Below are positions 1 through 64,000 of a DNA stretch of 64,000 bases, piece after piece. The position numbers and the translations under genes were made by a program. The notes beneath the pieces were generated by a model. The model was not told the DNA's origin and did no database searches. It saw nothing but the letters and a program-made list of their open reading frames with translations. Every line of letters begins with the position of its first letter. Position 1 is the first letter of the stretch. Origin of the DNA: Bradyrhizobium sp. WSM1417 (GTDB lineage Bacteria > Pseudomonadota > Alphaproteobacteria > Rhizobiales > Xanthobacteraceae); contig NZ_KI911783.1 in NCBI RefSeq assembly GCF_000515415.1, positions 5,505,831-5,569,830 of the forward strand, read 5' to 3'.

Positions 1-461
1 ATCCGCCGACCGAGACCACACCGATTGCGCGCTGGCCGGCCGTGCCGAACTTCGTGTTCGCGCACACCGAGAGGCTTCCGGCGCCCTCGCTGGCCGACCT
101 CAACGCACAGGCCGCGCATCAACTGCTGCTGCCGCGCAAGACCATGGCCCTCGCCAATGTCGCGGCCACCCTGCCCGTGCCCGGCCGCGATCTCTTTGCG
201 ATCCCCGAGGGCTCGGTCGAGGTGCTGCTGTCGACGACCTTGTCGCGGCGTGCCGCGACGCGCCTGGCCATGGCGGCCGAGACGCCCCGTGCGGCCAAGG
301 GCAAAGCCGGCAAGTCGCGCGCTCCCCGCACCGCGCGCGCTGCTCATGGCACACCGAAGCATGCCGCAGAGACCGAGGGCACTGCAGCTAAGAGCGCCGC
401 GCCCAAAAGCACTACGCCGCGCCCGACCCGTGTGGCGAGCCTGAAGAAGCGCGCGCAGTAG
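1..461 (+). CDS. Hypothetical protein, C-terminal part (cut by window edge)
   Basis: The reading frame is open from the first base and ends at a TAG at 459-461, so this is the 3' part of a longer gene. A GTG at 42 lies in frame but has no convincing ribosome binding site. The last 60 or so residues are rich in Ala, Lys, Pro and Arg (low complexity), as in disordered basic tails. I do not recognise the family. It converges on the minus-strand membrane protein next to it. Confidence 0.55.
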   Translation, partial: PPTETTPIARWPAVPNFVFAHTERLPAPSLADLNAQAAHQLLLPRKTMALANVAATLPVPGRDLFAIPEGSVEVLLSTTLSRRAATRLAMAAETPRAAKGKAGKSRAPRTARAAHGTPKHAAETEGTAAKSAAPKSTTPRPTRVASLKKRAQ

Positions 462-464
462 AAC

Positions 465-839
465 CTACTGTCGCATGATGTTGGCGACGCAGAGCAAGAC
501 GATCAGCGCCAGGAAGAACAGGTCCATATAGGACTTGACCTCGCCGTCGCGCCGCAGCCGGGCGACGTCGAGCACGACCTGCCTGCGCGCGTTCGTTCCG
601 CCCGCGCCGTCATTGATCGGCCCTTGCAGCCGCTTGGTCTCAGCCTCCAGCCGCTCGATCTTCTGGTAGAAGTAGAACGCCCGCAGCGTCGAGGCCGCGC
701 GCATGCCGGTATAGACCAGCACCAGGATCGCGATGATCGCCCGGTTCTGGTATTTCTCCATGAAATTCAGGCTGAAATAGACCATCGCCATGAATGCGAA
801 GTTGGTCACGAAGCGATAGACGAAGCTTAGAAAGACCAT
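465..839 (-). CDS. Small membrane protein of unknown function
   Basis: A 124-residue protein with two hydrophobic segments near the N-terminus (about residues 3-25 and 33-50), a charged helical stretch with a coiled-coil look (about 55-95, containing KIERLEAETKRLQG) and a third hydrophobic segment close to the C-terminus (about 103-121). This suggests an inner-membrane protein with a cytoplasmic helical loop. I do not recognise the family. It is a single gene converging on the truncated gene at the window start. Confidence 0.6.
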   Translation of the reverse strand: MVFLSFVYRFVTNFAFMAMVYFSLNFMEKYQNRAIIAILVLVYTGMRAASTLRAFYFYQKIERLEAETKRLQGPINDGAGGTNARRQVVLDVARLRRDGEVKSYMDLFFLALIVLLCVANIMRQ

Positions 840-1079
840 GCGGGCTCAAGCCTTGAAGGGTGGCGCAACCGGACCGTGTTGCAAATGCGGGGATCAGGAG
901 CCCAGACCGGAACAGCCGGCCTGAATGCCATGCAGGCCCGTCTACGCCAACTTTGTTTCAACAAAGATACTATTGCCCCGGCAATGCCGCCTTTTAGCCA
1001 CGCCCGGCCATAATGCAAGCTGCAGCACGGCCGCCGGTCCGGTCCGCGCGCCTGCCGGCTGCAACGGCTCCTTGGAGAT

Positions 1080-1385
1080 TTGGCGGAAGTCCCGATAGAC
1101 TGGGGCCGCCACATGTGGGGTCTGCCGATGCCGAAGAAGGGAATCACCGGCCACGACGACTGGGTTCTGACCGAGGCGCTCGCGACTGCGCTGGTCGCGC
1201 TGGAGCAGCTCGACACCAAGCACCAGCCGAGCGCGCACATGGACGACATCCGCAAGATGCTCTCGAACGGCAAGGAGCCGGCGGCGGTGAGCCTGCATCT
1301 CGCCCAGGCCAAATGCCGGCTGTTTCCCGACCTCGATCCGCTGGAGATCTACCGGGAATACGGCATCGGCGAGGAATATGGCTGA
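1080..1385 (+). CDS. Conserved-looking small soluble protein
   Basis: A 101-residue protein. The chosen start is TTG at 1080 because GGAG lies at 1074-1077; an in-frame ATG at 1110 would remove ten residues. Composition is that of a compact soluble helical protein (DDWVLTEALATALVALEQLD in the middle). I do not recognise it and no catalytic motif is visible. It is a single-gene unit pointing towards the convergent small gene that ends at 1407. Confidence 0.5.
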   Translation: MAEVPIDWGRHMWGLPMPKKGITGHDDWVLTEALATALVALEQLDTKHQPSAHMDDIRKMLSNGKEPAAVSLHLAQAKCRLFPDLDPLEIYREYGIGEEYG

Positions 1386-1406
1386 GGCTGCGGCTAGCCG
1401 TCGGAC

Positions 1407-1595
1407 CTAAGGCCCGCCGGCGATCGATCCGGCGATCACCATGACCAGCGCGGCCAAGTCGATCTTGCCGTTGACGATCAGCTCCTCCGAGGCTTTCGCG
1501 TCGTCCGCCCGTTCGACCTTCAGCGATTGCGGCCGGTTGGCCGCCTGCCGCTTCAGCTCCTCGACGATGGCTTCCGTGAGTTTCTCTTCCAGCAT
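1407..1595 (-). CDS. Small protein with a hydrophobic C-terminus
   Basis: The start is taken at the ATG at 1595, giving 62 residues beginning MLEEKLTEAIVEELKRQ. A longer in-frame extension upstream overlaps the copper-protein gene and is rejected. The N-terminal half is amphipathic and charged; the last 15 residues (LAALVMVIAGSIAGG) are hydrophobic, as in a membrane-associated or buried C-terminal helix. It starts ten bases after the stop of the Cys-rich copper-binding gene and is probably co-transcribed with it. Function unknown. Confidence 0.5.
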   Translation of the reverse strand: MLEEKLTEAIVEELKRQAANRPQSLKVERADDAKASEELIVNGKIDLAALVMVIAGSIAGGP

Positions 1596-1605
1596 GGGCT
1601 TGTCC

Positions 1606-1935
1606 TCAGGCCGCCATCGCACGGCAGGATTGTGCGCAGGAGCGGCACATGGCGACGCACTCGTCCATGCCGCCGACCCGCTCGCAATCCTCGGCGCATT
1701 CGCTGCAGATTTCGGCGCATTCGCCACATGTGTGCCGGTGATGCGGCGTATTGATCAGCATGAAATGCGCCGCCGTCCGGCACATTTCGGCGCACGCCAT
1801 CATCAGGCGGAAATGCTTGGGTTCGACGTGCTTGCCGCCGGTCTCGAGGCAATGGTTCATCGCGGTGCCGAGGCAGGTCTGATAGCAGCTCATGCACAGC
1901 GCGATGCAGCGCGTCATGTCTTCGGATTGAGCCAT
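1606..1935 (-). CDS. Four-helix-bundle copper-binding protein (DUF326/Csp-like)
   Basis: A 109-residue protein in which cysteines recur every three to four residues along predicted helices (CIALCMSCYQTCLG, CAEICSECAEDCERV, CVAMCRSCAQSC), with a few His and Met residues. This is the pattern of DUF326 proteins and copper storage proteins, which line a helical bundle with Cys and bind many Cu(I) ions. No signal peptide is seen, so it would act in the cytosol. The start at ATG 1935 gives the whole domain; the open frame runs further upstream without conservation. The neighbouring cation exporter fits a metal-handling role. Confidence 0.8.
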   Translation of the reverse strand: MAQSEDMTRCIALCMSCYQTCLGTAMNHCLETGGKHVEPKHFRLMMACAEMCRTAAHFMLINTPHHRHTCGECAEICSECAEDCERVGGMDECVAMCRSCAQSCRAMAA

Positions 1936-2036
1936 CCGGTGTCTCCAATGCTCGCCCCCTGCCCCGGTCAACCAGGGGGATGTTGTGATCGTTCCTGCCG
2001 TCGTGCCGATTGTGACGTCCAGGGAACCCCGCAAAG

Positions 2037-2981
2037 CTAGCCGTAGCGCCTCGCGCGCACCGCCCGGTAGCGAGCATCGGTCTGCGGCTTGATGAACAGC
2101 GCCGCCACGCTTGGATGGCGTTTGCGTATCTCGGCCTCGATCGAAACGACGCATCGCTCGATGTCGTCGGCGCGCTTGTCATCCGCAAATTCGATGCTGA
2201 GGGCCGCAACGACCTCGACCGGCGACAGCTGCACCGTCAGAAGACCGTTGGCCCTGAGCACGCCGGGCGAACGTCTTGCGATGTCGAGGACCGATCGCGC
2301 AAGCTCCGGATCGGCAGGCTCGCCGATCAGCAGGCTCTTGCTCTCGCGCGCGAGACCGATCGACACGATCGCCAGCAATATCCCGATCAGGATCGAACCG
2401 ATCCCGTCCCAGACCGGCTGGCGCAGCCATACGGCGGCCGCGGTGGCCGCTGCGGCAATGGCGATGCCGACCAGCGCCGCGCTGTCCTCGAGCAGCACCA
2501 TGAATGCCGGAGGATCCTTGCTGCGAACGAAAGCCTGATAATATCCGAACCGCTGGCCGTCGGAGCTGAAGCGCCGCAGGGCAACCAGCCAGGAGCCGCC
2601 TTCAAACAGGAACGACAGCCCGAGCACCACGAAGCTGACGATCGGACTTTCGATCGGCTCCGGTGCGGCGACATGCAGAACGCCCTGATACAGCGAGACA
2701 CCTGCGCCCAGCGCGAAGATCAGCAGCGCAACGATGAAGCTCCAGAAATACAGCTCGCGCCCATAGCCGAGCGGATGAGATTCGTCGGGCGAACGGCTCG
2801 CGCGCCGGTAGCCGTAGAGCAGCAGGATCTCGTTGGTCGTGTCGACGAGCGAATGCACCGCTTCGCTCGTCATGGCCGAACTTCCCGTCCACGCCGCGGC
2901 GCCGATCTTCGTGACCGCGACGAGAACATTGCCGAACAGCGCCGCATAGACCGCGGTCTTCGAGGATGATTCTGTTGCCAA
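2037..2981 (-). CDS. Cation diffusion facilitator family transporter
   Basis: A 314-residue inner-membrane protein with about six membrane segments and a cytoplasmic C-terminal domain, the layout of CDF proteins that export Zn, Fe, Co or Mn in exchange for protons. The TM2 metal motif is visible as H43-S-L-V-D47, and a second acidic site (LEDSAALVGI) lies where TM5 is expected. The C-terminal part (about 215-300) has the small alpha/beta fold typical of the family. It begins 18 bases after the reductase gene at 3000-3905 and is probably the last gene of that operon. Metal specificity cannot be told. Confidence 0.85.
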   Translation of the reverse strand: MATESSSKTAVYAALFGNVLVAVTKIGAAAWTGSSAMTSEAVHSLVDTTNEILLLYGYRRASRSPDESHPLGYGRELYFWSFIVALLIFALGAGVSLYQGVLHVAAPEPIESPIVSFVVLGLSFLFEGGSWLVALRRFSSDGQRFGYYQAFVRSKDPPAFMVLLEDSAALVGIAIAAAATAAAVWLRQPVWDGIGSILIGILLAIVSIGLARESKSLLIGEPADPELARSVLDIARRSPGVLRANGLLTVQLSPVEVVAALSIEFADDKRADDIERCVVSIEAEIRKRHPSVAALFIKPQTDARYRAVRARRYG

Positions 2982-2999
2982 TGTCCGATACCCCGTTCC

Positions 3000-3905
3000 T
3001 CATGCCAGCCGCCGCGGAAGGCTGTTATGGATCGTGCAGGCGGCGAGCGCGGCGTGGCCGAACGCGACCGAGATCTGGTGCAGGTCAGTGACGACGTCGC
3101 CGATCCCGTAGAGCCCGTCGACCGAGGTGCGCTGATGGTCGTCGACTTTCAGATGGCCGTCTGCGGTGTGTTCGGCCCCAAGCGTCATCGCGAGATGCGA
3201 GCGCACTTCCGCACCCATCACCGGGTAGACCATGTCGAATTGCGCCGTGTGGCCGTCTGCGAAGACGGCCTCGACGCCGTTGTCTCTCCGCCTCAGGCGC
3301 AGGCCGGGCGCGACGACGATCTCGACCCCCGCTTCATTCAGCTCCAGTGCCGCGGCCTTCCCGTCATCCTCGCCCGTTGCCAACAACGTCACGTCGCGCG
3401 AATAGCCGCGCATGAAGAGCGCCTTGCCGGCGGCGCGGTGAAGCGGACCGACGATGCCGATGCGACGGCCGATCGCCTCGTAGGCGTCGCAGACGGGGCA
3501 GTAGCGCAACAGCCCGTCCGCGACCGCCGTGCGCCATTCGTCGAACGGCGGATGGGCGTCGACGATGCCGCTGGCAAGGATGACGGTGGCGGCCGTATGC
3601 GCGCCGCCGTTCCAGATCGCCTGAAAACCTTGCTCGTGTCGCCGCAAGGCTGTGACCTCGGCATCAACGCGCGTGACCGCGAGCTCGCCCAGTTGCGCGG
3701 ACATGCGCGCGAGCAGGTCGGTACCGGACAGGCCGTGGACGAAACCCGGCACATTGTGACTGCGCGGGATCAGCGCCGCCCGGCTCGCGCCCGCGTCCAC
3801 GACACAGACGCGGCGCCGAAATCGCGCGAGGTAGATCGCAGCCATCAGCCCGGCCGGGCCGCCGCCGACGATCAGGCAATCATACGGCTGATCAATCGCC
3901 GTCAT
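3000..3905 (-). CDS. Thioredoxin-reductase-like FAD/NAD(P) oxidoreductase
   Basis: A 301-residue flavoprotein with an N-terminal FAD-binding [10 protein letters not shown] motif (about 14-23), a redox CPVC motif in the middle (YCPVCDAYE), a second nucleotide-binding region ([17 protein letters not shown]) and the C-terminal FAD motif ending in YGIGDV. This is the order of domains in low-molecular-weight thioredoxin reductases. The second nucleotide-binding loop is [10 protein letters not shown] instead of the usual GxGxxA pattern, so the pyridine-nucleotide donor may be unusual. Its ATG overlaps the stop of the upstream flavodoxin-like gene (ATGA), so the two are translationally coupled. The partner protein it reduces is unknown. 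Confidence 0.8.
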
Positions 3906-4978
3906 TTGGGGTTTGGATCCGACAGGCCCGCACCGGGCTCGCGAAGCTTCCCGCTCCGCGCCAGCCGGACCGCATTGCCGAGCGCGCGCGCGACGTTCTG
4001 CACCTCCGTCTGGAACGCCCTGTCGTCATCGAGGTCGCGGTGCGAGGTGGCGTATGGCTCCATGTAGCCGACATAGCCATCGAGCTCGGCGAAGCGGCCC
4101 GCCGAGATCAGCTGCATGTCGGTCAACCAATCCGACAAGGCCCGGCGCACGCCCTCGGCACCGACCGCATCGCCGTGAACGACAAGACCGAAATGACGGC
4201 CGGCGAGATGGCGCGGATAAGACCAGCCCTTCAACTCCAGCGCCTTGGCTTCGGCCGCCTTCTTGCCGTGGGTCGAGGTCGGATCGGGATTGCCGCCGTC
4301 GGCGCAGACCATGCGATCCATCATCGCCTTCAGTCCGGCGGGCACGTGATACCAGTTCACCGGCGCGACGATCAGGATGCCGTGGGCTGCGACCCACAGC
4401 GGATAGATATCGTTCATCCAGTCGTCGGTCTGCCCCAGCGAATAGTTCGGATAGCAGCTGCACGGCCAGTGGCAGAGCGGCATCGCGGTTCCGACGCAGG
4501 ATTTGCAGGGATGGATGGTCTTGCCGAACTCCGAGGCCAGACGCGACAGATCGAGGATGTCGACGGCAAATCCAAGCTCGGCAAAGACCGGCTCGGCGAG
4601 CTCGACCAGGCGCCAGGTCTTGGACATCTCGCCGGGACAGGTGTGCTCGCTACGGGCCGAGCCGTTGATGATGAGGATGCGCGGCGTCTCGTCCGCATCG
4701 TCATGGCGCCGCTGCGCCGCCAGTATGTTCGCGCGCGCATCGAGCCAGTCGACGGCGATGTCGTAATCGGGATCGGCGAATCCCGCGCCCGCCTTTCGCG
4801 TCAGCGGGGCCTTGCGTGAATTGCTGTAGGCGTCCCAGGCCGCGCCGACGATGGCGTCGAGCTCGCGCTGGAGCGGTGCAAAGGCGGGATCGACGAACCG
4901 GCTCCTGTAGCGGCGCTCGAAGGCCTCGCGCGAGAGCTTGACGGGCGGCATCCCCTTGCGAATGTCGGCTTCCGTCAT
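3902..4978 (-). CDS. Flavodoxin-fold NAD(P)H-dependent oxidoreductase
   Basis: A 358-residue protein. The core (about 100-300) begins with a flavin-binding strand-loop ([16 protein letters not shown]) and has a Cys-rich patch ([16 protein letters not shown]) followed by the flavodoxin-like segment ending [22 protein letters not shown]. The family transfers electrons through FMN; the Cys patch resembles iron-sulfur flavoprotein-type reductases, but cluster binding is only a guess. The start at ATG 4978 is preceded by GAGGAG. The N-terminal 95 residues carry no recognised domain. First gene of the operon that continues into the reductase and the cation transporter. Confidence 0.75.
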
Positions 4979-4993
4979 GCTGGCTCCTCGCGA

Positions 4994-5011
4994 GGTCGGT
5001 ACAGTCCGACC
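4994..5011 (-). terminator. Short hairpin between small gene and flavoprotein operon
   Basis: Perfect 6-bp arms GGTCGG and CCGACC around a six-base loop, in the gap between the small gene ending at 5059 and the flavoprotein start at 4978. There is no T-tract, so termination is uncertain. Confidence 0.3.
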
Positions 5012-5058
5012 AACCCGGGGCGCAGCGTGCGGTTCCTTCTTCCTCTCCTCTCGTCGTC

Positions 5059-5265
5059 CTACTGGCGAACAACTTCCGCCGGCACATCGAACTGCGCGAT
5101 GCGCTGGTCCAGCCGCCACAGTTCGATGCGGTGCACCAGCACCAGCGAGGCAGCCTCGCGCTTGGCCTGCTCATCATCGTCGCAGACCAGGTTGATGCAT
5201 CCAAACACATGCCCGTCCGGATCGATCTGGAACGCGCGGTAGTGCTTGATGCTCCGCATCGTCAT
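5059..5265 (-). CDS. Small hypothetical protein
   Basis: A 68-residue protein starting at the ATG at 5265, with GGAGG a few bases upstream. The sequence has the alternation of a compact alpha/beta domain (HYRAFQIDPDGHVFGCINLVCDDDEQAKREA). It overlaps the upstream gene by four bases (ATGA), which supports both as real coupled genes. Function unknown; no motif seen. Confidence 0.6.
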   Translation of the reverse strand: MTMRSIKHYRAFQIDPDGHVFGCINLVCDDDEQAKREAASLVLVHRIELWRLDQRIAQFDVPAEVVRQ

Positions 5266-5468
5266 CCTCCCCGTCTCGGGTACACGGGTTCGCTCAGCCA
5301 GTCCGTCAGGTTCGAGGTCACCTCGTTCTGCTTGGCGCGCTGAAGCAGCATGTCGCGCTCCTTGCCGGGCGGCAGGCTGCGCGCGCGCTCGCGAGCGGTT
5401 TGGGCGAATGCCGCCAACCGCTCCTGGAGCGATTGGGTCTGTTTCCTGCGGTTGCGTTTCGCGGTCAT
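5262..5468 (-). CDS. Small basic helical protein
   Basis: The start is taken at the ATG at 5468 (MTAKRNRRKQTQSLQ), giving 68 residues; a longer in-frame extension upstream is Pro-rich and unlike the rest. The protein is basic at the N-terminus and otherwise helical (ERLAAFAQTARERARSLPPG). Its stop overlaps the start of the next gene. Many alphaproteobacteria carry such short basic genes with no assigned function. Confidence 0.55.
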   Translation of the reverse strand: MTAKRNRRKQTQSLQERLAAFAQTARERARSLPPGKERDMLLQRAKQNEVTSNLTDWLSEPVYPRRGG

Positions 5469-5778
5469 TGTACTTTCACAAAGCCCTTCAGATGGAAGGA
5501 ATTGGGATGGGAGAATTGGCCCCGGCGGGAGGTCGGCGCCGGGGCCAGAGTTTCGTGCCGGTTGGGGCGGCCCAGCCCGGCAGTGTTGGGCAGCTTCGGC
5601 CGCAACCGCAGGTTCCGGCATTTCAATAAGTTAACAGTGCGTGATTTTGCTGATGCGAAACGAAGCGGCCGAGCAGCGACGGATGCGCGCCTTCCCTTCG
5701 CGCGCTGGCGCCGCTTCGACTGCGCCGGAACCGAAATGCTGATTCGCTGATTGATGAAGGACTTGAAGGAGGATCATC
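5469..5778. other. Intergenic region between divergent small genes
   Basis: 310 bases between the divergent genes starting at 5468 (minus) and 5779 (plus). It should contain both promoters. I see no clear -35/-10 pair, riboswitch or repeat; the stretch 5625-5650 is the most AT-rich part. Confidence 0.4.
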
Positions 5779-6063
5779 ATGGCGAAAGCAGCATGGAAAC
5801 GGCCGGGCTCACCGATCGGCCGCAAGGGCCCGCGCAAGGCAAATCCCGCGTACAAGCGGCGGGCGCGCGAACGGTGGACACCTGCGGATGTGAGCAAGCT
5901 CAAGCAGCTCGCGAAAGGAAACACGCCCACGGGCGTCATGAGCATCAAGCTGCAGCGTCCGGTCGCGGCCATTCGCAGCAAGGCGCAGCGCGAAGGCATT
6001 TCGCTGAGACCCGTCAACCGCTCGCCTTACAACAGGCGATCCAAAGCAGCGAAGCGGCGCTGA
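5779..6063 (+). CDS. Small basic DNA-binding-like protein (SANT/Myb-like helix pattern)
   Basis: A 94-residue, strongly basic protein with a near-ideal ribosome binding site (AAGGAGG, 5765-5771). The middle (ERWTPADVSKLKQLAKGNTP ... RPVAAIRSKAQREGI) has the W-containing helix pattern of SANT/Myb-like DNA-binding domains, as used by rhizobial regulators with short helix-turn-helix units; the final residues are Arg/Lys-rich. It probably binds DNA. No partner gene is adjacent on the same strand. Confidence 0.65.
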   Translation: MAKAAWKRPGSPIGRKGPRKANPAYKRRARERWTPADVSKLKQLAKGNTPTGVMSIKLQRPVAAIRSKAQREGISLRPVNRSPYNRRSKAAKRR

Positions 6064-6111
6064 CTGGCGCGCCCATCCCGGCGCATGCTGCACGTTTGGT
6101 GTCGTCGGCTC

Positions 6112-6324
6112 CTATTCCGGCGGCAGGCGGTGCCGGAGATCCTGTCCGTCCCGGTTGTCGCGAAGGGCCTTGAGCTCCGAGCGCAACATCGCGCTTTCCA
6201 TCACCACGCGGCGCACCTCGCGCGTGGCGTCATCAAGCTGATCCGCGACCGCTCGGCGCTGCGCTCGGAGGGCGCGGCTCGCTTCGATCGCGCGCTCAGC
6301 GCGGGCAAGCAGGACGTCGTTCAT
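6112..6324 (-). CDS. Small coiled-coil protein
   Basis: A 70-residue protein, almost entirely helical and charged (ARAERAIEASRALRAQRRAV ... MLRSELKALRDNRDGQDL), with heptad-like spacing. Start ATG at 6324. It converges on the basic DNA-binding-like gene. A single short gene with no recognised family, supported mainly by coding-like composition. Confidence 0.45.
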   Translation of the reverse strand: MNDVLLARAERAIEASRALRAQRRAVADQLDDATREVRRVVMESAMLRSELKALRDNRDGQDLRHRLPPE

Positions 6325-6458
6325 GGAAGGACGATAGGAGATCCGGGACGAAACCGCCTTTACGTAAGTTACGTCAATTACTCAAAACCAGCCATTCGCT
6401 CAAAAACATTCGCGAGCGCTAACCTGGATCAAGTATCTCGGAACAGCCGAGAAGACGC

Positions 6459-7205
6459 TTAGCTTCGTCGATAGAGTTGCAGATAGCTCGGCGAGAACAG
6501 CGCCGCGTCCTTGAGCGCATCGAGATCGGTGATGGTCAGCGTGCGATCGCGCAGCACGATCAGGCCGGAGGCGCGCAACTCCTGAACGGTGCGATTGAGA
6601 TGCACCACCGACAGGCCGGTGGCGTCCGCAAGATCCATTTGCGTCACCGGCATCACGCAGGAATTGCCTTCGACCAAGCCGACTGGACGCAGCCGCTCGA
6701 TGATCTCGCAGAACAAATGGGCCACGCGCTCGAAGGCCACCCGTCGCCCGAGATTGATGGCCCATTCGCGCTGAATGGCGCTGTTGACGAGAGTCTCGCA
6801 CAAGAAAGCTTCCGCCAGCGAGCGGTCGGCAGCCAACAGACTCTCGAACCGCGCGCGCTTGATTTCGGTGTAGACGACCGGCGTCATCGCCGCGATGGAA
6901 TGATCCATCACCGGCAGCAGGAAGGCGTGCGCATCGCAACTCTCGCCGGGAAAAAGAAAATTGACGATCTGGCGCCGGCCATCCTCGAGCGTCTTGTAGC
7001 GGCAGAGCCAGCCCGACAGCACGAGGCGGACGCTGTCGACCGGATCGCCTTCCGAGATCAGATCCTCGCCCGCCCCTGCGCGCTGGAGGCCCTCGAGCAT
7101 CGCGTATTCGAGCGAGGTGCGGGCCTCCGTCGACAACGGCCTCAGCACGTTCAGCCGGCGAATGACCGGGTCCACCTGGCTGCGATCGAGCGTCGACAAG
7201 GGCAT
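6459..7205 (-). CDS. Crp/Fnr-family transcription regulator
   Basis: The start at ATG 7205 shares its first base with the last base of the upstream kinase stop (TAATG), giving 248 residues and tight translational coupling. Residues about 25-145 form the cyclic-nucleotide-binding-like beta roll (AGAGEDLISEGDPVDSVRLV, YKTLEDGRRQIVNFLFPGE); about 165-230 is the winged helix with recognition helix DLADATGLSVVHLNRTVQEL. There is no Cys cluster for an Fe-S centre, so it is not an Fnr-type oxygen sensor. The PGE signature expected around a cAMP pocket is present (LFPGESCDAHAF) but the RxS ligand motif is not. Coupling to the kinase suggests a shared stress pathway. Confidence 0.85.
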   Translation of the reverse strand: MPLSTLDRSQVDPVIRRLNVLRPLSTEARTSLEYAMLEGLQRAGAGEDLISEGDPVDSVRLVLSGWLCRYKTLEDGRRQIVNFLFPGESCDAHAFLLPVMDHSIAAMTPVVYTEIKRARFESLLAADRSLAEAFLCETLVNSAIQREWAINLGRRVAFERVAHLFCEIIERLRPVGLVEGNSCVMPVTQMDLADATGLSVVHLNRTVQELRASGLIVLRDRTLTITDLDALKDAALFSPSYLQLYRRS

Positions 7206-10200
7206 TAGCTGGCCACCGCCGGTGTATGAAACGCCCGCTTGCTGAGGGGAATGGTGATCGTGCATTCCAGCCCCCTGGGATTGAATGCCATCGTGGTCTG
7301 CCCCTTGAACTCGAATGCGAGTGTGCGCTCCAGTAGCTCGGTCCCAGATCCTTTGTGCGGCGGCGGCGCAACCGGCGGCCCACCGCGCTCCCGCCACTCG
7401 AACACCAGCTCCGCCGGATCGGTGCCCTGCTCGATGCGCCAGGAAATCTCGATGCGACCTGTCGGCCGGCTCAGGGCGCCGTATTTCAGCGCGTTGGTTG
7501 CGAGCTCGTGAATGGCAAGCGCGAAAGTTTCCGCGGCCTTCGACTGAAAACGCACGGTGGGGCCGCTGACCCGTACCTGCTCTCCTTCCCTGGCATTATA
7601 GGCCAGCAGCTCCTCGACGGCGAGGTATTCGAGATCAACGCCGCCCTCGGGATCGCGGGTCACCAGCGCCTGGGTACGGGCGAATGCGTTGAGCCGGCCA
7701 TCGAGATGGGAGGCAAACTCCTCGACCGTCGAACTGCTATCGGCCGTGCGACGGGCGATCGAGCGCACCACGCCCAGCGTGTTGCGGACCCGGTGCTGGA
7801 GCTCGGCCAGCAGCAGGCGCTGCCGCTCCTCGGCGCGGGTAATCGCGGTGATGTCGACAAAGGTGATGACGACCCCGGCGATGAAGTTGTCGATACTGCG
7901 ATAGGGCAGGATGCGGACCATGTAGCGCGTGCCGCTGGCCGGGTCCCTCAGCTCGCGCTCAGCAATGGCAAGCGTCCGCAGGACCCCGCGAATGTCGTCG
8001 TATAGCTCCTCGATGGGAATACGGGCCTTGATGTGCGCGATCGGGCGGCCCCTGTCGGTTTCGATGAGATGCAGAACCTGCGTGATCGCCGGCGTGAAGT
8101 TCATCACGCGCAAATCGTTGTCGAGGAACACGGTCGCGATTTGCGTGCTCTCCAGAAAATTCTCGAGGTCGCTGGTGGCGCGTGTCAACTCCTGGACGCG
8201 GTGAGCCAGTTCGCCGTTGACGGTGGTCAGCTCCTCGTTGACCGACTGCAATTCCTCGCGTGAGGTTTCGAGCTCTTCGTTTGCGGACTGAAGCTCTTCA
8301 TTGAGCGACTGATATTCCTCGTTCGAGGACTTGAGCTCCTCGTTGGTGCTTTCGAGCTCTTCGATGGTCGCCTGAAGGCGCTCCCGCGTCGTCCGCAGCT
8401 CACCTTCGATACGCTCGACATGCTCGGTCTGCACCAGCGCATTGGGCTTGCCCTCGCCTGCATTGGCGGCGCGCACCGGACCGTCCTTGAACAGCACGAC
8501 GAAATTGCGATGGCCCCCGCCGCCATCCTGGATCGGCTCCACCGTGATGTCGACGGGAATGTGCTGGCCGTTCGCGCCGAGCTGCACCTGCTCGGCATAG
8601 GCCGGCTCGTTGGTCTCCTCCGCGCGGCTGAGCACCGCGCGCAGGTCCAGGCGGAGATCGCGGTGGACGAGTTGGAGCAGATCGAGCGTGGCAGCGCCTG
8701 CCGTCGGTTCGATGTAGCGGCCGGTGCGCCCGGAAAAGTGCAGAACCTGAAAGTTGCCGTCGGTAATGACATAGGCAGGAGCGTAGCGCTCGGCGATCCG
8801 CTGCGCGCGGCGCTCCAGCCCGACATCGGGGCGGAAAGAGCGCGGCGGCGCCAGCTCGAGGGTTGCCCTCCCCGCGGCGGTGGTGATCGGAAATTCGGGC
8901 GGCAGCCGCGTTCCGGTGTCGAGCTTCTTGAAGATTCGGGCGCGGCGGTCGATCGGCACGAACAGTTTTGGATGCCGCGTAACGTTCTCGGAATTGCCGA
9001 GGAACAGGAAGCGATCCGGCAGGAGCGCGAAGTGGAATAGCGGAATCACCCGGTTCTGCAGCTCAGCATTGAGATAGATCAGCAGGTTGCGGCAGGAGAC
9101 GAGATCGAGCTTCGAGAACGGTGCGTCCTTGATCACGTTGTGCTGCGAGAAGATGCACATCTCGCGCAGCTCCTTGACCACGCAATAGGTATCGCCCTCG
9201 CGCACGAACCAGCGCGCCAGGCGCTCGCTGGTCATGTCGGCCTCGATCTTGGTGCGGTAGCGGCCGACGCGCGCGGTCGCCAGCGCTCGTCCGTCGATGT
9301 CGGTCGCGAAGATCTGAACCTGCGGTGGCGAGTCCATCTTGGCCATGTGCTCGCGCAGGAGGATGCCGATCGAGTAGGCCTCCTCTCCGGTGGCGCAGCC
9401 GAGCACCCACATCCGAACCTGCTGGCCTGCGCCCTTGCCTTCGAACAGCTTCGGGACGACCTGGCTCTCGAGCACCTCAAATTCGCGCTTGTCGCGGAAG
9501 AATTCGGTGACGCCGATCAAGAGGTCGTTGAAGAGGTCCTGCGCCTCGTCCTGGTCGTTGCGCAGGAAATCGACATAAGCGGAAATGTCGGCGATCTGAA
9601 CCACCTGCATCCGCCGCTGCACGCGACGCAGGAAGGTGTTCTGCTTGTAGCCGTGAAAATCATTGCCGGTCTTGCTGCGCAGGATGTCGGCAATGCGCGA
9701 CAGCGAGGTCGCTGCGGCCGCCAGCACCTCATCGAACCCCTGCTTCTCCTCCAGCCGCCGCAGATGACGGGCATAGACCTGGATGTGCTCGGCGATGTCT
9801 TCCGCGGTCAGCACGTAATCGGCGATCGCCGCCGGCCTGTTGGCGTCCTTCAGATCATCAGCCCCGTCGCTCGCGCCCTTTTCGGCGATGGCGAGACCAC
9901 CGTGATCCTTTAGCGTCGCGGTCCCCAGCGTGCCATCGTCGCCGATGCCGGACAGGATCACGCCGATCGATTGCTCGGCGCGTTCTTCCGCCAGAGACAC
10001 CAGGAAGCTGTCGATCGTGGCCCGCTCGCCGGGCGCCTGCTCGGCCGCGCGGACCGCGAAGCGACCGCCATGGATCGTCGTGATCATCGCCGGCGGGCAC
10101 AGATAGATCGTGCCGCCGGCGACGGCTTGGCCGTCACTGATGTCAGCGATCTTGCCGCCGTTGGAGTTTTGCACGATCCGGCGCAGCCGCGGCTCGTCGA

Positions 10201-10390
10201 GCGCCTCGTGATGTTGCAGCGCCAGCACGACGGCCTGATCGGCGCCCACGGTCAGCTTGGAAAAGAACCGCTCGACGCTATCCAGAGCTGTCGGCGCGGC
10301 GCCCACCCCGATGATCAGCGGAGACCTGGTCTGGCGCTCTCTTTCGACCGACTGGTCGCCGACTTCATGCATGGTCTCGGTAGCTCTCAT
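7205..10390 (-). CDS. CheB-CheR-PAS-HWE histidine kinase fusion
   Basis: A 1061-residue cytoplasmic signalling protein. Order: CheB methylesterase-like domain (about 24-205), CheR methyltransferase domain (about 215-490; SAM motif LGCATGEEAYSIG), PAS (about 530-640), a long coiled coil built from repeats of ELQSxNEEL (about 660-740), a second PAS (about 745-860) and a HWE-type kinase (about 870-1055; LLAELQHRVRNTLGVVRSIA carries the phospho-acceptor His, and ATNALKYGAL is the N-box). In the CheB part the catalytic Ser of the usual GAS is Ala (IGVGAA), while the catalytic His (QHH) and Asp (GIGDDG) remain. HWE kinases phosphorylate stand-alone receivers; one lies at 12086-12490. Confidence 0.9.
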   Translation of the reverse strand: MRATETMHEVGDQSVERERQTRSPLIIGVGAAPTALDSVERFFSKLTVGADQAVVLALQHHEALDEPRLRRIVQNSNGGKIADISDGQAVAGGTIYLCPPAMITTIHGGRFAVRAAEQAPGERATIDSFLVSLAEERAEQSIGVILSGIGDDGTLGTATLKDHGGLAIAEKGASDGADDLKDANRPAAIADYVLTAEDIAEHIQVYARHLRRLEEKQGFDEVLAAAATSLSRIADILRSKTGNDFHGYKQNTFLRRVQRRMQVVQIADISAYVDFLRNDQDEAQDLFNDLLIGVTEFFRDKREFEVLESQVVPKLFEGKGAGQQVRMWVLGCATGEEAYSIGILLREHMAKMDSPPQVQIFATDIDGRALATARVGRYRTKIEADMTSERLARWFVREGDTYCVVKELREMCIFSQHNVIKDAPFSKLDLVSCRNLLIYLNAELQNRVIPLFHFALLPDRFLFLGNSENVTRHPKLFVPIDRRARIFKKLDTGTRLPPEFPITTAAGRATLELAPPRSFRPDVGLERRAQRIAERYAPAYVITDGNFQVLHFSGRTGRYIEPTAGAATLDLLQLVHRDLRLDLRAVLSRAEETNEPAYAEQVQLGANGQHIPVDITVEPIQDGGGGHRNFVVLFKDGPVRAANAGEGKPNALVQTEHVERIEGELRTTRERLQATIEELESTNEELKSSNEEYQSLNEELQSANEELETSREELQSVNEELTTVNGELAHRVQELTRATSDLENFLESTQIATVFLDNDLRVMNFTPAITQVLHLIETDRGRPIAHIKARIPIEELYDDIRGVLRTLAIAERELRDPASGTRYMVRILPYRSIDNFIAGVVITFVDITAITRAEERQRLLLAELQHRVRNTLGVVRSIARRTADSSSTVEEFASHLDGRLNAFARTQALVTRDPEGGVDLEYLAVEELLAYNAREGEQVRVSGPTVRFQSKAAETFALAIHELATNALKYGALSRPTGRIEISWRIEQGTDPAELVFEWRERGGPPVAPPPHKGSGTELLERTLAFEFKGQTTMAFNPRGLECTITIPLSKRAFHTPAVAS

Positions 10391-10537
10391 TCATTGGCGC
10401 GAAACGGGACGCCCGCTCGCGGCAATAGCAGAAATGATGTTATCCCAATAGGTGGAAGGCGGAAATGTCGCGCTGCGTTCCATACGACGAACATCGTTGT
10501 CAATTGCCGACCAAAGGCCCACAGCCGGGGGCCGGTG

Positions 10538-10753
10538 ATGCAGGCGTCCGACGACCTTGCGGCCCTGATCAGGCGGGCCGAGGGCGCCACCCAAACGGCC
10601 CGTCGGCTGCTCCAGGAGAACAATCGTTTGCGCCGCAGCGCGGAGCGGCAACTCGCTTTCATGTGGGAGCTGCATGTACGAGCTCGCGATGGAGCTCAAG
10701 TGGCCTGCTACCCCCGGATCACTCCGGACCGACTTGCTGCCGAAGATAGCTAA
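10538..10753 (+). CDS. Small helical protein (tentative)
   Basis: An ATG at 10538 opens a 71-residue frame (MQASDDLAALIRRAEGATQT) that is helical and charged, similar in style to the other short coiled-coil genes of this cluster. Its last 35 bases overlap the convergent gene at 10719-10985. No strong ribosome binding site is present and the family is not recognised. Confidence 0.4.
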   Translation: MQASDDLAALIRRAEGATQTARRLLQENNRLRRSAERQLAFMWELHVRARDGAQVACYPRITPDRLAAEDS

Positions 10754-10985
10754 TCCGCTGCTCGATCAGGACGCGATGCCGGAGCCATTCGGTCAGGGTC
10801 TGCTTCAGCACCTCGGCCAACCGTTCCGCCTGGCTCGCGTCGTGGCCATCCGCACTGAGTTCACGGATCCGATCCTCCTGATCGCGGATGCGCTGGCAAC
10901 CCTCCTCGATGTCCCGGTCGGCCTTGATCAGCTGGCGGCGCTCGGTATCGAGCTGTTCGGTCCATTCGGTGACGGAAATGGTCAT
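10719..10985 (-). CDS. Small coiled-coil protein in the CheB operon
   Basis: An 88-residue protein beginning MTISVTEWTEQLDTERRQ, predicted helical over almost its full length, with heptad-like hydrophobic spacing (DIEEGCQRIRDQEDRIREL). It starts seven bases after the stop of the stand-alone CheB gene, so it is probably co-expressed with it. No family recognised; a scaffold or regulator of the CheB protein is a guess from position only. Confidence 0.55.
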   Translation of the reverse strand: MTISVTEWTEQLDTERRQLIKADRDIEEGCQRIRDQEDRIRELSADGHDASQAERLAEVLKQTLTEWLRHRVLIEQRISYLRQQVGPE

Positions 10986-10992
10986 GGCGACC

Positions 10993-12000
10993 TCAAGCCT
11001 CCCGCTTGCGAACCGGAGGATCGAGCGACTTTAGCACGACGCGCCGGATCATGTCGGCATATTCGCGATATTCGGCGGCCCGCGCCTGGTACATCTCGGC
11101 AACCGCGGGCCGGCCGCTGCGCCGGCCGTCGGTGGCCATGCGCTGCACCAGCTCAGCCCGCTCCTCGATGATGCGCAGCGCGACCCTCAGGGCTTCATCC
11201 ACTCGCCCCTCCTGCTCTTTTGCAAGGACGTCGGCGGCAAAGGCGTGGCCAACTTGGCAGCGAAAGCGCATCGGGCGCGATTCCTTGACCTCGGACAGCA
11301 CGCCCCCACAGGCCGGACAGGTCAGCGCAACGGGATCAGCCAGCGACAGGAGATTGTCACTGCCGATGCGCTCGCCGGCCGCGATCTCGACCTCCAGCCG
11401 GATCTCCGGCGGAATCGGCAGCGCGGCGCCGGCAGCCTCCTTGGCGAGGTCGGACAATACATCGCCTATCCCGGCGCCGGGGACGCAAAGATCGATGATG
11501 GTCGCCTCCAGGGCGCTCCTTGGCATTTCATCGGCGATGGCGTCCGAGGGATCCTGAACCACCGAGATCCCGCCGCAACGCTTGATGGCGTTGAGACCGG
11601 CCGAACCGTCGGACAACAGGCCGCTCAGGAGCACACCGATCACGCGCGGGCCATAATTGATGGCGGCCGAGCGAAATAAGGCGTCGATGGCCGGCCGGAC
11701 CATGTTCTCGCGCGGGCCGCGCCCGAGGAACACGCGATCTTCGGACAGCAGCAGATGATGGTCCGGTGCGGCCAGATAAACCTGGCCGGGCTCGATCTTC
11801 ATGCCGTTTTCGGCCTGCCGGACCGGGAGCGGGCCGGCGCTGCTGGCGACCGTCGAGAGAATGCCGATGCCCTGCGCCGGGATGTGCAGCACGATGAACA
11901 CCGCCGCGGGCAGATCCGGCGGCAGCCGGCCGAGGATCTGCTTCAGCGGTGCGGTCGCGCCGGCCGAGCCACCTATGACGATGATATCGCGGTTGCTCAT
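10993..12000 (-). CDS. Stand-alone CheB-type methylesterase with C-terminal zinc-ribbon-like module
   Basis: The start is taken at ATG 12000 (MSNRDIIVIGGSAGATAPL), giving 335 residues; a GTG 14 codons upstream is possible. Residues about 5-190 are a CheB domain with the Ser-His-Asp set in place (GGSAG, VLHIPA, GLLSDGS). There is no N-terminal receiver domain. The C-terminal third holds paired metal-ligand motifs (CPACGG ... CQVGHAF) followed by a helix. Such proteins occur beside CheR/CheB/kinase fusions and are not part of the classical chemotaxis operon. Its Ser is intact, unlike that of the fusion protein at 7205-10390, so the two may divide the work. Confidence 0.8.
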   Translation of the reverse strand: MSNRDIIVIGGSAGATAPLKQILGRLPPDLPAAVFIVLHIPAQGIGILSTVASSAGPLPVRQAENGMKIEPGQVYLAAPDHHLLLSEDRVFLGRGPRENMVRPAIDALFRSAAINYGPRVIGVLLSGLLSDGSAGLNAIKRCGGISVVQDPSDAIADEMPRSALEATIIDLCVPGAGIGDVLSDLAKEAAGAALPIPPEIRLEVEIAAGERIGSDNLLSLADPVALTCPACGGVLSEVKESRPMRFRCQVGHAFAADVLAKEQEGRVDEALRVALRIIEERAELVQRMATDGRRSGRPAVAEMYQARAAEYREYADMIRRVVLKSLDPPVRKREA

Positions 12001-12085
12001 GGAACCCGCTTTCGGTTGTGTGGTTATACCAAGGCCAGTCACCGCCTGATGTTCCTAGGGACCGGAAGGAAGCCACGGAAGCGCC

Positions 12086-12490
12086 ATGGCGATAGCGTCC
12101 ACATTGTCAGATCCGCAGTCGCCGCTCACGGGGCGCCGGATCTTCGTCGTCGAGGACGAATATTTTCTCGCCGATGACATCGGCAGGGCATGTCGCGAAT
12201 TCGGCGCCGACATCGCGGGCCCCGTAGGCGATCTCGACGACGCGCTCAGGATCCTGCACGACGGCAGCGTCCTGGATGCCGCCGTGCTCGACGTGAACAT
12301 CCGCAGCGAGATGATCTTTCCTGTCGCGCGCGAACTGAAGGCACGGAACATACCCTTCCTGTTCACGACCGGATACGACAAGGTCACGATCAGTCCGGAA
12401 TTCCACGACGTGCCGATCCTGGAGAAACCGATTGATCTGCCGGCGATGGCCCACAGGCTCGCCGCGCTGATCGCCGATCCGCACGGTTGA
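12086..12490 (+). CDS. Single-domain response regulator
   Basis: A 134-residue receiver domain with no output domain. The acidic pair is in IFVVEDEYFLADDIG, the phospho-acceptor Asp in AVLDVNI, the Thr/Ser in FLFTTGYD and the conserved Lys in EKPID. It is divergent from the CheB gene. Single receivers of this kind are typical partners of HWE kinases, so the fusion kinase at 7205-10390 is the natural candidate donor; this is inferred from position. Confidence 0.85.
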   Translation: MAIASTLSDPQSPLTGRRIFVVEDEYFLADDIGRACREFGADIAGPVGDLDDALRILHDGSVLDAAVLDVNIRSEMIFPVARELKARNIPFLFTTGYDKVTISPEFHDVPILEKPIDLPAMAHRLAALIADPHG

Positions 12491-12502
12491 GCCGCACCGC
12501 GA

Positions 12503-12604
12503 TCAGAGCAGATGCGCGAAAGCGAGCCAAGCGGTCACCGCCAGGCACAGGAGCACCGCAGCATAGGGCAACGCGATCCGCAAATCAGCAGCCCTCCCCG
12601 CCAT
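12503..12604 (-). CDS. Tiny single-span membrane protein (33 residues)
   Basis: ATG at 12604 and TGA at 12503. The sequence opens MAGRAADLRIALPYAAV and continues through one long hydrophobic stretch (about residues 10-30) rich in Leu, Ala and Val, ending AFAHLL. Its ATG overlaps the TGA of the upstream tiny gene by one base (TGATG), a layout seen in coupled genes. One transmembrane helix is the only visible feature. Confidence 0.5.
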   Translation of the reverse strand: MAGRAADLRIALPYAAVLLCLAVTAWLAFAHLL

Positions 12605-12699
12605 CAGCCCATCATCATCCAGACGATCGCCGCCATCATTACCAGAAAGCCCGTGATCGCCGTTGCAACAAAGGCCTGTTCGACGCGATCCATCGGCAT
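12604..12699 (-). CDS. Tiny single-span membrane protein (31 residues)
   Basis: ATG at 12699, preceded by an AGGGGG ribosome binding site, and TGA at 12604. The product starts MPMDRVEQAFVATAIT and its second half is a hydrophobic, Met-rich helix ending VWMMMG. It is followed, with a one-base overlap, by the other tiny membrane gene. Both lie downstream, on the opposite strand, of the single-domain response regulator. Function unknown. Confidence 0.5.
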   Translation of the reverse strand: MPMDRVEQAFVATAITGFLVMMAAIVWMMMG

Positions 12700-12836
12700 C
12701 ACAAGCCCCCTTTTTCCAGCCGAACCAGTCTGAGGGCTCGGGGAGCTTTGCGCATTAGGCTATGTGAATCGGCGTGCTCCTTTGTCGGTCCTTGAGATCG
12801 GCCGCAGCGCCCAGCAGAGATTGCGAGGGCATTGTC

Positions 12837-13619
12837 CTACGACTTCGCCGTGCCCGGCTCCGCCATCTTGCGATGCTGCTTGGCCAGCATCTCGTTCGGC
12901 GTGACGTTGGCGATGGTGGTCTGAAGCTTGTTCTTCATTCCGGTTACGATGTCGGACTCGCCGCGCAACATGGCGTCGAAGCCGGCCTTCGCGACGTCGT
13001 AAGCACTGTCCTTCGGCTCGGTGCCGACCTTGGTGTCCATCATGTCGGCGCGGCGGAAGAACTCGGTTTCGGTGGCGCCCGGCATCAGACAGGTGACGGT
13101 GACGCCGCTGTCGCGCAGCTCCTCGCGGAGCGCGAACGAGAATGAATCGAGGAAGGCCTTGCTGGCATTGTACACCGCCTGAAAACTGCCCGGCGTGAAT
13201 CCGGCGATGGAGCCCGTGATCAGGATACGGCCCGAATTGCGGCGAAGCATCTCGTTGCCGGCGCGATGGATCAGATACAGCGTGCCGGTGATGTTGGTGT
13301 CGACGAGGTGCTTGATCCTGGCAAAATCCTGATCGAGGAAAGCCTTGCCGAGGCCGACGCCGGCATTGGCGAGCAGCGCGTCGATCGGCCGGTCGCCGAC
13401 GGCGGCGCAGAGCTTGTCGACGCCTTGCGTGGTGGCAAGATCAGCCTGGACCGGCTCGACGCCGCCGCCGAGCCTGCGGAGATCGACGGCCACCCTCTCG
13501 ATCTCGGGCTCATCCGCCGCGATGACAAGGTTGAAGCCCCCTTGGGCACAACATCTGGCGAGTTCCAGGCCGATGCCGGTGGAGGCGCCGGTGACGACGG
13601 CAAGTTGGTTGGCGGGCAT
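12837..13619 (-). CDS. Short-chain dehydrogenase/reductase
   Basis: A 260-residue classical SDR: cofactor motif TGASTGIG (about 10-17), NAG motif (LLANAGVG), catalytic Ser (LITGSIAG) and the YxxxK pair in VYNASKAF. An acidic pair after the second strand (AADEPE) hints at NAD rather than NADP, weakly. The C-terminal tail (about 225-260) is longer and more basic than usual. The substrate cannot be told; proteins with this tail are often annotated only as SDR family oxidoreductase. It is divergent from the zinc alcohol dehydrogenase. Confidence 0.85.
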   Translation of the reverse strand: MPANQLAVVTGASTGIGLELARCCAQGGFNLVIAADEPEIERVAVDLRRLGGGVEPVQADLATTQGVDKLCAAVGDRPIDALLANAGVGLGKAFLDQDFARIKHLVDTNITGTLYLIHRAGNEMLRRNSGRILITGSIAGFTPGSFQAVYNASKAFLDSFSFALREELRDSGVTVTCLMPGATETEFFRRADMMDTKVGTEPKDSAYDVAKAGFDAMLRGESDIVTGMKNKLQTTIANVTPNEMLAKQHRKMAEPGTAKS

Positions 13620-13803
13620 GAGCGTATCCTTCTCGTATCCTGGCGATGGCGTTGATGACGCTCCAATGGCGGCAACCGCCTCTCGTTCCTATCCAAGCCA
13701 AACCTCACTCCGGAGAATGTGCGGTGCGAAGATTTTCCACGTGCAATAGCAACCATCGTTCGTTGTTCGACTTGGATGCCTCGTAACTCGCGGGAGGACA
13801 GAG

Positions 13804-14979
13804 ATGAAGGCGCTGGTTTGGCACGGCAAGGAAGACATACGCTGCGACACCGTCACTGATCCGGAGATTCAGGATCCCCGCGATGCCATCATTAAAGTCA
13901 CGAGTTGCGCCATCTGCGGCTCGGACCTGCACCTCTTTCACAACTACATTCCGGGCATGCTGCCCGGCGACATCATGGGCCACGAGACCATGGGCGAAGT
14001 GGTCGAGGTCGGCTCCGGCGTGGACGGCAAGCTGAAGAAGGGCGACCGCATCGTCGTGCCCTTCACGATCATTTGCGGCGAATGCGACCAGTGCAAGCGC
14101 GGCAATTACTCGGTTTGCGAAACCACCAATCGCAAGAGTCATCTCGCTGAAAAGGCCTTTGGTCATTCGGGCGCCGGCCTGTTCGGCTATACGCATCTGA
14201 CCGGCGGCTATCCCGGCGGCCAGGCCGAATATCTGCGCGTGCCGTTCGCCGATGCTACCCACATCAAGGTGCCCGCGGGCATTCCCGACGAGCAGTTGCT
14301 GTTTCTCAGCGACATCTTCCCGACCGGCTGGCAGGCTGCTGTACAATGCGACATCGAGCCGACCGATACGGTCGCGATCTGGGGCTGCGGTCCCGTGGGG
14401 CAGATGGCGATCCGCAGCGCCATCCTGCTCGGCGCCAACCAGGTGATCGCGATCGACTGCCTGCCCGAACGGCTCAGCATGGCAGAAGCCGGCGGCGCCA
14501 CCACCATCAATTTCGAAACCGAAAGCGTCCTGGAGCGGCTCGAGGAGCTCACCGACGGCAGAGGGCCCGAGAAATGTATCGATTGCGTCGGGATGGAATC
14601 GCATGTGATGGCCTCCCTACCCGACACACTGCTCGACCGCGCCAAGCAGATGGTGATGGTGGAGAGCGACCGGCCGCATGTCTTGCGCGAGATGATCTAT
14701 GTCTGCCGGCCCGGCGGCATCATTTCCGTGGCGGGCGTATACAGCGGATTCTCCGACATGCTTCCGATGGGCGCCTTCATGAACAAGGGCCTGACGATGC
14801 GCACCGGCCAGACCCACGTCAACCGCTGGACCGACGACCTGCTCCACCGAATCGAGGAAGGCCAGATCGATCCGTCCTTCGTCATCACCCACACCGTCCC
14901 GCTTAGCCAAGGCCCCGAGATGTATCAGGTGTTTCGCGACAAGCGCGACTCCTGCGTCAAGGTCGTGCTGAAGCCCTGA
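13804..14979 (+). CDS. Zinc-dependent alcohol dehydrogenase (formaldehyde-dehydrogenase-like)
   Basis: A 391-residue medium-chain dehydrogenase. Catalytic zinc ligands: Cys in CAICGSD and the HE pair in GHETMGE. The structural zinc loop is visible as [15 protein letters not shown]. The NAD-binding Rossmann motif is [11 protein letters not shown]. Length and the insertion after the zinc loop fit the formaldehyde dehydrogenase-like branch (COG1063) that is common in rhizobia. Twelve bases separate it from the next gene, so they are likely one transcription unit. Confidence 0.85.
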
Positions 14980-14991
14980 GGAGCAAGATCC

Positions 14992-15534
14992 ATGTTTCAT
15001 TTCTCCAACATCGTTCGCACCAAGGGCGATCCGAAGATCGTCGAGGGCGGCCCGAGCCTGAAGCGGCCCGAAGACCAGCTCGCGCGTGCGCTCGGCTGGT
15101 TCAGCATTGGTCTCGGCGTCGTCGAATTCTTCGCGCCGCGACGCGTCACGGAAACGCTGGGCATGGAAGGCCATGAGACGCTGGTCCGCGCCTTTGGCGT
15201 GCGGGAAATCCTTGCCGGGGTCATGACCCTCTCGGTCGAGAAGAACGCCGGCCTGTGGGCCCGCGTCGGCGGCGACGGCCTCGATGCCGCCGCGCTACTC
15301 TCGGGCATGACCGCGGACAATCCCAAAAAGGGCAACATTGCGCTGGCGCTGCTGATGGTTGGCGGCATCGCGATGCTCGACTACCGCGCCGCGCAGGACA
15401 CCAAGCCGCAGCGGCCGCCGCGCGACGCACGGCGCAAGCTGTATCCGAACCGCAGCGGCTATCCCAAGGGCATCGAGAGCGCCAAAACCGCGGCCAAGCA
15501 GATCGCAGCGCACGCCACGACGGGACGGACCTGA
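14992..15534 (+). CDS. Putative membrane protein downstream of the alcohol dehydrogenase
   Basis: A 180-residue protein with three moderately hydrophobic segments (about 30-48, 68-85, 108-125) and a basic C-terminal tail (RRKLYPNRSGYPKG). In other alphaproteobacteria a similar gene often follows a zinc alcohol dehydrogenase and is sometimes labelled cyclase/dehydrase; I see no catalytic motif to support an enzyme name. The ribosome binding site is AGGAGC just before the ATG. Confidence 0.6.
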   Translation: MFHFSNIVRTKGDPKIVEGGPSLKRPEDQLARALGWFSIGLGVVEFFAPRRVTETLGMEGHETLVRAFGVREILAGVMTLSVEKNAGLWARVGGDGLDAAALLSGMTADNPKKGNIALALLMVGGIAMLDYRAAQDTKPQRPPRDARRKLYPNRSGYPKGIESAKTAAKQIAAHATTGRT

Positions 15535-15574
15535 GGACGCACGAGGAGGTGATGCAAGACAGTGATGCAAGGCA

Positions 15575-17179
15575 ATGAGCGACGAGTCCCGTAACAAAGG
15601 TGCGTGGTGGGAATCCGCCGTCATCTACGAAATCGCACTGATCTCGTTCCAGGACTCGGACGGCGACGGCAAAGGCGACCTCGCCGGCCTGACATCGCGG
15701 ATCGACTATCTGAAATGGCTCGGCGTCGACGCGGTGTGGCTGACGCCGGTCTACAAGAGCCCCTTCCGCGACCTCGGCTACGACATCTCCGATTATTGCT
15801 CCATCGACCCCGCGTTCGGCAGTCTCGACGCGTTCGACCGCCTGCTGAAGGCGCTGCACGCGGCGGGGATCCGCGTGATCCTCGATCTCGTGCCCAACCA
15901 TACTGCGAACGATCACGCATGGTTCGTCGAGAGCAGCAGCTCACGGAACAGCGCGAAGGCCGATTGGTACATCTGGGCCGACGCGGCCGAGAATGGCGGC
16001 CCGCCCAACAATTGGCTGAGCCGCTTCGGCGGCAGCGGCTGGGAATGGTGCGAGGCGCGGCGGCAATATTACTATCATTCCTTCCTGGTCGAGCAGCCCG
16101 ATCTGAACTGGCGCAACCCGCAGCTGCGCGCCGAGATCGCCGATGTCATGCGCTTCTGGCTCGATCGCGGCGTCGACGGCTTTCGCGTCGATGCCAGCGC
16201 CGTCCTGATCAAGGACGCGCTGCTGCGCGACAATCCACATAACCCGCAAGCGAAGGGCAAGCCGCCGCCGCAGCGCCAGACGCCCGTCTTTACCGACGAT
16301 CGGCCGGAGACGATGGATTGCATCGAATTCATCCGCGAGGTGATCGACGGGTATCCGGGGCGGATGTTGTGCGGCGAAGTCCAGGGCAAGACCGACCGCA
16401 TCGGCCACTTCTACGGCAACGACCGACCGCGCCTGCATCTGCCGCTCAATTTTGCGCTGCTGGACTCGCAGTGGGACGCGCTGTCCCTTCAAGCAACGAT
16501 CGACGCGTATTTCAACGCCATCCCGGATCATGCATGGCCGGTCTGGGTGGTCGGTGGTCACGACAAGCAACGGATCGCGAGCAAGATCGGCGACGCGCAG
16601 ATGCGGGTGCTGGCGATGCTGCTGATGACGCTGCGGGGAACGCCGTTCTTCTTCATGGGCGACGAGATCGGCCGCAAGCGCGTTCCCATTCCGCCCGACC
16701 GCGTCCACGATCCCTTCGAGAAGCTCGTGCCGGGGTATGGCCTTTGCCGCGATCCCGAACGCGCGCCGATGCGATGGGATGACAGCAGCAACGGCGGCTT
16801 TACGACCGGCGATCCATGGCTGCCGCTGGAGCCTCCCGACGGCGCGGCCAACGTGGCCACGCAGCAGCGCGACGGGCGTTCGATCCTGGCGCTGTTTCGC
16901 GCGCTGATGACACTGCGGCGCGAGCAGGCGTGCCTGCGCCACGGCGGTTACGCGCCGCTGCGGGCGCAGAACGACGTTCTTGCCTACAGGCGGACGGGTG
17001 ACGGCAGCGACATTCTGGTCGCGCTCAACATCGCCGGCGAGCCGCGGAAATGGCATTGGCAAGGTCGCGGCCGCCTGCTGATGTCCACCCATCTCGACCG
17101 GTCGTCCGAGCCGTTGCCGGACGCCTCCATCCTGCTCCGCGGCAATGAAGGCGTGATCATTGCACTCGAGCCACGATGA
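15575..17179 (+). CDS. GH13 alpha-glucosidase/oligo-1,6-glucosidase-like enzyme
   Basis: A 534-residue glycoside hydrolase of the GH13 family. Visible signature regions: GVDAVWLTPVYKSP, region I DLVPNHT, region II GFRVDAS with the nucleophile Asp, and region III MLCGEVQG with the acid/base Glu. Region IV reads VVGGHDKQR, with the usual NHD replaced by GHD. No signal peptide, so it is cytosolic. It is likely to cleave alpha-glucosides or act in trehalose/maltose turnover. The preceding two genes run in the same direction with a 40-base gap. Confidence 0.85.
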   Translation: MSDESRNKGAWWESAVIYEIALISFQDSDGDGKGDLAGLTSRIDYLKWLGVDAVWLTPVYKSPFRDLGYDISDYCSIDPAFGSLDAFDRLLKALHAAGIRVILDLVPNHTANDHAWFVESSSSRNSAKADWYIWADAAENGGPPNNWLSRFGGSGWEWCEARRQYYYHSFLVEQPDLNWRNPQLRAEIADVMRFWLDRGVDGFRVDASAVLIKDALLRDNPHNPQAKGKPPPQRQTPVFTDDRPETMDCIEFIREVIDGYPGRMLCGEVQGKTDRIGHFYGNDRPRLHLPLNFALLDSQWDALSLQATIDAYFNAIPDHAWPVWVVGGHDKQRIASKIGDAQMRVLAMLLMTLRGTPFFFMGDEIGRKRVPIPPDRVHDPFEKLVPGYGLCRDPERAPMRWDDSSNGGFTTGDPWLPLEPPDGAANVATQQRDGRSILALFRALMTLRREQACLRHGGYAPLRAQNDVLAYRRTGDGSDILVALNIAGEPRKWHWQGRGRLLMSTHLDRSSEPLPDASILLRGNEGVIIALEPR

Positions 17180-17322
17180 CGGCCGAGGAACCATCCGCGC
17201 GTCAGAGAGTCTCATTCAACGCTTCCGACGCCCCGTGCCGGAGGCTGAATAGACGAAACCGCGGCCCTGGCGCTCATCCCCCTTCAAGCGCCGGGGTAGC
17301 GGCGTGAGCCTGGAGGCGGACC

Positions 17323-17502
17323 ATGAGCAAGACCAAGGGCCTCGGTCAGCGGATCGCTGGCAAGGCGAAACAGGCCGTCGGCGAGATCGTCGGCGATCAG
17401 GATCTCCATGAGGAAGGCAAGGAGCAAGCGGAGCGCGGCCGGGACGAACAAGGCAAGCCGAGCGAGCTCAATCCGTTGAAGAAGCTCAATCAGCTGACGT
17501 GA
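17323..17502 (+). CDS. CsbD-family stress protein
   Basis: A 59-residue protein (MSKTKGLGQRIAGKAKQAVG at the start), hydrophilic and Lys/Glu/Gly-rich, matching the CsbD family: a repeated GKAKQAVGEIVGD element followed by a Glu/Lys helix. GGAGG lies 7 bases before the ATG. CsbD proteins accumulate under general stress in many bacteria; biochemical function is unknown. Its stop overlaps the GTG of the DUF305 membrane gene (GTGA). Confidence 0.75.
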   Translation: MSKTKGLGQRIAGKAKQAVGEIVGDQDLHEEGKEQAERGRDEQGKPSELNPLKKLNQLT

Positions 17503-18659
17503 ACGCCCCCGCGCCGTCAGCCATTTCCAGTTCAATTCGCCCCGGTCATGAAGGCGCCTCACGGCGGCGCTCACGCTGGGTCGCCGCTGCCGAACTGGGC
17601 CTGATCAGCAGCACCTTCTCGACCATCGTCAGCCAGCTCTTCGCCGCGCGCATCGGACGCGATGCCGCCGTCGACTGGATGACGGTCGCCGCCATTCCCG
17701 CGCGCGATTGGGCGATCAGCGCAGAGCCGTCGTGGAGCGCGATCCTTGCCGGGATCGCCTTCCACCAATGGGCGGACTTCTCCTGGGCGCTGGTGTTCTT
17801 CGGTGTGCTCGGGCGCTGGACCGCCGACCTGCGGCCGCTGACGATCCTGCTGCTCGCGCTGCCTTGGGCCGTATTCTCTTCGAGCATGGAATGGTTTGTG
17901 CTGGTGCCGCTGTTTCCGTTCTGGCAGCCGCTGTTCACGCTGCAGCAACCCTACTGGATCGGCCTGCTCGTCCACGGCTCCTCGGCCGTGATGTATCCGC
18001 TGTTCGCCCGGTTGCGCTGGAGGCGAGGCGCGGCACCCGCGCGCAATGTTCGCTTCACCAATGCCTGGATCACCGGCGCGCTGGCCTTGATCGCGCTGCT
18101 CGGCGCGACCGCCTTATTCGGCAGCCATGGTTACGAGCCGCCGTGGGCCGGCCGCGACAGGGACGCGGACCAGACTTACATCCGTCACATGACCGCGCAT
18201 CACGCCCAGGGCATCGCGCTGGCGCGGATCGCCGCGGAGCGCGCGCAGGACCCGCATCTGCGAAAGCTGGCGATGCTGATGGTCGCAAGCCAGACCGGCG
18301 AAAACCGGATTTTCGAGACCTGGTGGCTGAGCTGGTTCGACACCGAGATGCCCGATTGCAGCTCGGACGAACGTGCCGCCATGCCGGGCTTCCTGACCCA
18401 GGCCGAGATGCGGCAGGTCAAGGCCGCGCCTGCGGACCAGTTCGACCCGGTGTTCGTCGAGACGATGAGCAAGCATCACGCCGGCGCGGTCAGGATGGCC
18501 GACCAGATGTGGCATAGCGGCGGCGATCTGCGCCTGCGCGTGATGGCGCACGCCATCCGCCACGAGCAGCAGGGCGAGATCGCGCTGATGCACGGCGCCA
18601 GCGGCATTGCCGCCGTCGCTACGGCATTCCACAATATGCTGGCGGACAACGTCAACTGA
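17499..18659 (+). CDS. Membrane protein with C-terminal DUF305 (ferritin-like) domain
   Basis: A 386-residue fusion. The N-terminal half (about 30-215) has five or so hydrophobic segments and looks like an integral membrane domain; the C-terminal half (about 225-375) is a DUF305 domain with its paired His motifs HMTAHHAQGIALA and MSKHHAGAVRMA plus HEQQGEI. DUF305 proteins are four-helix bundles often found with copper and stress genes; the usual form is exported without a membrane domain. The GTG start overlaps the CsbD stop. The membrane-DUF305 arrangement places the bundle on the periplasmic side if the last helix exits outward, which I cannot prove. Confidence 0.75.
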   Translation: MNAPAPSAISSSIRPGHEGASRRRSRWVAAAELGLISSTFSTIVSQLFAARIGRDAAVDWMTVAAIPARDWAISAEPSWSAILAGIAFHQWADFSWALVFFGVLGRWTADLRPLTILLLALPWAVFSSSMEWFVLVPLFPFWQPLFTLQQPYWIGLLVHGSSAVMYPLFARLRWRRGAAPARNVRFTNAWITGALALIALLGATALFGSHGYEPPWAGRDRDADQTYIRHMTAHHAQGIALARIAAERAQDPHLRKLAMLMVASQTGENRIFETWWLSWFDTEMPDCSSDERAAMPGFLTQAEMRQVKAAPADQFDPVFVETMSKHHAGAVRMADQMWHSGGDLRLRVMAHAIRHEQQGEIALMHGASGIAAVATAFHNMLADNVN

Positions 18660-18670
18660 GCCGATTGCCC

Positions 18671-19279
18671 CTACTCCCGCCAGAACTCCGCCAATTCCTC
18701 GGCGGTCATCAGATCGACCTGGCCGTGAAAGCGGGTGCGGTACATCGTCATGAGCGCATCATGGCCGACGTCGGACGAGCTGCACAGCGCATCCTCGACG
18801 ATGACGACCCGAAAGCCGAGATCGACGGCGCTTAAGACCGTCGAGAGCACGCAGACGTCAGTCTCTGCGCCCGTGATCACGACTGTGCCGACGCTCTTCT
18901 CGATGAGCAGGCTCGCGAGGCCGGGATTGCTGAAGGCCGAATAGGCCGGCTTGTCGATGATGGCCGCCGGCGGAACGAACCGGCGCAGGGCCGGCACGAG
19001 TTCAAGACCGGACGGCGGAAGCTGTTTGCGGGTCGCCTGTCGCCAGCGACGAAAATAACTTTGCCATTGCCCCGGACGATCTTCCGGATCTTCGGGCGTA
19101 ATGAATCGCGTGAAGATCGTTCTGGCCTGATGGCGCGAAACGATCGAGGCGATCGTCGGCAACACTCGCGCCATCCATGGCGTCGCCCAGAGACCGCCCG
19201 GAGCGAAGATGTTCTGCATGTCGATGCACAAGTGAACGGCGTCGCGGATGTCGGTCACTTCCGACGCGCTGTCTTTCAT
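18671..19279 (-). CDS. Isochorismatase-family cysteine hydrolase
   Basis: A 202-residue alpha/beta hydrolase-like protein of the isochorismatase family. The catalytic triad is visible: Asp in LCIDMQN, Lys in IIDKPAYSAF and Cys in GAETDVCVLST. The family cleaves isochorismate, nicotinamide or other amides/ureides; the substrate is not obvious here. It converges on the DUF305 membrane gene. The start is taken at the ATG at 19279. Confidence 0.85.
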   Translation of the reverse strand: MKDSASEVTDIRDAVHLCIDMQNIFAPGGLWATPWMARVLPTIASIVSRHQARTIFTRFITPEDPEDRPGQWQSYFRRWRQATRKQLPPSGLELVPALRRFVPPAAIIDKPAYSAFSNPGLASLLIEKSVGTVVITGAETDVCVLSTVLSAVDLGFRVVIVEDALCSSSDVGHDALMTMYRTRFHGQVDLMTAEELAEFWRE

Positions 19280-19535
19280 CGTCCTTCACCATCAGAAACA
19301 TGGCCGCGCGCCGGGAGCCGGCATTTCCGCAGCGAGCTCACCGACTGCAAATGCGATCCCGACGCCATCGTTCCCCGGTCATCCGCGCCGGAGGAAGTGC
19401 TTGTCGGCGCAGACCAATCGGGAGAAGCCCGGCGTCGTGGAATCGGCTTGCGCCGCTTCCCAACCAAGCGTAATTTTCAACTCTACGTAGCTCATTCGAA
19501 AGCATCTATCGGGTTCGGCCAAGCGGGAGACAGCA

Positions 19536-20164
19536 ATGGCGGATGTCCCATGGCACCTTTCCGGTGACTATTTCGAGAATTGCAATTGCAGCATCGTGTG
19601 CCCCTGCCTGGTGTCGGCGGCGCCCCCGTTGACCGCGCGACCGACCGAGGGCTTCTGCAACGTACCGCTGATCTTCCACGTCGAGACCGGCCGCTATGGC
19701 GATATCGCACTCGATGAGCTGAATGTGCTCGTCATCCTCCACGCACCTGGGGTCATGGCAGACGGAGACTGGTCGGTGGCTGCCTATATCGATCAGCTCG
19801 CCAACGATGACCAGACCGAGGCCTTGGCTGCAATCTTCACCGGCGGCGCCGGCGGTCCCATGGCCGCGTTCGCGCCATTGATCAGCAAGAACCTGGGGTG
19901 CGCAAGGTTCCGATTACGTTCCGGATCGACGGCAAGACGCGGTCGGCGGAAATCCCCGGCGTCCTGCACATGTCCGTCGATCCGCTGCCGACCATGCATC
20001 CGAGCGGCGAGATGTGGACAAACATCGGCCATCCGGTCAGCCCCGACGCCATGGTGATGGCCGTCGGCGCCGCCGGCAATACCTTCAGCGATCATGGCAT
20101 GCGCTGGGACAATTCCGGCAAAAACGGCCTCTATGCGCCGATCCGCTGGTCGAACCAGGCGTGA
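19536..20164 (+). pseudogene. DUF1326 protein gene with a one-base frameshift
   Basis: The first frame (from ATG 19536) gives a DUF1326 start, DYFENCNCSIVCPCL, and reads well up to FAPLISKNLG. The family then continues in another frame from about 19898: RKVPITFRIDGKTRSAEI through MRWDNSGKNGLYAPI to a stop at 20164. The switch falls at a GGGG run (19895-19898) and is restored by one extra G, so this is a single-base deletion, a sequencing error or, least likely, -1 frameshifting. DUF1326 genes often sit beside DUF2182 genes, as here. Confidence 0.75.
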
Positions 20165-20229
20165 CGTAAACTCCCAATACCCGCCTGCGCCAGCGGCCGG
20201 CAATATCGATCGCACAACATCGATCGCAA

Positions 20230-21036
20230 ATGACAGACAGCCCCCTGGAAGCCGTGCTGCGGCGCGATCGCTGGATCGGCGGCGGCGCGATCGTACTCAT
20301 GGTCGCGTTGGCATGGAGCTATGTGCTCTGGCTCGCCAACGACATGGACATGGGCGGCATGGACATGACCGAGTTCCGCATGATCCCGGCCGGGATCGGA
20401 ATCATGCTGCCGGCCGACGAGCCCTGGCGAGCGATCGAGTTCGCCTATGTGTTTCTGATGTGGGCGGTGATGATGATCGGAATGATGGCTCCCTCGGCCG
20501 CGCCCATGATCCTGATGTACGCGCGCGTAGGCCGACAGGGCAAAGCGCAGGGCAAGCCATTCGCCGCGACCGGCTGGTTCGCCGCCGGTTATCTTTTCGC
20601 CTGGTGCGGCTTTTCGTTGGCAGCCACCCTGCTCCAATGGGCGATCGAGCGGGCCGCCCTGCTGGATTCCCGGATGGCGATCGCGAGCAATCTGCTCGGC
20701 GCCATCGTGCTGATCGCGGCGGGCATCTATCAATGGACTCGGCTCAAAGACATCTGCCTCGCCCAATGCCAGTCGCCGCTTCTGTTCCTGATGCGCCACG
20801 GCGGCTTTCGCAGCGACCTGCGAGGCTGCTTGCTGCTGGGCTTTCGGCGTGGAGGCTATTGTGTCGGTTGCTGCTGGGTCTTGATGGCGCTGTTGTTCGT
20901 GGGCGGCGTGATGAACGTGCTCTGGATCGCGCTTTTGTCGTTGCTTGTACTTTTGGAGAAAGTCACGCCGGTGGGACGCTGGATCGCGCGCACTGCCGGG
21001 ATCGCCTGTGTAGCCGCAGGCGCGTGGCTCCGCTGA
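20230..21036 (+). CDS. DUF2182 integral membrane protein
   Basis: A 268-residue protein with about seven membrane segments. The family signatures are WAVMMIGMMAPSAAPMILMY (about 78-97) and, further on, LRGCLLLGFRRGGYCVGCCWVLM. A Met/Asp-rich periplasmic-type loop, MDMGGMDM, lies near residue 40. DUF2182 proteins are predicted metal-binding membrane proteins and are commonly paired with DUF1326 genes, as here; their role is not established. Last chromosomal gene before the island. Confidence 0.8.
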   Translation: MTDSPLEAVLRRDRWIGGGAIVLMVALAWSYVLWLANDMDMGGMDMTEFRMIPAGIGIMLPADEPWRAIEFAYVFLMWAVMMIGMMAPSAAPMILMYARVGRQGKAQGKPFAATGWFAAGYLFAWCGFSLAATLLQWAIERAALLDSRMAIASNLLGAIVLIAAGIYQWTRLKDICLAQCQSPLLFLMRHGGFRSDLRGCLLLGFRRGGYCVGCCWVLMALLFVGGVMNVLWIALLSLLVLLEKVTPVGRWIARTAGIACVAAGAWLR

Positions 21037-21192
21037 CCTTGCCGAAGTGATTGCGAGTTGCGGACGACGATCGCGCCGACTCTCGGCCGCGAGATCGAAC
21101 ATCGAGGACTTGGGGAGGCCCCGTTCCAGGGTTCGCACTGCGAACACGGCGGGCACCGAGATCGCGAAACAATCTTTCGCGTGTCTGTTCGC

Positions 21193-21210
21193 TTGGTGCG
21201 CTCGGAGGGA
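21193..21210. repeat. attL, left copy of the 18-bp att repeat
   Basis: TTGGTGCGCTCGGAGGGA, identical to 45030-45047. The left copy is not part of a tRNA. It is flanked by perfect 8-bp inverted arms, CGCTTGGT (21190-21197) and ACCAAGCG (21211-21218), which could be core-type recombinase binding sites. Confidence 0.85.
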
Positions 21211-21284
21211 ACCAAGCGATGCTCCGTTTTGTTGATTTTATTATATAATTTCGCCTGAAGACTGCCCTATGTATCCCAAATTGA

Positions 21285-21298
21285 TCCCAGTTTGTATC
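21285..21298. repeat. Left copy of a 14-bp subterminal repeat (possible recombinase arm site)
   Basis: TCCCAGTTTGTATC, repeated in the same orientation at 44925-44938. Nearby TGTATCCC and TGTATCAC boxes occur at both ends (21270-21277 and 21293-21300 here; 44909-44916 and 44933-44940 at the right). Confidence 0.5.
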
Positions 21299-21345
21299 AC
21301 AAAACGCACCCCGATTTAGCCGCCGAGGTCGGGGTGGACGATCGC

Positions 21346-21531
21346 CTAAGCGTCGTCGTCCCTTCGCTTCAGATACTTCACTAGGCCCATCACGCCGCCT
21401 GCGGACATGATCGCGAAGGCGATCGATTCAATGATCTCCATGCCGACCCGGTGTCCCAAAATCCACATCGCGAACGCTAGAAAGAAGCCCGCCAACATCG
21501 CTTCGGTTTGCGGCGAAAATGGTTTGTCCAT
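21346..21531 (-). CDS. Small membrane protein at the island's left end
   Basis: A 61-residue protein with two hydrophobic segments (about 11-28 and 33-52) and a basic, then acidic C-terminus (KYLKRRDDDA). The size and pattern resemble small phage holin-like or accessory membrane proteins, but this is only a resemblance. Start ATG at 21531. Confidence 0.5.
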   Translation of the reverse strand: MDKPFSPQTEAMLAGFFLAFAMWILGHRVGMEIIESIAFAIMSAGGVMGLVKYLKRRDDDA

Positions 21532-21572
21532 AGGGCGGTGGCCTTTTTCGTCAGCGCAACTACATCCGACAC

Positions 21573-22046
21573 ATGCTGAAGCGTATCGGCTGCTGCTCGC
21601 CGAAGCCCGTGAAGACCGCCCCGGCCGGTTCCGAGTGGATACACGAAATCAAGATGGTCGGGTATCGGGGTCTTCTGGAACGCGACGACGACAAGGTGCG
21701 GCTTCTGTCCAAGTCCGGGCTCGATTGGACGTGGCGCGATCCCCTGATCGTCGAGGCCGCTCTTAAGCTGCGGACCAAGCGCTTCGTGCTCGACGGCGAG
21801 ATCGTGATCCTGACGGAGACCGGCGACGCCGACTTTGACGCCCTCCATGGCAACCGGCGGAACTCGGAAGCCCAACTCTACGCCTTCGACCTTTTGGCGC
21901 TCGCCGGTGACGACCTTCGGGAAGACACTCTCGCTCCCTTAAGTCCGATGTGCTCGCTTCACAAAAGCTCTGCCCGTGTTGAGAACGCAGAGGCAGCAAA
22001 TCAAGGCAAACTACTTGCCTGCCGCGCCGCTTCGGCAACTATTTGA
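21573..22046 (+). pseudogene. Truncated ATP-dependent DNA ligase (LigD-like) remnant
   Basis: Residues about 8-118 match the start of the LigD adenylation domain: SEWIHEIKMVGYRG (motif I region), LLSKSGLDWTWRDP, RFVLDGEIVIL (motif III region) and AQLYAFDLLALAGDDLRED. The motif KxDG reads KMVG, so the conserved Asp is lost, although the nucleotide-accepting Lys is still there. After about position 21945 the similarity ends and the frame runs into unrelated sequence, so the remaining two thirds of a ligase are missing. It is a relic, perhaps from an earlier insertion. Confidence 0.7.
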
Positions 22047-22615
22047 CGGAAATAAGCTAATCCGAGCTCAGCTACTCCGGTCAGCCATAGATCATCGAGA
22101 TGAATCGGTTGGCCAAGGTGCTGCGTCGGAGGCGCACGCGATACTCCTGTGCGCCTATCATGGACCGTCACCATCTGAAGCGAGGGGCCATAAAGGTAAG
22201 TGGGAATATCGGATAGTTTCACCTCGCCAGTTTTACCGTCTCGAACCGTTTCGATTCGATAAGGACGACGTTCATTGAATTTGAGTTCCTCGCCGGCACC
22301 ACCAACCATGTCACGCAGGTTGCCACCGCGTGCGGCGACCCGATCGATACCATGCTCATCGGAATTTCGGGCGATGTGCAGGTAGTTTAGAAGCGGGTCG
22401 GTTCTACGCTCGTGCTTTTGGCGCCCGTACCACGGCGCACTCGTTGCACCCTTGGCCCCCTGCTCCAGCTTCGAATAGATGGCCGACGATGCCATCAAGA
22501 AATCGGACCAAGCGTCTTCAGCGCTTTCGAAATTGCTGGCATTCTTAAGAGCTTCGACGGCCTTCTCTGCCTTACGGAGCCTGGCCTTAGCGTGCTCTAC
22601 CGCGAGCGGGTCCAT
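22001..22615 (-). CDS. Hypothetical protein of the island
   Basis: A 204-residue soluble protein. The N-terminal half is helical (AKARLRKAEKAVEALKNA), followed by a mixed alpha/beta region with DPLLNYLHIARNSDEHG, which resembles HEPN-like RNxxxH helices but lacks a clean Rx4-6H motif (ARNSDEH). The RNSDEH segment is the only motif-like feature. The 3' end overlaps the ligase relic by 46 bases. Function unknown. Confidence 0.6.
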   Translation of the reverse strand: MDPLAVEHAKARLRKAEKAVEALKNASNFESAEDAWSDFLMASSAIYSKLEQGAKGATSAPWYGRQKHERRTDPLLNYLHIARNSDEHGIDRVAARGGNLRDMVGGAGEELKFNERRPYRIETVRDGKTGEVKLSDIPTYLYGPSLQMVTVHDRRTGVSRAPPTQHLGQPIHLDDLWLTGVAELGLAYFRQIVAEAARQASSLP

Positions 22616-23120
22616 TCCAGTTTGCCTTTGTGCGGGTGACCAGTGGCTAGTGATTATGGCTCGGTTACTGAGCCGCTACATCGGAAATCTTGCCACTTCC
22701 CGGATAGACCATATCGATGGCAAACATCCAGATCCATTATTGGAAATCAGATTGCCGACCTGACCACCTACCTTGAGAAGACGAAAAACGTCGTGGCGGT
22801 TTAGTGCGCCTACTTGCTCTCACACCAGCACAATAGGTCAATAGCAGGCCCGGTTATCCGTGAGGGCGAACGCTTTGTTGCTCGGTCCGACCAACCAGGA
22901 GCTTTGCGCTCGTGCTCTTTAATATCATGCAGCATTGATCGGCGCCGCCCTCGCCCGATATTCCCTCAGCAACGAGAGTTACTGACCCCGCAGCCGATGC
23001 GTTGTCTCGGCCCGCGTCGGCCTTCTTGCGCATGTGGATATGTGGCACGAGGGACTAAAGCTACCTGTTCACTGCTGTGTGGCAGTGCTCTTTTGGTTTC
23101 ACGAACGATCGGGGACCAAA
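22616..23120. other. Island segment without a supported gene
   Basis: About 500 bases between the hypothetical gene starting at 22615 (minus) and the AlpA-like gene. Open frames exist on both strands but none has a ribosome binding site or recognisable protein. It should contain the promoter of the AlpA-primase unit. No repeat noticed. Confidence 0.4.
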
Positions 23121-23309
23121 ATGTCGAACTCAACGCTGATGTTTCAAGATGACCTCATGGCAGAACTTGGAGTGTCGCGACCGACGTTGCAGCGGTATCG
23201 CCGTGAAGGCACCGGCCCGGCTTGGTTCCGCCTGCCCGGGGGTGCCGTGCGTTATCGCCGATCGGACGTGGACCTATGGCTCGAAGCGCGGCGTGTTGCT
23301 GTCGCATAG
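23121..23309 (+). CDS. AlpA-like excisionase/regulator (helix-turn-helix)
   Basis: A 62-residue protein from the ATG at 23121, preceded by GGGGACC. It has the MerR/AlpA-type helix-turn-helix: DDLMAELGVSRPTLQRYRRE followed by the wing GPAWFRLPGGAVRYRRSDVD. AlpA-like proteins act as excisionases or as switches for integrase or replication genes in satellites and islands. It is the first gene of the block leading to the primase, which suits this role. Confidence 0.75.
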   Translation: MSNSTLMFQDDLMAELGVSRPTLQRYRREGTGPAWFRLPGGAVRYRRSDVDLWLEARRVAVA

Positions 23310-23375
23310 CCTGAAAAACGACAAAGCCGCCGCGTTGGAGCGCGAACGGCTTTGGAAAGCTTGGAGACCCTGACA

Positions 23376-23669
23376 GTGACTTCACAATATCCGACTCTCG
23401 CCGTCCGGCGGGCCAGCTACAATCCCCCTCCGATCAATGCCGACACCGTTCTCGCAGCGGCGCGTCAGCATGAACGATACCTCCGCACCGTCTCGCCTCG
23501 CGAGTACGAGATGCGCGTATTTGAAGACGGCAGCGTCTTCTTCCGCAACACCGCGCAACCGAACCTGAGGCGGCTTGTTTCGCTCGCGGAAATCCAAAAC
23601 GCATCATGCGACTTCTGGACGAGTCCGCACCGCCCGTTGTGGCGGCACATTCTCTGCATCTGGGAGTGA
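23376..23669 (+). CDS. Small hypothetical protein upstream of primase
   Basis: Start taken at GTG 23376, with GGAG ten bases before it; TTG 23352 is an alternative in the same frame. About 97 residues; the middle segment (YEMRVFEDGSVFFRNTAQPN) looks like a small beta-rich domain. It ends three bases before the GTG of the primase gene and is therefore very likely in the same operon. Family not recognised. Confidence 0.55.
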   Translation: MTSQYPTLAVRRASYNPPPINADTVLAAARQHERYLRTVSPREYEMRVFEDGSVFFRNTAQPNLRRLVSLAEIQNASCDFWTSPHRPLWRHILCIWE

Positions 23670-23672
23670 TCA

Positions 23673-26600
23673 GTGGCTTCCCCCTTTGCCCTGACCGCCC
23701 CGGTGCTGATCGAGCGCGGCTATTCGCCGTTGCCTATTGCGCCGTGGGGTGAACGCGAGCAGAGTCCGAAAGGCAAAGAGCCCGGCAGGCTCGACGTCAA
23801 TCAAGCCGGTGAGCCGGAGTGGTATAGGCTCAAAAATTGGCAGTTGTTCTGCGACCGGCAGATGCACCCCAAGATCGTCGACTATTGGTCAAACTGGCCG
23901 GATGCTGGAGTGGGCATAGCCACCGGCTTCGGCGGCTTGGTCGCGATCGATATCGACGATGATGCCCTGACTGATCCGATCCTTGCCGTTCTTCCGCCGG
24001 TTAAAGTTGCGAAGCGTGGTCGCAAAGGACTTACCGCGTTTTATCTTGCCGCCGAGCCGCTGCCGTCGAAGAACTACCGCTCCGCTGACAAACGCGGCTT
24101 GCTCGACTTCCTGAGCGGCCGAAAGCAGACCGTACTTCCCCCGACGATGCATCCCGACCTCGCTCGGTCCTATGAGTGGACCACCGAGCGGACGTTGCTC
24201 GATACGTCGCTCAGTGACCTTCCCGAGATCACCGGCGCGCATGTCGCGGCGATGGAGGAAGTGCTTCGCGCATATGGATGGGATGCTCCCGAGCGAGAGC
24301 CGCGTGGCGCTGCCGTTGAACGGCCTACGCGAGGCCAGACAGCCGACGACCTGCTGTGGCACGACGATGTGAATACGGCGGCGCTCGCAAACCTGCATGC
24401 GTGGGTCCCTGCGCTGGGTTTGCCAAAGACCCGCCCGAATGGCGTTGGCTATCGCGCAATCGCGCCTTGGCGTGGCTCGGGCTCGGGCCGTTCTGAGGCT
24501 CAGCGTCAAACGAACCTGTCGTTTCATCCGACCGGAATTTTCGATTTCGGCGACCAAGGCTGGACGCCTATCAAGGTCGTCGCCAAGGCGCGGCGCATTC
24601 CTTACCCGGCTGCGGCGGCATGGCTGCGCCAACAACTCGGATTGCCGGAAGAGCGCCTGATCCTTCTACGCTCAACCAAGTCCGGCTCACTCGCGCCGAC
24701 CTATCCCGACCGCGCCGTTCCACTCGCCAACGCCACCACGGAATTGCGCGGCGCGCTGGACGACTTTGAAGCGCAGATGAAGACGTGGCGCATCTATCGC
24801 AACCAGGCACGTCTCACGTCGCCGCTGATCCATAGGAAACCGCCCGTGTGGGGCGTGAAGATCGACGCTGGCGGCGGCAAGTCATTCCAGGCCGCTCGGA
24901 ATGTCGCCGAGTGGACCCGGCGCGGCTGGCGCCTCGCCTATGTGGTGCCGCGAATCGACCTCGGCGAGAAGATCGCGCTCAATTTGAAGAGCCTTGGCAT
25001 CAACGCGCGGGTCTATCGTGGCCGCGAGCGGGCGGACCCCGACGCACCGGGGCAGACCATGTGTCGAAACCTGCCCGCTGCGACTGCGGCCATTGCTTTG
25101 GGCGTCGGCGTCCGGCCTGCCGTCTGCATGCGCCGGATCGATGGGCCTTTGTTTCAATGTCCGTTCGCTACTGATTGCGGGCATGAGCGCCAGCGCGAGG
25201 CCAAGCCGGATCTTTGGATCATTACGTCCGCATCGCTCCTATACAAAAAGCCGGACTTCCTGCCCGAGCTAGATGGCCTTGTGATCGACGAGAAGTTCCA
25301 CGACAATGCAATTGGCGATACAACGACGATCGATGTGACCGAGCTTTGGCGCGCGAAGATCGAACTTTGCGGCGACGAAGAACACGACTTCCTGCTTGGT
25401 ATGCGCGCAAAGCTGCTGGCGGTGGCAAAGGCGAACGGCGACGGGCCGTTGTCCCGCGCGGCGCTCCAAGATGACAAAGATCACCGCATCTTTTCGCATA
25501 CCGCCCTGCGGGCCGCGACCTTAGAGCAGCGGCGCATCCGGCCGGAAGTTCTGCAACCGGGCATGAAGGAGTCTGGACTTATTCTCGCGCTCCACAATCA
25601 CAGCGATCGGAACCGATTGGCGCGGGATGTTGGCGCCCTCTGGAACGAAATCGCGGTCTTTCTTGCGTTTGACCATCGGCAGTCGGGGCGGATCAGCATT
25701 ACGGGCCGGGCGTTCACGCTGACGCCGCTGCGCCCGTTCGATCCGTCATGGTGGGCGCCGGTGCTCGCCCTGGATGCAACTCTCACGACGCCGGAGATTC
25801 TGCACGCAGCCGTGCTCGGGGACGAAGTCGCTGGCATTCCGGTCGCCGCCAGCGTGAAGGCCGACATCACCATCCAATGGCCGGATTATGTCCACGTTCG
25901 GCAGGTCACCGGCGCACCCGTATCGATGGGCGCCCTCGGAATCGGCGAGAAGGCTAAGCCGCACCCCCGCAATGAGCGGGATATCCTACGCTACATCCGT
26001 CAGCGGGCCGCGCTGATTGCCCCGGAGCGTCTCGGCGTCATTTCTTACCTTGGTATCGAGGAGCGGTTCGCCGGTCGGTTGCCGGCGAATGTGTCTTGGA
26101 TGCACTTTGGTGCAACCTCGGGCCTGAACGATTTTGAAACGGTGGCGGGCCTGGTCGTCATCGGCCGGTGGTGGCTGCCTCCGAACAAAATCGAGGCCCG
26201 CGCGAGCGTATTTGCCGGATACCCGGTCAAGCCTATCGGTGAGTTCTACCGAAAGCGGACTGGCGGCATTCGGATGGCCGAAGGTCCGGCCGCCGCCTCC
26301 AGCGTTGAGTGTCACCCCGACCCGTTCGCCGAGGCCGTCCGTCGTGGCGTCACGGAAGAAGAGCTTGAGCAGGCCATCGGTCGATTGAGGCCGCACCGTC
26401 GAACGGCGCCGTGCTTTCTCGACTTAGTCGGGGAAGTCGTCCTACCGGTTACGGTGGACGAGGTCGTTGAGTGGGGCGCCGTCTGTCCCGGTGCCGAGGC
26501 AGACATGATGGCCGTGGGGGTGGTGTTGTCGAACAGCCGGGATGCCATGACGGCGTTTGGCCTGTCGAAGCATGATGCGGAGCGCGCGAAAACTGCCCCG

Positions 26601-26798
26601 GAATCCTTAAATAGGAATCATATTAAGGAAATCGGGGCAGTTTCTCCGATTCGAAGGTTCAACTATCGCAAAGGCGGCGCACGCGGTCCGGCTAGTACCG
26701 GCTACTATCTCCCCGCCATCCTGCTTGGCGGTGAAGCCGCCTTGCGCGCGTGGATGGAGGAGCGTATCGGGCCGCTTGCATCGCTGGATTTCGAATAG
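23673..26798 (+). CDS. Primase-polymerase/helicase replication protein
   Basis: A 1041-residue protein with GTG start and GGAG before it. Residues about 1-160 look like a prim-pol domain: GYSPLPIAPWG and the metal-binding LVAIDIDDD. The region near 220-320 resembles a linker as in CHC2-like replication proteins. From about 390 there is a helicase core: nucleotide-binding loop DAGGGKSFQA, YVVPRIDLGEK, and the DExx-like LVIDEKF. The P-loop is a variant, lacking the usual Gly/Ala at its start. Cysteines in CRNLPAAT ... CPFATDCGH may bind zinc. Such proteins let satellites and integrative elements replicate after excision. No origin sequence was identified. Confidence 0.7.
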   Translation: MASPFALTAPVLIERGYSPLPIAPWGEREQSPKGKEPGRLDVNQAGEPEWYRLKNWQLFCDRQMHPKIVDYWSNWPDAGVGIATGFGGLVAIDIDDDALTDPILAVLPPVKVAKRGRKGLTAFYLAAEPLPSKNYRSADKRGLLDFLSGRKQTVLPPTMHPDLARSYEWTTERTLLDTSLSDLPEITGAHVAAMEEVLRAYGWDAPEREPRGAAVERPTRGQTADDLLWHDDVNTAALANLHAWVPALGLPKTRPNGVGYRAIAPWRGSGSGRSEAQRQTNLSFHPTGIFDFGDQGWTPIKVVAKARRIPYPAAAAWLRQQLGLPEERLILLRSTKSGSLAPTYPDRAVPLANATTELRGALDDFEAQMKTWRIYRNQARLTSPLIHRKPPVWGVKIDAGGGKSFQAARNVAEWTRRGWRLAYVVPRIDLGEKIALNLKSLGINARVYRGRERADPDAPGQTMCRNLPAATAAIALGVGVRPAVCMRRIDGPLFQCPFATDCGHERQREAKPDLWIITSASLLYKKPDFLPELDGLVIDEKFHDNAIGDTTTIDVTELWRAKIELCGDEEHDFLLGMRAKLLAVAKANGDGPLSRAALQDDKDHRIFSHTALRAATLEQRRIRPEVLQPGMKESGLILALHNHSDRNRLARDVGALWNEIAVFLAFDHRQSGRISITGRAFTLTPLRPFDPSWWAPVLALDATLTTPEILHAAVLGDEVAGIPVAASVKADITIQWPDYVHVRQVTGAPVSMGALGIGEKAKPHPRNERDILRYIRQRAALIAPERLGVISYLGIEERFAGRLPANVSWMHFGATSGLNDFETVAGLVVIGRWWLPPNKIEARASVFAGYPVKPIGEFYRKRTGGIRMAEGPAAASSVECHPDPFAEAVRRGVTEEELEQAIGRLRPHRRTAPCFLDLVGEVVLPVTVDEVVEWGAVCPGAEADMMAVGVVLSNSRDAMTAFGLSKHDAERAKTAPESLNRNHIKEIGAVSPIRRFNYRKGGARGPASTGYYLPAILLGGEAALRAWMEERIGPLASLDFE

Positions 26799-26933
26799 CT
26801 GGGCCAGATTCAAATTGGCGGCTCATACGAGTGGCTCGTCAGGCGTGGGTGTGGTTCCCCTCGGCCTTTCGTCTAACTGACGGCTCGCGAGGAATCGGGT
26901 TTTCCCTATGCACGCACAAGTGCAGGGATTCGG

Positions 26934-28334
26934 ATGCTTTCTCAGAATAAACAATTCCTCTTGGGAACAATGTTATCGCTCCTTGTTTCGTCTGCCAACG
27001 CCGGCCACGTGCAAACGTGGTTGGAATCGAAGGGCGGCTGTCAGCCGGGCAGTTTGATGTTGTTGGGAGGGTACATTCGACCCGGAGACCGGGGCTTCCT
27101 CGGCAAAGCCGCTGAGGCTTGGACAGACGAGGATGTTGAAGAGTATCGCTCGGTGGTCTTGGCCTGTGCTCGTCGATATCCCTATGGTGTCAGCACGCCG
27201 CAAACGGTTGACTCGAAGGTGGCCGATCTGGTCGCACGCCTAAAGCGCAATCTCATTGAGCCCGCGCGCGCTCAATTGAACTCTGCGAAAGAGGCGGCTG
27301 ATGCGCGACGCAAGCTCGCAGAAGCCCAGGCTTCCCGCGAGCAGGCCGAAATGGAGGCCCAGGCGGAGCGTGAAAAACAAGCTGCTGTTGAGGCGCAGCG
27401 ACTCTCGGATGAACGTGCGCTTCAGGACCGAAAGCGACAAGAAACCCAGGCGTCACGCGAGCAGGCCCGACTGGAGGCTCAAGCGAAGCGGGAGAAAGAA
27501 GATGCCGCCGAGGCTCGGCGACTCGCAGATGAGCGCGCCCTTCAAGAGCGCGGGCGAGTAGAAGAGCGATCAAGGCTTGACCGGGAAGCTGCAGAAGAGG
27601 CACTACGGCGTGCTGAAGATGAGGCGCCGAAGCTTGCTCGGTTGCGCAGAGAAGCCGACGAAGCTCGGCGCGCTCGCCAAGAAGCAGAGCAAAAGTTGGC
27701 AGATATTCGAAGCCAGCTGGCTGCCCAGGAGGCGGTGCGCAATCAAGACCTAGCGGCGGCGGCGGCAGCCGAGTCGTCACGGAAGCTTCAAACACCTGCG
27801 CCGCCCAAAGCGAAGCAAGAGGTCCCGTCATCCACTGCAGCTGAGCAAGAGAAGCGTTCGAATGACATGCCCGACTCTGAGCGGCAATTTATCGCAGCCG
27901 TCCAGAGGGCGCGTGAAGTTTACAGGGCTGCAACGAATGATATGGCACGGGGCGCGGCTCGCCCGCTTCGGGCAAAGGATCTTTGTAGCATTCTACGCCC
28001 ACTCACCGCTCGTAATTGGGTTGGACAAGTCACAATGCTTTCCACCAATAGTGACGGTAAAGGCGTCCTCGAAATTCTAATCGAAAAGGATATCGTGGTC
28101 AAAACTTGGAACAATGTCCTGGCGGATACTGGCGACGAAACTCTAATCGATCCAGCAAGCTCGCTATTTTCAACGGCCTCGGCCTTGACGGTGGGGAGTC
28201 GGGTCCTGTTTTCCGGGTCATTTCGGCCCAGCAGCGTGGACTGTGTAAAGGAAGGCAGCCTCACGATGAGAGGCTCTCTTACGGCACCAGAGTTCATTAT
28301 CCGGTTTTCCGACGTCTCGCCGGTCCCTGACTGA
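26934..28334 (+). CDS. Exported coiled-coil protein with repeat region
   Basis: A 466-residue protein with an N-terminal signal peptide (about residues 1-23, cleavage after SANA), then a Cys-containing N-terminal domain (residues about 24-95), a long Glu/Arg/Ala coiled coil (about 110-290) with a unit of roughly 38 residues repeated at least twice (core SREQAxxEAQAxREK and ADERALQxR), a Pro/Ala linker and a C-terminal beta-rich domain (about 340-465). It probably acts in the periplasm or at the envelope. No enzymatic motif seen. It lies downstream of the primase gene but with a 135-base gap. Confidence 0.6.
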   Translation: MLSQNKQFLLGTMLSLLVSSANAGHVQTWLESKGGCQPGSLMLLGGYIRPGDRGFLGKAAEAWTDEDVEEYRSVVLACARRYPYGVSTPQTVDSKVADLVARLKRNLIEPARAQLNSAKEAADARRKLAEAQASREQAEMEAQAEREKQAAVEAQRLSDERALQDRKRQETQASREQARLEAQAKREKEDAAEARRLADERALQERGRVEERSRLDREAAEEALRRAEDEAPKLARLRREADEARRARQEAEQKLADIRSQLAAQEAVRNQDLAAAAAAESSRKLQTPAPPKAKQEVPSSTAAEQEKRSNDMPDSERQFIAAVQRAREVYRAATNDMARGAARPLRAKDLCSILRPLTARNWVGQVTMLSTNSDGKGVLEILIEKDIVVKTWNNVLADTGDETLIDPASSLFSTASALTVGSRVLFSGSFRPSSVDCVKEGSLTMRGSLTAPEFIIRFSDVSPVPD

Positions 28335-28491
28335 GTCGTACCCCAGATCAGCACTCCGGACTTTGCCCTTACAGACGGCTAGGGCCTCAACGAAGTCAGC
28401 TTGTGAAGCCAAAGCGGAAGACTGCCCACGCCCGCACGGCCTGCAGCTGTTGACCCAAAGCCGACGTCAAAGCTACACCTTGGTCAGCAGC

Positions 28492-29619
28492 TCAATCCTC
28501 ATCGACGTCGCTCTTATAGATCTTATTCAGCATATTGAGCTCTATGCCGATGCTCCGCGTTCTCAGCGCCTCGTTCCGCGCGGAGAATAATATCGCGAGT
28601 TGCGATTTGAGGTCACCGAATCGCGCGTGGTGAAACTTCCGATGGCATCCCGGGCACAACGCCACAATGTTTTCCGGAACGTCCAAGCTAACCTCAAAGT
28701 CGCCCTGGCACTGCATTGGGATCAAGTGGTGGGCTTCAACGAATGGCTTTTTGGTCTTTCGTGAGGTGAAAGTCGTATGGCCAGGTCCCATTTCGCACTG
28801 ATGGCTGGCGGATTGAATTGCGATCGCTGCCATCTCGGGGTTGCGCTGATATTTGCCCGCCTGCATTCCGTTGACTTTGGGGGGACGCGGCAATCCCCCT
28901 TCTGGCAATGATTTGCTTGATGGCTCCGTTGCGATTTCGTTGGCGGCCTCCTGATATTCTTCTGAGGACATTGATTGGAGGTGATCTAGTAAATTAGAGC
29001 CTAGCTTCGTTACCAGCCCGTCGTACAGGTCCATGAGCTGAATGAGGTCATTTCGGAATTTATCGCTCGAGATTTCTTCTCCGACGCCATAGCGGCGACT
29101 GACGATCGCACCATTTTCGTAGCCTTTTCCGAGCGTGTTGGTCGCACGGAGGTCGAGCCGACCAGCAATTAGTCCAGCGGGGGGCCGCAACGTCTCGATC
29201 GCCAAGCTAGCTACCTGGGCGATTTTCTTGTTGCCTATGGTATCACCAAACGCCTTCCGAAATTGGGTAAAGCCTTGATTGAGCGAGAGGAAGCAATTCT
29301 GCATGTCCTGACTAAATAGCAGGACAACGTAGTACCCACGCTCGGTGGACGTCGAGATGTCTCGCCGTAGAATGGCGACCCATGGGATGTAGGCGAGGGT
29401 CCAATTTATTTGGCCAACAGACCCGTATATTCGATATTTATTGACGTCTCTTCCAGAGTCCGAGACAAGCTGCTCAATAAGCTTGGGCAATTCCTTGGTG
29501 ATCGTAGTATCGACTTCAAGATCATTCCCGGACGTCAGTTTTCGTCTGATCTTGACGCCGCCAACGACTTGCTCCGAATTTGGAAGGTAGTCTGCGAAGA
29601 CCTTGTCCAGCTCGAGCAT
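28492..29619 (-). CDS. MrcB-N (DUF3578)/HNH endonuclease, putative modified-DNA restriction enzyme
   Basis: A 375-residue protein. Residues about 1-190 fit the MrcB N-terminal domain (DUF3578): INWTLAYIPWVAIL, STERGYYVVLLFSQDMQNCFLSLNQGF. The C-terminal part (about 270-345) is an HNH nuclease: FVEAHHLIPM ... NIVALCPGCHRKFHH with zinc Cys pair and catalytic His. This domain pair is known from restriction proteins that cut methylated DNA, so a type IV-like defence role is likely. It is a single gene, converging on the coiled-coil gene. Confidence 0.8.
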   Translation of the reverse strand: MLELDKVFADYLPNSEQVVGGVKIRRKLTSGNDLEVDTTITKELPKLIEQLVSDSGRDVNKYRIYGSVGQINWTLAYIPWVAILRRDISTSTERGYYVVLLFSQDMQNCFLSLNQGFTQFRKAFGDTIGNKKIAQVASLAIETLRPPAGLIAGRLDLRATNTLGKGYENGAIVSRRYGVGEEISSDKFRNDLIQLMDLYDGLVTKLGSNLLDHLQSMSSEEYQEAANEIATEPSSKSLPEGGLPRPPKVNGMQAGKYQRNPEMAAIAIQSASHQCEMGPGHTTFTSRKTKKPFVEAHHLIPMQCQGDFEVSLDVPENIVALCPGCHRKFHHARFGDLKSQLAILFSARNEALRTRSIGIELNMLNKIYKSDVDED

Positions 29620-29950
29620 GCGCTTCCCCCATCAGAGGTGGATGCTACCACGAGATGTAAGTAAGTGAACGCGACGAAAGTATCGGCCGGCTTGGCTTGC
29701 ATCGGCGGCGTTGCAGGCCGTGTTCATGTTCGTGCCGCCGCAGGACCGGGGACAGTTTGCTTCTGGCCTAAACGCGTTTGTCGACGATGCTCTGAACCGT
29801 GCCGGACTGTTCCCTACTCCGCCGCTCTTAAGTGACAAGCAGACACCAGACGAGCCGGACATTTGGCGTGCCGATGGCGGCTCTGGACTCCTGGGTCCGA
29901 TCAACCAGGCAGCTTGTCGGTCATGATGAAATTCAGTCTGAATGTGCCCC
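29620..29950. other. Island gap without a supported gene
   Basis: 331 bases between the HNH gene (starting at 29619) and the winged-helix gene ending at 29951. Two opposite open frames exist (29711-29926 plus, 29632-29904 minus). Neither resembles a protein I know; the plus frame contains a Pro-rich stretch that may be a relic. The HNH promoter should be here. Confidence 0.4.
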
Positions 29951-30313
29951 TCACTTCGAGGACATCAGATCACGAACGTTGCCGTACATCTTCTTGCCTG
30001 CACCGATTAGCTTCTGCCCCTTGGAACGGTAGTCTCCGGGAATTGGATCGATGCTCAGGACGTTCAGTCCTTCGCGGCCTTGGTGTCCACGGTCGGACAT
30101 AAGTGCGCAGATGCGCGAGATAGTGCCGTCTGCCACCCCGCAAGCCGACGACAGCTCCTTCTGGGTTATGCCCGGCTTCGCGCCAGCGTGCAGTAGAACC
30201 AGCATCTGGTTCGCGGTGATGTCGGAACTAATATTTCTGAACTCGTTGATGACGAGTGTAAGTGTCTCAACCCACCGCAGATCATCGCCGATGCTGTCCT
30301 CGCTGTTAGTCAC
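29951..30313 (-). CDS. MarR-like winged-helix regulator
   Basis: A 120-residue protein: helical lead (about 10-35), winged helix (about 36-95) with GITQKELSSACGVADGTISRICALM as the helix-turn-helix, and a C-terminal helix (KKMYGNVRDLM). This is the MarR-like arrangement but short. Gene density and composition are like neighbouring island genes. It is divergent from the gene at 30571 across a 257-base gap, so it may control that pair. Confidence 0.65.
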   Translation of the reverse strand: MTNSEDSIGDDLRWVETLTLVINEFRNISSDITANQMLVLLHAGAKPGITQKELSSACGVADGTISRICALMSDRGHQGREGLNVLSIDPIPGDYRSKGQKLIGAGKKMYGNVRDLMSSK

Positions 30314-30570
30314 GACTTAAGGTCCCTCCTGCGATGACGGGCTAGATCTCTTTTGCTTTGCTGAAAGTCAATGCCGGGTAACGCAACGTGCGCGCCCAGA
30401 TTAGGTCGCAGAACGCAGGTTCCTCATCGGAACATAGACTGAGGGATAAGAGACCAAGCTCGATTTGAGTAGGTATCCGTCGATACAGTGATTGACTGCG
30501 ATAGCACCACGACTCTACTTAGCGACACGCAGATGCTTGATTTGTCCAACGAACAAAGAGTGAGAGAGAA

Positions 30571-30972
30571 GTGCCAACGAAGACCTATCTCGTGTATTGC
30601 CAATTCGACAACCCCTCCAATACCGAGCCCCTGCATTACCACTTCGAGTACCTAATCCAGGCGCATTCGGCGGATGATGCTGAAGCAAAATGCAAAGAGC
30701 GGTTTGCGGCCTTACCCACAGACGGGGATAAACTCTTTGAGATAGGCTCGAAAATCTACGTTGACTACATCATCGAGATTGGCGGGGTTCCTGAAGAAGG
30801 AGTGCTCCTGAGGTGGGTGCGCTATCGGGGCGCCCGGAACCCAATAGGCTTTTCATCGCTTTCCTCAGCGCTTCCATTCGGCGATGGCGGGGGAATGCTC
30901 GCGAGTTACACGACGGACGACCCCGACAAAGAGGAGTCCGAGATGCAGCCTTTCGTTGTGATCGGTGCCTGA
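30571..30972 (+). CDS. Hypothetical protein of the island
   Basis: A 133-residue acidic protein; the start is GTG at 30571 with GAGAGAA upstream. It begins TKTYLVYCQFDNPSNTEPLHY and is predicted alpha/beta; no motif recognised. It is followed after a three-base gap by the winged-helix protein, making a probable two-gene operon. Confidence 0.5.
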   Translation: MPTKTYLVYCQFDNPSNTEPLHYHFEYLIQAHSADDAEAKCKERFAALPTDGDKLFEIGSKIYVDYIIEIGGVPEEGVLLRWVRYRGARNPIGFSSLSSALPFGDGGGMLASYTTDDPDKEESEMQPFVVIGA

Positions 30973-30975
30973 ATA

Positions 30976-31770
30976 TTGGCTCTGCCGATGACGGTCGATT
31001 CCGAGAAAGCTGCTCACGCCCTGGAAATGATTAGAACCGAGTTGGGTGGCCGTCCGACCGTTAACACCTTGCGTACATTCCTCCTGCTTGCTGAGTACCA
31101 AAGCGGAGGTTTAGGCGACATCGAACGTGTACTTAAGTTGTCCAGTGGAACGGTGGCTCGGACCGTCAAGTTCTGGATCGACAGGAACTTTCTCGTCGAC
31201 AGCTCTCAGCTACGCAATCCTCGGCGGCGACGCGTCAGGATCAGCTACGAGGGCATGTCATTCCACAGAAGGCTGAAGGAGATGATGGAATCGGGCAAGA
31301 TCCCGGCTCCAGACCCCATTGAAATCGATTCTGACGACGAGCCTGACTCCCTCGAAACCGACGACCCATGGCTGAAGGAGTACTTCAAGTCGGACGAGTT
31401 CAAAGAGCTTCAGCGCAAGGACGCGGAAAAACGTCGTCGCGAAGAGGCAGAACACCAGGAGTGGCTGGCAAAACGCGATGAACGTCGACGCAATCCGAAG
31501 AGCCCACTTGACGCCTATCGAAATTGGCTCGAACAGTGTCCTCATCCGTCTGGTTCAAAGCAACGCAAAGAATGGAAGCGGACCAATGCGCTTCTATTCA
31601 ATGGAGTGACTTACGTAGACCATTGGTCGCCTCAACGGTCCAACAGTGGCAAAACCACACGATGGCACGGCTGGTTGACAGGGTCTGACGGCAGTCACCA
31701 TGAGATCGTCGACGAACACACTAACAACAGGCGCAACGACCCCAAGAGGAACTGGGGTCTTCCTGAATGA
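30976..31770 (+). CDS. Winged-helix protein with charged C-terminal region
   Basis: A 264-residue protein. TTG 30976 is the outer start; the ATG at 30988 is the more likely real start. The N-terminal 90 residues are a MarR/winged-helix domain (FLLLAEYQSGGLGDIERVLKL ... GTVARTVKFWI). Residues about 100-175 are highly charged and helical (KDAEKRRREEAEHQEWLAKR), and the C-terminal part (about 195-264) is Trp-rich (VDHWSPQRSNSGKTTRWHGW), an unusual composition. No known family assigned. Partner of the gene just upstream. Confidence 0.55.
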   Translation: MALPMTVDSEKAAHALEMIRTELGGRPTVNTLRTFLLLAEYQSGGLGDIERVLKLSSGTVARTVKFWIDRNFLVDSSQLRNPRRRRVRISYEGMSFHRRLKEMMESGKIPAPDPIEIDSDDEPDSLETDDPWLKEYFKSDEFKELQRKDAEKRRREEAEHQEWLAKRDERRRNPKSPLDAYRNWLEQCPHPSGSKQRKEWKRTNALLFNGVTYVDHWSPQRSNSGKTTRWHGWLTGSDGSHHEIVDEHTNNRRNDPKRNWGLPE

Positions 31771-32067
31771 CTGTCCGAAAGTACAAAGACTTTCGCATTT
31801 GCTTGCTGTCAACACCTCGCCGTTCTCCGGATCAGTTCAAGACATACACATCTCTAACACTCTGGGTCCTTTTAGGAGAGCCCCCATTGCGGTAAACGCG
31901 CGACCTCGCCATTTTCCTAGGCGCAGAAAAATTGAGGATGGTTGTTGTTCCCCAGTGACTTCGCGACGGTGACCTGATGCAACGGGAGAGGGATACCGCA
32001 ATGGGCTGTAGCGGAATGGCCCTTCGCTCGATCTTGGGGGCTGTTCAATCGCCCTCAAGGATCACCA

Positions 32068-32598
32068 ATGCAGCCCGCGCTTTATCCGCAAGATTTTCGT
32101 ACCGCGCTAATTCCGCCGGCTTCCGGAAAGCGCCGGAGAAACCCGCGCACGGTGACTATGCCTGAGAGAGTGGGTCCGCATGTGAAGCTCGTCTTCGCAG
32201 AAATGGCGCGGCAAAAACTGCGCTACCTCGATGTGGCCGAACGTAGCGGCGTGCAACATGCTACGCTAAAGGCCTGGAGAAAAAAGAACAGGGCCGGTCT
32301 TGAGAGTTTGGAGGCGGTGCTAGCAACGCTTGGGTTCGGCCTCGTCCCCGTCGCCGCGCTCGAAGCGCTTGACCCCGAACTCGCAGGCGAACTCATCGCG
32401 CTCGCCCTCAAGATGCGAATGAATGTCCCGCAGACCTGGGCTGCCCTGATCGATATTGGGGTCGAGCAAAAGCTCCTCCGCATGCGGGCCGAGGACCGCG
32501 CCGCCATTCTGGTTGACCACGATGCGCGCATGGCGGGCCACGCTAACGACAACGTGAAACAACAGCGCGGCAGTGAAGTGGCGTCTTCAACGAAGTAA
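32068..32598 (+). CDS. XRE-like helix-turn-helix protein
   Basis: The start ATG at 32068 has AAGGA nine bases upstream; the ATG at 32158 is an alternative and gives just the conserved part. About 176 residues. The helix-turn-helix is RYLDVAERSGVQHATLKAWRKK, followed by LESLEAVLATLGFGLVPV. The C-terminal half is helical and Met/Ala-rich. Such proteins are typical phage-type repressors; target unknown. A gap of about 300 bases before it has no supported gene. Confidence 0.6.
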   Translation: MQPALYPQDFRTALIPPASGKRRRNPRTVTMPERVGPHVKLVFAEMARQKLRYLDVAERSGVQHATLKAWRKKNRAGLESLEAVLATLGFGLVPVAALEALDPELAGELIALALKMRMNVPQTWAALIDIGVEQKLLRMRAEDRAAILVDHDARMAGHANDNVKQQRGSEVASSTK

Positions 32599-32743
32599 GG
32601 GATACCGAAACGGTCCCGACAGCCGCCCCTGATTTTCCCATACTGATCCCGTTGCTTGGTTCTCCTCCACACCAAGTAACGCCGGTCGTCAGCCTTGGCC
32701 GGTGCGTTTGGTAGCCAGATGCACCGGCCATTTTTTCAGATGG

Positions 32744-32929
32744 ATGCCCATGTCTAACGTTTTTCTCTCGCGCACCCAGGCCGCAAAACAGATCGGCCGA
32801 TGCGCGAAGACCCTCCGCAATCTGGCCAAGCGTGGCGACGGTCCCCCGTTTTTGTTGATCGGTGACCGACCTGCTTATCCGGCCGATCAACTTCAAGTCT
32901 GGGTCGCAACCGGTGGAGATGCCGCATGA
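32744..32929 (+). CDS. AlpA-like helix-turn-helix protein (second copy)
   Basis: A 61-residue protein (start ATG 32744; ATG 32750 also possible). The motif SRTQAAKQIGRCAKTLRNLAKRG followed by PPFLLIGDRPAYPADQLQVW matches AlpA/excisionase-type DNA-binding proteins. It overlaps the next gene by four bases (ATGA). Being a second AlpA-like gene, 9.6 kb from the first, it suggests a mosaic or composite island. Confidence 0.65.
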   Translation: MPMSNVFLSRTQAAKQIGRCAKTLRNLAKRGDGPPFLLIGDRPAYPADQLQVWVATGGDAA

Positions 32930-33126
32930 CCCGCCGCGAGCAAATTATGCGCGCCGTGCAAGACGCGACCGCGACCTACGCCGCCGCAAAAGAGCGTCAT
33001 ACCTACGCGCGAAAAATGGCCGCGCTGGGCATGGGCGCCGATGTCTTCGGCACCTGCAATCTTGAGGCGCGCGCATACTCGGAATGGCTCCGCGCGACCG
33101 ATGCTCTTCAGAATTATCGAGGCTAA
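32926..33126 (+). CDS. Small helical protein coupled to AlpA-like gene
   Basis: A 66-residue helical protein (TRREQIMRAVQDATATYAAA). Its ATG overlaps the stop of the AlpA-like gene by four bases, so the two are coupled. The next gene begins four bases after its stop. No family recognised. Confidence 0.55.
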   Translation: MTRREQIMRAVQDATATYAAAKERHTYARKMAALGMGADVFGTCNLEARAYSEWLRATDALQNYRG

Positions 33127-33130
33127 TCCA

Positions 33131-33973
33131 ATGAATATCATCTCCAAACTCTTCGCCCCCAAGACTGCTATCACCTCCGCAACGATCCGCGCCGAGATCG
33201 AACGGGCTGAAACTGAAATCACTGCACACAGCGCCCGACTTGAGGGCGTGCTTGCCGGCATTGCCGTCATGAATGATAGCCAGCATGCGCAAGCAGAGGT
33301 GGACGCCGCAGCGATCAAGCGTGCAATCGCGCGGCTTGAAGCCCGCGCCAATCACCTGGCCGCCGAGCTTCCTAACGTGATTGCAGCTGAAGAAGCCACC
33401 GCGAAGGTAGCCGCTGATGAGGCTTTGCGCCAGCGTGCAGAGGCCGCGCGAAGGGCGAACACCAAGGAAGCCGGCCAACTGCTTGCGGAATACGCCCTTC
33501 ATGCTGCTCGAGTTTCGGAAGTGCTCGCAAAGCTCGAAGCGCTCGACGTCGAAACGACGGCCGTGAATGCGGCGCTCCGGTCCAATCCCGTCGCCGAAAC
33601 CGTCCTGGGATACGACGCAATTCATCGAAGGAGTTCCGACCGCCCGGCAGGCGAGCGACGCGGGATGCGGAAGTGCTGGGTCTATCGTTGCCCCGGCTCC
33701 CCCCGCGATACGGACAAGGCGACGTTTCAGTACGAAGCCCCGCACGAAGTTGTTCGGCAGGCGGACATCGGCCGTGACGGCAAGGCAATCCCCGTCCCCG
33801 CAGTCCAGCACGAGTACTATGGGCGCGTGCTCACCATCATTCCCACTCTTGAAGATCGCGAAGTCGTTATCGAACGGGTGTCATTCCGTCCCGGCCGGAG
33901 CGAAGCACCGCTCTCATCGGTCCAACTCCCGCCTGCCTTCTCAGGTGAAGACTATGTTTGGCCGCGAGAATAA
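33131..33973 (+). CDS. Helical hypothetical protein of the island
   Basis: A 280-residue protein from ATG 33131 (a longer in-frame extension upstream overlaps the previous gene and is rejected). Residues about 10-175 are long charged helices (EIERAETEITAHSARLEGVL; EATAKVAADEALRQRAEAAR) with coiled-coil look; the rest (about 185-280) is mixed and contains two Cys (RKCWVYRCPG). The family is not recognised; the layout resembles phage-type structural or accessory proteins. Third gene of a compact four-gene plus-strand operon (AlpA-like, small, this one, small). Confidence 0.55.
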   Translation: MNIISKLFAPKTAITSATIRAEIERAETEITAHSARLEGVLAGIAVMNDSQHAQAEVDAAAIKRAIARLEARANHLAAELPNVIAAEEATAKVAADEALRQRAEAARRANTKEAGQLLAEYALHAARVSEVLAKLEALDVETTAVNAALRSNPVAETVLGYDAIHRRSSDRPAGERRGMRKCWVYRCPGSPRDTDKATFQYEAPHEVVRQADIGRDGKAIPVPAVQHEYYGRVLTIIPTLEDREVVIERVSFRPGRSEAPLSSVQLPPAFSGEDYVWPRE

Positions 33974-34136
33974 CGTGCGGGCGTCGCTCAACGTCAAGTG
34001 TATGATCCCGTCCAACCGACTGGGTGATCCACCCGAAGTACACTTGCGCCGCGTTTATTGTGCGGTTGAAGCACGGCTCAAACGTAACCCGTGCCGGCCT
34101 GAGGCTGCGGGCAGATCTAATAGCGAAACTGGGTAA
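33954..34136 (+). CDS. Small basic protein at the operon end (tentative)
   Basis: A 60-residue frame opening with ATG 33954, preceded by AGGTGAAG, and overlapping the 3' end of the previous gene by 20 bases in another frame. Product is basic (MFGRENNVRASLNVKCMIPS) with no recognised family. Supported by the good ribosome binding site and overlap. Confidence 0.4.
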   Translation: MFGRENNVRASLNVKCMIPSNRLGDPPEVHLRRVYCAVEARLKRNPCRPEAAGRSNSETG

Positions 34137-34161
34137 TCACGAGCTTAACTGGCGGCTGCCG

Positions 34162-34971
34162 CTATGACTTCATACTTGATAGTTCGGCTTCAATCGCGGG
34201 ATTTCGATAGTCCCATTCCTCAAAATCTTTCGAATTGATCCGAAGATTCTGCAGCTTGATCCCGGTTTTATCGAGAATCTCGACTGCTATTTTGAACAAC
34301 GAGAAGTGCTTTAAGGTGTCCTCGATGTTCCCCATGAAGCCTACCTCTAGCGCTCTGGCGGCCCCGATGTAGGCGAGAACCTCACTAGTAGTTTGAACCT
34401 CGTGCTCATAGTGCTTCGGATCAAGTGACAGTCTATCGAGGGTCCGAATGTTCATACTTGACGAGTCGGGATCATAAACAAATTCAAATACACCCGGACG
34501 ATCAAAGTCGATTTTGGTACTGATAGTCCAATTCTTGAAGAAGCTTTGGCTTTCAATTTCGTACTCCATCGCAACCTTTTCGGCTTCTTCACGAGGCATT
34601 CCATGAGCTTTCGACATCAAAATAATACGATCCGAAGCTCGCTTCCGAACGTTGTTTAGAAATCTAATCTCATGGCATACTAGATGGTATTGGGCGAACG
34701 TCTGGCCGTCTCCCTGGGCAACACGCGGCTCATATAAAGCGTTGAAGCGCCGATATCCGTTTTGAGAGAATATCTCATGAAGCGCCCTACAACAGTCCAA
34801 CGCCAACCAGGTTCTGAATTTCTCGGAGTCCTCCCGCACGGTATACGGAAGTACTTCGAGGTCTCTCCACTCGGTTCTGGCGAGTGTTTCAGACTGTGCA
34901 ACAAATAAATTGATAGTTTCCGCGTTATACTGATTGAGCACACTCTGATGTTGTTGCTGGAAGCTGGCCAT
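34162..34971 (-). CDS. Tagged protein B (effector candidate), partner of tagged protein A
   Basis: A 269-residue protein that begins with a Gln/Asn-rich tag (MASFQQQHQSVLNQYNAETI) very similar to that of the gene just upstream. Beyond it lies a helical region with RFLNNVRKRASDRIILMSKA and an acidic alpha/beta part (FDRPGVFEFVYDPDSSS) and a C-terminal helix. No family or catalytic motif recognised. The gene follows protein A after 12 bases, so both are made together. The shared tag suggests that the two products assemble. Confidence 0.6.
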   Translation of the reverse strand: MASFQQQHQSVLNQYNAETINLFVAQSETLARTEWRDLEVLPYTVREDSEKFRTWLALDCCRALHEIFSQNGYRRFNALYEPRVAQGDGQTFAQYHLVCHEIRFLNNVRKRASDRIILMSKAHGMPREEAEKVAMEYEIESQSFFKNWTISTKIDFDRPGVFEFVYDPDSSSMNIRTLDRLSLDPKHYEHEVQTTSEVLAYIGAARALEVGFMGNIEDTLKHFSLFKIAVEILDKTGIKLQNLRINSKDFEEWDYRNPAIEAELSSMKS

Positions 34972-34983
34972 CTAAAAAGTCCG

Positions 34984-35331
34984 TCAGAAAAGTTTTTGCG
35001 CTACTTCAGCGGCCTTAGTAAGAGCTAGATAAAGCCCTCCTAACGCCGCCGCGCCTTTGACCAAGTCTCCCGCTTTCTCCAAATAGCCAACTATCCTGCC
35101 CTTTTCAGGGGCCTGAGACCTCGCATTCGCAGACGCTGCGTTAATCGCCTCCAATGCATCATTCGCGCTCGCAGCATCGATCGCATTCAAAGATAGCGCG
35201 CGAGCCAGTTCTGAAGACGCGTTGTCGATTTGCTGCGCAAATTCTGCCCGGTTCGCAACGCCATAAAAATTAATCGTCTCACCATTGTACTGATAGGTGA
35301 CTGTTTGGCCTCGCTGATCAAAGGTCGCCAT
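34984..35331 (-). CDS. Tagged protein A, small with hydrophobic C-terminus
   Basis: A 115-residue protein. It starts with the tag MATFDQRGQTVTYQYNGETI (13 of the first 23 residues match the downstream protein), followed by two helical segments (about 30-80) and a C-terminal moderately hydrophobic helix (VKGAAALGGLYLALTKAA, about 92-110). The latter could insert in a membrane or pack in a bundle. In my recollection, short Gln/Asn-rich beta tags of this type (DQRGQxVxxQxN) occur in proteins of predicted bacterial conflict systems. That link should be checked. Upstream gene of the pair; start ATG 35331 preceded by an AGGAGG. Confidence 0.6.
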   Translation of the reverse strand: MATFDQRGQTVTYQYNGETINFYGVANRAEFAQQIDNASSELARALSLNAIDAASANDALEAINAASANARSQAPEKGRIVGYLEKAGDLVKGAAALGGLYLALTKAAEVAQKLF

Positions 35332-36138
35332 TTTGTGCCTCCTAGTCTGAAACGCGGGGCAATTTGCAACGGCAGATATATGACTGCTCGATCAATGGGT
35401 AGTCGCATACAAGCATTTCTACTAAAGCGGTAATTGGATCGTTCGTCAATCGTCGGTGCGTGTCGGTCTCCTACGCTCGAACTGCGCCAGCCGGGTCAAG
35501 CGCTTCGGCCAAAGTGGAGAAGAGCCGTTCGTGACCGAATAAATAGTTGTGACAGCTTGGTAGTATAGACGGCAGTATTGCGTAATGACCTGAGGGCGCG
35601 GCAGCGATCGCCGCCGCCCCCCCAGCGAGCACGGTAGCCGCGCCGGTGGGCCGATCGCGATCACTAACCTTGGACCATCAACGGGGCGGACGATCCTCGC
35701 GTCGAAGCCCATCAGATCGACCCCCGATTCGCCGTGCTCATGCGCCAACTTGAAAGCGAGCAGCGGGGGCTGTTGAGCGATTGTGCGCAACCAGGAGCGC
35801 CGCTGTAACCTGGTTGACAGAATCATCACCGGCGCAGTCGCGTGCTGGCTGGCCATTACTAACGGGTAGTGGTTCTTGAGATTGTACCGGCGGCTTGGCG
35901 CGCAATAGCGTCAACCTCGCCTGCTATTCAAGCTTCCGGGCCAGCCTCATTCGACGATCAGTTTGGCGCCAAGCGCAAAGCCTTAAATCCGGCCTGCCAC
36001 TCCGCGACGACTTCACAGGTCGCTTTCATCGTCGCATATGTTTCACTCTCGATTGTCGCAAGATGCAGCAACTTAGCCGAAACGGCTACAGATGAAGGTT
36101 CCTCCCACCCAGCTAGCGGTATTGCCGGCCTTGACTAT
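35332..36138. other. Long island gap without a confident gene
   Basis: About 800 bases between the tagged pair and the nuclease gene. A 136-residue open frame on the minus strand (35446-35856) and a 103-residue one on the plus strand (35869-36180) have no ribosome binding site or recognisable domain. Parts may be decayed genes. No repeat was noticed. Confidence 0.4.
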
Positions 36139-37368
36139 TCATTCCTCTTCATCGTTAGGATCGTAAAAATAGTAAGTTAGATCAATCCTTGGATAATTCA
36201 GCGAGATTAGTCGATCCACAACCTCTAGGCCCAAGCCCGGACAATCTGGCGGTGTATCGAGCTCGCCTCCCTCGTACTTCCGCCTCAAGGCTTCGAAAAA
36301 CTCGGATTCAAAAGTACCCCAACCTTGAAACGCGATTGGAGTGCCGCGATCAAGCATGGTCTTCCTAAGCGTAGCCCAAGTGGTAAATCCCTCGGCCCTC
36401 GGAGAGCAGAACGGCCTTAAAAAACTACAACCAAATTCCTTGATCTCATCAAGCGAGTTGCCATGACCTAGAGGGTCAAACTCACTCACTATCTTAATCC
36501 ATCGGGTTTGCATTTCTGTAGGTGTCTCGTCTTCGGAGAGAGCCAAGAGAAAGCGGTCCGCCGATTGAAATGGCGCAAAATTGCCAAAAGTAATGCTGTA
36601 TGGCGCGAGGCTTTCGGTCCATTCGTCCTTCCAAAGAAACGCGAATCCGTGCCCCTTCTGTGCGTTACCCTTGTTCGCAAGAGCAAGCATTGCCGCTTTC
36701 ATTTGTATTTTATAGGCGCCTAATCGGTTTCTGTCGGCAGGGTCGCCGCGCAGTTCATCGTCGTATAAACACAACTGATAGCCACCAATGTAGTGTTCAC
36801 CTATTTCTAGCGCGGCTTCGGCGTCGGCAAAGTCGCCGACCGATTTGACCTGCAATCGCCGTTTGCCGTTACGTTCGAGGGGCTCTAAGCAGATGATGTT
36901 CCTCTGCATCCAAAAAATTTCGTGCAAAATGTGGTGCCTGAGTAGCACCGGCCACTGGGTGGAGATTACGACGTTGATTGTATCTCCATCCGAGAGGAAA
37001 GGCAGATACGCGCGAACCTCGGCAGCATAGGCTCCAAGTTCCGTGCCCGCCTGTCTAGTTGGACCGGCCAAATTTTTTAACTCAACGATTATCAAGCTTT
37101 GGGTCTCAGCACCGTACAGCAGAAAATCAGGATACAGCTCATCACCCGGCTTCAACGAGATGTTCTCGTCGTCGGAAATGACTTCGGTAACGTACAGAGA
37201 TTCCAAGCTATAGCGGAAGCTCTCAAAAACCCGCTTTTGTCGAGGATCACTAGGCGCTGCGCCGCTCAACGCGTCCGCATTTTCGATAAGGTCGCCAAGA
37301 GCCTGACCGCCTGCAAAGCAATCGCGCAGCCATTGGTGCATCTCTGCTTCATCAACGAATAAGGCCAT
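36139..37368 (-). CDS. PD-(D/E)XK-like nuclease, third gene of the Gabija-like operon
   Basis: A 409-residue protein. In the N-terminal half a nuclease-type core is visible: E of FESFRYSLESLY, then YPDFLLYG (Asp) and IIVELKNLAG (Glu-x-Lys), followed by a helix with conserved Gln/Glu. That is the order of PD-(D/E)XK nucleases; the general layout recalls Shedu-type (DUF4263) proteins, but I could not confirm this. The C-terminal 190 residues (about 215-409) are an uncharacterised mixed domain. The gene follows the UvrD-like gene after 21 bases, so it is likely part of the same operon and defence module. Confidence 0.6.
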   Translation of the reverse strand: MALFVDEAEMHQWLRDCFAGGQALGDLIENADALSGAAPSDPRQKRVFESFRYSLESLYVTEVISDDENISLKPGDELYPDFLLYGAETQSLIIVELKNLAGPTRQAGTELGAYAAEVRAYLPFLSDGDTINVVISTQWPVLLRHHILHEIFWMQRNIICLEPLERNGKRRLQVKSVGDFADAEAALEIGEHYIGGYQLCLYDDELRGDPADRNRLGAYKIQMKAAMLALANKGNAQKGHGFAFLWKDEWTESLAPYSITFGNFAPFQSADRFLLALSEDETPTEMQTRWIKIVSEFDPLGHGNSLDEIKEFGCSFLRPFCSPRAEGFTTWATLRKTMLDRGTPIAFQGWGTFESEFFEALRRKYEGGELDTPPDCPGLGLEVVDRLISLNYPRIDLTYYFYDPNDEEE

Positions 37369-37389
37369 AGAGAGATGTGCTCCAAAATT

Positions 37390-39120
37390 TCAAAGCGATA
37401 CGATCTGCGCCGCGTGGCCACCCGCATCGAGGATCGCCTTCAACGCAGGGGCACGGCTGTTGGGGGCAGCAATCGCCAACAATCGCTCAGCACGGGATGC
37501 AGCAACGTAGATTTTCCGAGCTTCTTCGACGGGCTTAGTGGCCATCTCCGCGCCGGTCAGAACATTCAAGATATCTCCTGTCGTTCTGACGGTGAGCACG
37601 ACGCAGACCGCCAGAAACTCCAAGCCTTTGACCGCATGAATCGCCTTGGCCGGAAGAGCAGTTGGGGATGGCTCCGCGAGCACGGCTGTTAACTTTTGAT
37701 TGTATCGCAGCCTCTGACCAATGCTGGGGGAGCCGACAAGATCAGAGCCCAGCAAAGCGCGAGCACGCTTGAGCCAATCCTCAGCGCTCTCCCCGGCGAG
37801 AACTTTCAACGCCTGACCTATGGCGACAACGTCCGGACGCCAGCGGCCATCATCAAGACCGCTGTTGAGCATGTGAGTTGAATAGGCTCCCGCGCTGGAG
37901 ATTTCACCCCGCACTTGCAGTATCGCTCGATGCAAGCGGGCAAGCGCTTCCCGGCGATTGCCCGCCGCGAAGGCGAAATGGAAGCCCATAACGGCCTCGG
38001 CCAAAAGAAGGGACTTATCATTACCTGCCTCGGGCACGGCCCGTCCAACCGCATTCCCCGCGCTGGCCCAGGTAGCCGCCAGCACTGGTGCCTGCTCCGG
38101 CGGAATGCCGAGGTCCGATGAGATCTTTTGGAACCGTGCGCCGATCGATGCAGGAACGCTCGTGCCGCCATAAGCCAGGATGTAAACTGGCGCAGTCTCG
38201 TTCTTATATTGCCCAACCGCTTGGTCAACCGCACCGCGCGAGGCGGGTGGACGCAGCTGCGATATAGCGGCGCAGATCGCGGGAGACGAACGGAAATTGC
38301 CGCTCATTTGCAGCTGATCGATTTCGTCGAACTTCTCCGCAAACCTTATAAGCTCATCCGTGAGGCCGCCCCGAAACGCGTAGATCGCTTGGTTGGGATC
38401 GCAAACGACTTTGATGTTAATGCCAGAGGCTCGCAACCATTCGACAATTTCTAGGTCCGTGGAATTGCAATCCTGAGCCTCATCAATGACGATTTCGCGG
38501 AATCGACCGCAGAGAGCCGCGCCCAGCCGGCCTGAGGAGGTCCGGTCGGCAAGGCGCTTACCGACGCTGTCGCGGACATCGTCGAAATCTAGATGTCCAT
38601 TGGATAACGCTCGGGCGATCATATTGCGCGCTCTCGTCTCCCACGCGGCTGGTCCATGCTTGGGCGCAAACCCTGTCTCAGCTGCCTTATCAGCGAGCAG
38701 TGTGCCGGTAGCCCTGTCGAAATGTTTTAGTTTGAGCGTGTGCGCTGCGTCGAAAGGCTTGACCTCCCAATCGGACTTGTCTGGCACGAGCCTTGGGAGT
38801 TGGTTGCACCCGTCCACACCGAATGGCGCGATGAAAAACTGCCAGAGAAATCGATCAAACGTGCCAACAAAGCTTGGAAACAGTGGCGACGGCAGAATGC
38901 CGAAGTTGCGCAAACGCGTTTCTAGCTCCTCGACCGCCGCATTCGTGAATGAAAGAAAGGCAAGGCCGCGTCGGTCAGCCGCGTTTGACAAAAGATGTCG
39001 CGCGCGCTCGACCATGGTGCGTGTCTTCCCTGCGCCGGGGCATGCTCGCACGAATGCATGGCCTTCGTGTCCAATGATCGTCTGTTGCTCCTTAGTCGGC
39101 AGGAAGGCGCCAGCGGTCAC
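37390..39120 (-). CDS. UvrD/Rep-type SF1 helicase (Gabija GajB-like)
   Basis: A 576-residue superfamily 1 helicase. Walker A CPGAGKTRTMV (about 29), motif Ia FLSFTNAA, motif II IVIDEAQDC, motif III VVCDPNQAIYAFRG, motif V IHAVKGLEFLAV and motif VI YVAASRAERL are all in order. Start GTG 39120 overlaps the stop of the OLD-type nuclease gene by four bases (GTGA), so the two are coupled. In Gabija the helicase (GajB) works with the OLD-family nuclease (GajA) to degrade phage DNA. The typical GajB is about 500 residues, so this one is somewhat longer. Confidence 0.8.
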   Translation of the reverse strand: MTAGAFLPTKEQQTIIGHEGHAFVRACPGAGKTRTMVERARHLLSNAADRRGLAFLSFTNAAVEELETRLRNFGILPSPLFPSFVGTFDRFLWQFFIAPFGVDGCNQLPRLVPDKSDWEVKPFDAAHTLKLKHFDRATGTLLADKAAETGFAPKHGPAAWETRARNMIARALSNGHLDFDDVRDSVGKRLADRTSSGRLGAALCGRFREIVIDEAQDCNSTDLEIVEWLRASGINIKVVCDPNQAIYAFRGGLTDELIRFAEKFDEIDQLQMSGNFRSSPAICAAISQLRPPASRGAVDQAVGQYKNETAPVYILAYGGTSVPASIGARFQKISSDLGIPPEQAPVLAATWASAGNAVGRAVPEAGNDKSLLLAEAVMGFHFAFAAGNRREALARLHRAILQVRGEISSAGAYSTHMLNSGLDDGRWRPDVVAIGQALKVLAGESAEDWLKRARALLGSDLVGSPSIGQRLRYNQKLTAVLAEPSPTALPAKAIHAVKGLEFLAVCVVLTVRTTGDILNVLTGAEMATKPVEEARKIYVAASRAERLLAIAAPNSRAPALKAILDAGGHAAQIVSL

Positions 39121-41078
39121 GCCACGACCTCGCGGATGGTCTTTTCGATGTAGGCCGGCACGACGAATGCGAAGGATTTCTTCTCTATCAGATCGGCCAA
39201 CTTCTGGGCGAAGTCGCCCTTGCGCGCATTTTTGAAGATCGCTCCGATGGCCCTCGCCCGCTCGTCACCTGCGAGTGCTGCGGCCCTATCCCACCTGTTG
39301 CCGGACCGAGGGTGCATACTCAGGTAGGCGGCGCGGAGAATGGCTTCGTTGCCAGCCTCAAGTAGTTCGCTTTCTAACGAGTAGCGCGAGGTAATCGCGG
39401 CCATAATTTCAGATGCACCATTTGCCATTGCGAGCGCATCCAATGCGCGCTTGCGTCGCTCTCCGGGGATGATCCTTTCCTCGTGCGCCACGGAAAACTT
39501 GCTACCTGTTGGTCGGCTTTCGTCAGCGCTTGGATCGTTATCTTCATTCTCGTCGTGGTCGGTCATACCGTCACCATCCGTCATGATTACGACCCGCTCA
39601 GCGATGCGCGCCTCGTTAATTGGGCGTGTCAGAAGGTTGGCATACGGACTGAAGTCGACGCCATCAATCGGAACAAATACGGCTGAGCGAAAGAGGCGTA
39701 ACTGCTCCGGCTTATCCTTGAGGGTGAAGTATTCAGCGATTACTGGGAGCAGGAGGGCTTCCGCAATCCCCTCTATTAGGAGAACGCGCCCGCCGAACAG
39801 CAAGGCCGCCTTTGTCACGTCGAGGTAGCGATCGATCTTCCGTCGTTCGAGGTCGTTCAATTCTATCTGAGCGAGAGGGATGCAGCGGGTCGATCGGCGA
39901 AGCGCGGCTGCGGCGGCAGTCGTCACCAGCCCTTCGATAAAATCGGCTGGATCGTCCGTGCCCTTTGCGATCCCGGTCTCAATGACAGCCGCATCGGCAG
40001 CGGCCGGCGCCCCTTCTTCGTTAAGGGCGTCAGATATCGTCGGGGGCGCAGGCAAAACCGATTTGAAAACCACTAACTGCTTGCTGCTAACCCAGGCGGA
40101 CAGGTTTGGCGAATGGCTGGCGACGATAACCTGCACTTGACCTGCCGGCCCATGTTTAGGCGTGTCGACTTCCGACTGAACAGCTTGATCCTTTAAGAAT
40201 GCTAGAACCGCCGCCTGAAGCTGCGGATGAAGATGTGCTTCAGGCTCCTCCACTAGAAACAGAGTCAGATCAGAATTGCGCACCTTCTCTAACTCAACGG
40301 CGATAGTCGCCATGAATAAAAGGTTCGCGTAACCATGGCCTGAGTATTGCAAATCTTCTGGATGGACGCCGTGGTCGGCTAGCTTGAATCTTAGATCGCG
40401 CGCGATATCGATTAGAGTTTCTTGCGCAGCGAAGCCTAGGGCGGCCGACTGAGGCCGGACACCAGCAGTCAACGCTGTTAGACTCTTGCCAACGGCCTGA
40501 TCCACCTTGGAGAGCACGGCATGGTCAGCGCGTCGGGCTAAGTCGCGCGCGAGGTCCGAGGCCGAAACATCCCCAAGAAAGTGATTTAGGAGGGCTGTGA
40601 TACGGGTGGGATTTCCGGAGGCCAACGCGCGCTTGGCGTCGCGGAGAGGCGGCAAGTAAACATGCCGGATCATGTCATGGCAGCCGGGCTCTGGTTGGTT
40701 GCCAGGCTTGCCTGCCCAAAGGCCCGGTCGATCGCCGAGGCCGCCGCCATAACGTAGGCCGAACCGTGCTTCGGAAAGCGTCGTGTCCGTGCTTGCGGAG
40801 ATCAGCCGCCCCTGTTGGCCTGCACTGAGATCGGCGAAGACAGCTTCGAGCTCAAAGCCTCCAGTTTGGCTTTGGAAACGTACATCGGTGGGCTCACAGT
40901 AAATCTCCCGACGTCCCCCGAGCGGCTGGGTCAAAAGTCGGATAGCGTCAATGGCGTTGCTCTTGCCTCCATTGTTCTCGCCGACGAATACCGTGAGATC
41001 CTTCTGAAGCTCCACCTCGCCCGTGTCGAACGAACGGAAATTCTGCAGCGCGATTGATTTTAAGTACATCGAATCCAT
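39117..41078 (-). CDS. OLD-family ATPase/TOPRIM nuclease (Gabija GajA-like)
   Basis: Start ATG 41078 with a G-rich ribosome binding site; a longer frame upstream is not needed. 653 residues. N-terminal ABC-type ATPase: Walker A FVGENNGGKSNA (about 30), Walker B LFLVEEPEAHLHPQ (about 250) and the H-switch VIVASHSPNLS. C-terminal TOPRIM domain: RVLLIEGIAEALLLPVIAEY and the DxD-like VVIMTDGDGM. ATPase plus TOPRIM defines OLD nucleases; pairing with a UvrD-type helicase defines class 2, including Gabija. It is longer than the roughly 580-residue GajA model, mostly in the ATPase and the C-terminus. First gene of a likely three-gene operon. Confidence 0.8.
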   Translation of the reverse strand: MDSMYLKSIALQNFRSFDTGEVELQKDLTVFVGENNGGKSNAIDAIRLLTQPLGGRREIYCEPTDVRFQSQTGGFELEAVFADLSAGQQGRLISASTDTTLSEARFGLRYGGGLGDRPGLWAGKPGNQPEPGCHDMIRHVYLPPLRDAKRALASGNPTRITALLNHFLGDVSASDLARDLARRADHAVLSKVDQAVGKSLTALTAGVRPQSAALGFAAQETLIDIARDLRFKLADHGVHPEDLQYSGHGYANLLFMATIAVELEKVRNSDLTLFLVEEPEAHLHPQLQAAVLAFLKDQAVQSEVDTPKHGPAGQVQVIVASHSPNLSAWVSSKQLVVFKSVLPAPPTISDALNEEGAPAAADAAVIETGIAKGTDDPADFIEGLVTTAAAAALRRSTRCIPLAQIELNDLERRKIDRYLDVTKAALLFGGRVLLIEGIAEALLLPVIAEYFTLKDKPEQLRLFRSAVFVPIDGVDFSPYANLLTRPINEARIAERVVIMTDGDGMTDHDENEDNDPSADESRPTGSKFSVAHEERIIPGERRKRALDALAMANGASEIMAAITSRYSLESELLEAGNEAILRAAYLSMHPRSGNRWDRAAALAGDERARAIGAIFKNARKGDFAQKLADLIEKKSFAFVVPAYIEKTIREVVA

Positions 41079-41283
41079 TGCCCCCCCGAGGATTGTCCCT
41101 CTTGAACGGCGGACATGCAACTTGCAGCGAGGTGGCGGCTAAATCGAAACTTTAAGGCGGCCCACTGAAAAATGATGACAAACCCATTTGTTCCTAGTAT
41201 GTTCTTTTCTTGGATTGAGCTCAACCGCTTGAATCGGTTCAATTTCTGATTGAGATTGCCCCCCATTCTTGGGGGAAACGCAG
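41079..41283. promoter_or_regulatory. Shared divergent promoter region of two defence operons
   Basis: 205 bases between the divergent starts at 41078 (minus, OLD-type nuclease) and 41284 (plus, unknown operon). It is AT-richer than the flanks and contains an inverted repeat AACCG (41223-41227)/CGGTT (41235-41239) and the near-palindrome TTGAATCGGTTCAA (41229-41242). A single operator could control both operons. Confidence 0.45.
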
Positions 41284-42336
41284 ATGACGCCCGAACAGCT
41301 TATAAGGACTATGCGCGGCCGCGTGCCGTTCGATATCGCTCGGAAGATCCTCGAGGCTCACGAAATCGAAAGAGGTATGGGATGGGACAGTACGCAGCAC
41401 CGCTTCTTACAAAACGACTTCGATGAAGAGGTGCTTGAAAGCCTAGGTGAAGCGCTCAAGCAGCATATATTGTGCGGCGAGAAATCTATTCGCTTTTATA
41501 GATTGAACAGGGCCTCTATGGAAGCGCTTCGAAACTCCGTTGGACAAGTCACGGTGTCTAACAGCAGATTTCAGCGAGCTTATCCTGCCCAACTTGATGA
41601 CTCAGAAATTGACGGCCGCATTCGCCCCCCGACATTGGCGGCAATCGAGCAGAATGATGATGGCGTCGGCTTGGTCTTTGCATCAACCAGGGCATTTCAT
41701 AAACGCGAGCACATTGACCCGAGCACGCTCGGTGATGATGCCGCTTCGGCTCTGGAGAACTACGATGAAGTGATCGGTATTTCCCTGCAAAAATACCAAG
41801 CGATGGACGTCGTTTGGATTCCGCACAGAGGGAATTATGCGGAGATTAGGATCGACTATCCTAAGGGCATGCACGCGGATACCTTGGAAGCCGCGCACAA
41901 TTCCACTAAGCTTTTATTTGAGAATGTTCTCGACAGAGATGCGCTACCTAATCCAGTGAACCTCTTTCCGCTAATTCAGAAAATCTACGACGCGGCAAAC
42001 GAAGGGCATGTGGTGGAGTTAGGTTTCGGCACCACAACCGGGTCTCTGAAGCACGAAAAAATGAGAAGAGGACGCCTCTGCTTGCGCAGAGAAACCTATC
42101 ATCGCGGTGGAAAGAACGCGCTCACTACGCCGATCGAACCCTACAACCTCAGCGTCAGATGGCGAGTGACGTTGGGAGAGATAATATCTCATCCGGAGCT
42201 GAGCTTGCACGGCAACGCGCGCATTGCAGCCTCAGCCAATCCGACGATTCATGAAATGACGGTTCGAGGCTGTGTAGGAGCCGCAGATTACGATCACGTT
42301 CGCGACCGTGTTGAGCACTTCCTTCGACAACCCTGA
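41284..42336 (+). CDS. Unknown protein, first gene of a three-gene operon
   Basis: A 350-residue protein from ATG 41284, preceded by GGGGGAA. An in-frame TTG 15 bases upstream is also possible. Predicted mixed alpha/beta with acidic and basic stretches; segments like MTPEQLIRTMRGRVPFDIAR and RVTLGEIISHPELSLHG are well formed, so the gene appears intact. No motif of a known nuclease, ATPase, TIR, Sir2 or protease is visible. The gene is followed after 8 bases by a second and then a coupled nuclease gene. Confidence 0.6.
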   Translation: MTPEQLIRTMRGRVPFDIARKILEAHEIERGMGWDSTQHRFLQNDFDEEVLESLGEALKQHILCGEKSIRFYRLNRASMEALRNSVGQVTVSNSRFQRAYPAQLDDSEIDGRIRPPTLAAIEQNDDGVGLVFASTRAFHKREHIDPSTLGDDAASALENYDEVIGISLQKYQAMDVVWIPHRGNYAEIRIDYPKGMHADTLEAAHNSTKLLFENVLDRDALPNPVNLFPLIQKIYDAANEGHVVELGFGTTTGSLKHEKMRRGRLCLRRETYHRGGKNALTTPIEPYNLSVRWRVTLGEIISHPELSLHGNARIAASANPTIHEMTVRGCVGAADYDHVRDRVEHFLRQP

Positions 42337-42344
42337 ATCGGTCC

Positions 42345-42758
42345 ATGCCGAATATCGACGAACTGAAAGCTGAAGTTAAAGAGAGCTGGCGCGATAGCCC
42401 GCTCCTTCAAGCTTGCCTGTCGATAATTGATTATTTGAACAAGTTGCCGCTTGATGAAATGCAAATGCTCACCTTCAGCTCGTTCAAAGAGGCAGTTGGG
42501 GAAAAAGATCTAACAGAAGACGTAGTTCGCGCTGTCGCGCTATTGGCAAATACATCAATACATGCGCTCGACGCTAAGCTCTTGTTCATTGACGATGATG
42601 ATAACGAGTTTGAGTTGGAAAAAAGCGACTTAGCTGATGCTCGTCACAGAGGTGAGTTTTTTCACCCCGAAACGGGGATTGGCATTCGAGATTTTGAGTC
42701 AAAGATCGTTCCGTATTTTGTTCCCTCTCAACGGTTCTTAGATCTCAAGGGCCGCTAG
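42345..42758 (+). CDS. Unknown small acidic protein, second gene of the operon
   Basis: A 137-residue acidic protein; a helical part (about 1-60, LQACLSIIDYLNKLPLDEMQ) is followed by an acidic strand region (LFIDDDDNEFELEKSDLADA) and an alpha/beta C-terminus. The final TAG overlaps the GTG of the nuclease gene by one base (TAGTG). The shape is that of an adaptor or regulatory subunit, which is only a guess. Confidence 0.6.
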   Translation: MPNIDELKAEVKESWRDSPLLQACLSIIDYLNKLPLDEMQMLTFSSFKEAVGEKDLTEDVVRAVALLANTSIHALDAKLLFIDDDDNEFELEKSDLADARHRGEFFHPETGIGIRDFESKIVPYFVPSQRFLDLKGR

Positions 42759-43492
42759 TGAAGGGATCAATCACGATTCAAGACTTGAAGGCTCTCGCGG
42801 CAGGACGTCCCGGCGCCGAGATTGCTATCGGCTTACTCTTCGTAGCGGACTATCCGACGTTTGTTGAGATTATCAATCGTGCCATTGATACAGCATTCAG
42901 ACGAATGGCTGAGAACCCCGAGCTTCGGAAGAAACGGTCGGAAGATGAGCTGACAATCGAGCTCATCAACCTTCTGAAGCAAAACGACATAGACGCGCAT
43001 CACGAAGCGAAGGTCGGCGGTCATTGCGACATAACTATACGTGGACCGAACGACTTTGCTTGGCTTGCCGAAGCGAAGCGCCATAATAAGGGGTACCCGT
43101 GGCTCTATCAGGGCTTCCAACAGCTCAATACGCGATATTCAACCGGGCTGCCCCAGCATGATAAAGGCGGCTTGATCATCTATACGTATATGCCGAATAC
43201 TTTAAACCAGATGGAAAAGTGGAGTGAATATCTAAGAGCCAACCAGAAAGGACTCGTCGTTTCGCCTTATGGAGCTGACCCCCTCTCTTTTCTCTCGACC
43301 CACGAGCATGAAAGGTCAGGACTCCCTTATGAGGTTCGCCATATTCCACTCAACTTGTATTTCGCTCCGAGAGACAAAGCGAAACCGACGACAACGAAAA
43401 AACACAAAAAAGGTGTAAGCAAAACGTCGGCTTCAGTAAGCGGAGTCGCAGCCCGAAAGAAATCCAAAAGAAGACCAAGAGGAAAGCTGTGA
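42758..43492 (+). CDS. PD-(D/E)XK-like nuclease, last gene of the operon
   Basis: A 244-residue protein starting at GTG 42758, coupled to the previous gene. The core is: E in the helix SEDELTIELINLL, then HHEAKVGGHCDITIRG with the Asp, then FAWLAEAKRHNKG with the Glu-x-Lys, followed by a helix and YQGFQQLNTRYSTGLP. This matches the PD-(D/E)XK restriction fold. The last 45 residues are Lys/Thr-rich, a basic tail for DNA or RNA contact. It is the likely effector of the three-gene unit. Confidence 0.7.
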   Translation: MKGSITIQDLKALAAGRPGAEIAIGLLFVADYPTFVEIINRAIDTAFRRMAENPELRKKRSEDELTIELINLLKQNDIDAHHEAKVGGHCDITIRGPNDFAWLAEAKRHNKGYPWLYQGFQQLNTRYSTGLPQHDKGGLIIYTYMPNTLNQMEKWSEYLRANQKGLVVSPYGADPLSFLSTHEHERSGLPYEVRHIPLNLYFAPRDKAKPTTTKKHKKGVSKTSASVSGVAARKKSKRRPRGKL

Positions 43493-43538
43493 AGGCGCAT
43501 AAGATACCCGTTAGCCCGCCAATGCGCACTGCGTCACG

Positions 43539-44891
43539 TCAGACGATAGCCGGGTCGAACGGATAGACGATCTTCATCAACTCTTCCTGATACAGCTTCA
43601 GCGATCCGCCCGACCCATACTTCTCGCGGTCGATGCTGTGCCCCATCAGAATCTTCCGCAGTTCGTCGTCAATCCGGCCTTCCTTCAGGCGATCCTCGAA
43701 CGTGTGCCGGAAACCGTAGAGCGTTTCCTTGCCGGTCGGCTGTAGCTTGTTCTCCTTTAGGAACTTGTTCACCGTCTGCGACAAGGTGTTGCCGGTGTCG
43801 CGATAGCGCGGGAAGCCGTCAGGGTGGAGCTTCATCGCTTCGAGCGCGACGCCGACCAACGGGATGCGGCGCACCGACGACACGGTCTTCACTTCATGCG
43901 GTTCGTCGGGATCGAAGGATGGCTCGACAAGAATGTGCGGGACCTTGTCGTCGAGCTTGATGCGATCCTTCCGCAGATAGCGAAGCTCGATTGGGCGAGC
44001 GCCGGTCTCGATGCAGACGAAGACGATATGGCGAGCGTCATCATTCATGCCCGCGAGTGCGCCCGGCTTCAGGATCACGTCGCGCACCCATTCAATCGGG
44101 AACGGAAGGCGGCGCTTCTTGAACTTTTGGTTGAAGGACAGGCCGTCGAATGGATTGGGCCGCCCCTCGACACCGATATGGGCATAGTAGCGCTTGTAGA
44201 GGATGCTCATGTCGCCCAGGCGGCGCTTGCCGAGCGAGGCCGACTTCTTGTCCGCCTTCGCGTCCTTCGGCGCGATCAGCCCCTTGAAATGGTCGTGCAT
44301 CTTCTTGGCGTGGTCGCGCGTGATGTCGTCCATGGCGAGGTCTTCGCCGACGACCTTGGTGAACGCCTCGACCGCGTACCGCTTGACCTTCTTCCACGAC
44401 TTCTTCTGCTCTTCGCTCTTGCCGACGATCTCGACCGCCGCGATCTCATTGCAGTAAATGTCGAAGGCTTCGCTGACCTTGACTGAGCGATCCACGCCGC
44501 CCAGAACGGCGGTCTCAACGGCCATCGGCCTCCGCGCGTCAGAGATCGCAGTGAGGCGTCTGACGAGGTCTTCGATTGGAAGCTGCGCAATCTCCACCGC
44601 CGGACGGTGGGCGAAGCCAAGGGCCTCCGCGCGGGCACGGGCGACCTTGTGAGCGGCCATCGCCGCGTCGGTCCTGGCGTGCGTCAACATGGACGCCCAC
44701 AGGACGTTGTCGGCTTCTTCAAGGATGTCCCGGCACGCCCTGGCTTTCGCTAGATCGTCTGTCTTGAGCGACTGCCGGATCAGCGGCACGCGGCCGTCGA
44801 GATCCACGACGACCTTCGGAACTCGCCGCCAGTAATAGTAGACGCCGTCCCGCAGAAGCAGAAAGCGATCCTGACTCCCCTGCCTTACCAC
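43539..44891 (-). CDS. int: Tyrosine recombinase (island integrase)
   Basis: A 450-residue phage-type tyrosine recombinase. GTG start with GGGGAG upstream. N-terminal and core-binding parts (about 1-240) contain SAM-like helices. The catalytic half has the Arg in IETGARPIELRYLR, the second block in LYGFRHTFEDRLKEG, the His of GHSIDREKYG and the Tyr of that same block (or the later LKLYQEE). In the HxxR block the usual His is Tyr (YGFR). It lies 139 bases from the tRNA-Leu end, the position expected of an island integrase. It should catalyse integration and excision at the 18-bp att repeat. Confidence 0.9.
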   Translation of the reverse strand: MVRQGSQDRFLLLRDGVYYYWRRVPKVVVDLDGRVPLIRQSLKTDDLAKARACRDILEEADNVLWASMLTHARTDAAMAAHKVARARAEALGFAHRPAVEIAQLPIEDLVRRLTAISDARRPMAVETAVLGGVDRSVKVSEAFDIYCNEIAAVEIVGKSEEQKKSWKKVKRYAVEAFTKVVGEDLAMDDITRDHAKKMHDHFKGLIAPKDAKADKKSASLGKRRLGDMSILYKRYYAHIGVEGRPNPFDGLSFNQKFKKRRLPFPIEWVRDVILKPGALAGMNDDARHIVFVCIETGARPIELRYLRKDRIKLDDKVPHILVEPSFDPDEPHEVKTVSSVRRIPLVGVALEAMKLHPDGFPRYRDTGNTLSQTVNKFLKENKLQPTGKETLYGFRHTFEDRLKEGRIDDELRKILMGHSIDREKYGSGGSLKLYQEELMKIVYPFDPAIV

Positions 44892-44924
44892 GGTGCGCTC
44901 CCCGCCCGTGTATCACAGAAGATG

Positions 44925-44938
44925 TCCCAGTTTGTATC
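44925..44938. repeat. Right copy of the 14-bp subterminal repeat
   Basis: TCCCAGTTTGTATC, identical and in the same orientation as 21285-21298. It lies just upstream of the integrase start, where it could also allow the recombinase to repress its own gene. Confidence 0.5.
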
Positions 44939-45029
44939 CCTGGAAACGGCGAAACGGGAAGAGCCGGAAACGCGCCGCGAGGATTTCGCTGCGTTTTCAG
45001 AGGGATAGCTGTTTGGAAGGTTTTGCTTT

Positions 45030-45047
45030 TTGGTGCGCTCGGAGGGA
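45030..45047. repeat. attR, right copy of the 18-bp att repeat
   Basis: TTGGTGCGCTCGGAGGGA, matching 21193-21210. It covers the 3' end of the tRNA-Leu gene, from one base past the CCA into the T-arm, so the tRNA stays intact after insertion. Confidence 0.85.
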
Positions 45048-45115
45048 CTCGAACCCCCACGATTTTACTCACTGCCACCTCAAGGCAGCGCGTCTACCAA
45101 TTCCGCCACGAGCGC
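45031..45115 (-). tRNA. tRNA-Leu (anticodon GAG)
   Basis: An 85-base tRNA on the minus strand. Acceptor arms GCGCTCG and CGAGCGC pair fully; discriminator A is followed by an encoded CCA. The anticodon loop is TTGAGGT within CTGCC/GGCAG, so the anticodon is GAG (codons CUC and CUU). A long variable arm of class II type and a T-arm GGGGGTTCGAGTCCCTC are present. Integration target of the island. Confidence 0.95.
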
Positions 45116-45282
45116 TTTTGGGGATGCCGGCTTTCGGCTTTGAAGGCCAACCGGATCAACGGCGCCGATCTAACAAATCCATCAGAGGGGTACAAGCCTC
45201 CAAAGGCCCTGAATTCCACAAGCTTGGCGGGAAAGTTCCGGCTCCTTGCGCCGGGGTCAGCCTTTTCCGCCTGCCCAGGCCG

Positions 45283-45585
45283 CTACCGCGTGCCGGGGAT
45301 ACGTGGCAGCATCTGCTTGACCTCGACCGCGATCCGGTTGCGGTCGACCAGCACGACGCCGGAGGCGACCGGCAGATTATTAGCCAAAACCTTGACCTCG
45401 TCGGCCTCGGTTGCGTCTAGCTCGATGATGGCGCCGCGGGAAAGACGTAATACTTGATGGATCGGCATGGTTGTCGTCCCGAGGACGACCATGAGATCCA
45501 CGGTGACTTTGTCGAGAGTCGGCACTTCAGCACCACCGCAACTTGGGACTAGGACTAGGGACTTGGTATTTGCGCCTGGGATCAT
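45283..45585 (-). CDS. fliN: FliN-type flagellar motor switch domain protein
   Basis: About 100 residues from the ATG at 45585 (TTG 45606 would add seven residues and overlap the lipB start). The FliN/SpoA surface-presentation fold is recognisable: VTVDLMVVLGTTTMPIHQVL ... LSRGAIIELDATEADEVKVL ... NNLPVASGVVLVDRNRIAVEV. FliN forms the lower C-ring of the flagellar switch. It is short, with no N-terminal extension, and is not next to other flagellar genes here, so it could be a stand-alone family member. It is divergent from lipB. Confidence 0.75.
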   Translation of the reverse strand: MIPGANTKSLVLVPSCGGAEVPTLDKVTVDLMVVLGTTTMPIHQVLRLSRGAIIELDATEADEVKVLANNLPVASGVVLVDRNRIAVEVKQMLPRIPGTR

Positions 45586-45605
45586 CACCCGGTTATGGTT
45601 AGCCA

Positions 45606-46343
45606 ATGGTTAATTCACCCCAAAACCCCCGCCAAGAGCTCGATTTGACGTCGTTTTCCGCCTCCTCCGGCGAGCCCGTGGAGTGGCGGATTTCGGACGC
45701 GCCCGTGCCCTATCCGGAGGCCGTAGCCGAAATGGAGGCGCGCGTCGCGGCGATTGCGGCGGGTGAAGCTCCGGAGCTGGTCTGGCTGCTGGAGCACCCC
45801 CCGCTCTACACGTCCGGCACCTCCGGCAAGGCCACCGACCTGCTCGATGCCCGATTCCCGACCTTTGCCACCGGGCGCGGCGGCCAGCTCACTTATCACG
45901 GGCCCGGCCAGCGCGTGGCCTATGTCATGCTCGACCTGAAGCGCCGCCGGCCGGACGTGCGGGCCTATGTCGCGAGCCTGGAGGAGCTGATTCTGCGGAC
46001 ACTCGCCGCCTTCAACATCCGCGGCGAGCGGCGCGAGGACCGGGTCGGCGTCTGGGTCAAGCGGCCCGACAAGGGACCCGAGCACGAGGACAAGATCGCG
46101 GCGATCGGCGTCCGGCTGAAGCGCTGGGTGTCGTTCCACGGCATCGCCATCAATGTCGAGCCGGAGCTGTCGCATTTCGACGGCATCGTGCCCTGCGGCG
46201 TCGCCGATCCCCGCTACGGCGTCACCTCGCTGGTCGATCTCGGCCAGCTCGGGACGATGGCCGATGTCGACGTCGCGCTTCGGCAAGCCTTTGAGGAGCT
46301 GTTCGGGCCGACCCGGGCGCTGATGCCGGAAGCAGCGGCCTAA
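45606..46343 (+). CDS. lipB: Octanoyl-(acyl carrier protein):protein N-octanoyltransferase
   Basis: A 245-residue LipB: it transfers octanoyl from ACP to lipoyl domains of the 2-oxo acid dehydrogenases and the glycine cleavage H protein, in the cytosol. The active-site Lys is in [15 protein letters not shown] and the active-site Cys in [21 protein letters not shown] is the substrate loop. The ATG at 45606 overlaps the region of the divergent fliN start. Length is normal. Confidence 0.9.
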
Positions 46344-46528
46344 CTTCCGGTCTCCCTCATTCTCCGCAAACCCGGAATCAGCTACGCTTGATCTCGGTGT
46401 CGCCCACGCCTCCCCCCCTCCGCCGGGAAAGTAGATGTCATGCCGGGCGAATTGATCATCGGACCGACTGTTCGAGCGCCAGGCATAAGGAGGGGTTGCG
46501 CTTCAGCTTGCAATGGGAGGTTTTTGCG

Positions 46529-47242
46529 ATGAGACTGTCTGCACCCATCTATCATCTGAAGCGAAGAGCGAAGCGCCTGTCCCGCGAGGAAGGCGTCCCG
46601 CTGCACGATGCGCTCGACCGCATCGCCGCGACGGAAGGTTTTTCCGCATGGAGCATGCTCGCGAGGATAGCCGCCGCAGCGACGCCGGCCAACCGGCTTT
46701 TCCCGCAATTCCAACCGGGTGACCTGGTGCTGGTTGGCGCGCGTCCCGGCCAGGGCAAGACCCTGATGAGCCTCGAGCTTGCCGTGGAGGCGATGCGGTC
46801 GGGCCACCGCGCCGCGTTCTTCTCGCTGGAATACACCGAGAAAGACGTCTTCGATCGCTTTCGGGCGATCGGCGTGGACCTGGCGCAATTCGAAAAACTC
46901 TTCGAGGTCGATTGCTCCGACGCCATCAGTGCCGATTACGTCGTCAAGCAGATGGCCGCAGCACCGCGCGGCACGGTCGTGGTGATCGACTATCTGCAAC
47001 TGCTCGACCAGCGGCGGGAAAATCCCGACCTCACCCTTCAGGTGCGCGCGTTGAAATCATTCGCGCGCGACAAGGGATTGATCGTCGTCTTCATCTCGCA
47101 GATCGACCGCTCCTATGATCCCTCGCTCAAGCCCTGCCCTGACCTGGACGATGTCAGGCTGCCGAACCCGCTCGATTTGAAGCTGTTCGACAAGAACTGT
47201 TTTCTGAACAAGGACGAAGTTCAGTTTCGCATAGCGAGCTGA
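46529..47242 (+). CDS. DnaB/RecA-like ATPase
   Basis: A 237-residue P-loop ATPase; start ATG 46529 with GGGAGG upstream (a longer frame is rejected). Walker A VGARPGQGKTLMS, a DnaB-like SLEYTEKDV, Walker B GTVVVIDYLQLLDQ and IVVFISQIDR. The core resembles DnaB C-terminal/KaiC-type ATPases but lacks the N-terminal DnaB domain and is only a single module. Role unknown; perhaps DNA metabolism or regulation. Between lipB and a terminator hairpin. Confidence 0.7.
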   Translation: MRLSAPIYHLKRRAKRLSREEGVPLHDALDRIAATEGFSAWSMLARIAAAATPANRLFPQFQPGDLVLVGARPGQGKTLMSLELAVEAMRSGHRAAFFSLEYTEKDVFDRFRAIGVDLAQFEKLFEVDCSDAISADYVVKQMAAAPRGTVVVIDYLQLLDQRRENPDLTLQVRALKSFARDKGLIVVFISQIDRSYDPSLKPCPDLDDVRLPNPLDLKLFDKNCFLNKDEVQFRIAS

Positions 47243-47268
47243 CGATCAGGAGGCTCAACCGGTTCAGG

Positions 47269-47294
47269 CCGCGGGTGAGATCTTTCACCCGCGG
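47269..47294. terminator. Bidirectional terminator hairpin
   Basis: Perfect 10-bp arms CCGCGGGTGA and TCACCCGCGG with a six-base loop, located between the convergent ATPase gene (ending 47242) and the tautomerase gene (ending 47304). Confidence 0.65.
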
Positions 47295-47303
47295 TCCGCG
47301 GTT

Positions 47304-47726
47304 TCACGCCTTCTCCGGCGAAACCTCGAGCTTGCCGGCGATGTAGCGCCGCTCCTGGGTCAGGCCGCCAAAGCCATAGGCGTCGCCCTTAACCTCGTCG
47401 ACATGCAGATAGGTCTCGTGGTGCAGCGGGCCCAGGATCCCCGCCATGCGCTGGAACATCGCGGCGAGATAGGTGGCCTTCTCGTCCTTGGTGTTGGTGC
47501 CTTCGCTGACATGGATGTCGATCCAGTAGCTCGCGAGCTTTTGCTCTGCGAGCGACTTGCCGCCGGCGAACCAGTCGCCCGCCTCCACCGACTTAACGAT
47601 GATGGCGGTGACCTCAGGATCCTTGTGCAGGATTTTTGCGGTGAGCTCGGACACGGCGCTCGCGATGTCGGCCTTCAGCGAGGGCGACTGGCGGGAGGTT
47701 GTGTAAGACACGGTGATCAGCGGCAT
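47304..47726 (-). CDS. Tautomerase-family protein
   Basis: A 140-residue protein beginning MPLITVSYT, so that after Met removal Pro-1 is the catalytic base, as in 4-oxalocrotonate tautomerase/MIF relatives. Start ATG 47726 has GAGGAGA upstream; a longer frame lacks the Pro-1 and is rejected. A second typical segment is AGDWFAGGKSLAEQK. At 140 residues it is longer than 4-OT (about 62) and similar to fused or MIF-like members. Divergent from a LysR regulator that probably controls it. Confidence 0.8.
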   Translation of the reverse strand: MPLITVSYTTSRQSPSLKADIASAVSELTAKILHKDPEVTAIIVKSVEAGDWFAGGKSLAEQKLASYWIDIHVSEGTNTKDEKATYLAAMFQRMAGILGPLHHETYLHVDEVKGDAYGFGGLTQERRYIAGKLEVSPEKA

Positions 47727-47797
47727 GGTCGTTCTCCTCGGATGTCGCGCAGGTGTTGCGCGGCGTTGGGGAGAAGCTAGACCCGCCCTCGACATTT

Positions 47798-47833
47798 TGG
47801 TATCTTATCTCTGTTGATACCAGTGATAAGATA
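47798..47833. promoter_or_regulatory. Palindromic operator between tautomerase and LysR gene
   Basis: Two interlocking inverted repeats: TGGTATC (47798-47804)/GATACCA (47816-47822) and TATCTTATC (47801-47809)/GATAAGATA (47825-47833). Both are perfect. The first has the T-N11-A form of LysR boxes (ATC...GAT). Spacing to the LysR start is six bases from the second repeat. Confidence 0.65.
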
Positions 47834-47838
47834 TCGTA

Positions 47839-48693
47839 ATGACAGCAACGCTCGACATCGCCACCGTCCAGGCCTTCCTGCTGGTCGCCGACCTCCAGAG
47901 CTTTACGCGGACCGCCGAAGCGCTTGGCACGACCCAGGCGGCGGTCAGTCTGAAGCTGCAACGGCTGGAAACGCTGCTCGGCAAGCGCCTCGTCGAACGT
48001 TCGCCGCGCGCGGTCCGGCTCACGGCAGACGGCGCGACGTTCCTCGATCGCGCCCGCGCGCTGATCGCGGCACATGACCGCGCACTGTCGGGCGAGGCCT
48101 CGGTCGCGCAATCCCTCTCGCTCGGCATCTCCGACCATGCTGCGGGGCCGGAGCTGGTGCCCTTGCTCGAACGGCTGCATGCGATGTCGTCGAACCTGAC
48201 GCTCGCCGTCACCATCGGCTTCTCCCGCGAGATGCAGGAGGCCTATGATTCGGGCCAACTGGATGCGGTGATCGTACGCCAGGAAGGCAGCCGGCGCGGC
48301 GGCGAGAAGCTGGCCGAGGACGAGTTCGGCTGGTTCGCGTCACGACGCTTCTCGGTGCCAAAGGGGCAGCCTTTGCCGCTCGCGACGCTCGCCCCGCCCT
48401 GTGGGGTCCGCGCCATCGCCGTGCGCGCGCTCGACAAAGCCGGCCTGAAATGGCGTGAGCGCTTCGTCGGCGGCGGCGTCACCGCCGTGGTTGCAGCCGC
48501 GCTCGCCGGACTTGCAATCGCGCCGCTGGCGCGACGGATCGCGCCCCCCGGGCTGGTCGACATCGGACCGACCCACAAGCTGCCGAAACTCGGCAGCTCG
48601 AAGGTGATGCTACATTCCAAGGTCAGCGATCCCGCCAAGCTTGCGGCGCTACGTGCGGTGGCGGCGACGTTTCGGAGCGTGGCGGCGGTCTGA
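47839..48693 (+). CDS. LysR-family transcription regulator
   Basis: A 284-residue LTTR. N-terminal winged helix-turn-helix: TVQAFLLVADLQSFTRTAEA followed by TQAAVSLKLQRLETLLGK. The C-terminal ligand-binding domain (about 90-284) has two alpha/beta lobes. It is divergent from the tautomerase gene and shares the operator region, so it is likely to regulate that gene and itself. The inducer is unknown; relatives are annotated only as LysR family. Confidence 0.85.
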   Translation: MTATLDIATVQAFLLVADLQSFTRTAEALGTTQAAVSLKLQRLETLLGKRLVERSPRAVRLTADGATFLDRARALIAAHDRALSGEASVAQSLSLGISDHAAGPELVPLLERLHAMSSNLTLAVTIGFSREMQEAYDSGQLDAVIVRQEGSRRGGEKLAEDEFGWFASRRFSVPKGQPLPLATLAPPCGVRAIAVRALDKAGLKWRERFVGGGVTAVVAAALAGLAIAPLARRIAPPGLVDIGPTHKLPKLGSSKVMLHSKVSDPAKLAALRAVAATFRSVAAV

Positions 48694-48842
48694 GGCTGCA
48701 CGGCTTTCCGGCACGAATGCGTGCGGGCACCCGCTAGCTTGCGTCCTGCATACGGGGCTCGAATGTTGCCTAAAAATGTTCCAAACCCCTGGGAACAATC
48801 CGCCACCTACTGCGTTTGCCCCCGTTGAGGCAGGGTCCGGGA

Positions 48843-50363
48843 ATGATCGAGAAGTCTAGTCAACAGAGGGATTTGTTCGAAAGCGAACGCAGTTTCCGCC
48901 TGTTAGTTGAAGGAGTTGCGGACTACGCACTCTACATGCTGGATCCCACCGGGAGAATCACCAGCTGGAACATCGGCGGAGAGCGCATCAAGGGCTATTC
49001 GCCCGGGGAGATCCTGGGCCAGCACTTTTCCCGTTTCTACACCGAGACCGACCGCGCCAACGGCAAGCCTGCCCGTGCGCTCGGGATCGCGCGGGACAAG
49101 GGCCGCTACGAGGAGGAAGGCTGGCGCGTCCGCAAGGACGGCACCTTCTTCTGGGCGAGCGTCGTGATCGATCCGATCTACGAGGACGGCAAGCTGGTCG
49201 GCTTTGCCAAGATCACGCGCGACATCACCGAGCGGCGCAATACCCAGCTCAAGCTCGAGGCGATGCAGAAGCAGCTCGCCGAATCACAGAAATTCGATGC
49301 GCTCGGCCAGCTCACCGGCGGGGTCGCCCACGATTTCAACAACCTCCTGATGATCATCAGCGGCAGCCTCCACATGCTGAAACGAGGGGCCGACGACGAA
49401 GCCAAGCTTCAGCGCGCGATCTCGGCGATCGAGACCGCCACCAGGCGCGGCGCGGCGCTGACCAACCAGCTCCTCACCTTCGCGCGGCGGCAGAGCGTCA
49501 ATCCGCAGGCGATCGACTTCGCCGACCGGATCGCGGCGATCCGCGAGGTGCTCGATGCCGGGGTCGGCAGCTCCGTGCGCCTGGCTTTCGACGTCAGCGA
49601 CGACGTCTGGCCGATCAGGACCGACGTTTCCGAGCTCGAGACCGCGCTGCTCAACCTCGTCATCAATGCCCGCGACGCGATGCCCGACGGAGGCACGGTG
49701 ACGATCGCAGCGCGCAATCTCGTGCTCGACGAGGACCCCCTCGTGGGCGAATTCATCGCGATCGACGTCAGCGATACCGGCTTCGGCATTCCCTCCGACG
49801 TTCTCGACAAGATCTTCGAGCCGTTCTTCACGACCAAGCCGATCGGAAAAGGCACCGGCCTCGGTCTGTCCCAGGTGCACGGCTTCGCCCATCAGGCCGG
49901 CGGCACGATCCGGGTCGCGAGCGCGCTCGGCAAGGGCACGACCTTCACGATCCTCCTGCCGCGCGGAGAAGACGCGCCATCGCGCGAGGCGGCGGGAGAA
50001 CCGGCGTTCCAAGGCAGCGGCACGGTGCTGCTGGTCGAGGACAATCCGGACGTCGCCGCCGTCAGCATCGGTCTTCTGGAGCAGCTCGGCTATCAGGTGC
50101 GTCGGGTCGCGGATGCCGAAGCCGCCTTGAGCGAGATCGAGAAGAACGGCGTCGACTTCGTGTTCTCGGATATCGTCATGCCCGGCAAGATGGACGGGCT
50201 CAGCCTGGCCCATCACCTCCGCCAGATCCGGCCCGGCCTGCCGATCCTGCTCGCCACCGGCTACAGCGAAGTCGCCGCTGGCGTGCGCGGCGACTTCCCG
50301 ATCCTGCGCAAGCCCTACGAGATCCACGAATTGAGCGAAGCGATCGCCAAGCTGCCGCGGTGA
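48843..50363 (+). CDS. PAS-domain hybrid histidine kinase
   Basis: A 506-residue sensor kinase from ATG 48843. Residues about 15-135 form a PAS domain ([35 protein letters not shown]). The HisKA-type dimerisation block is [16 protein letters not shown] (phospho-acceptor His), the ATP-binding domain (about 260-370) has [12 protein letters not shown] and [12 protein letters not shown], and the C-terminal receiver (about 385-506) has [20 protein letters not shown] and ILRKPYE. No transmembrane segment, so it senses a cytosolic signal. It ends 8 bases before a convergent acylphosphatase gene. Confidence 0.85.
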
Positions 50364-50371
50364 TTGTTTAG

Positions 50372-50671
50372 CTACACCGTCGGCAACACCGAAAACGCCT
50401 CGCCTGCCCGGCGCAAATTCAGCTCATCGACGTCGGCCGTCTCGCTGGTGACGCTGTCGACGCGCGAGGACGGCGGGCCGTGGCGGCACAGCGCCACCAT
50501 GTCGGCGACGTGCTTCGGCGGCCCTGCGAACAGCGCTTCGACGCTGCCGTCGCGGCGGTTGCGGACCCAGCCTTCGAGACCGCACGTCGTCGCCTGATGC
50601 TCGAGCCAGGCTCGATAGCCGACGCCCTGCACGCGGCCGCGGATCATGACCTGGAGAATCGCCCGGCTCAT
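50372..50671 (-). CDS. acyP: Acylphosphatase
   Basis: A 99-residue acylphosphatase. The catalytic Arg is in [18 protein letters not shown] and the Asn in [13 protein letters not shown], both in their expected places. It hydrolyses acyl phosphates such as acetyl or carbamoyl phosphate. Its ATG overlaps the stop of the upstream oxaloacetate-decarboxylase-like gene (ATGA), so they are coupled. Confidence 0.9.
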
Positions 50672-51534
50672 TTTGTCAGTCCGAGGACATCGGCGCTGCG
50701 CGCCTTGACGTCGGCCTCGCGCGTGACGCGGCTGATCAAGTCCGAGGATGGGAGGCCTTTGAGATTCTTCGGCGCAGTGCCGTCGCGCAGCGCCTTCTGC
50801 GTCTCGTAGACGGCCTGCGTTGCGGCCGCGATCGGCGCGTGGCCCTGAAGTGCGATGCGCACGCGCTGGCCCGCGAGGTATTCGAGCACGTTCAACTCCT
50901 CCGGCGCGCCGCCGAGCACGATCGGCAGGCGCGTCGCGGATGCGATGGCTTCGAGCTCGGCGCGCGACTTGATGCCGGTGAAGAACAGCGCATCGACGCC
51001 GGCGGCCTCATAAGCCCTCGCGCGGCGGATCGCATCGTCGATCGAGTTGATCGAGGCCGCACCGGTGCGGCCCATGATGACGAGCGAGGGGTCGCCGCGG
51101 CCGTCGAGTGCCGCCTTCATCTTGCCGACGCCCTCCTCCAGCGAGATCAGCTGCGTCTTCGCTTCGCCGAAGCCGGCCGGCAGCAGCGTGTCCTCGATGG
51201 TCAGGCCGGCGGCACCCGCCGTCTCCAGCTCCTGCACCGTGCGGCGCACGTTGAGCGCGTTGCCATAGCCGTGATCGGCATCGACCAGCACCGGAAGCGC
51301 TGCCGCACGCGACATCCGCCGCATCTGCTCCGCAAGCTCGGTGAGCGTGATCAGCGTGATGTCGGGGTCGCCGAGCACCGCGAGCGATGCCACCGAGCCG
51401 CCGAACATGCCGAGCGGGAAACCGAGATCCTCGGCGATGCGGATCGAGATGGCGTCGTAGACCGAGCCGGGATGGACGCAAGTCCCGCCCGACAGGATCG
51501 ATCGCAGTTTTTCGCGACGGGAACGAAAGGCCAT
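50668..51534 (-). CDS. Isocitrate-lyase/PEP-mutase family oxaloacetate decarboxylase-like protein
   Basis: A 288-residue TIM-barrel enzyme. Visible motifs: [19 protein letters not shown], metal site [12 protein letters not shown] and [10 protein letters not shown]. In the family these bind Mg and an oxalate-type substrate. Bacterial relatives without the Cys of isocitrate lyase act as oxaloacetate decarboxylase; that Cys is not seen here. Coupled to acyP. Upstream lie the palindromic repeat and the insertion sequence. Confidence 0.75.
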
Positions 51535-51574
51535 GGTGCCCTCTCAACTGTTGCGACGCAGCCGCAACATACAC

Positions 51575-51605
51575 CGTCATTGCGAGCGCAGCGAAGCAAT
51601 CCAGA
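51575..51605. repeat. Left arm of a 31-bp palindromic intergenic repeat, split by the IS
   Basis: This arm begins CGTCATTGCGAGCGCAGCG. Its perfect reverse complement is the right arm at 52886-52916. The uninterrupted element, with a central spacer, has a second copy at 58948-59034, so it is a dispersed REP-like repeat of the genome. Confidence 0.75.
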
Positions 51606-51636
51606 ATTGATCTTCCCCCAAAAAAGTGGACAGGGT

Positions 51637-52497
51637 TCAAGCCGATTTTAGCTCCATCTCGACCGGGCTGATATAGCCGATAGCCGAGTGCCTTCGGGTC
51701 TGATTGTAGAAGCCTTCGACGTAAGCGAAGATGTCGCGCTCGGCTTCATTGCGGGTCTCATATTGACTGTGATGGATCAGTTCGGTCTTGAGCGTGTGGA
51801 AGAAGCTTTCCATCGGGGCGTTGTCGTAGCAGTCGGCTCTGCGGCTCATCGAAGGCCGAAAGCCGGCGGCTTGCAGCGCTTGGCGGTACTCGGTTGAAGC
51901 ATATTGGATGCCGCGATCGGAATGATGGATCAGGCCGGCGCCGGGCTTTTGTCCCTTGATCGCCATTCGTAATGCGGCGAGCGGCAATTCGGCGCGTAGA
52001 TGGTCGTCCATTGCCCAGCCCACGATGCGGCGACTGTACAGATCCATAACGGCGGCCAGGTACAACCATCCCTGGCCGGTCCAGACATAGGTGATGTCGG
52101 CGAGCCAAACCTGATTGCGCATGGCGGCCGAGAAGTTCCGGCCGAGCAGGTTCGGCGCGATCGGGAAGCCATGCCCGCTATCGGTGGTGCGGCATCGTCG
52201 CGGCCCGGCGGAGATGGCTCGAACGCCATGACGGCGCATCTGCCGCTCGATCCGGCCACGGCTTGCATGATGTCCCTGGGCTTTGAGCTCGACATGGATG
52301 CGCGGGCTGCCATAGCGGCCATGGCTCTCGCGATGAACCCGCTTGATGCCTTCCAGCAGATCTCGATTGGCCACGGCCCGAGGGCTTTCCGGGCGCGACC
52401 TCCAAGCATAGTAGCCCGCGGGCGAGACGCCGAGCACACGGCACATGATCTTAACCGGATAGTCCGCCCGGCGATCTTCGATGAAACGGAACCTCAT
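51637..52497 (-). CDS. IS3-family transposase OrfB
   Basis: A 286-residue rve integrase-core protein. DDE triad: Asp in VWLADITYVWTG, Asp in LIHHSDRGIQYAST, Glu in PMESFFHTLKTE. N-terminal HTH_21-type helices (YPVKIMCRVLGVSPAGYYAW). It is normally made as an OrfAB fusion after -1 frameshifting; its own ATG overlaps the OrfA stop (ATGA). All core residues are intact, so it is probably active. Confidence 0.9.
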   Translation of the reverse strand: MRFRFIEDRRADYPVKIMCRVLGVSPAGYYAWRSRPESPRAVANRDLLEGIKRVHRESHGRYGSPRIHVELKAQGHHASRGRIERQMRRHGVRAISAGPRRCRTTDSGHGFPIAPNLLGRNFSAAMRNQVWLADITYVWTGQGWLYLAAVMDLYSRRIVGWAMDDHLRAELPLAALRMAIKGQKPGAGLIHHSDRGIQYASTEYRQALQAAGFRPSMSRRADCYDNAPMESFFHTLKTELIHHSQYETRNEAERDIFAYVEGFYNQTRRHSAIGYISPVEMELKSA

Positions 52498-52811
52498 GTC
52501 CGGGGTCCAGCAAAGATCGCTATCGACTTTTTTAAAATGTCGCGCTCCATGCGCAGCTGTTCGTTTTCCCGCTGCAACCGTGCGACCAGGTCAGCTTGGT
52601 CCGCCGACGGCACCGCCGCTTGCGATGTGGGCGCCACGGCGCTGCCGCCGGCTGCCACCGTGCTCCGATCCTTCACCCATCGGCTCAGCACGGAGCCGTC
52701 AAGCCCGAGCTCCTTCGATACCGACTTCGCCGAGCGGCCGCTCGACAAGACCAGATCGACTGCCTGCCGCTTGTACTCGTCCGAATAGGACCGTCGCTGC
52801 CGTTTCGCCAT
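52494..52811 (-). CDS. IS3-family transposase OrfA
   Basis: A 105-residue protein from ATG 52811 (a longer frame runs upstream). Helix-turn-helix DNA-binding part (YSDEYKRQAVDLVLSSGRSA ... ELGLDGSVLSRWVKD) followed by a leucine zipper (LVARLQRENEQLRMERDILKK). It binds the IS ends. The frameshift site for OrfAB fusion lies in its last codons. Confidence 0.9.
   Translation of the reverse strand: MAKRQRRSYSDEYKRQAVDLVLSSGRSAKSVSKELGLDGSVLSRWVKDRSTVAAGGSAVAPTSQAAVPSADQADLVARLQRENEQLRMERDILKKSIAIFAGPRT
52527..52533 (-). promoter_or_regulatory. Programmed -1 frameshift site of the IS (A AAA AAG)
   Basis: The heptamer AAAAAAG on the minus strand is in frame TTA AAA AAG within OrfA, the exact phase for a -1 slip into the OrfB frame. 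Confidence 0.7.
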
Positions 52812-52885
52812 CTGACACCTCTCGCTGCCTAAGCTATAGGTGTCCACCGATTTAGGGGAGGCTCAGAATCTTTCAGCGGAGGCAG

Positions 52886-52916
52886 TCTGGATTGCTTCGC
52901 TGCGCTCGCAATGACG
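52886..52916. repeat. Right arm of the 31-bp palindromic repeat, beyond the IS
   Basis: This arm ends CGCTCGCAATGACG and is the exact reverse complement of 51575-51605. With the IS and one GAAT copy removed, a continuous palindrome with a 20-odd-base loop is restored. Confidence 0.75.
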
Positions 52917-52953
52917 AAGTCAGTGGACCCCTCGCAAGAGTCCCACCCAAACC

Positions 52954-54969
<2,016 letters not shown>

Positions 54970-55152
54970 GCTTTTCTTGAGTCTCGACCTTGGGCGGGAC
55001 CCTTCCCTGGCCGTTGGAGCCTATGGGACGGGCCGTGTGGCTCCCGTGGTACATCAAAATAGGCGGGAGGCAACGGTCAAAATCCGGCCCCTCTGGCGTA
55101 CCAGCGCAAGACCGAAGCAAGACCGAAACGGGCCTGGCGGGCCTCGGACGGC

Positions 55153-56223
55153 CTACGGCTCCCCGGCCTTGCCCACATTCCGGACCAGGCCGTGAATGAA
55201 GCCGAGCTTCGCGACGACGACCGGCGAGAGAATGAACGGATAGAGGTCGCGCATGCCCATGGCGCGGTTGACGCTGTTCATGGCGAAGGTGAAGGGCAGC
55301 CATGCGTTCACGATCGCCTCGACGTCCCTCGCTTCGTAAGGGTTGAAGCGGATGCGCGCCGTCAACTCCCCGTCGCGATCGACCTTGGGGCGCACCTCCA
55401 TGCCGAACTCGCTGGCCATCTCCAGGGTGTCGACGATGTGAAGATAGTGCGCCCAGGTCTCGGCGAAATCCTCCCACGGATGCGTCGTCGCATAGGCCGA
55501 GACGTAGTTCTGCTGCCAGTCCGGCGGGGCGCCTTCGGCATAGTGGCGCTGCAAGGCCTGGCCGTAATCGGCGGAATCGTCGCCGAACACGGCGCGGCAT
55601 TCGTCCAGCTTGCCGCCGTCGCGCACCAGCACGTCCCAGAAATAGTGCCCGACCTCGTGGCGGAAATGCCCGAGCAGCGTCCGGTAGGGTTCACCCATCT
55701 CCAGCCTGCGCCGCTCGCGCTCGATGTCGTCGGCCTCGGTCAGCGCGATCGTGATCAGGCCGTTGTCGTGGCCGGTCAGGACCTTCTGCCCGCTCTGCGG
55801 ATCGTCGGCGAGGAAATTGAAGATCAGGCCATGTTCGGGATCGTCCTGCCGGGTCTGGAGCGGCAGCTTCCAGCGGATCAGGGAATAGAACAGCCGGTGC
55901 TTCGCCATCTCCAGCTCGCGCCAGCCGGCGAGTTGTGCCTGATCCGACAGATCCGGCACGACGCCGTTATGCCGGCAGGCGCGGCAATAGCCGGTGGTGT
56001 CGCCTGCATCCGTCAGCCAGTTGCACGCATCATGCTCGGCATTGCTGCACAGCATGCGACTTTCGCCCTTGGTGGCCAGCGTCTTCCAGGCCTCTCCGTC
56101 GGGCTCGATCGCCGACATGGTCTCCTTCTCGGGCAGGAACGCGACACGATGGCCGCAGCGTTCGCAGGCGCGGTTCTCGAAATAGATGACGTTGCCGCAG
56201 GCCTGGCAGACAAAAAGCTTCAA
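55153..56223 (-). CDS. Zinc-binding metallopeptidase (zinc-ribbon Mx-type)
   Basis: A 356-residue protein. N-terminal zinc ribbons: FVCQACGNVIYFENRACERCGH and a second Cys/His set CRACRHNG (about 82). Metallopeptidase motif HExxH in FRHEVGHYFWDVLV (about 190-203), with further likely ligand Glu in DFAETWAHYLH. Fits the family of putative zinc peptidases with a leading zinc ribbon; substrates unknown. It is a single gene, divergent from the hybrid kinase gene at 56468. Confidence 0.85.
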   Translation of the reverse strand: MKLFVCQACGNVIYFENRACERCGHRVAFLPEKETMSAIEPDGEAWKTLATKGESRMLCSNAEHDACNWLTDAGDTTGYCRACRHNGVVPDLSDQAQLAGWRELEMAKHRLFYSLIRWKLPLQTRQDDPEHGLIFNFLADDPQSGQKVLTGHDNGLITIALTEADDIERERRRLEMGEPYRTLLGHFRHEVGHYFWDVLVRDGGKLDECRAVFGDDSADYGQALQRHYAEGAPPDWQQNYVSAYATTHPWEDFAETWAHYLHIVDTLEMASEFGMEVRPKVDRDGELTARIRFNPYEARDVEAIVNAWLPFTFAMNSVNRAMGMRDLYPFILSPVVVAKLGFIHGLVRNVGKAGEP

Positions 56224-56467
56224 GATTTAGCCTCTTCGGAAAGCGAGTTTTTATGAATGAAAGTTGTGGCGCCTCGCGGATACGCGCGCGGAGGGCTCAT
56301 CGTTCCAAGGTTCGGAACAAATAGCCAGACCCGACGTTCTTTCATGCCCACCACACTGCATTCGGCGACGTCTTTCTTTCAATATACCCTTTGGGCAATG
56401 GCCATCACGCTTCGTCTGTGTGAATATCCGTCCGCCACGTGCGCTCTCGCATCACCCGGCCACCGCC

Positions 56468-58915
56468 TTGAACGATCCTTCGCCCGACACCATCGCCGCC
56501 GAAAGGCTGCGCCAGCACCTGGAAGACGTCGCGCGCGAGCGCGACAACGCCTATCGGGCGCTCCAGGAGCGCGAAGCCGAGCTTGCGCGCATCCAGCGCA
56601 TCGGCAAGGTCGGCGGTCTCGAAGTCGACTTCCGCGAAGGCTTTAAGAACCGCCGTTCGCCGGAATATCTGATGCTCCACGGCCTGCCGCCCGAAGCTGC
56701 CGACGAGTCGCACGAAGACTGGATCAATCGCATTCATCCCGACGACCGCGACGCTACGGTGAAGCACTTCATCGATGCGCTGTCCGGCACGAGCGAGGAC
56801 TACACCGCCGAATACCGCATCATCCGTCCCAGTGACGGCGAGACCCGTTGGATCCGAGTCGTTGCCAAGATCGAGCGCGACGGTGGCGGCCGCGCCCTCC
56901 GCCTCGTCGGAGCCCATATCGACGTCACCGACCAGATGCTGGTGCGCGAGACCCTGCGCGAGAGCGAGGAGCGCTTCCGGCTGATCGCCAACAGCGCGCC
57001 GGTGCCGATCTGGGTCACGAAACTCGACCGCACACGGTCCTTTGCCAACCAGGCCTATGTCGATTTCGTCGGCCTGCCCTATGACCAGGCCATTGCCTTC
57101 GACTGGCGCAAGGTACTGCATCCGGACGACCTGCCACATGTGCTGCAGCAGTCGGTCCAGGGTGAAGCATCGCTCAAACCGTTCGTCCTGGAAGCCCGCT
57201 ACAAGAACGCCGCCGGCGAATGGCGCTGGCTACGTTCGGAATCGCAGCCGCGCTGGGACCCGACCGGCAGGCATATCGGCTTCATCGGCGTTGCCCATGA
57301 CATCACCGTGGCCAAGCAGGCCGAAATCGAGCTGCGGCAACTCAACGAGACGCTGGAAGAACGCATCGCCGAGCGCACCGCCGAGCTCGAATCCAACGAG
57401 GCGCGGTTGCGCGCGATCCTGGAGACCAGCAACCAGTATCAGGGCCTCGTCAATCTCAGGGGCGAGCTGCTTTACGCCAACACGACCGTGCTCGACGCCA
57501 TCAAGGCGAGCCCTGCGGACGTGATCGGAAAGCCATTGTGGCAGACGCCCTGGTTCAGCACGACGGAGGGCATGAGCGCGCGGGTGCGCGAGGCCTTCGA
57601 CACCGTGCTCAAGGGCGAAGCCGTGCGGCTGGAGATGCGCCTGCGCCTTCCCATCGGCGAGCGCGATTTCGAATTCGGCATGCGCCCGGTGCTCGACCGC
57701 CACGGCAACATCACCGGCGCGGTGCCCGAGGCTGTCGACATCACCGAGCGCCGCCGCGGCGAGGAAGCGTTGCGGCAATCGCAGAAGATGGAGGCGATCG
57801 GCCAGCTCACCGGCGGCGTCGCGCACGACTTCAACAATCTGCTCACCATCATCCGCTCGGCCACCGATTTCCTGCGCCGCCGCGAGCTGCCGGAGGAGCG
57901 CCGCCGCCGCTATGTGGATGCCATCTCCGACACTGTCGAGCGTGCCTCCAAGCTGACCGCCCAGCTGCTGGCGTTTGCGCGCCGGCAGCCGCTGAAACCG
58001 CAGATCTTCAACGTCGGCAGCCAGGTTGAAGGCGTCGCGCAACTGGTCCGGCCGCTGGTCGGTGCCCGCATCGAAATCGCGGTGGAGGTTCACGATGGCG
58101 ACTGCTTCACTGTCGCCGATATCGCGCAATTCGAGACCGCGCTGATCAACCTCGCCATCAACGCCCGCGACGCCATGGACGGCGAAGGCCGCCTCACCAT
58201 CGCGGTCCGGAAAGTTCAGGGCATCCCTAACCTGCGCGCGCAATCGGCGCGCGGCGGCGACTATGTCGCGATCTCGGTCGCCGACACCGGCAGCGGCATC
58301 GCGCCCGAAAATATCGAGGCCATCTTCGAGCCGTTCTTCACCACCAAGGAGGTCGGCAAGGGCACCGGCCTCGGCCTGAGCCAGGCCTTCGGCTTCGCAA
58401 AGCAGTCGGAGGGCGACATTGCCGTGACGAGCACGCATGGTGAAGGCGCGACCTTCACCATCTATCTGCCGCGGGCGCAAAGCCCCGCGACAGCTCAAGA
58501 AGCCGCGGCGCTGACCTATGAGGCCGCGGCCACCGGGCGCGGCTATCGCGTGCTCGTGGTGGAAGACGACGACGAGGTCGGCCGCTTCTCCACGGAGCTG
58601 CTGGAAGACCTCGGCTACGTCGTCCGCCGCGCCGCCAACGCCAATGCGGCGCTCGCCATCCTCGGCGAGAACGAGTTTGCCGTCGACCTCGTCTTCTCCG
58701 ACGTCATCATGCCCGGCATGAACGGCGTCGAACTCGCCGGCATCATCCGCGAACGCTATCCGGGCCTGCCCGTCGTGCTCACCTCTGGTTACAGCAACGT
58801 TCTTGCCGGGAACGCCGATCGCGGTTTCGAGCTGATCCAGAAGCCGTATTCGGTGGAATTGCTGTCGCGCATCTTGCGCAAGGCGATCACGGCAAAGCCG
58901 TCGGTCACGCGGTGA
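56468..58915 (+). CDS. PAS-PAS-PAS hybrid histidine kinase with receiver
   Basis: About 815 residues from the TTG at 56468; upstream in-frame GTG 56420 and TTG 56264 are alternatives and none has a clear ribosome binding site, so the start is unresolved. Three PAS domains with conserved RxxL and ITERR linkers (about 20-150, 155-285, 300-420), a HisKA block [17 protein letters not shown], an ATP-binding domain with [12 protein letters not shown] and a C-terminal receiver with VVEDDDEV, FSDVIMPG and IQKPYS. The domain order matches the kinase at 48843-50363, to which it is probably related by duplication. It senses a cytosolic signal. Confidence 0.8.
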   Translation: MNDPSPDTIAAERLRQHLEDVARERDNAYRALQEREAELARIQRIGKVGGLEVDFREGFKNRRSPEYLMLHGLPPEAADESHEDWINRIHPDDRDATVKHFIDALSGTSEDYTAEYRIIRPSDGETRWIRVVAKIERDGGGRALRLVGAHIDVTDQMLVRETLRESEERFRLIANSAPVPIWVTKLDRTRSFANQAYVDFVGLPYDQAIAFDWRKVLHPDDLPHVLQQSVQGEASLKPFVLEARYKNAAGEWRWLRSESQPRWDPTGRHIGFIGVAHDITVAKQAEIELRQLNETLEERIAERTAELESNEARLRAILETSNQYQGLVNLRGELLYANTTVLDAIKASPADVIGKPLWQTPWFSTTEGMSARVREAFDTVLKGEAVRLEMRLRLPIGERDFEFGMRPVLDRHGNITGAVPEAVDITERRRGEEALRQSQKMEAIGQLTGGVAHDFNNLLTIIRSATDFLRRRELPEERRRRYVDAISDTVERASKLTAQLLAFARRQPLKPQIFNVGSQVEGVAQLVRPLVGARIEIAVEVHDGDCFTVADIAQFETALINLAINARDAMDGEGRLTIAVRKVQGIPNLRAQSARGGDYVAISVADTGSGIAPENIEAIFEPFFTTKEVGKGTGLGLSQAFGFAKQSEGDIAVTSTHGEGATFTIYLPRAQSPATAQEAAALTYEAAATGRGYRVLVVEDDDEVGRFSTELLEDLGYVVRRAANANAALAILGENEFAVDLVFSDVIMPGMNGVELAGIIRERYPGLPVVLTSGYSNVLAGNADRGFELIQKPYSVELLSRILRKAITAKPSVTR

Positions 58916-58947
58916 GTGCTATGATTGCACGAAGCCGCCACAAACTC

Positions 58948-59034
58948 CGTCATTGCGAGCGCAGCGAAGCAATCCAGAATCTTTCCGCGGGAACAGTCTG
59001 GATTGCTTCCTCGCTGCGCTCCTCGCAATAACGG
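58948..59034. repeat. Second copy of the palindromic REP-like repeat
   Basis: Starts CGTCATTGCGAGCGCAGCG like the copy split by the IS, with a slightly degenerate right arm (extra CT and TC bases, ending CAATAACGG). Lies after the hybrid kinase gene. Confidence 0.7.
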
Positions 59035-59046
59035 GCTATCGCGCCG

Positions 59047-59076
59047 CTTCAGCCCCAACAGGCTTTTGGGCTGAAG
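59047..59076. terminator. Hairpin downstream of the hybrid kinase gene
   Basis: Perfect 9-bp arms CTTCAGCCC (59047-59055) and GGGCTGAAG (59068-59076). No T-tract. It follows the REP-like repeat and may end transcription or stabilise the message. Confidence 0.35.
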
Positions 59077-59182
59077 CTCGGGCCGAGACGCGGCAAATCG
59101 CAGACGGTGGTCCGCGTCCCCGGGGGGAAGACAGCGGCGGCGGCTTCCGCTATCGCTGCCGAACACATCCTAGGGATCGAAC

Positions 59183-60433
59183 GTGCCGTCTGACGCCATC
59201 CTGGCCTGGAGCATCATCGTCGCCGCGACCGCTGGCGTCATCATCCGGCCCTTTCGCCTGCCGGAGGCGATCTGGGCTGTCATCGGCGCCAGCGCGCTGG
59301 TGCTGATCGGCGTGCTGCCGTGGCGTGATGCGTTGACGGGCATCGGAAAGGGTGTCGATGTCTATCTCTTCCTGATCGGCATGATGCTGATCGCCGAATT
59401 GGCGCGGCTCGAGGGCCTGTTCGACTACCTCGCCGCGCTCGCCGTGGAATATGCCGGCGGCTCGCCGCAACGGCTGTTCCTGCTGATCTACATCGTCGGC
59501 ACGCTCGTCACCGTCCTGCTTTCGAACGACGCCACCGCAATCGTGCTGACGCCCGCCGTCTATGCCGCGACGCGCGCCGCCGGCGCCAAGCCGCTGCCTT
59601 ATCTCTTCGTCTGCGCCTTCATCGCCAACGCCGCGAGCTTCGTGCTGCCGATCTCCAACCCGGCCAATCTGGTCGTGTTCGGGACCCACATGCCTGCGCT
59701 CACCGAATGGCTGCGCCTGTTCGCCCTGCCCTCGGCGGCCTCGATCGTGCTGACCTATGTCGTGCTGCGCCTGACCCAGCACTGCGCCCTGAAGGAAGAA
59801 ACGATCGCGCGCAGCGTGCCGCATCCAAAGCTCGGCCGCGGCGGCAAGCTGACGGCCATCGGCATCGTGGCGATCGGCCTCGTGCTGGTCACGGCCTCCG
59901 CCCAAGACAAGCAATTGGGCCTGCCGACCTTCATCTGCGGCGTGGTGACGGCCGCCATCGTGCTGCTGCTCAACCGGCAATCGCCGCTGCCCGTGCTGCG
60001 CGGCGTCTCCTGGAGCGTGCTGCCGCTGGTCGGCGGGCTGTTCGTGATGGTGGAAGCGCTGATCAAGACCGGCGTGATCGGGCAGCTCAGCGCGCTGCTG
60101 CATGAAGCTGTCGGGCAATCCGTGACGAAGGCGGCCTGGAGCGTCGGCATCGCCACAGGGATCGCCGACAACATTGCCAACAATCTTCCCGTCGGCCTCG
60201 TTGCAGGCTCGGTCGCCGCCAGCGATCATTTGCCCGCGCCGGTCGTGAGCGCCATCCTGATCGGCGTCGATCTCGGGCCCAATCTGTCGGTGACCGGGTC
60301 GCTCGCGACCATCCTGTGGCTGGTGGCGCTGCGGCGGGAGAAGATCGAAGTCGGCGCCTGGCCGTTCCTGAAGCTCGGACTGCTGGTGACGCCGCCGGCC
60401 CTGATCGCGGCGCTTGCGGCCGCGATCTGGTAG
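59183..60433 (+). CDS. ArsB/ion-transporter superfamily anion or arsenite permease
   Basis: A 416-residue integral membrane protein with about eleven or twelve hydrophobic segments. Typical ITP-superfamily features: LIGMMLIAELARLEGLF, loop LSNDATAIVLTPAVYA and SNPANLVVFGTHMP, and the C-terminal GIADNIANNLPVGL and GVDLGPNLSVTGS pair. The fold is that of ArsB and related anion transporters. Arsenite efflux is a possibility; no ars regulator, reductase or ATPase gene is adjacent, so specificity is undecided. GTG start with AGGGA upstream. Confidence 0.75.
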   Translation: MPSDAILAWSIIVAATAGVIIRPFRLPEAIWAVIGASALVLIGVLPWRDALTGIGKGVDVYLFLIGMMLIAELARLEGLFDYLAALAVEYAGGSPQRLFLLIYIVGTLVTVLLSNDATAIVLTPAVYAATRAAGAKPLPYLFVCAFIANAASFVLPISNPANLVVFGTHMPALTEWLRLFALPSAASIVLTYVVLRLTQHCALKEETIARSVPHPKLGRGGKLTAIGIVAIGLVLVTASAQDKQLGLPTFICGVVTAAIVLLLNRQSPLPVLRGVSWSVLPLVGGLFVMVEALIKTGVIGQLSALLHEAVGQSVTKAAWSVGIATGIADNIANNLPVGLVAGSVAASDHLPAPVVSAILIGVDLGPNLSVTGSLATILWLVALRREKIEVGAWPFLKLGLLVTPPALIAALAAAIW

Positions 60434-60544
60434 CCACGGCCGATTAAGTTCAGTTGTTTGCGGTGCATCAATGCCGACGGTCTGACCGCGACTAGAGTTC
60501 ACTTGTCGCGTGATCGAGACATGCCGCGACAAGGAAGGTTCATC

Positions 60545-60781
60545 ATGCAGATTCAATCAAAGGCGCTACCGCAGAGCTTTTCCCTGCGTCGCGAAATTCA
60601 GAGCTACATCGCGCCCGCTGACGGCCGGGGCGAGACGTCCCATCCCCTGCTCGTTTTCTCGGTCGTGGCGCTGCTGACTCTGTTCGCCATTATGCAGATC
60701 GACCTGCACTCCGCCCAGCTTCAGGCCATCGGCCTGCTGAGCCATGGGACCGCAATCGATCCCGTCTTCCTGAGCCCGTAG
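60545..60781 (+). CDS. Small membrane protein
   Basis: A 78-residue protein from ATG 60545 with AAGGAAGG upstream. The first 35 residues are soluble and basic (MQIQSKALPQSFSLRREIQS), then one hydrophobic helix (LLVFSVVALLTLFAIMQ, about 41-57) and a short C-terminal tail. One-span membrane protein of unknown role. It converges on the MFS transporter gene. Confidence 0.55.
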   Translation: MQIQSKALPQSFSLRREIQSYIAPADGRGETSHPLLVFSVVALLTLFAIMQIDLHSAQLQAIGLLSHGTAIDPVFLSP

Positions 60782-60790
60782 CAGGGCAAA

Positions 60791-60824
60791 ACCCGATCGC
60801 GGCCATCGCGGGCCGCGACCGGGT
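60791..60824. terminator. Terminator hairpin between convergent genes
   Basis: 14-bp arms ACCCGATCGCGGCC and GGCCGCGACCGGGT, one mismatch, six-base loop. Between the small membrane gene and the MFS gene, so it can serve both directions. Confidence 0.6.
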
Positions 60825-60833
60825 CACGCATCG

Positions 60834-62198
60834 TCAGTCGTTCTCGTAGCCGTAGACTTCCGGCAGGATGAAGATCGCTGCGAGCAATCCGATCAGCGGG
60901 AAGATCGCGACCATCAGCGTCGCGTTCGCCTGCCCGATCGCAGCGAACACCGTCGGGAACAGGAAGATCGCCAGGAACGACGGCAGCTTCACGAACATGT
61001 AGGCGAAGCCGCTGGCGGTGCCGCGATATTTCGGCTTGGCGACCATGGTCGGGATCGTCATGCAGTTCGACGCATCCCAATAATGGCCCCACAGCATCGC
61101 GGCAGCCGCGAACGGCAGCAGGATCTTGTTGTCGGTGTAGAGCGCGAAGGCCGCGACCAGCAGCGAGACCAGCACGATCGAGAAGCCCGCGATCGAGATA
61201 CCGCGATGGCCAATCTTCGGCGTCAGCAGCGGACCGACCCAGCCCGACACGGCGGCGAAGGAGAACAGCGCCATCGTCACCAGGTTGATGCCGAGCACGC
61301 TCGACACCCCGACCATCACAAAGAGCACCGGCAGGTAGAACGCGAAGGTCGAGAACTCGCTCGCTTGCGCGAAGCAGGCGATCCAGCCGTAGATCGTGGC
61401 GCGCCAGCGGATCGGATCCTTCTTGAGGTCGGCGAGGAATGCGCGGGTGGAGACCTTGGGCACCTCCACGTCATGGTCCGGCAGCATGGCGAGATCGTCG
61501 TTGAACATCTCGCGCGCGACCTGCTTGGCCTCGCGGTAGCGTCCCTTCTGCACCAGCCACACCGCCGTCTCAGGCACGTCGTGGCGCATCACCAAGATGA
61601 TCAGCGCCGGCAGCGCGCCGAGGCCGAGCGTCACCCGCCACAGTGTCTCGTGGTGAATGTCGAGCAGCAGGAAGATAACGATGACGCCGATCGTCAGGAC
61701 CTCGCCGACCGCGAACATGAACTGCCAGCGGTTGCCCATGACTTCGCGCTCACCTTTGGCCATGGATTCCATGATGTAGGTGTAACCGGTCGAGATGTCC
61801 GAACCGAGCGGAATGCCGAGCAGGAAGCGGATCACGACGAGCCAGCCGACGCTGGGCACGAAGGCCTGCGCCAGCGCCAGCACGATGAACAGCACCATCG
61901 TCACCAGGAACATGACGCGGCGGCCGATCTTGTCCGAGAGCCAGCCGCCGAGCAGCGCACCGATCATGGCGCCGCCTTGCGTACCGGCCGCGGCCAGGCC
62001 CAGCATCAGCGGATCGGGATTGAACTGCTCCTTGATGAAGATCAGCACGAAGGCGATCGAATAGAGGTCCCAGGCCTCGACCAGGATCGAGGCCATCATC
62101 AGCCAGCCGACCTTGTTGCCCTTGGGACTGTAGTTCGTGATGAGGTAGCGGACCGCGGCTTCGCTCGCGGTCGGTTGTGGCATCGCCATCGTCGACAT
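60834..62198 (-). CDS. MFS transporter, sugar/organic-acid porter type
   Basis: A 454-residue 12-segment permease; start ATG 62198 with GAGAGGA upstream, so the extra 17 codons of the longer frame are not used. MFS signatures: loop 2-3 GGWLSDKIGRRVMFL, loop after TM4 YIMESMAKGEREVMGNRWQ. The long central loop is rich in acidic residues. It lies after a GntR regulator, which faces a divergent enolase-superfamily enzyme, so a sugar acid or aldonate is a likely substrate. Confidence 0.85.
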   Translation of the reverse strand: MSTMAMPQPTASEAAVRYLITNYSPKGNKVGWLMMASILVEAWDLYSIAFVLIFIKEQFNPDPLMLGLAAAGTQGGAMIGALLGGWLSDKIGRRVMFLVTMVLFIVLALAQAFVPSVGWLVVIRFLLGIPLGSDISTGYTYIMESMAKGEREVMGNRWQFMFAVGEVLTIGVIVIFLLLDIHHETLWRVTLGLGALPALIILVMRHDVPETAVWLVQKGRYREAKQVAREMFNDDLAMLPDHDVEVPKVSTRAFLADLKKDPIRWRATIYGWIACFAQASEFSTFAFYLPVLFVMVGVSSVLGINLVTMALFSFAAVSGWVGPLLTPKIGHRGISIAGFSIVLVSLLVAAFALYTDNKILLPFAAAAMLWGHYWDASNCMTIPTMVAKPKYRGTASGFAYMFVKLPSFLAIFLFPTVFAAIGQANATLMVAIFPLIGLLAAIFILPEVYGYEND

Positions 62199-62270
62199 CT
62201 TTGGTCCTCTCTTCAAAACTCTCAAGCGCGATGAGATCAGGATCGTCATCGCGCTTTAGCCCAATTATTT

Positions 62271-62319
62271 GAGCATGATCTCTTCGGAAAACCGCTGCAC
62301 ACTTTTCCGGATCATGCTC
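62271..62319. repeat. Palindromic hairpin repeat at the GntR stop codon
   Basis: Outer arms GAGCATGATC (62271-62280) and GATCATGCTC (62310-62319), inner arms CGGAAAA (62285-62291) and TTTTCCG (62303-62309). It overlaps the GntR stop codon. I know similar hairpin repeats in Bradyrhizobium genomes; it may act as a terminator or attenuator before the MFS gene. Confidence 0.6.
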
Positions 62320-63083
62320 TACGTGCCAAGCAGCGGCTCGATGCTGCAATCGAGCAGGCGCGGGTCGATCCCGACCTCCATGCCGGTGAACATCTCGCCC
62401 ATGTAGTCGATCAGTGCATCGCTCGCCTTCACCGCGTCCTCGACGCGGCGGCTGGCGACCGCATTAAGAATAGCCAGATGATGATCGATTGTTCCTGACA
62501 GCTCCGCCTGTCCCGGCATGAACCGGTGGTGGATGTAGCCGATGCGCCGGTACAGGGTGTGCAACGGCCGCAGCGTGTGCACCAGGAACGGCTCGCCTGC
62601 CGCCTCCAGCACCAGCGCGTCGATGCGGCGGTCGATATGGTTGAACTCGTCGAGGGTCAGACTGGCGCGGCGCTCGCGCAAAAGTCGCTCGATATGCAGC
62701 GCCTGATTGCGGTGCGAGAGGCTGGCGCGATCGGCCGCAAGCCGGATCACGAAGCGCTCCATGTCGCGGCGCAAGGCCAGCAGCATGCGCTCGCGTGCCA
62801 GATCGATCGGCGCAATGCGTAGACCGTGGCGCGGACGGATGATGATCAACGTATCGGCGGAGAGACGATTGACGGCGTGATGAACCGGCGTACGGCCGAA
62901 GCCGGTGATGTGCTGCAATTCCAGCATCGTCATGAACTGGCCGGGCTTCAGCTCGCAATGAACCAGGAGCTCTTCGATCCTCTGATAGGCCAGCTCGAAG
63001 AAGTTGAGACGGTTGCGCCGGGAGGGCTTGCCCTCGCCGTCGTCGTTCCTCACCACCTCGAGCGCGCGCTTGCGCGTTGCCAT
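62319..63083 (-). CDS. GntR-family (FCD type) transcription regulator
   Basis: A 254-residue regulator starting at ATG 63083, preceded by GGGGAGAG (a longer frame extends upstream). Winged helix-turn-helix of the GntR type (about 30-95): AYQRIEELLVHCELKPGQF ... ELQHITGFGRTPVHHAVNRL. The C-terminal domain (about 100-250) is an all-helical ligand domain of the FadR/FCD type with several His (GYIHHRFMPGQ; HHLAIL). It is divergent from the enolase-superfamily gene and upstream of the MFS gene, so it probably controls both. Confidence 0.85.
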   Translation of the reverse strand: MATRKRALEVVRNDDGEGKPSRRNRLNFFELAYQRIEELLVHCELKPGQFMTMLELQHITGFGRTPVHHAVNRLSADTLIIIRPRHGLRIAPIDLARERMLLALRRDMERFVIRLAADRASLSHRNQALHIERLLRERRASLTLDEFNHIDRRIDALVLEAAGEPFLVHTLRPLHTLYRRIGYIHHRFMPGQAELSGTIDHHLAILNAVASRRVEDAVKASDALIDYMGEMFTGMEVGIDPRLLDCSIEPLLGT

Positions 63084-63152
63084 GTCGTCTCTCCCCTCAG
63101 CCCGCGCCGTCGTTGCAGGGCGGCGCCTTGTTGGTGATATCCCTAAAACATG

Positions 63153-63168
63153 TTGTGATATATTACAA
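63153..63168. promoter_or_regulatory. Near-perfect 16-bp palindrome, candidate GntR operator
   Basis: TTGTGATATATTACAA: seven of eight base pairs are symmetric. It lies in the 180-base gap between the divergent GntR and enolase-superfamily genes, as expected for a shared operator. Confidence 0.55.
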
Positions 63169-63263
63169 GCGAGCGTAAGACTTGGCATGCGCCCGTACCA
63201 TGCTGCGGTGCGGAATCACAACAAGACGGCGCTGCGCGCGCCTGCGACGGGAGGAGTATTGCC

Positions 63264-64000
63264 GTGAAGATCACGTCGATCGAGACGCTGCGCACCGAAG
63301 AATTCTCCAACGTCATCTGGGTGCGCGTTCACACCGACATGGGGATGATCGGCCTCGGCGAAACCTTCTACGGCGCCGGCGCAGTCGAGGCGCAGATCCA
63401 CGACACCTTTGCCGGCCGCCTGCTCGGCCGCAATCCGCTGCACATCGAAGCGATCCATCGCGACATGCTGAACCTGCCGATGGCGCAGTCATCCACCGGT
63501 GTCGAATATCGCGCGGCTTCGGCCATCGACATCGCGCTATGGGACCTGTTCGGCAAGGTCTGCAATCAGCCGGTACACCAGATGCTCGGCGGCCTTTGCC
63601 GCGACAAGCAGCGAATCTACAACACCTGCGCCGGCACCCAATATGTCCGCTCGACCAATATCAGTCCGGTCGCGAATTGGAATCTCGGTGGCTCCAAGGG
63701 GCCCTACGAAGACCTCGATGGCTTCATGAACAACGCCGATGCGCTCGCCGAAAACCTGCTGGAGAGCGGCATCTCCGCCATGAAGATCTGGCCGTTCGAT
63801 CCGGCGGCGCAAGAGAACAAGGGTCTCTACATCTCCGCCGCGCAGATGAAGCAGGCGATCGAGCCGTTCGAGAAGATCCGAAAAGCGGTCGGCGACAAGA
63901 TGGAGATCATGGTCGAGCTTCATTCGCTCTGGAACCTGCCGACCGCAAAACAGATCGCGCGCGCGCTCGAGCCCTACAAGCCGACCTGGTACGAAGACCC
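63264..64000 (+). CDS. Mandelate racemase/muconate lactonising enzyme family protein (partial)
   Basis: GTG start at 63264 with GGAGGAG upstream; 245 residues visible before the window edge. N-terminal capping domain (about 1-125) with GMIGLGETFYGAGAVE; beginning of the TIM barrel with SGISAMKIWPFDP (catalytic-type Lys) and MVELHSLWNLP, which replaces the usual metal-binding D-x-N. Members dehydrate or racemise sugar acids. Together with the GntR and MFS genes it forms a sugar-acid catabolic module. The substrate cannot be fixed. Confidence 0.8.
   Translation, partial: MKITSIETLRTEEFSNVIWVRVHTDMGMIGLGETFYGAGAVEAQIHDTFAGRLLGRNPLHIEAIHRDMLNLPMAQSSTGVEYRAASAIDIALWDLFGKVCNQPVHQMLGGLCRDKQRIYNTCAGTQYVRSTNISPVANWNLGGSKGPYEDLDGFMNNADALAENLLESGISAMKIWPFDPAAQENKGLYISAAQMKQAIEPFEKIRKAVGDKMEIMVELHSLWNLPTAKQIARALEPYKPTWYED

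What the first reader, a model, noticed from the sequence alone, without database searches (positions are those of the whole stretch)
41284..43492. Uncharacterised three-gene operon ending in a PD-(D/E)XK-like nuclease
Three tightly spaced genes (8-base gap, then TAGTG coupling) encode a 350-residue unknown, a 137-residue acidic unknown and a 244-residue nuclease-like protein with E...GGHCD...EAK. They stand divergently opposite a Gabija-like operon inside a tRNA-integrated island, the context where new defence systems are found. Neither of the first two matches a family I know. This could be a new anti-phage system in which the first two genes sense or deliver the nuclease.
Basis: partly seen in the sequence, partly recalled or inferred. 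Interest (0 to 1): 0.75.

Follow-up and report, generated by a model that had tools for sequence, protein, structure and literature searches.

The report
Bait-swapping guard nuclease cassette
Three small neighbouring genes form a mobile module in which a predicted DNA-cutting enzyme sits behind a small adaptor and an exchangeable partner protein, in other bacteria a restriction enzyme, a translation factor or a ribosomal protein, as expected of an alarm that notices when a virus tampers with that partner.

Summary
The three genes are real, at the stated coordinates, in a 23.8-kb tRNA-Leu island opposite Gabija. None reaches a Pfam, PADLOC or NCBIfam cut-off; all match PHROG families of unknown function. 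The order ORF1-ORF2-nuclease recurs in 88 of 107 tallied nuclease loci, in proteobacteria, cyanobacteria, Actinomycetota, prophages and plasmids. The PD-(D/E)xK residues are kept in at least 102 of 103 rows. The surprise lies in the exceptions: there the ORF2 domain (predicted winged helix) ends another protein just before the nuclease: type ISP restriction enzymes (7), HsdR, an MmeI-like enzyme, a helicase-like protein, a FeeM-like acyltransferase, an extra EF-Tu (88% identical to two housekeeping copies) and an extra ribosomal protein S3. In four cyanobacteria the nuclease ends a NACHT-HEAT-type protein. Well-supported branches force at least seven partner changes. Type ISP, HsdR and MmeI-like partners keep their own nuclease motifs, so the cassette does not replace a lost activity. 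Best reading: ORF2 couples a swappable bait or sensor, here ORF1, to a DNase fired when the bait is attacked. A lone ORF2 on a conjugative plasmid could be an antidote. Defence, DNase activity, bait role and ORF1's trigger are inferred; nothing was tested at the bench.

The parts
41284..42336 (+). ORF1, 350 aa: common N-terminal partner (proposed bait/sensor); only family phrog_12777 (unknown function)
   Evidence: AlphaFold2 pLDDT 92.4, pTM 0.90
42345..42758 (+). ORF2, 137 aa acidic adaptor; predicted winged-helix-like domain with a C-terminal HPxTG segment; phrog_11490
   Evidence: (modelled in the homologue P0014)
42758..43492 (+). ORF3, 244 aa PD-(D/E)xK-type nuclease, basic C-terminal tail; phrog_9664
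42941..42946 (+). nuclease E62-D63 (helix before the core)
   Evidence: E62 in 103 of 103 rows, D63 in 97 of 103
43016..43030 (+). nuclease GGHCD motif with D91
   Evidence: D91 in 103 of 103 rows
43070..43078 (+). nuclease EAK motif, E105 and K107
   Evidence: 102 of 103 rows each
43539..44891 (-). tyrosine-type integrase (DUF6538; Phage_integrase below cut-off), convergent with ORF3
45031..45115 (-). tRNA-Leu(gag), attachment gene
45030..45047 (+). direct repeat, att copy at the tRNA 3' end
21193..21210 (+). direct repeat, far att copy; island about 21193-45047
39117..41075 (-). GajA (Gabija), divergent neighbour; context, not part of the cassette
37390..39120 (-). GajB (Gabija), context

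Best explanation
A mobile three-gene guard module. ORF3 is a PD-(D/E)xK DNase effector. ORF2 is a winged-helix-like adaptor that keeps the DNase silent and ties it to a partner protein. The partner is a bait or sensor that phages or other invaders tend to attack; in the window it is the separate protein ORF1, and elsewhere ORF2 is fused to the end of the bait. When the bait is bound, modified or cut, ORF2 changes state and frees the DNase, which degrades DNA and stops the infection or the cell. Shown by computation: operon, conserved nuclease motif, order conservation, mobile settings, ORF2 fusions, repeated partner replacement. Inferred: silencing by ORF2, triggering by bait damage, DNase activity, the role of ORF1, anti-phage outcome.
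For: Constant part is ORF2-nuclease, variable part is what precedes it: ORF1 in 88 of 107 tallied loci; type ISP in 7, HsdR, MmeI-like, helicase-like, FeeM-like and EF-Tu once each, S3 once. Tight coupling: of 104 loci with both, ORF2 and nuclease are at most 8 bases apart or overlap in 103 (longest-ORF starts); in L105 they are 1,278 bases apart. On a tree of 92 nucleases, with rows of unknown partner left out, the ORF1 label needs 7 changes and starred branches force all 7 (the first tree of 107 rows gave 11 and 9, but three of those changes came from a contig edge and partnerless rows). EF-Tu, S3, FeeM and HsdR partners lie among ORF1 rows. EF-Tu and S3 partners are extra copies beside other copies in the genome, 88% and 63% identical, as expected of decoys. 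Type ISP (7 of 7), HsdR and MmeI-like partners keep their own D..(E/Q)xK motifs, read by eye, so ORF3 is not a replacement nuclease. Precedents: PrrC-EcoprrI, PARIS and Ronin sense anti-restriction (PMC12409349, section 10 read); T4 Alt and ModB ADP-ribosylate EF-Tu and ModB also S1 (PMC3014915, passages); ModB RNAylates rS1 and rL2 (PMC10468400, passages). Carried between tRNA and integrase in two E. coli prophages looked at.
Against: No bench data. ORF1 has no assigned fold or function. EF-Tu, S3, FeeM, HsdR, MmeI-like and helicase-like fusions were each seen in one locus; the S3 locus is a 3.3-kb contig and its ORF2 domain scores only about 21 bits. No phage that modifies S3 is cited. ORF2 is absent from the four NACHT-HEAT-type fusions, so the nuclease can work without it. 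Packing of ORF2 against the nuclease was not predicted with confidence (pTM 0.56). Three ORF2-nuclease pairs had no detectable partner (L019, L136, L137). Ten of the 13 fusions are to restriction or helicase-like proteins, which also fits docking.
Confidence: 0.52

Rival explanations
1. Docking model: ORF2 is a recruitment domain that brings an auxiliary DNase to DNA engaged by the partner (restriction enzyme, or ORF1 as a DNA- or RNA-recognition protein). The nuclease cleaves invader DNA directly, not as a suicide response.
For: Ten of the 13 ORF2 fusions are to restriction enzymes or helicase-like proteins, and one diverged nuclease lies inside a type III restriction operon (L122). Auxiliary and backup nucleases beside BREX are described in PMC12839542 (passages).
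Against: Does not explain EF-Tu, ribosomal S3 or FeeM partners. Type ISP, HsdR and MmeI-like partners already have intact nuclease motifs.
Confidence: 0.25
2. Addiction (toxin-antitoxin) cassette of mobile elements: ORF3 toxin, ORF2 antitoxin, ORF1 and the other partners stabilise the antitoxin.
For: Acidic ORF2 before basic ORF3, tight overlap; carried on prophages, islands and plasmids down to 6.1 kb; orphan ORF2 on a conjugative plasmid.
Against: A pure addiction pair needs no third gene of 350 aa kept in 88 of 107 loci, nor repeated swaps to restriction and translation proteins.
Confidence: 0.13
3. The partner proteins are themselves effectors and the nuclease is one of several outputs, as proposed for variable domains, EF-Tu included, in the conflict systems of PMC7159879 (section 33 read).
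For: EF-Tu is listed there as a variable domain of a two-gene conflict system.
Against: Here the nuclease is constant and the partner varies, the reverse of that layout; EF-Tu and S3 have no evident killing activity (recalled, not tested).
Confidence: 0.05
4. Not a defence module: accessory DNA-processing genes of the elements themselves.
For: Often next to the integrase.
Against: Unrelated carriers (a PM2-like virus, tailed-phage prophages, plasmids, genomic islands) and fusion to restriction enzymes.
Confidence: 0.05

Closest known systems
PrrC-EcoprrI and Ronin (restriction-linked suicide effectors)
   Same: A latent nuclease or toxin is held by a restriction complex and released by an anti-restriction protein (PMC12409349 section 10; PMC3014915 passages)
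   Different: PrrC is an anticodon nuclease; here a PD-(D/E)xK enzyme with a dedicated adaptor domain that is also fused to EF-Tu, S3 and a FeeM-like protein. Sequence comparison with PrrC or RonA beyond the PADLOC and Pfam models was not run
PARIS (AriA-AriB)
   Same: Sensor protein paired with a released nuclease
   Different: No match of ORF1-3 to any PADLOC model, AriA among them
NACHT/STAND defence proteins such as Avs
   Same: A cyanobacterial member puts this nuclease on a NACHT-HEAT protein (L004)
   Different: Nuclease is C-terminal after HEAT repeats; the main form has no NTPase. The N-terminal position in Avs is recalled, not tested
Effector-associated-domain conflict systems (PMC7159879)
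   Same: Small non-enzymatic coupling domains, exchangeable modules, EF-Tu among the variable domains (section 33, passages)
   Different: Those pair duplicate coupling domains and vary the effector; here one adaptor, constant nuclease, varying partner
Gabija (window neighbour)
   Same: Same island, divergent
   Different: Separate operon, no shared families

Membership tests
PD-(D/E)xK nuclease superfamily | D...(E/D)xK active-site motif conserved | tested here: met
   D91 103 of 103; E105 and K107 102 of 103
PD-(D/E)xK nuclease superfamily | alpha-beta-beta-beta-alpha-beta core | tested here: met
   Secondary structure of the model of the homologue P0014; comparison with solved folds could not be run
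PD-(D/E)xK nuclease superfamily | DNA cleavage | not testable with these tools
   needs protein
Known restriction-modification module | methylase, helicase or specificity subunit in ORF1-3, or a curated restriction model matching them | tested here: not met
   none for the window genes in Pfam, PADLOC or NCBIfam; only sub-cut-off matches to unrelated models
PADLOC-listed defence system | match of ORF1-3 or distant members to any of 5027 models | tested here: not met
   no match for the window at E up to 1; for 10 distant members only two weak ones, E 0.27 and 0.018. PADLOC-DB is of 2023; later systems not covered
Winged-helix domain (ORF2) | helix-strand-helix-helix-strand-strand order | tested here: met
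   H21-33, bridge at 42, H44-50, H58-68, E75-82, E88-91 in P0014, pLDDT mostly 92-98 there; no fold comparison possible
Guard/decoy defence (PrrC, Ronin, PARIS type) | effector physically linked to a protein that invaders target | tested here: inconclusive
   ORF2 is fused to restriction enzymes, EF-Tu and S3; its link to the nuclease rests on gene adjacency and one natural fusion, P0014, on a 1.2-kb contig
Guard/decoy defence (PrrC, Ronin, PARIS type) | effector released when the bait is attacked | not testable with these tools
   needs infection assay
Toxin-antitoxin | toxin lethal alone, neutralised by the partner | not testable with these tools
   needs expression
Avs/STAND | STAND NTPase in the system | tested here: not met
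   absent from the window operon; a nuclease at the end of a protein over 600 aa in 4 of 54 genome loci, of which L004 alone was run against Pfam (NACHT)

The most novel reading that the evidence does not exclude
A general-purpose bacterial tripwire: one adaptor domain (ORF2) can be appended to any vulnerable protein, restriction enzyme, elongation factor or ribosomal protein, turning it into a decoy whose disturbance releases one and the same DNase. ORF1 is the most widespread, so far unrecognised, bait. Mobile elements carry free ORF2 as an antidote.
Probability: 0.4. Interest if true: 0.93.

Novelty: new variant of a known kind. Interest (0 to 1): 0.8.

Why it matters
Guard and decoy immunity is known in bacteria from single cases, each with its own proteins. 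Here one adaptor-nuclease pair appears to have been refitted at least seven times to different partners, including duplicated core translation proteins. That would give a readable record of which bacterial proteins invaders attack, a way to predict phage and plasmid counter-measures, and possibly a part that can be moved onto a chosen bait. It also gives three phage protein families of unknown function (phrog_12777, 11490, 9664) a testable role.

Tried and rejected
Rejected: chance operon (order recurs); known restriction module; ORF3 as a replacement for lost restriction nuclease (motifs intact in type ISP, HsdR and MmeI-like partners; L031's own nuclease was not assessed). Sub-cut-off family matches set aside: Ku_N E 0.026 and CBM_26 0.19 for ORF2, RRP14 0.31 for ORF3, VanS-O 0.041 for ORF1. 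PDB sequence searches gave PH-domain and Cas7 chains at E 0.28 or worse and nothing for ORF2. Class-wide searches found only the own genome (1 of 385 with ORF2 alignment A4; 1 of 385 with nuclease alignment A7). A DNA search of E. coli genomes with an Enterobacter cassette found none; with a diverged prophage cassette 16 of 5,426. Viral scans with ORF2 alignments gave one already known contig and none. Ribosomal S3 matches in the phage collection look like bacterial DNA filed as phage and were not used; two are Acinetobacter phage MD-2021a records, which makes L093 a doubtful phage. An alignment of the S3 bait with the other S3 did not run, since the script found no second sequence; the 63% is. 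Literature searches listed no paper that, from title and abstract, describes this module (115, 116 and 139 asked about background); the library holds open-licence papers only, no supplements were read, and searches returned zero.

Dropped rows: 30 nucleases were left out of the structure alignment by a motif pattern. In the first tree L054 and L077 and re-fetched copies (L109-L121, L138) were left out; in the second also the contig-edge row, rows without a partner, the long-branched type III row and near-copies. Viral loci include near-copies of each other and of genome loci, so locus counts are not independent events. Of 25 viral loci fetched, 8 were classified, the others having been taken for repeats of earlier contigs.

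Full report
OBSERVATION. Gabija genes face away from them (GajA, GajB). An integrase and tRNA-Leu(gag) follow. An 18-bp direct repeat at 45030-45047 and 21193-21210 marks a 23.8-kb island; the operon has 50.2% G+C, the window outside the island 64.3-64.7%.

FAMILIES. No match at or above a curated cut-off in Pfam or NCBIfam and none at E up to 1 in PADLOC for the three proteins, and nothing convincing among PDB sequences. PHROGs places all three in families of unknown function: phrog_12777, 11490 and 9664. Homologue searches gave 80 proteins for ORF1 and 15 for ORF2, the own copy included, and 43 for ORF3.

NUCLEASE. Over 103 distinct rows (window and loci L001-L108) E62 is kept in 103, G88 in 103, D91 in 103, E105, K107 and Q122 in 102 each. 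The AlphaFold2 model of P0014, a natural ORF2-nuclease fusion from a 1.2-kb contig, shows the alpha-beta-beta-beta-alpha-beta core expected of PD-(D/E)xK enzymes. It also shows ORF2 as a separate confident domain with winged-helix order of elements. The packing of the two is not confidently predicted (pTM 0.56).

DO THE GENES STAY TOGETHER. A genome-contig scan with the nuclease alignment gave 54 loci, a viral-contig scan 37. ORF1-ORF2-nuclease in that order: 37 of 54, 37 of 37 (one search did not display ORF2 of L077; it is there), and 14 of 16 loci taken from annotated phage, plasmid and E. coli records. Those 16 are 3 of 5 phage records, 11 of 18 plasmid records and 2 of 16 E. coli genomes hit. 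ORF1-ORF2 spacing is at most 30 bases in 88 of 90 measured pairs; ORF2 and nuclease overlap or lie at most 8 bases apart in 103 of the 104 loci that hold both (starts are those of the longest ORF, so overlaps are upper limits). In the own family ORF1 was found in 3 of 391 genomes and the nuclease in 5 of 391; all three ORF1 copies belong to a full cassette. Five viral loci found with ORF1 as query, four of them on contigs already seen, all hold the full cassette. Eight viral loci classified later also hold it, one with ORF1 split. The module is rare: 16 of 5,426 E. coli genomes by one DNA query and none by another, 4 of 394 in the family of L029, only the own genome among 385 of the class.

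SETTINGS. In the two E. coli genomes looked at it lies between tRNA-Ser and the integrase of a prophage. Of ten downstream genes on the other strand in viral contigs (L067's not the nearest) five are integrases, one a sub-cut-off integrase match, two tail hub proteins, one DUF968, one Beta protein below cut-off. It also occurs on a PM2-like virus of Vibrio and on plasmids down to 6.1 kb.

THE EXCEPTIONS TELL WHAT ORF2 IS. In 11 of 54 genome loci, one plasmid (L103) and one further genome (L134) the ORF2 domain is the C-terminus of a larger protein directly before the nuclease. Partners by Pfam: type ISP restriction enzyme in seven (L006, L009, L011, L012, L014, L021, L026); HsdR next to HsdM (L010); an MmeI-like enzyme (L103); a helicase-like protein (ResIII just below its cut-off) after an Eco57I-type methylase (L031); a FeeM-like N-acyltransferase (L022); EF-Tu (L029); ribosomal protein S3 (L134). 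Four cyanobacterial loci fuse the nuclease to the end of a 1142-1204 aa protein; L004 was run against Pfam and is NACHT-HEAT, the other three share its layout by eye; none of the four has an ORF2 or ORF1 match even without filters. In G512 a diverged nuclease sits between Res and Mod of a type III system; an ORF2-like end of Res there is seen by eye only.

DECOYS RATHER THAN HOUSEKEEPING GENES. The EF-Tu of L029 is a third copy, 88% identical to two other tuf genes of the same genome, with its GTPase motifs and the RGITIST stretch intact, and stands after an HD-domain and an HATPase gene. The S3 of L134 is a second copy, 63% identical to the other one, after an S24 repressor gene. That the other copies are the housekeeping ones is inferred from their number and similarity; their operons were not examined.

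INDEPENDENT SWAPS. The first tree of 107 nucleases needed 11 changes of the ORF1 label, 9 forced by well-supported branches, but that counted a contig edge and rows without a known partner. A second tree of 92 rows without these, without the long-branched type III row and without near-copies needs 7 changes, and well-supported branches force all 7. NACHT is one clade; EF-Tu, S3, FeeM and HsdR lie among ORF1 rows. ORF1 is thus the widespread and probably older partner, replaced again and again.

MECHANISM. Type ISP, HsdR and MmeI-like partners keep their own nuclease motifs (D..QCK 7 of 7, D..ELK, D..EYK; read by eye, motif names recalled). So ORF3 adds a second, conditional activity. Restriction enzymes, EF-Tu and ribosomal proteins share one property: phages attack them. 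T4 Stp inhibits EcoprrI and thereby activates PrrC; PARIS and Ronin respond to anti-restriction proteins (PMC12409349 section 10). T4 Alt and ModB modify EF-Tu, ModB also S1, and the Gol peptide with Lit leads to EF-Tu cleavage (PMC3014915 passages); ModB also modifies rL2 (PMC10468400 passages). No source seen here names S3 as a target. I therefore favour a guard: ORF2 holds the DNase and reads the state of the bait. Docking of an auxiliary nuclease is the main rival: it fits the ten restriction or helicase-like fusions of 13, but not EF-Tu, S3 or FeeM.

A POSSIBLE ANTIDOTE. A Stutzerimonas plasmid with Dot/Icm-type transfer genes carries a lone ORF2 homologue (141 aa, 41.5% identical to a type ISP ORF2 domain; 102.7 bits) in a run of small same-strand genes. 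No nuclease relative was found in that record by three tblastn searches. Anti-defence genes in plasmid leading regions are in print (PMC11541004, search listing only); whether this run is a leading region was not tested.

NOVELTY. I found no description of the module in the literature searches listed under Tried and rejected. EF-Tu as a variable domain of a different two-gene conflict system is in print (PMC7159879 section 33). The logic is of a known kind; the proteins, the adaptor principle and the translation decoys appear new.

Noticed in passing
L170:6989-7414 (NZ_CP142123.1 44322-44747): Orphan ORF2 homologue on a conjugative plasmid in a run of small same-strand genes, no nuclease found in the record: possible antidote.
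   Followed up: partly
L134:743-1804 (minus): Second copy of ribosomal protein S3 fused to an ORF2 domain, next to the nuclease.
   Followed up: yes
L029:8251-9969 and L029:3612-8140: Third EF-Tu copy fused to ORF2; just upstream an HD-domain protein (833 aa) and an HATPase_c_3 protein (651 aa) on the same strand.
   Followed up: partly
window 36139-37368 (minus): 409-aa protein beside GajB with only a weak YhcG_C match (E 0.052); perhaps another nuclease of the Gabija side.
   Followed up: no
window 28492-29619 (minus): 375-aa protein with an HNH-like C-terminus by eye, inside the island; possible further restriction gene.
   Followed up: no
window 23673-26798: 1041-aa protein that by eye looks like an element-encoded primase-helicase, suggesting an integrated element of its own.
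   Followed up: no
L122:1889-10683: Type III Res, diverged ORF3-like nuclease, Mod and GmrSD in a row; Res end resembles ORF2 by eye.
   Followed up: partly
L136 and L137 (G881): One genome with two ORF2-nuclease pairs and no detectable partner gene; DUF6946 lies twice near L137's pair.
   Followed up: partly
L105:2102-5639: Cassette interrupted between ORF2 and nuclease by about 1.3 kb.
   Followed up: no
L145:6386-7452: ORF1 in two pieces in two ORFs.
   Followed up: no
H42, NZ_CP158503.1 1184343-1187377: E. coli copy of the cassette with an IS1 element among the features under the match.
   Followed up: no
L093 / H86, H87: 'Acinetobacter phage MD-2021a' records carry rpsC and ordinary metabolic genes, so they look like bacterial assemblies filed as phage.
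   Followed up: no
L096:2920-3993: Cassette on a Pseudomonas plasmid next to an AbiEi-family antitoxin gene.
   Followed up: no
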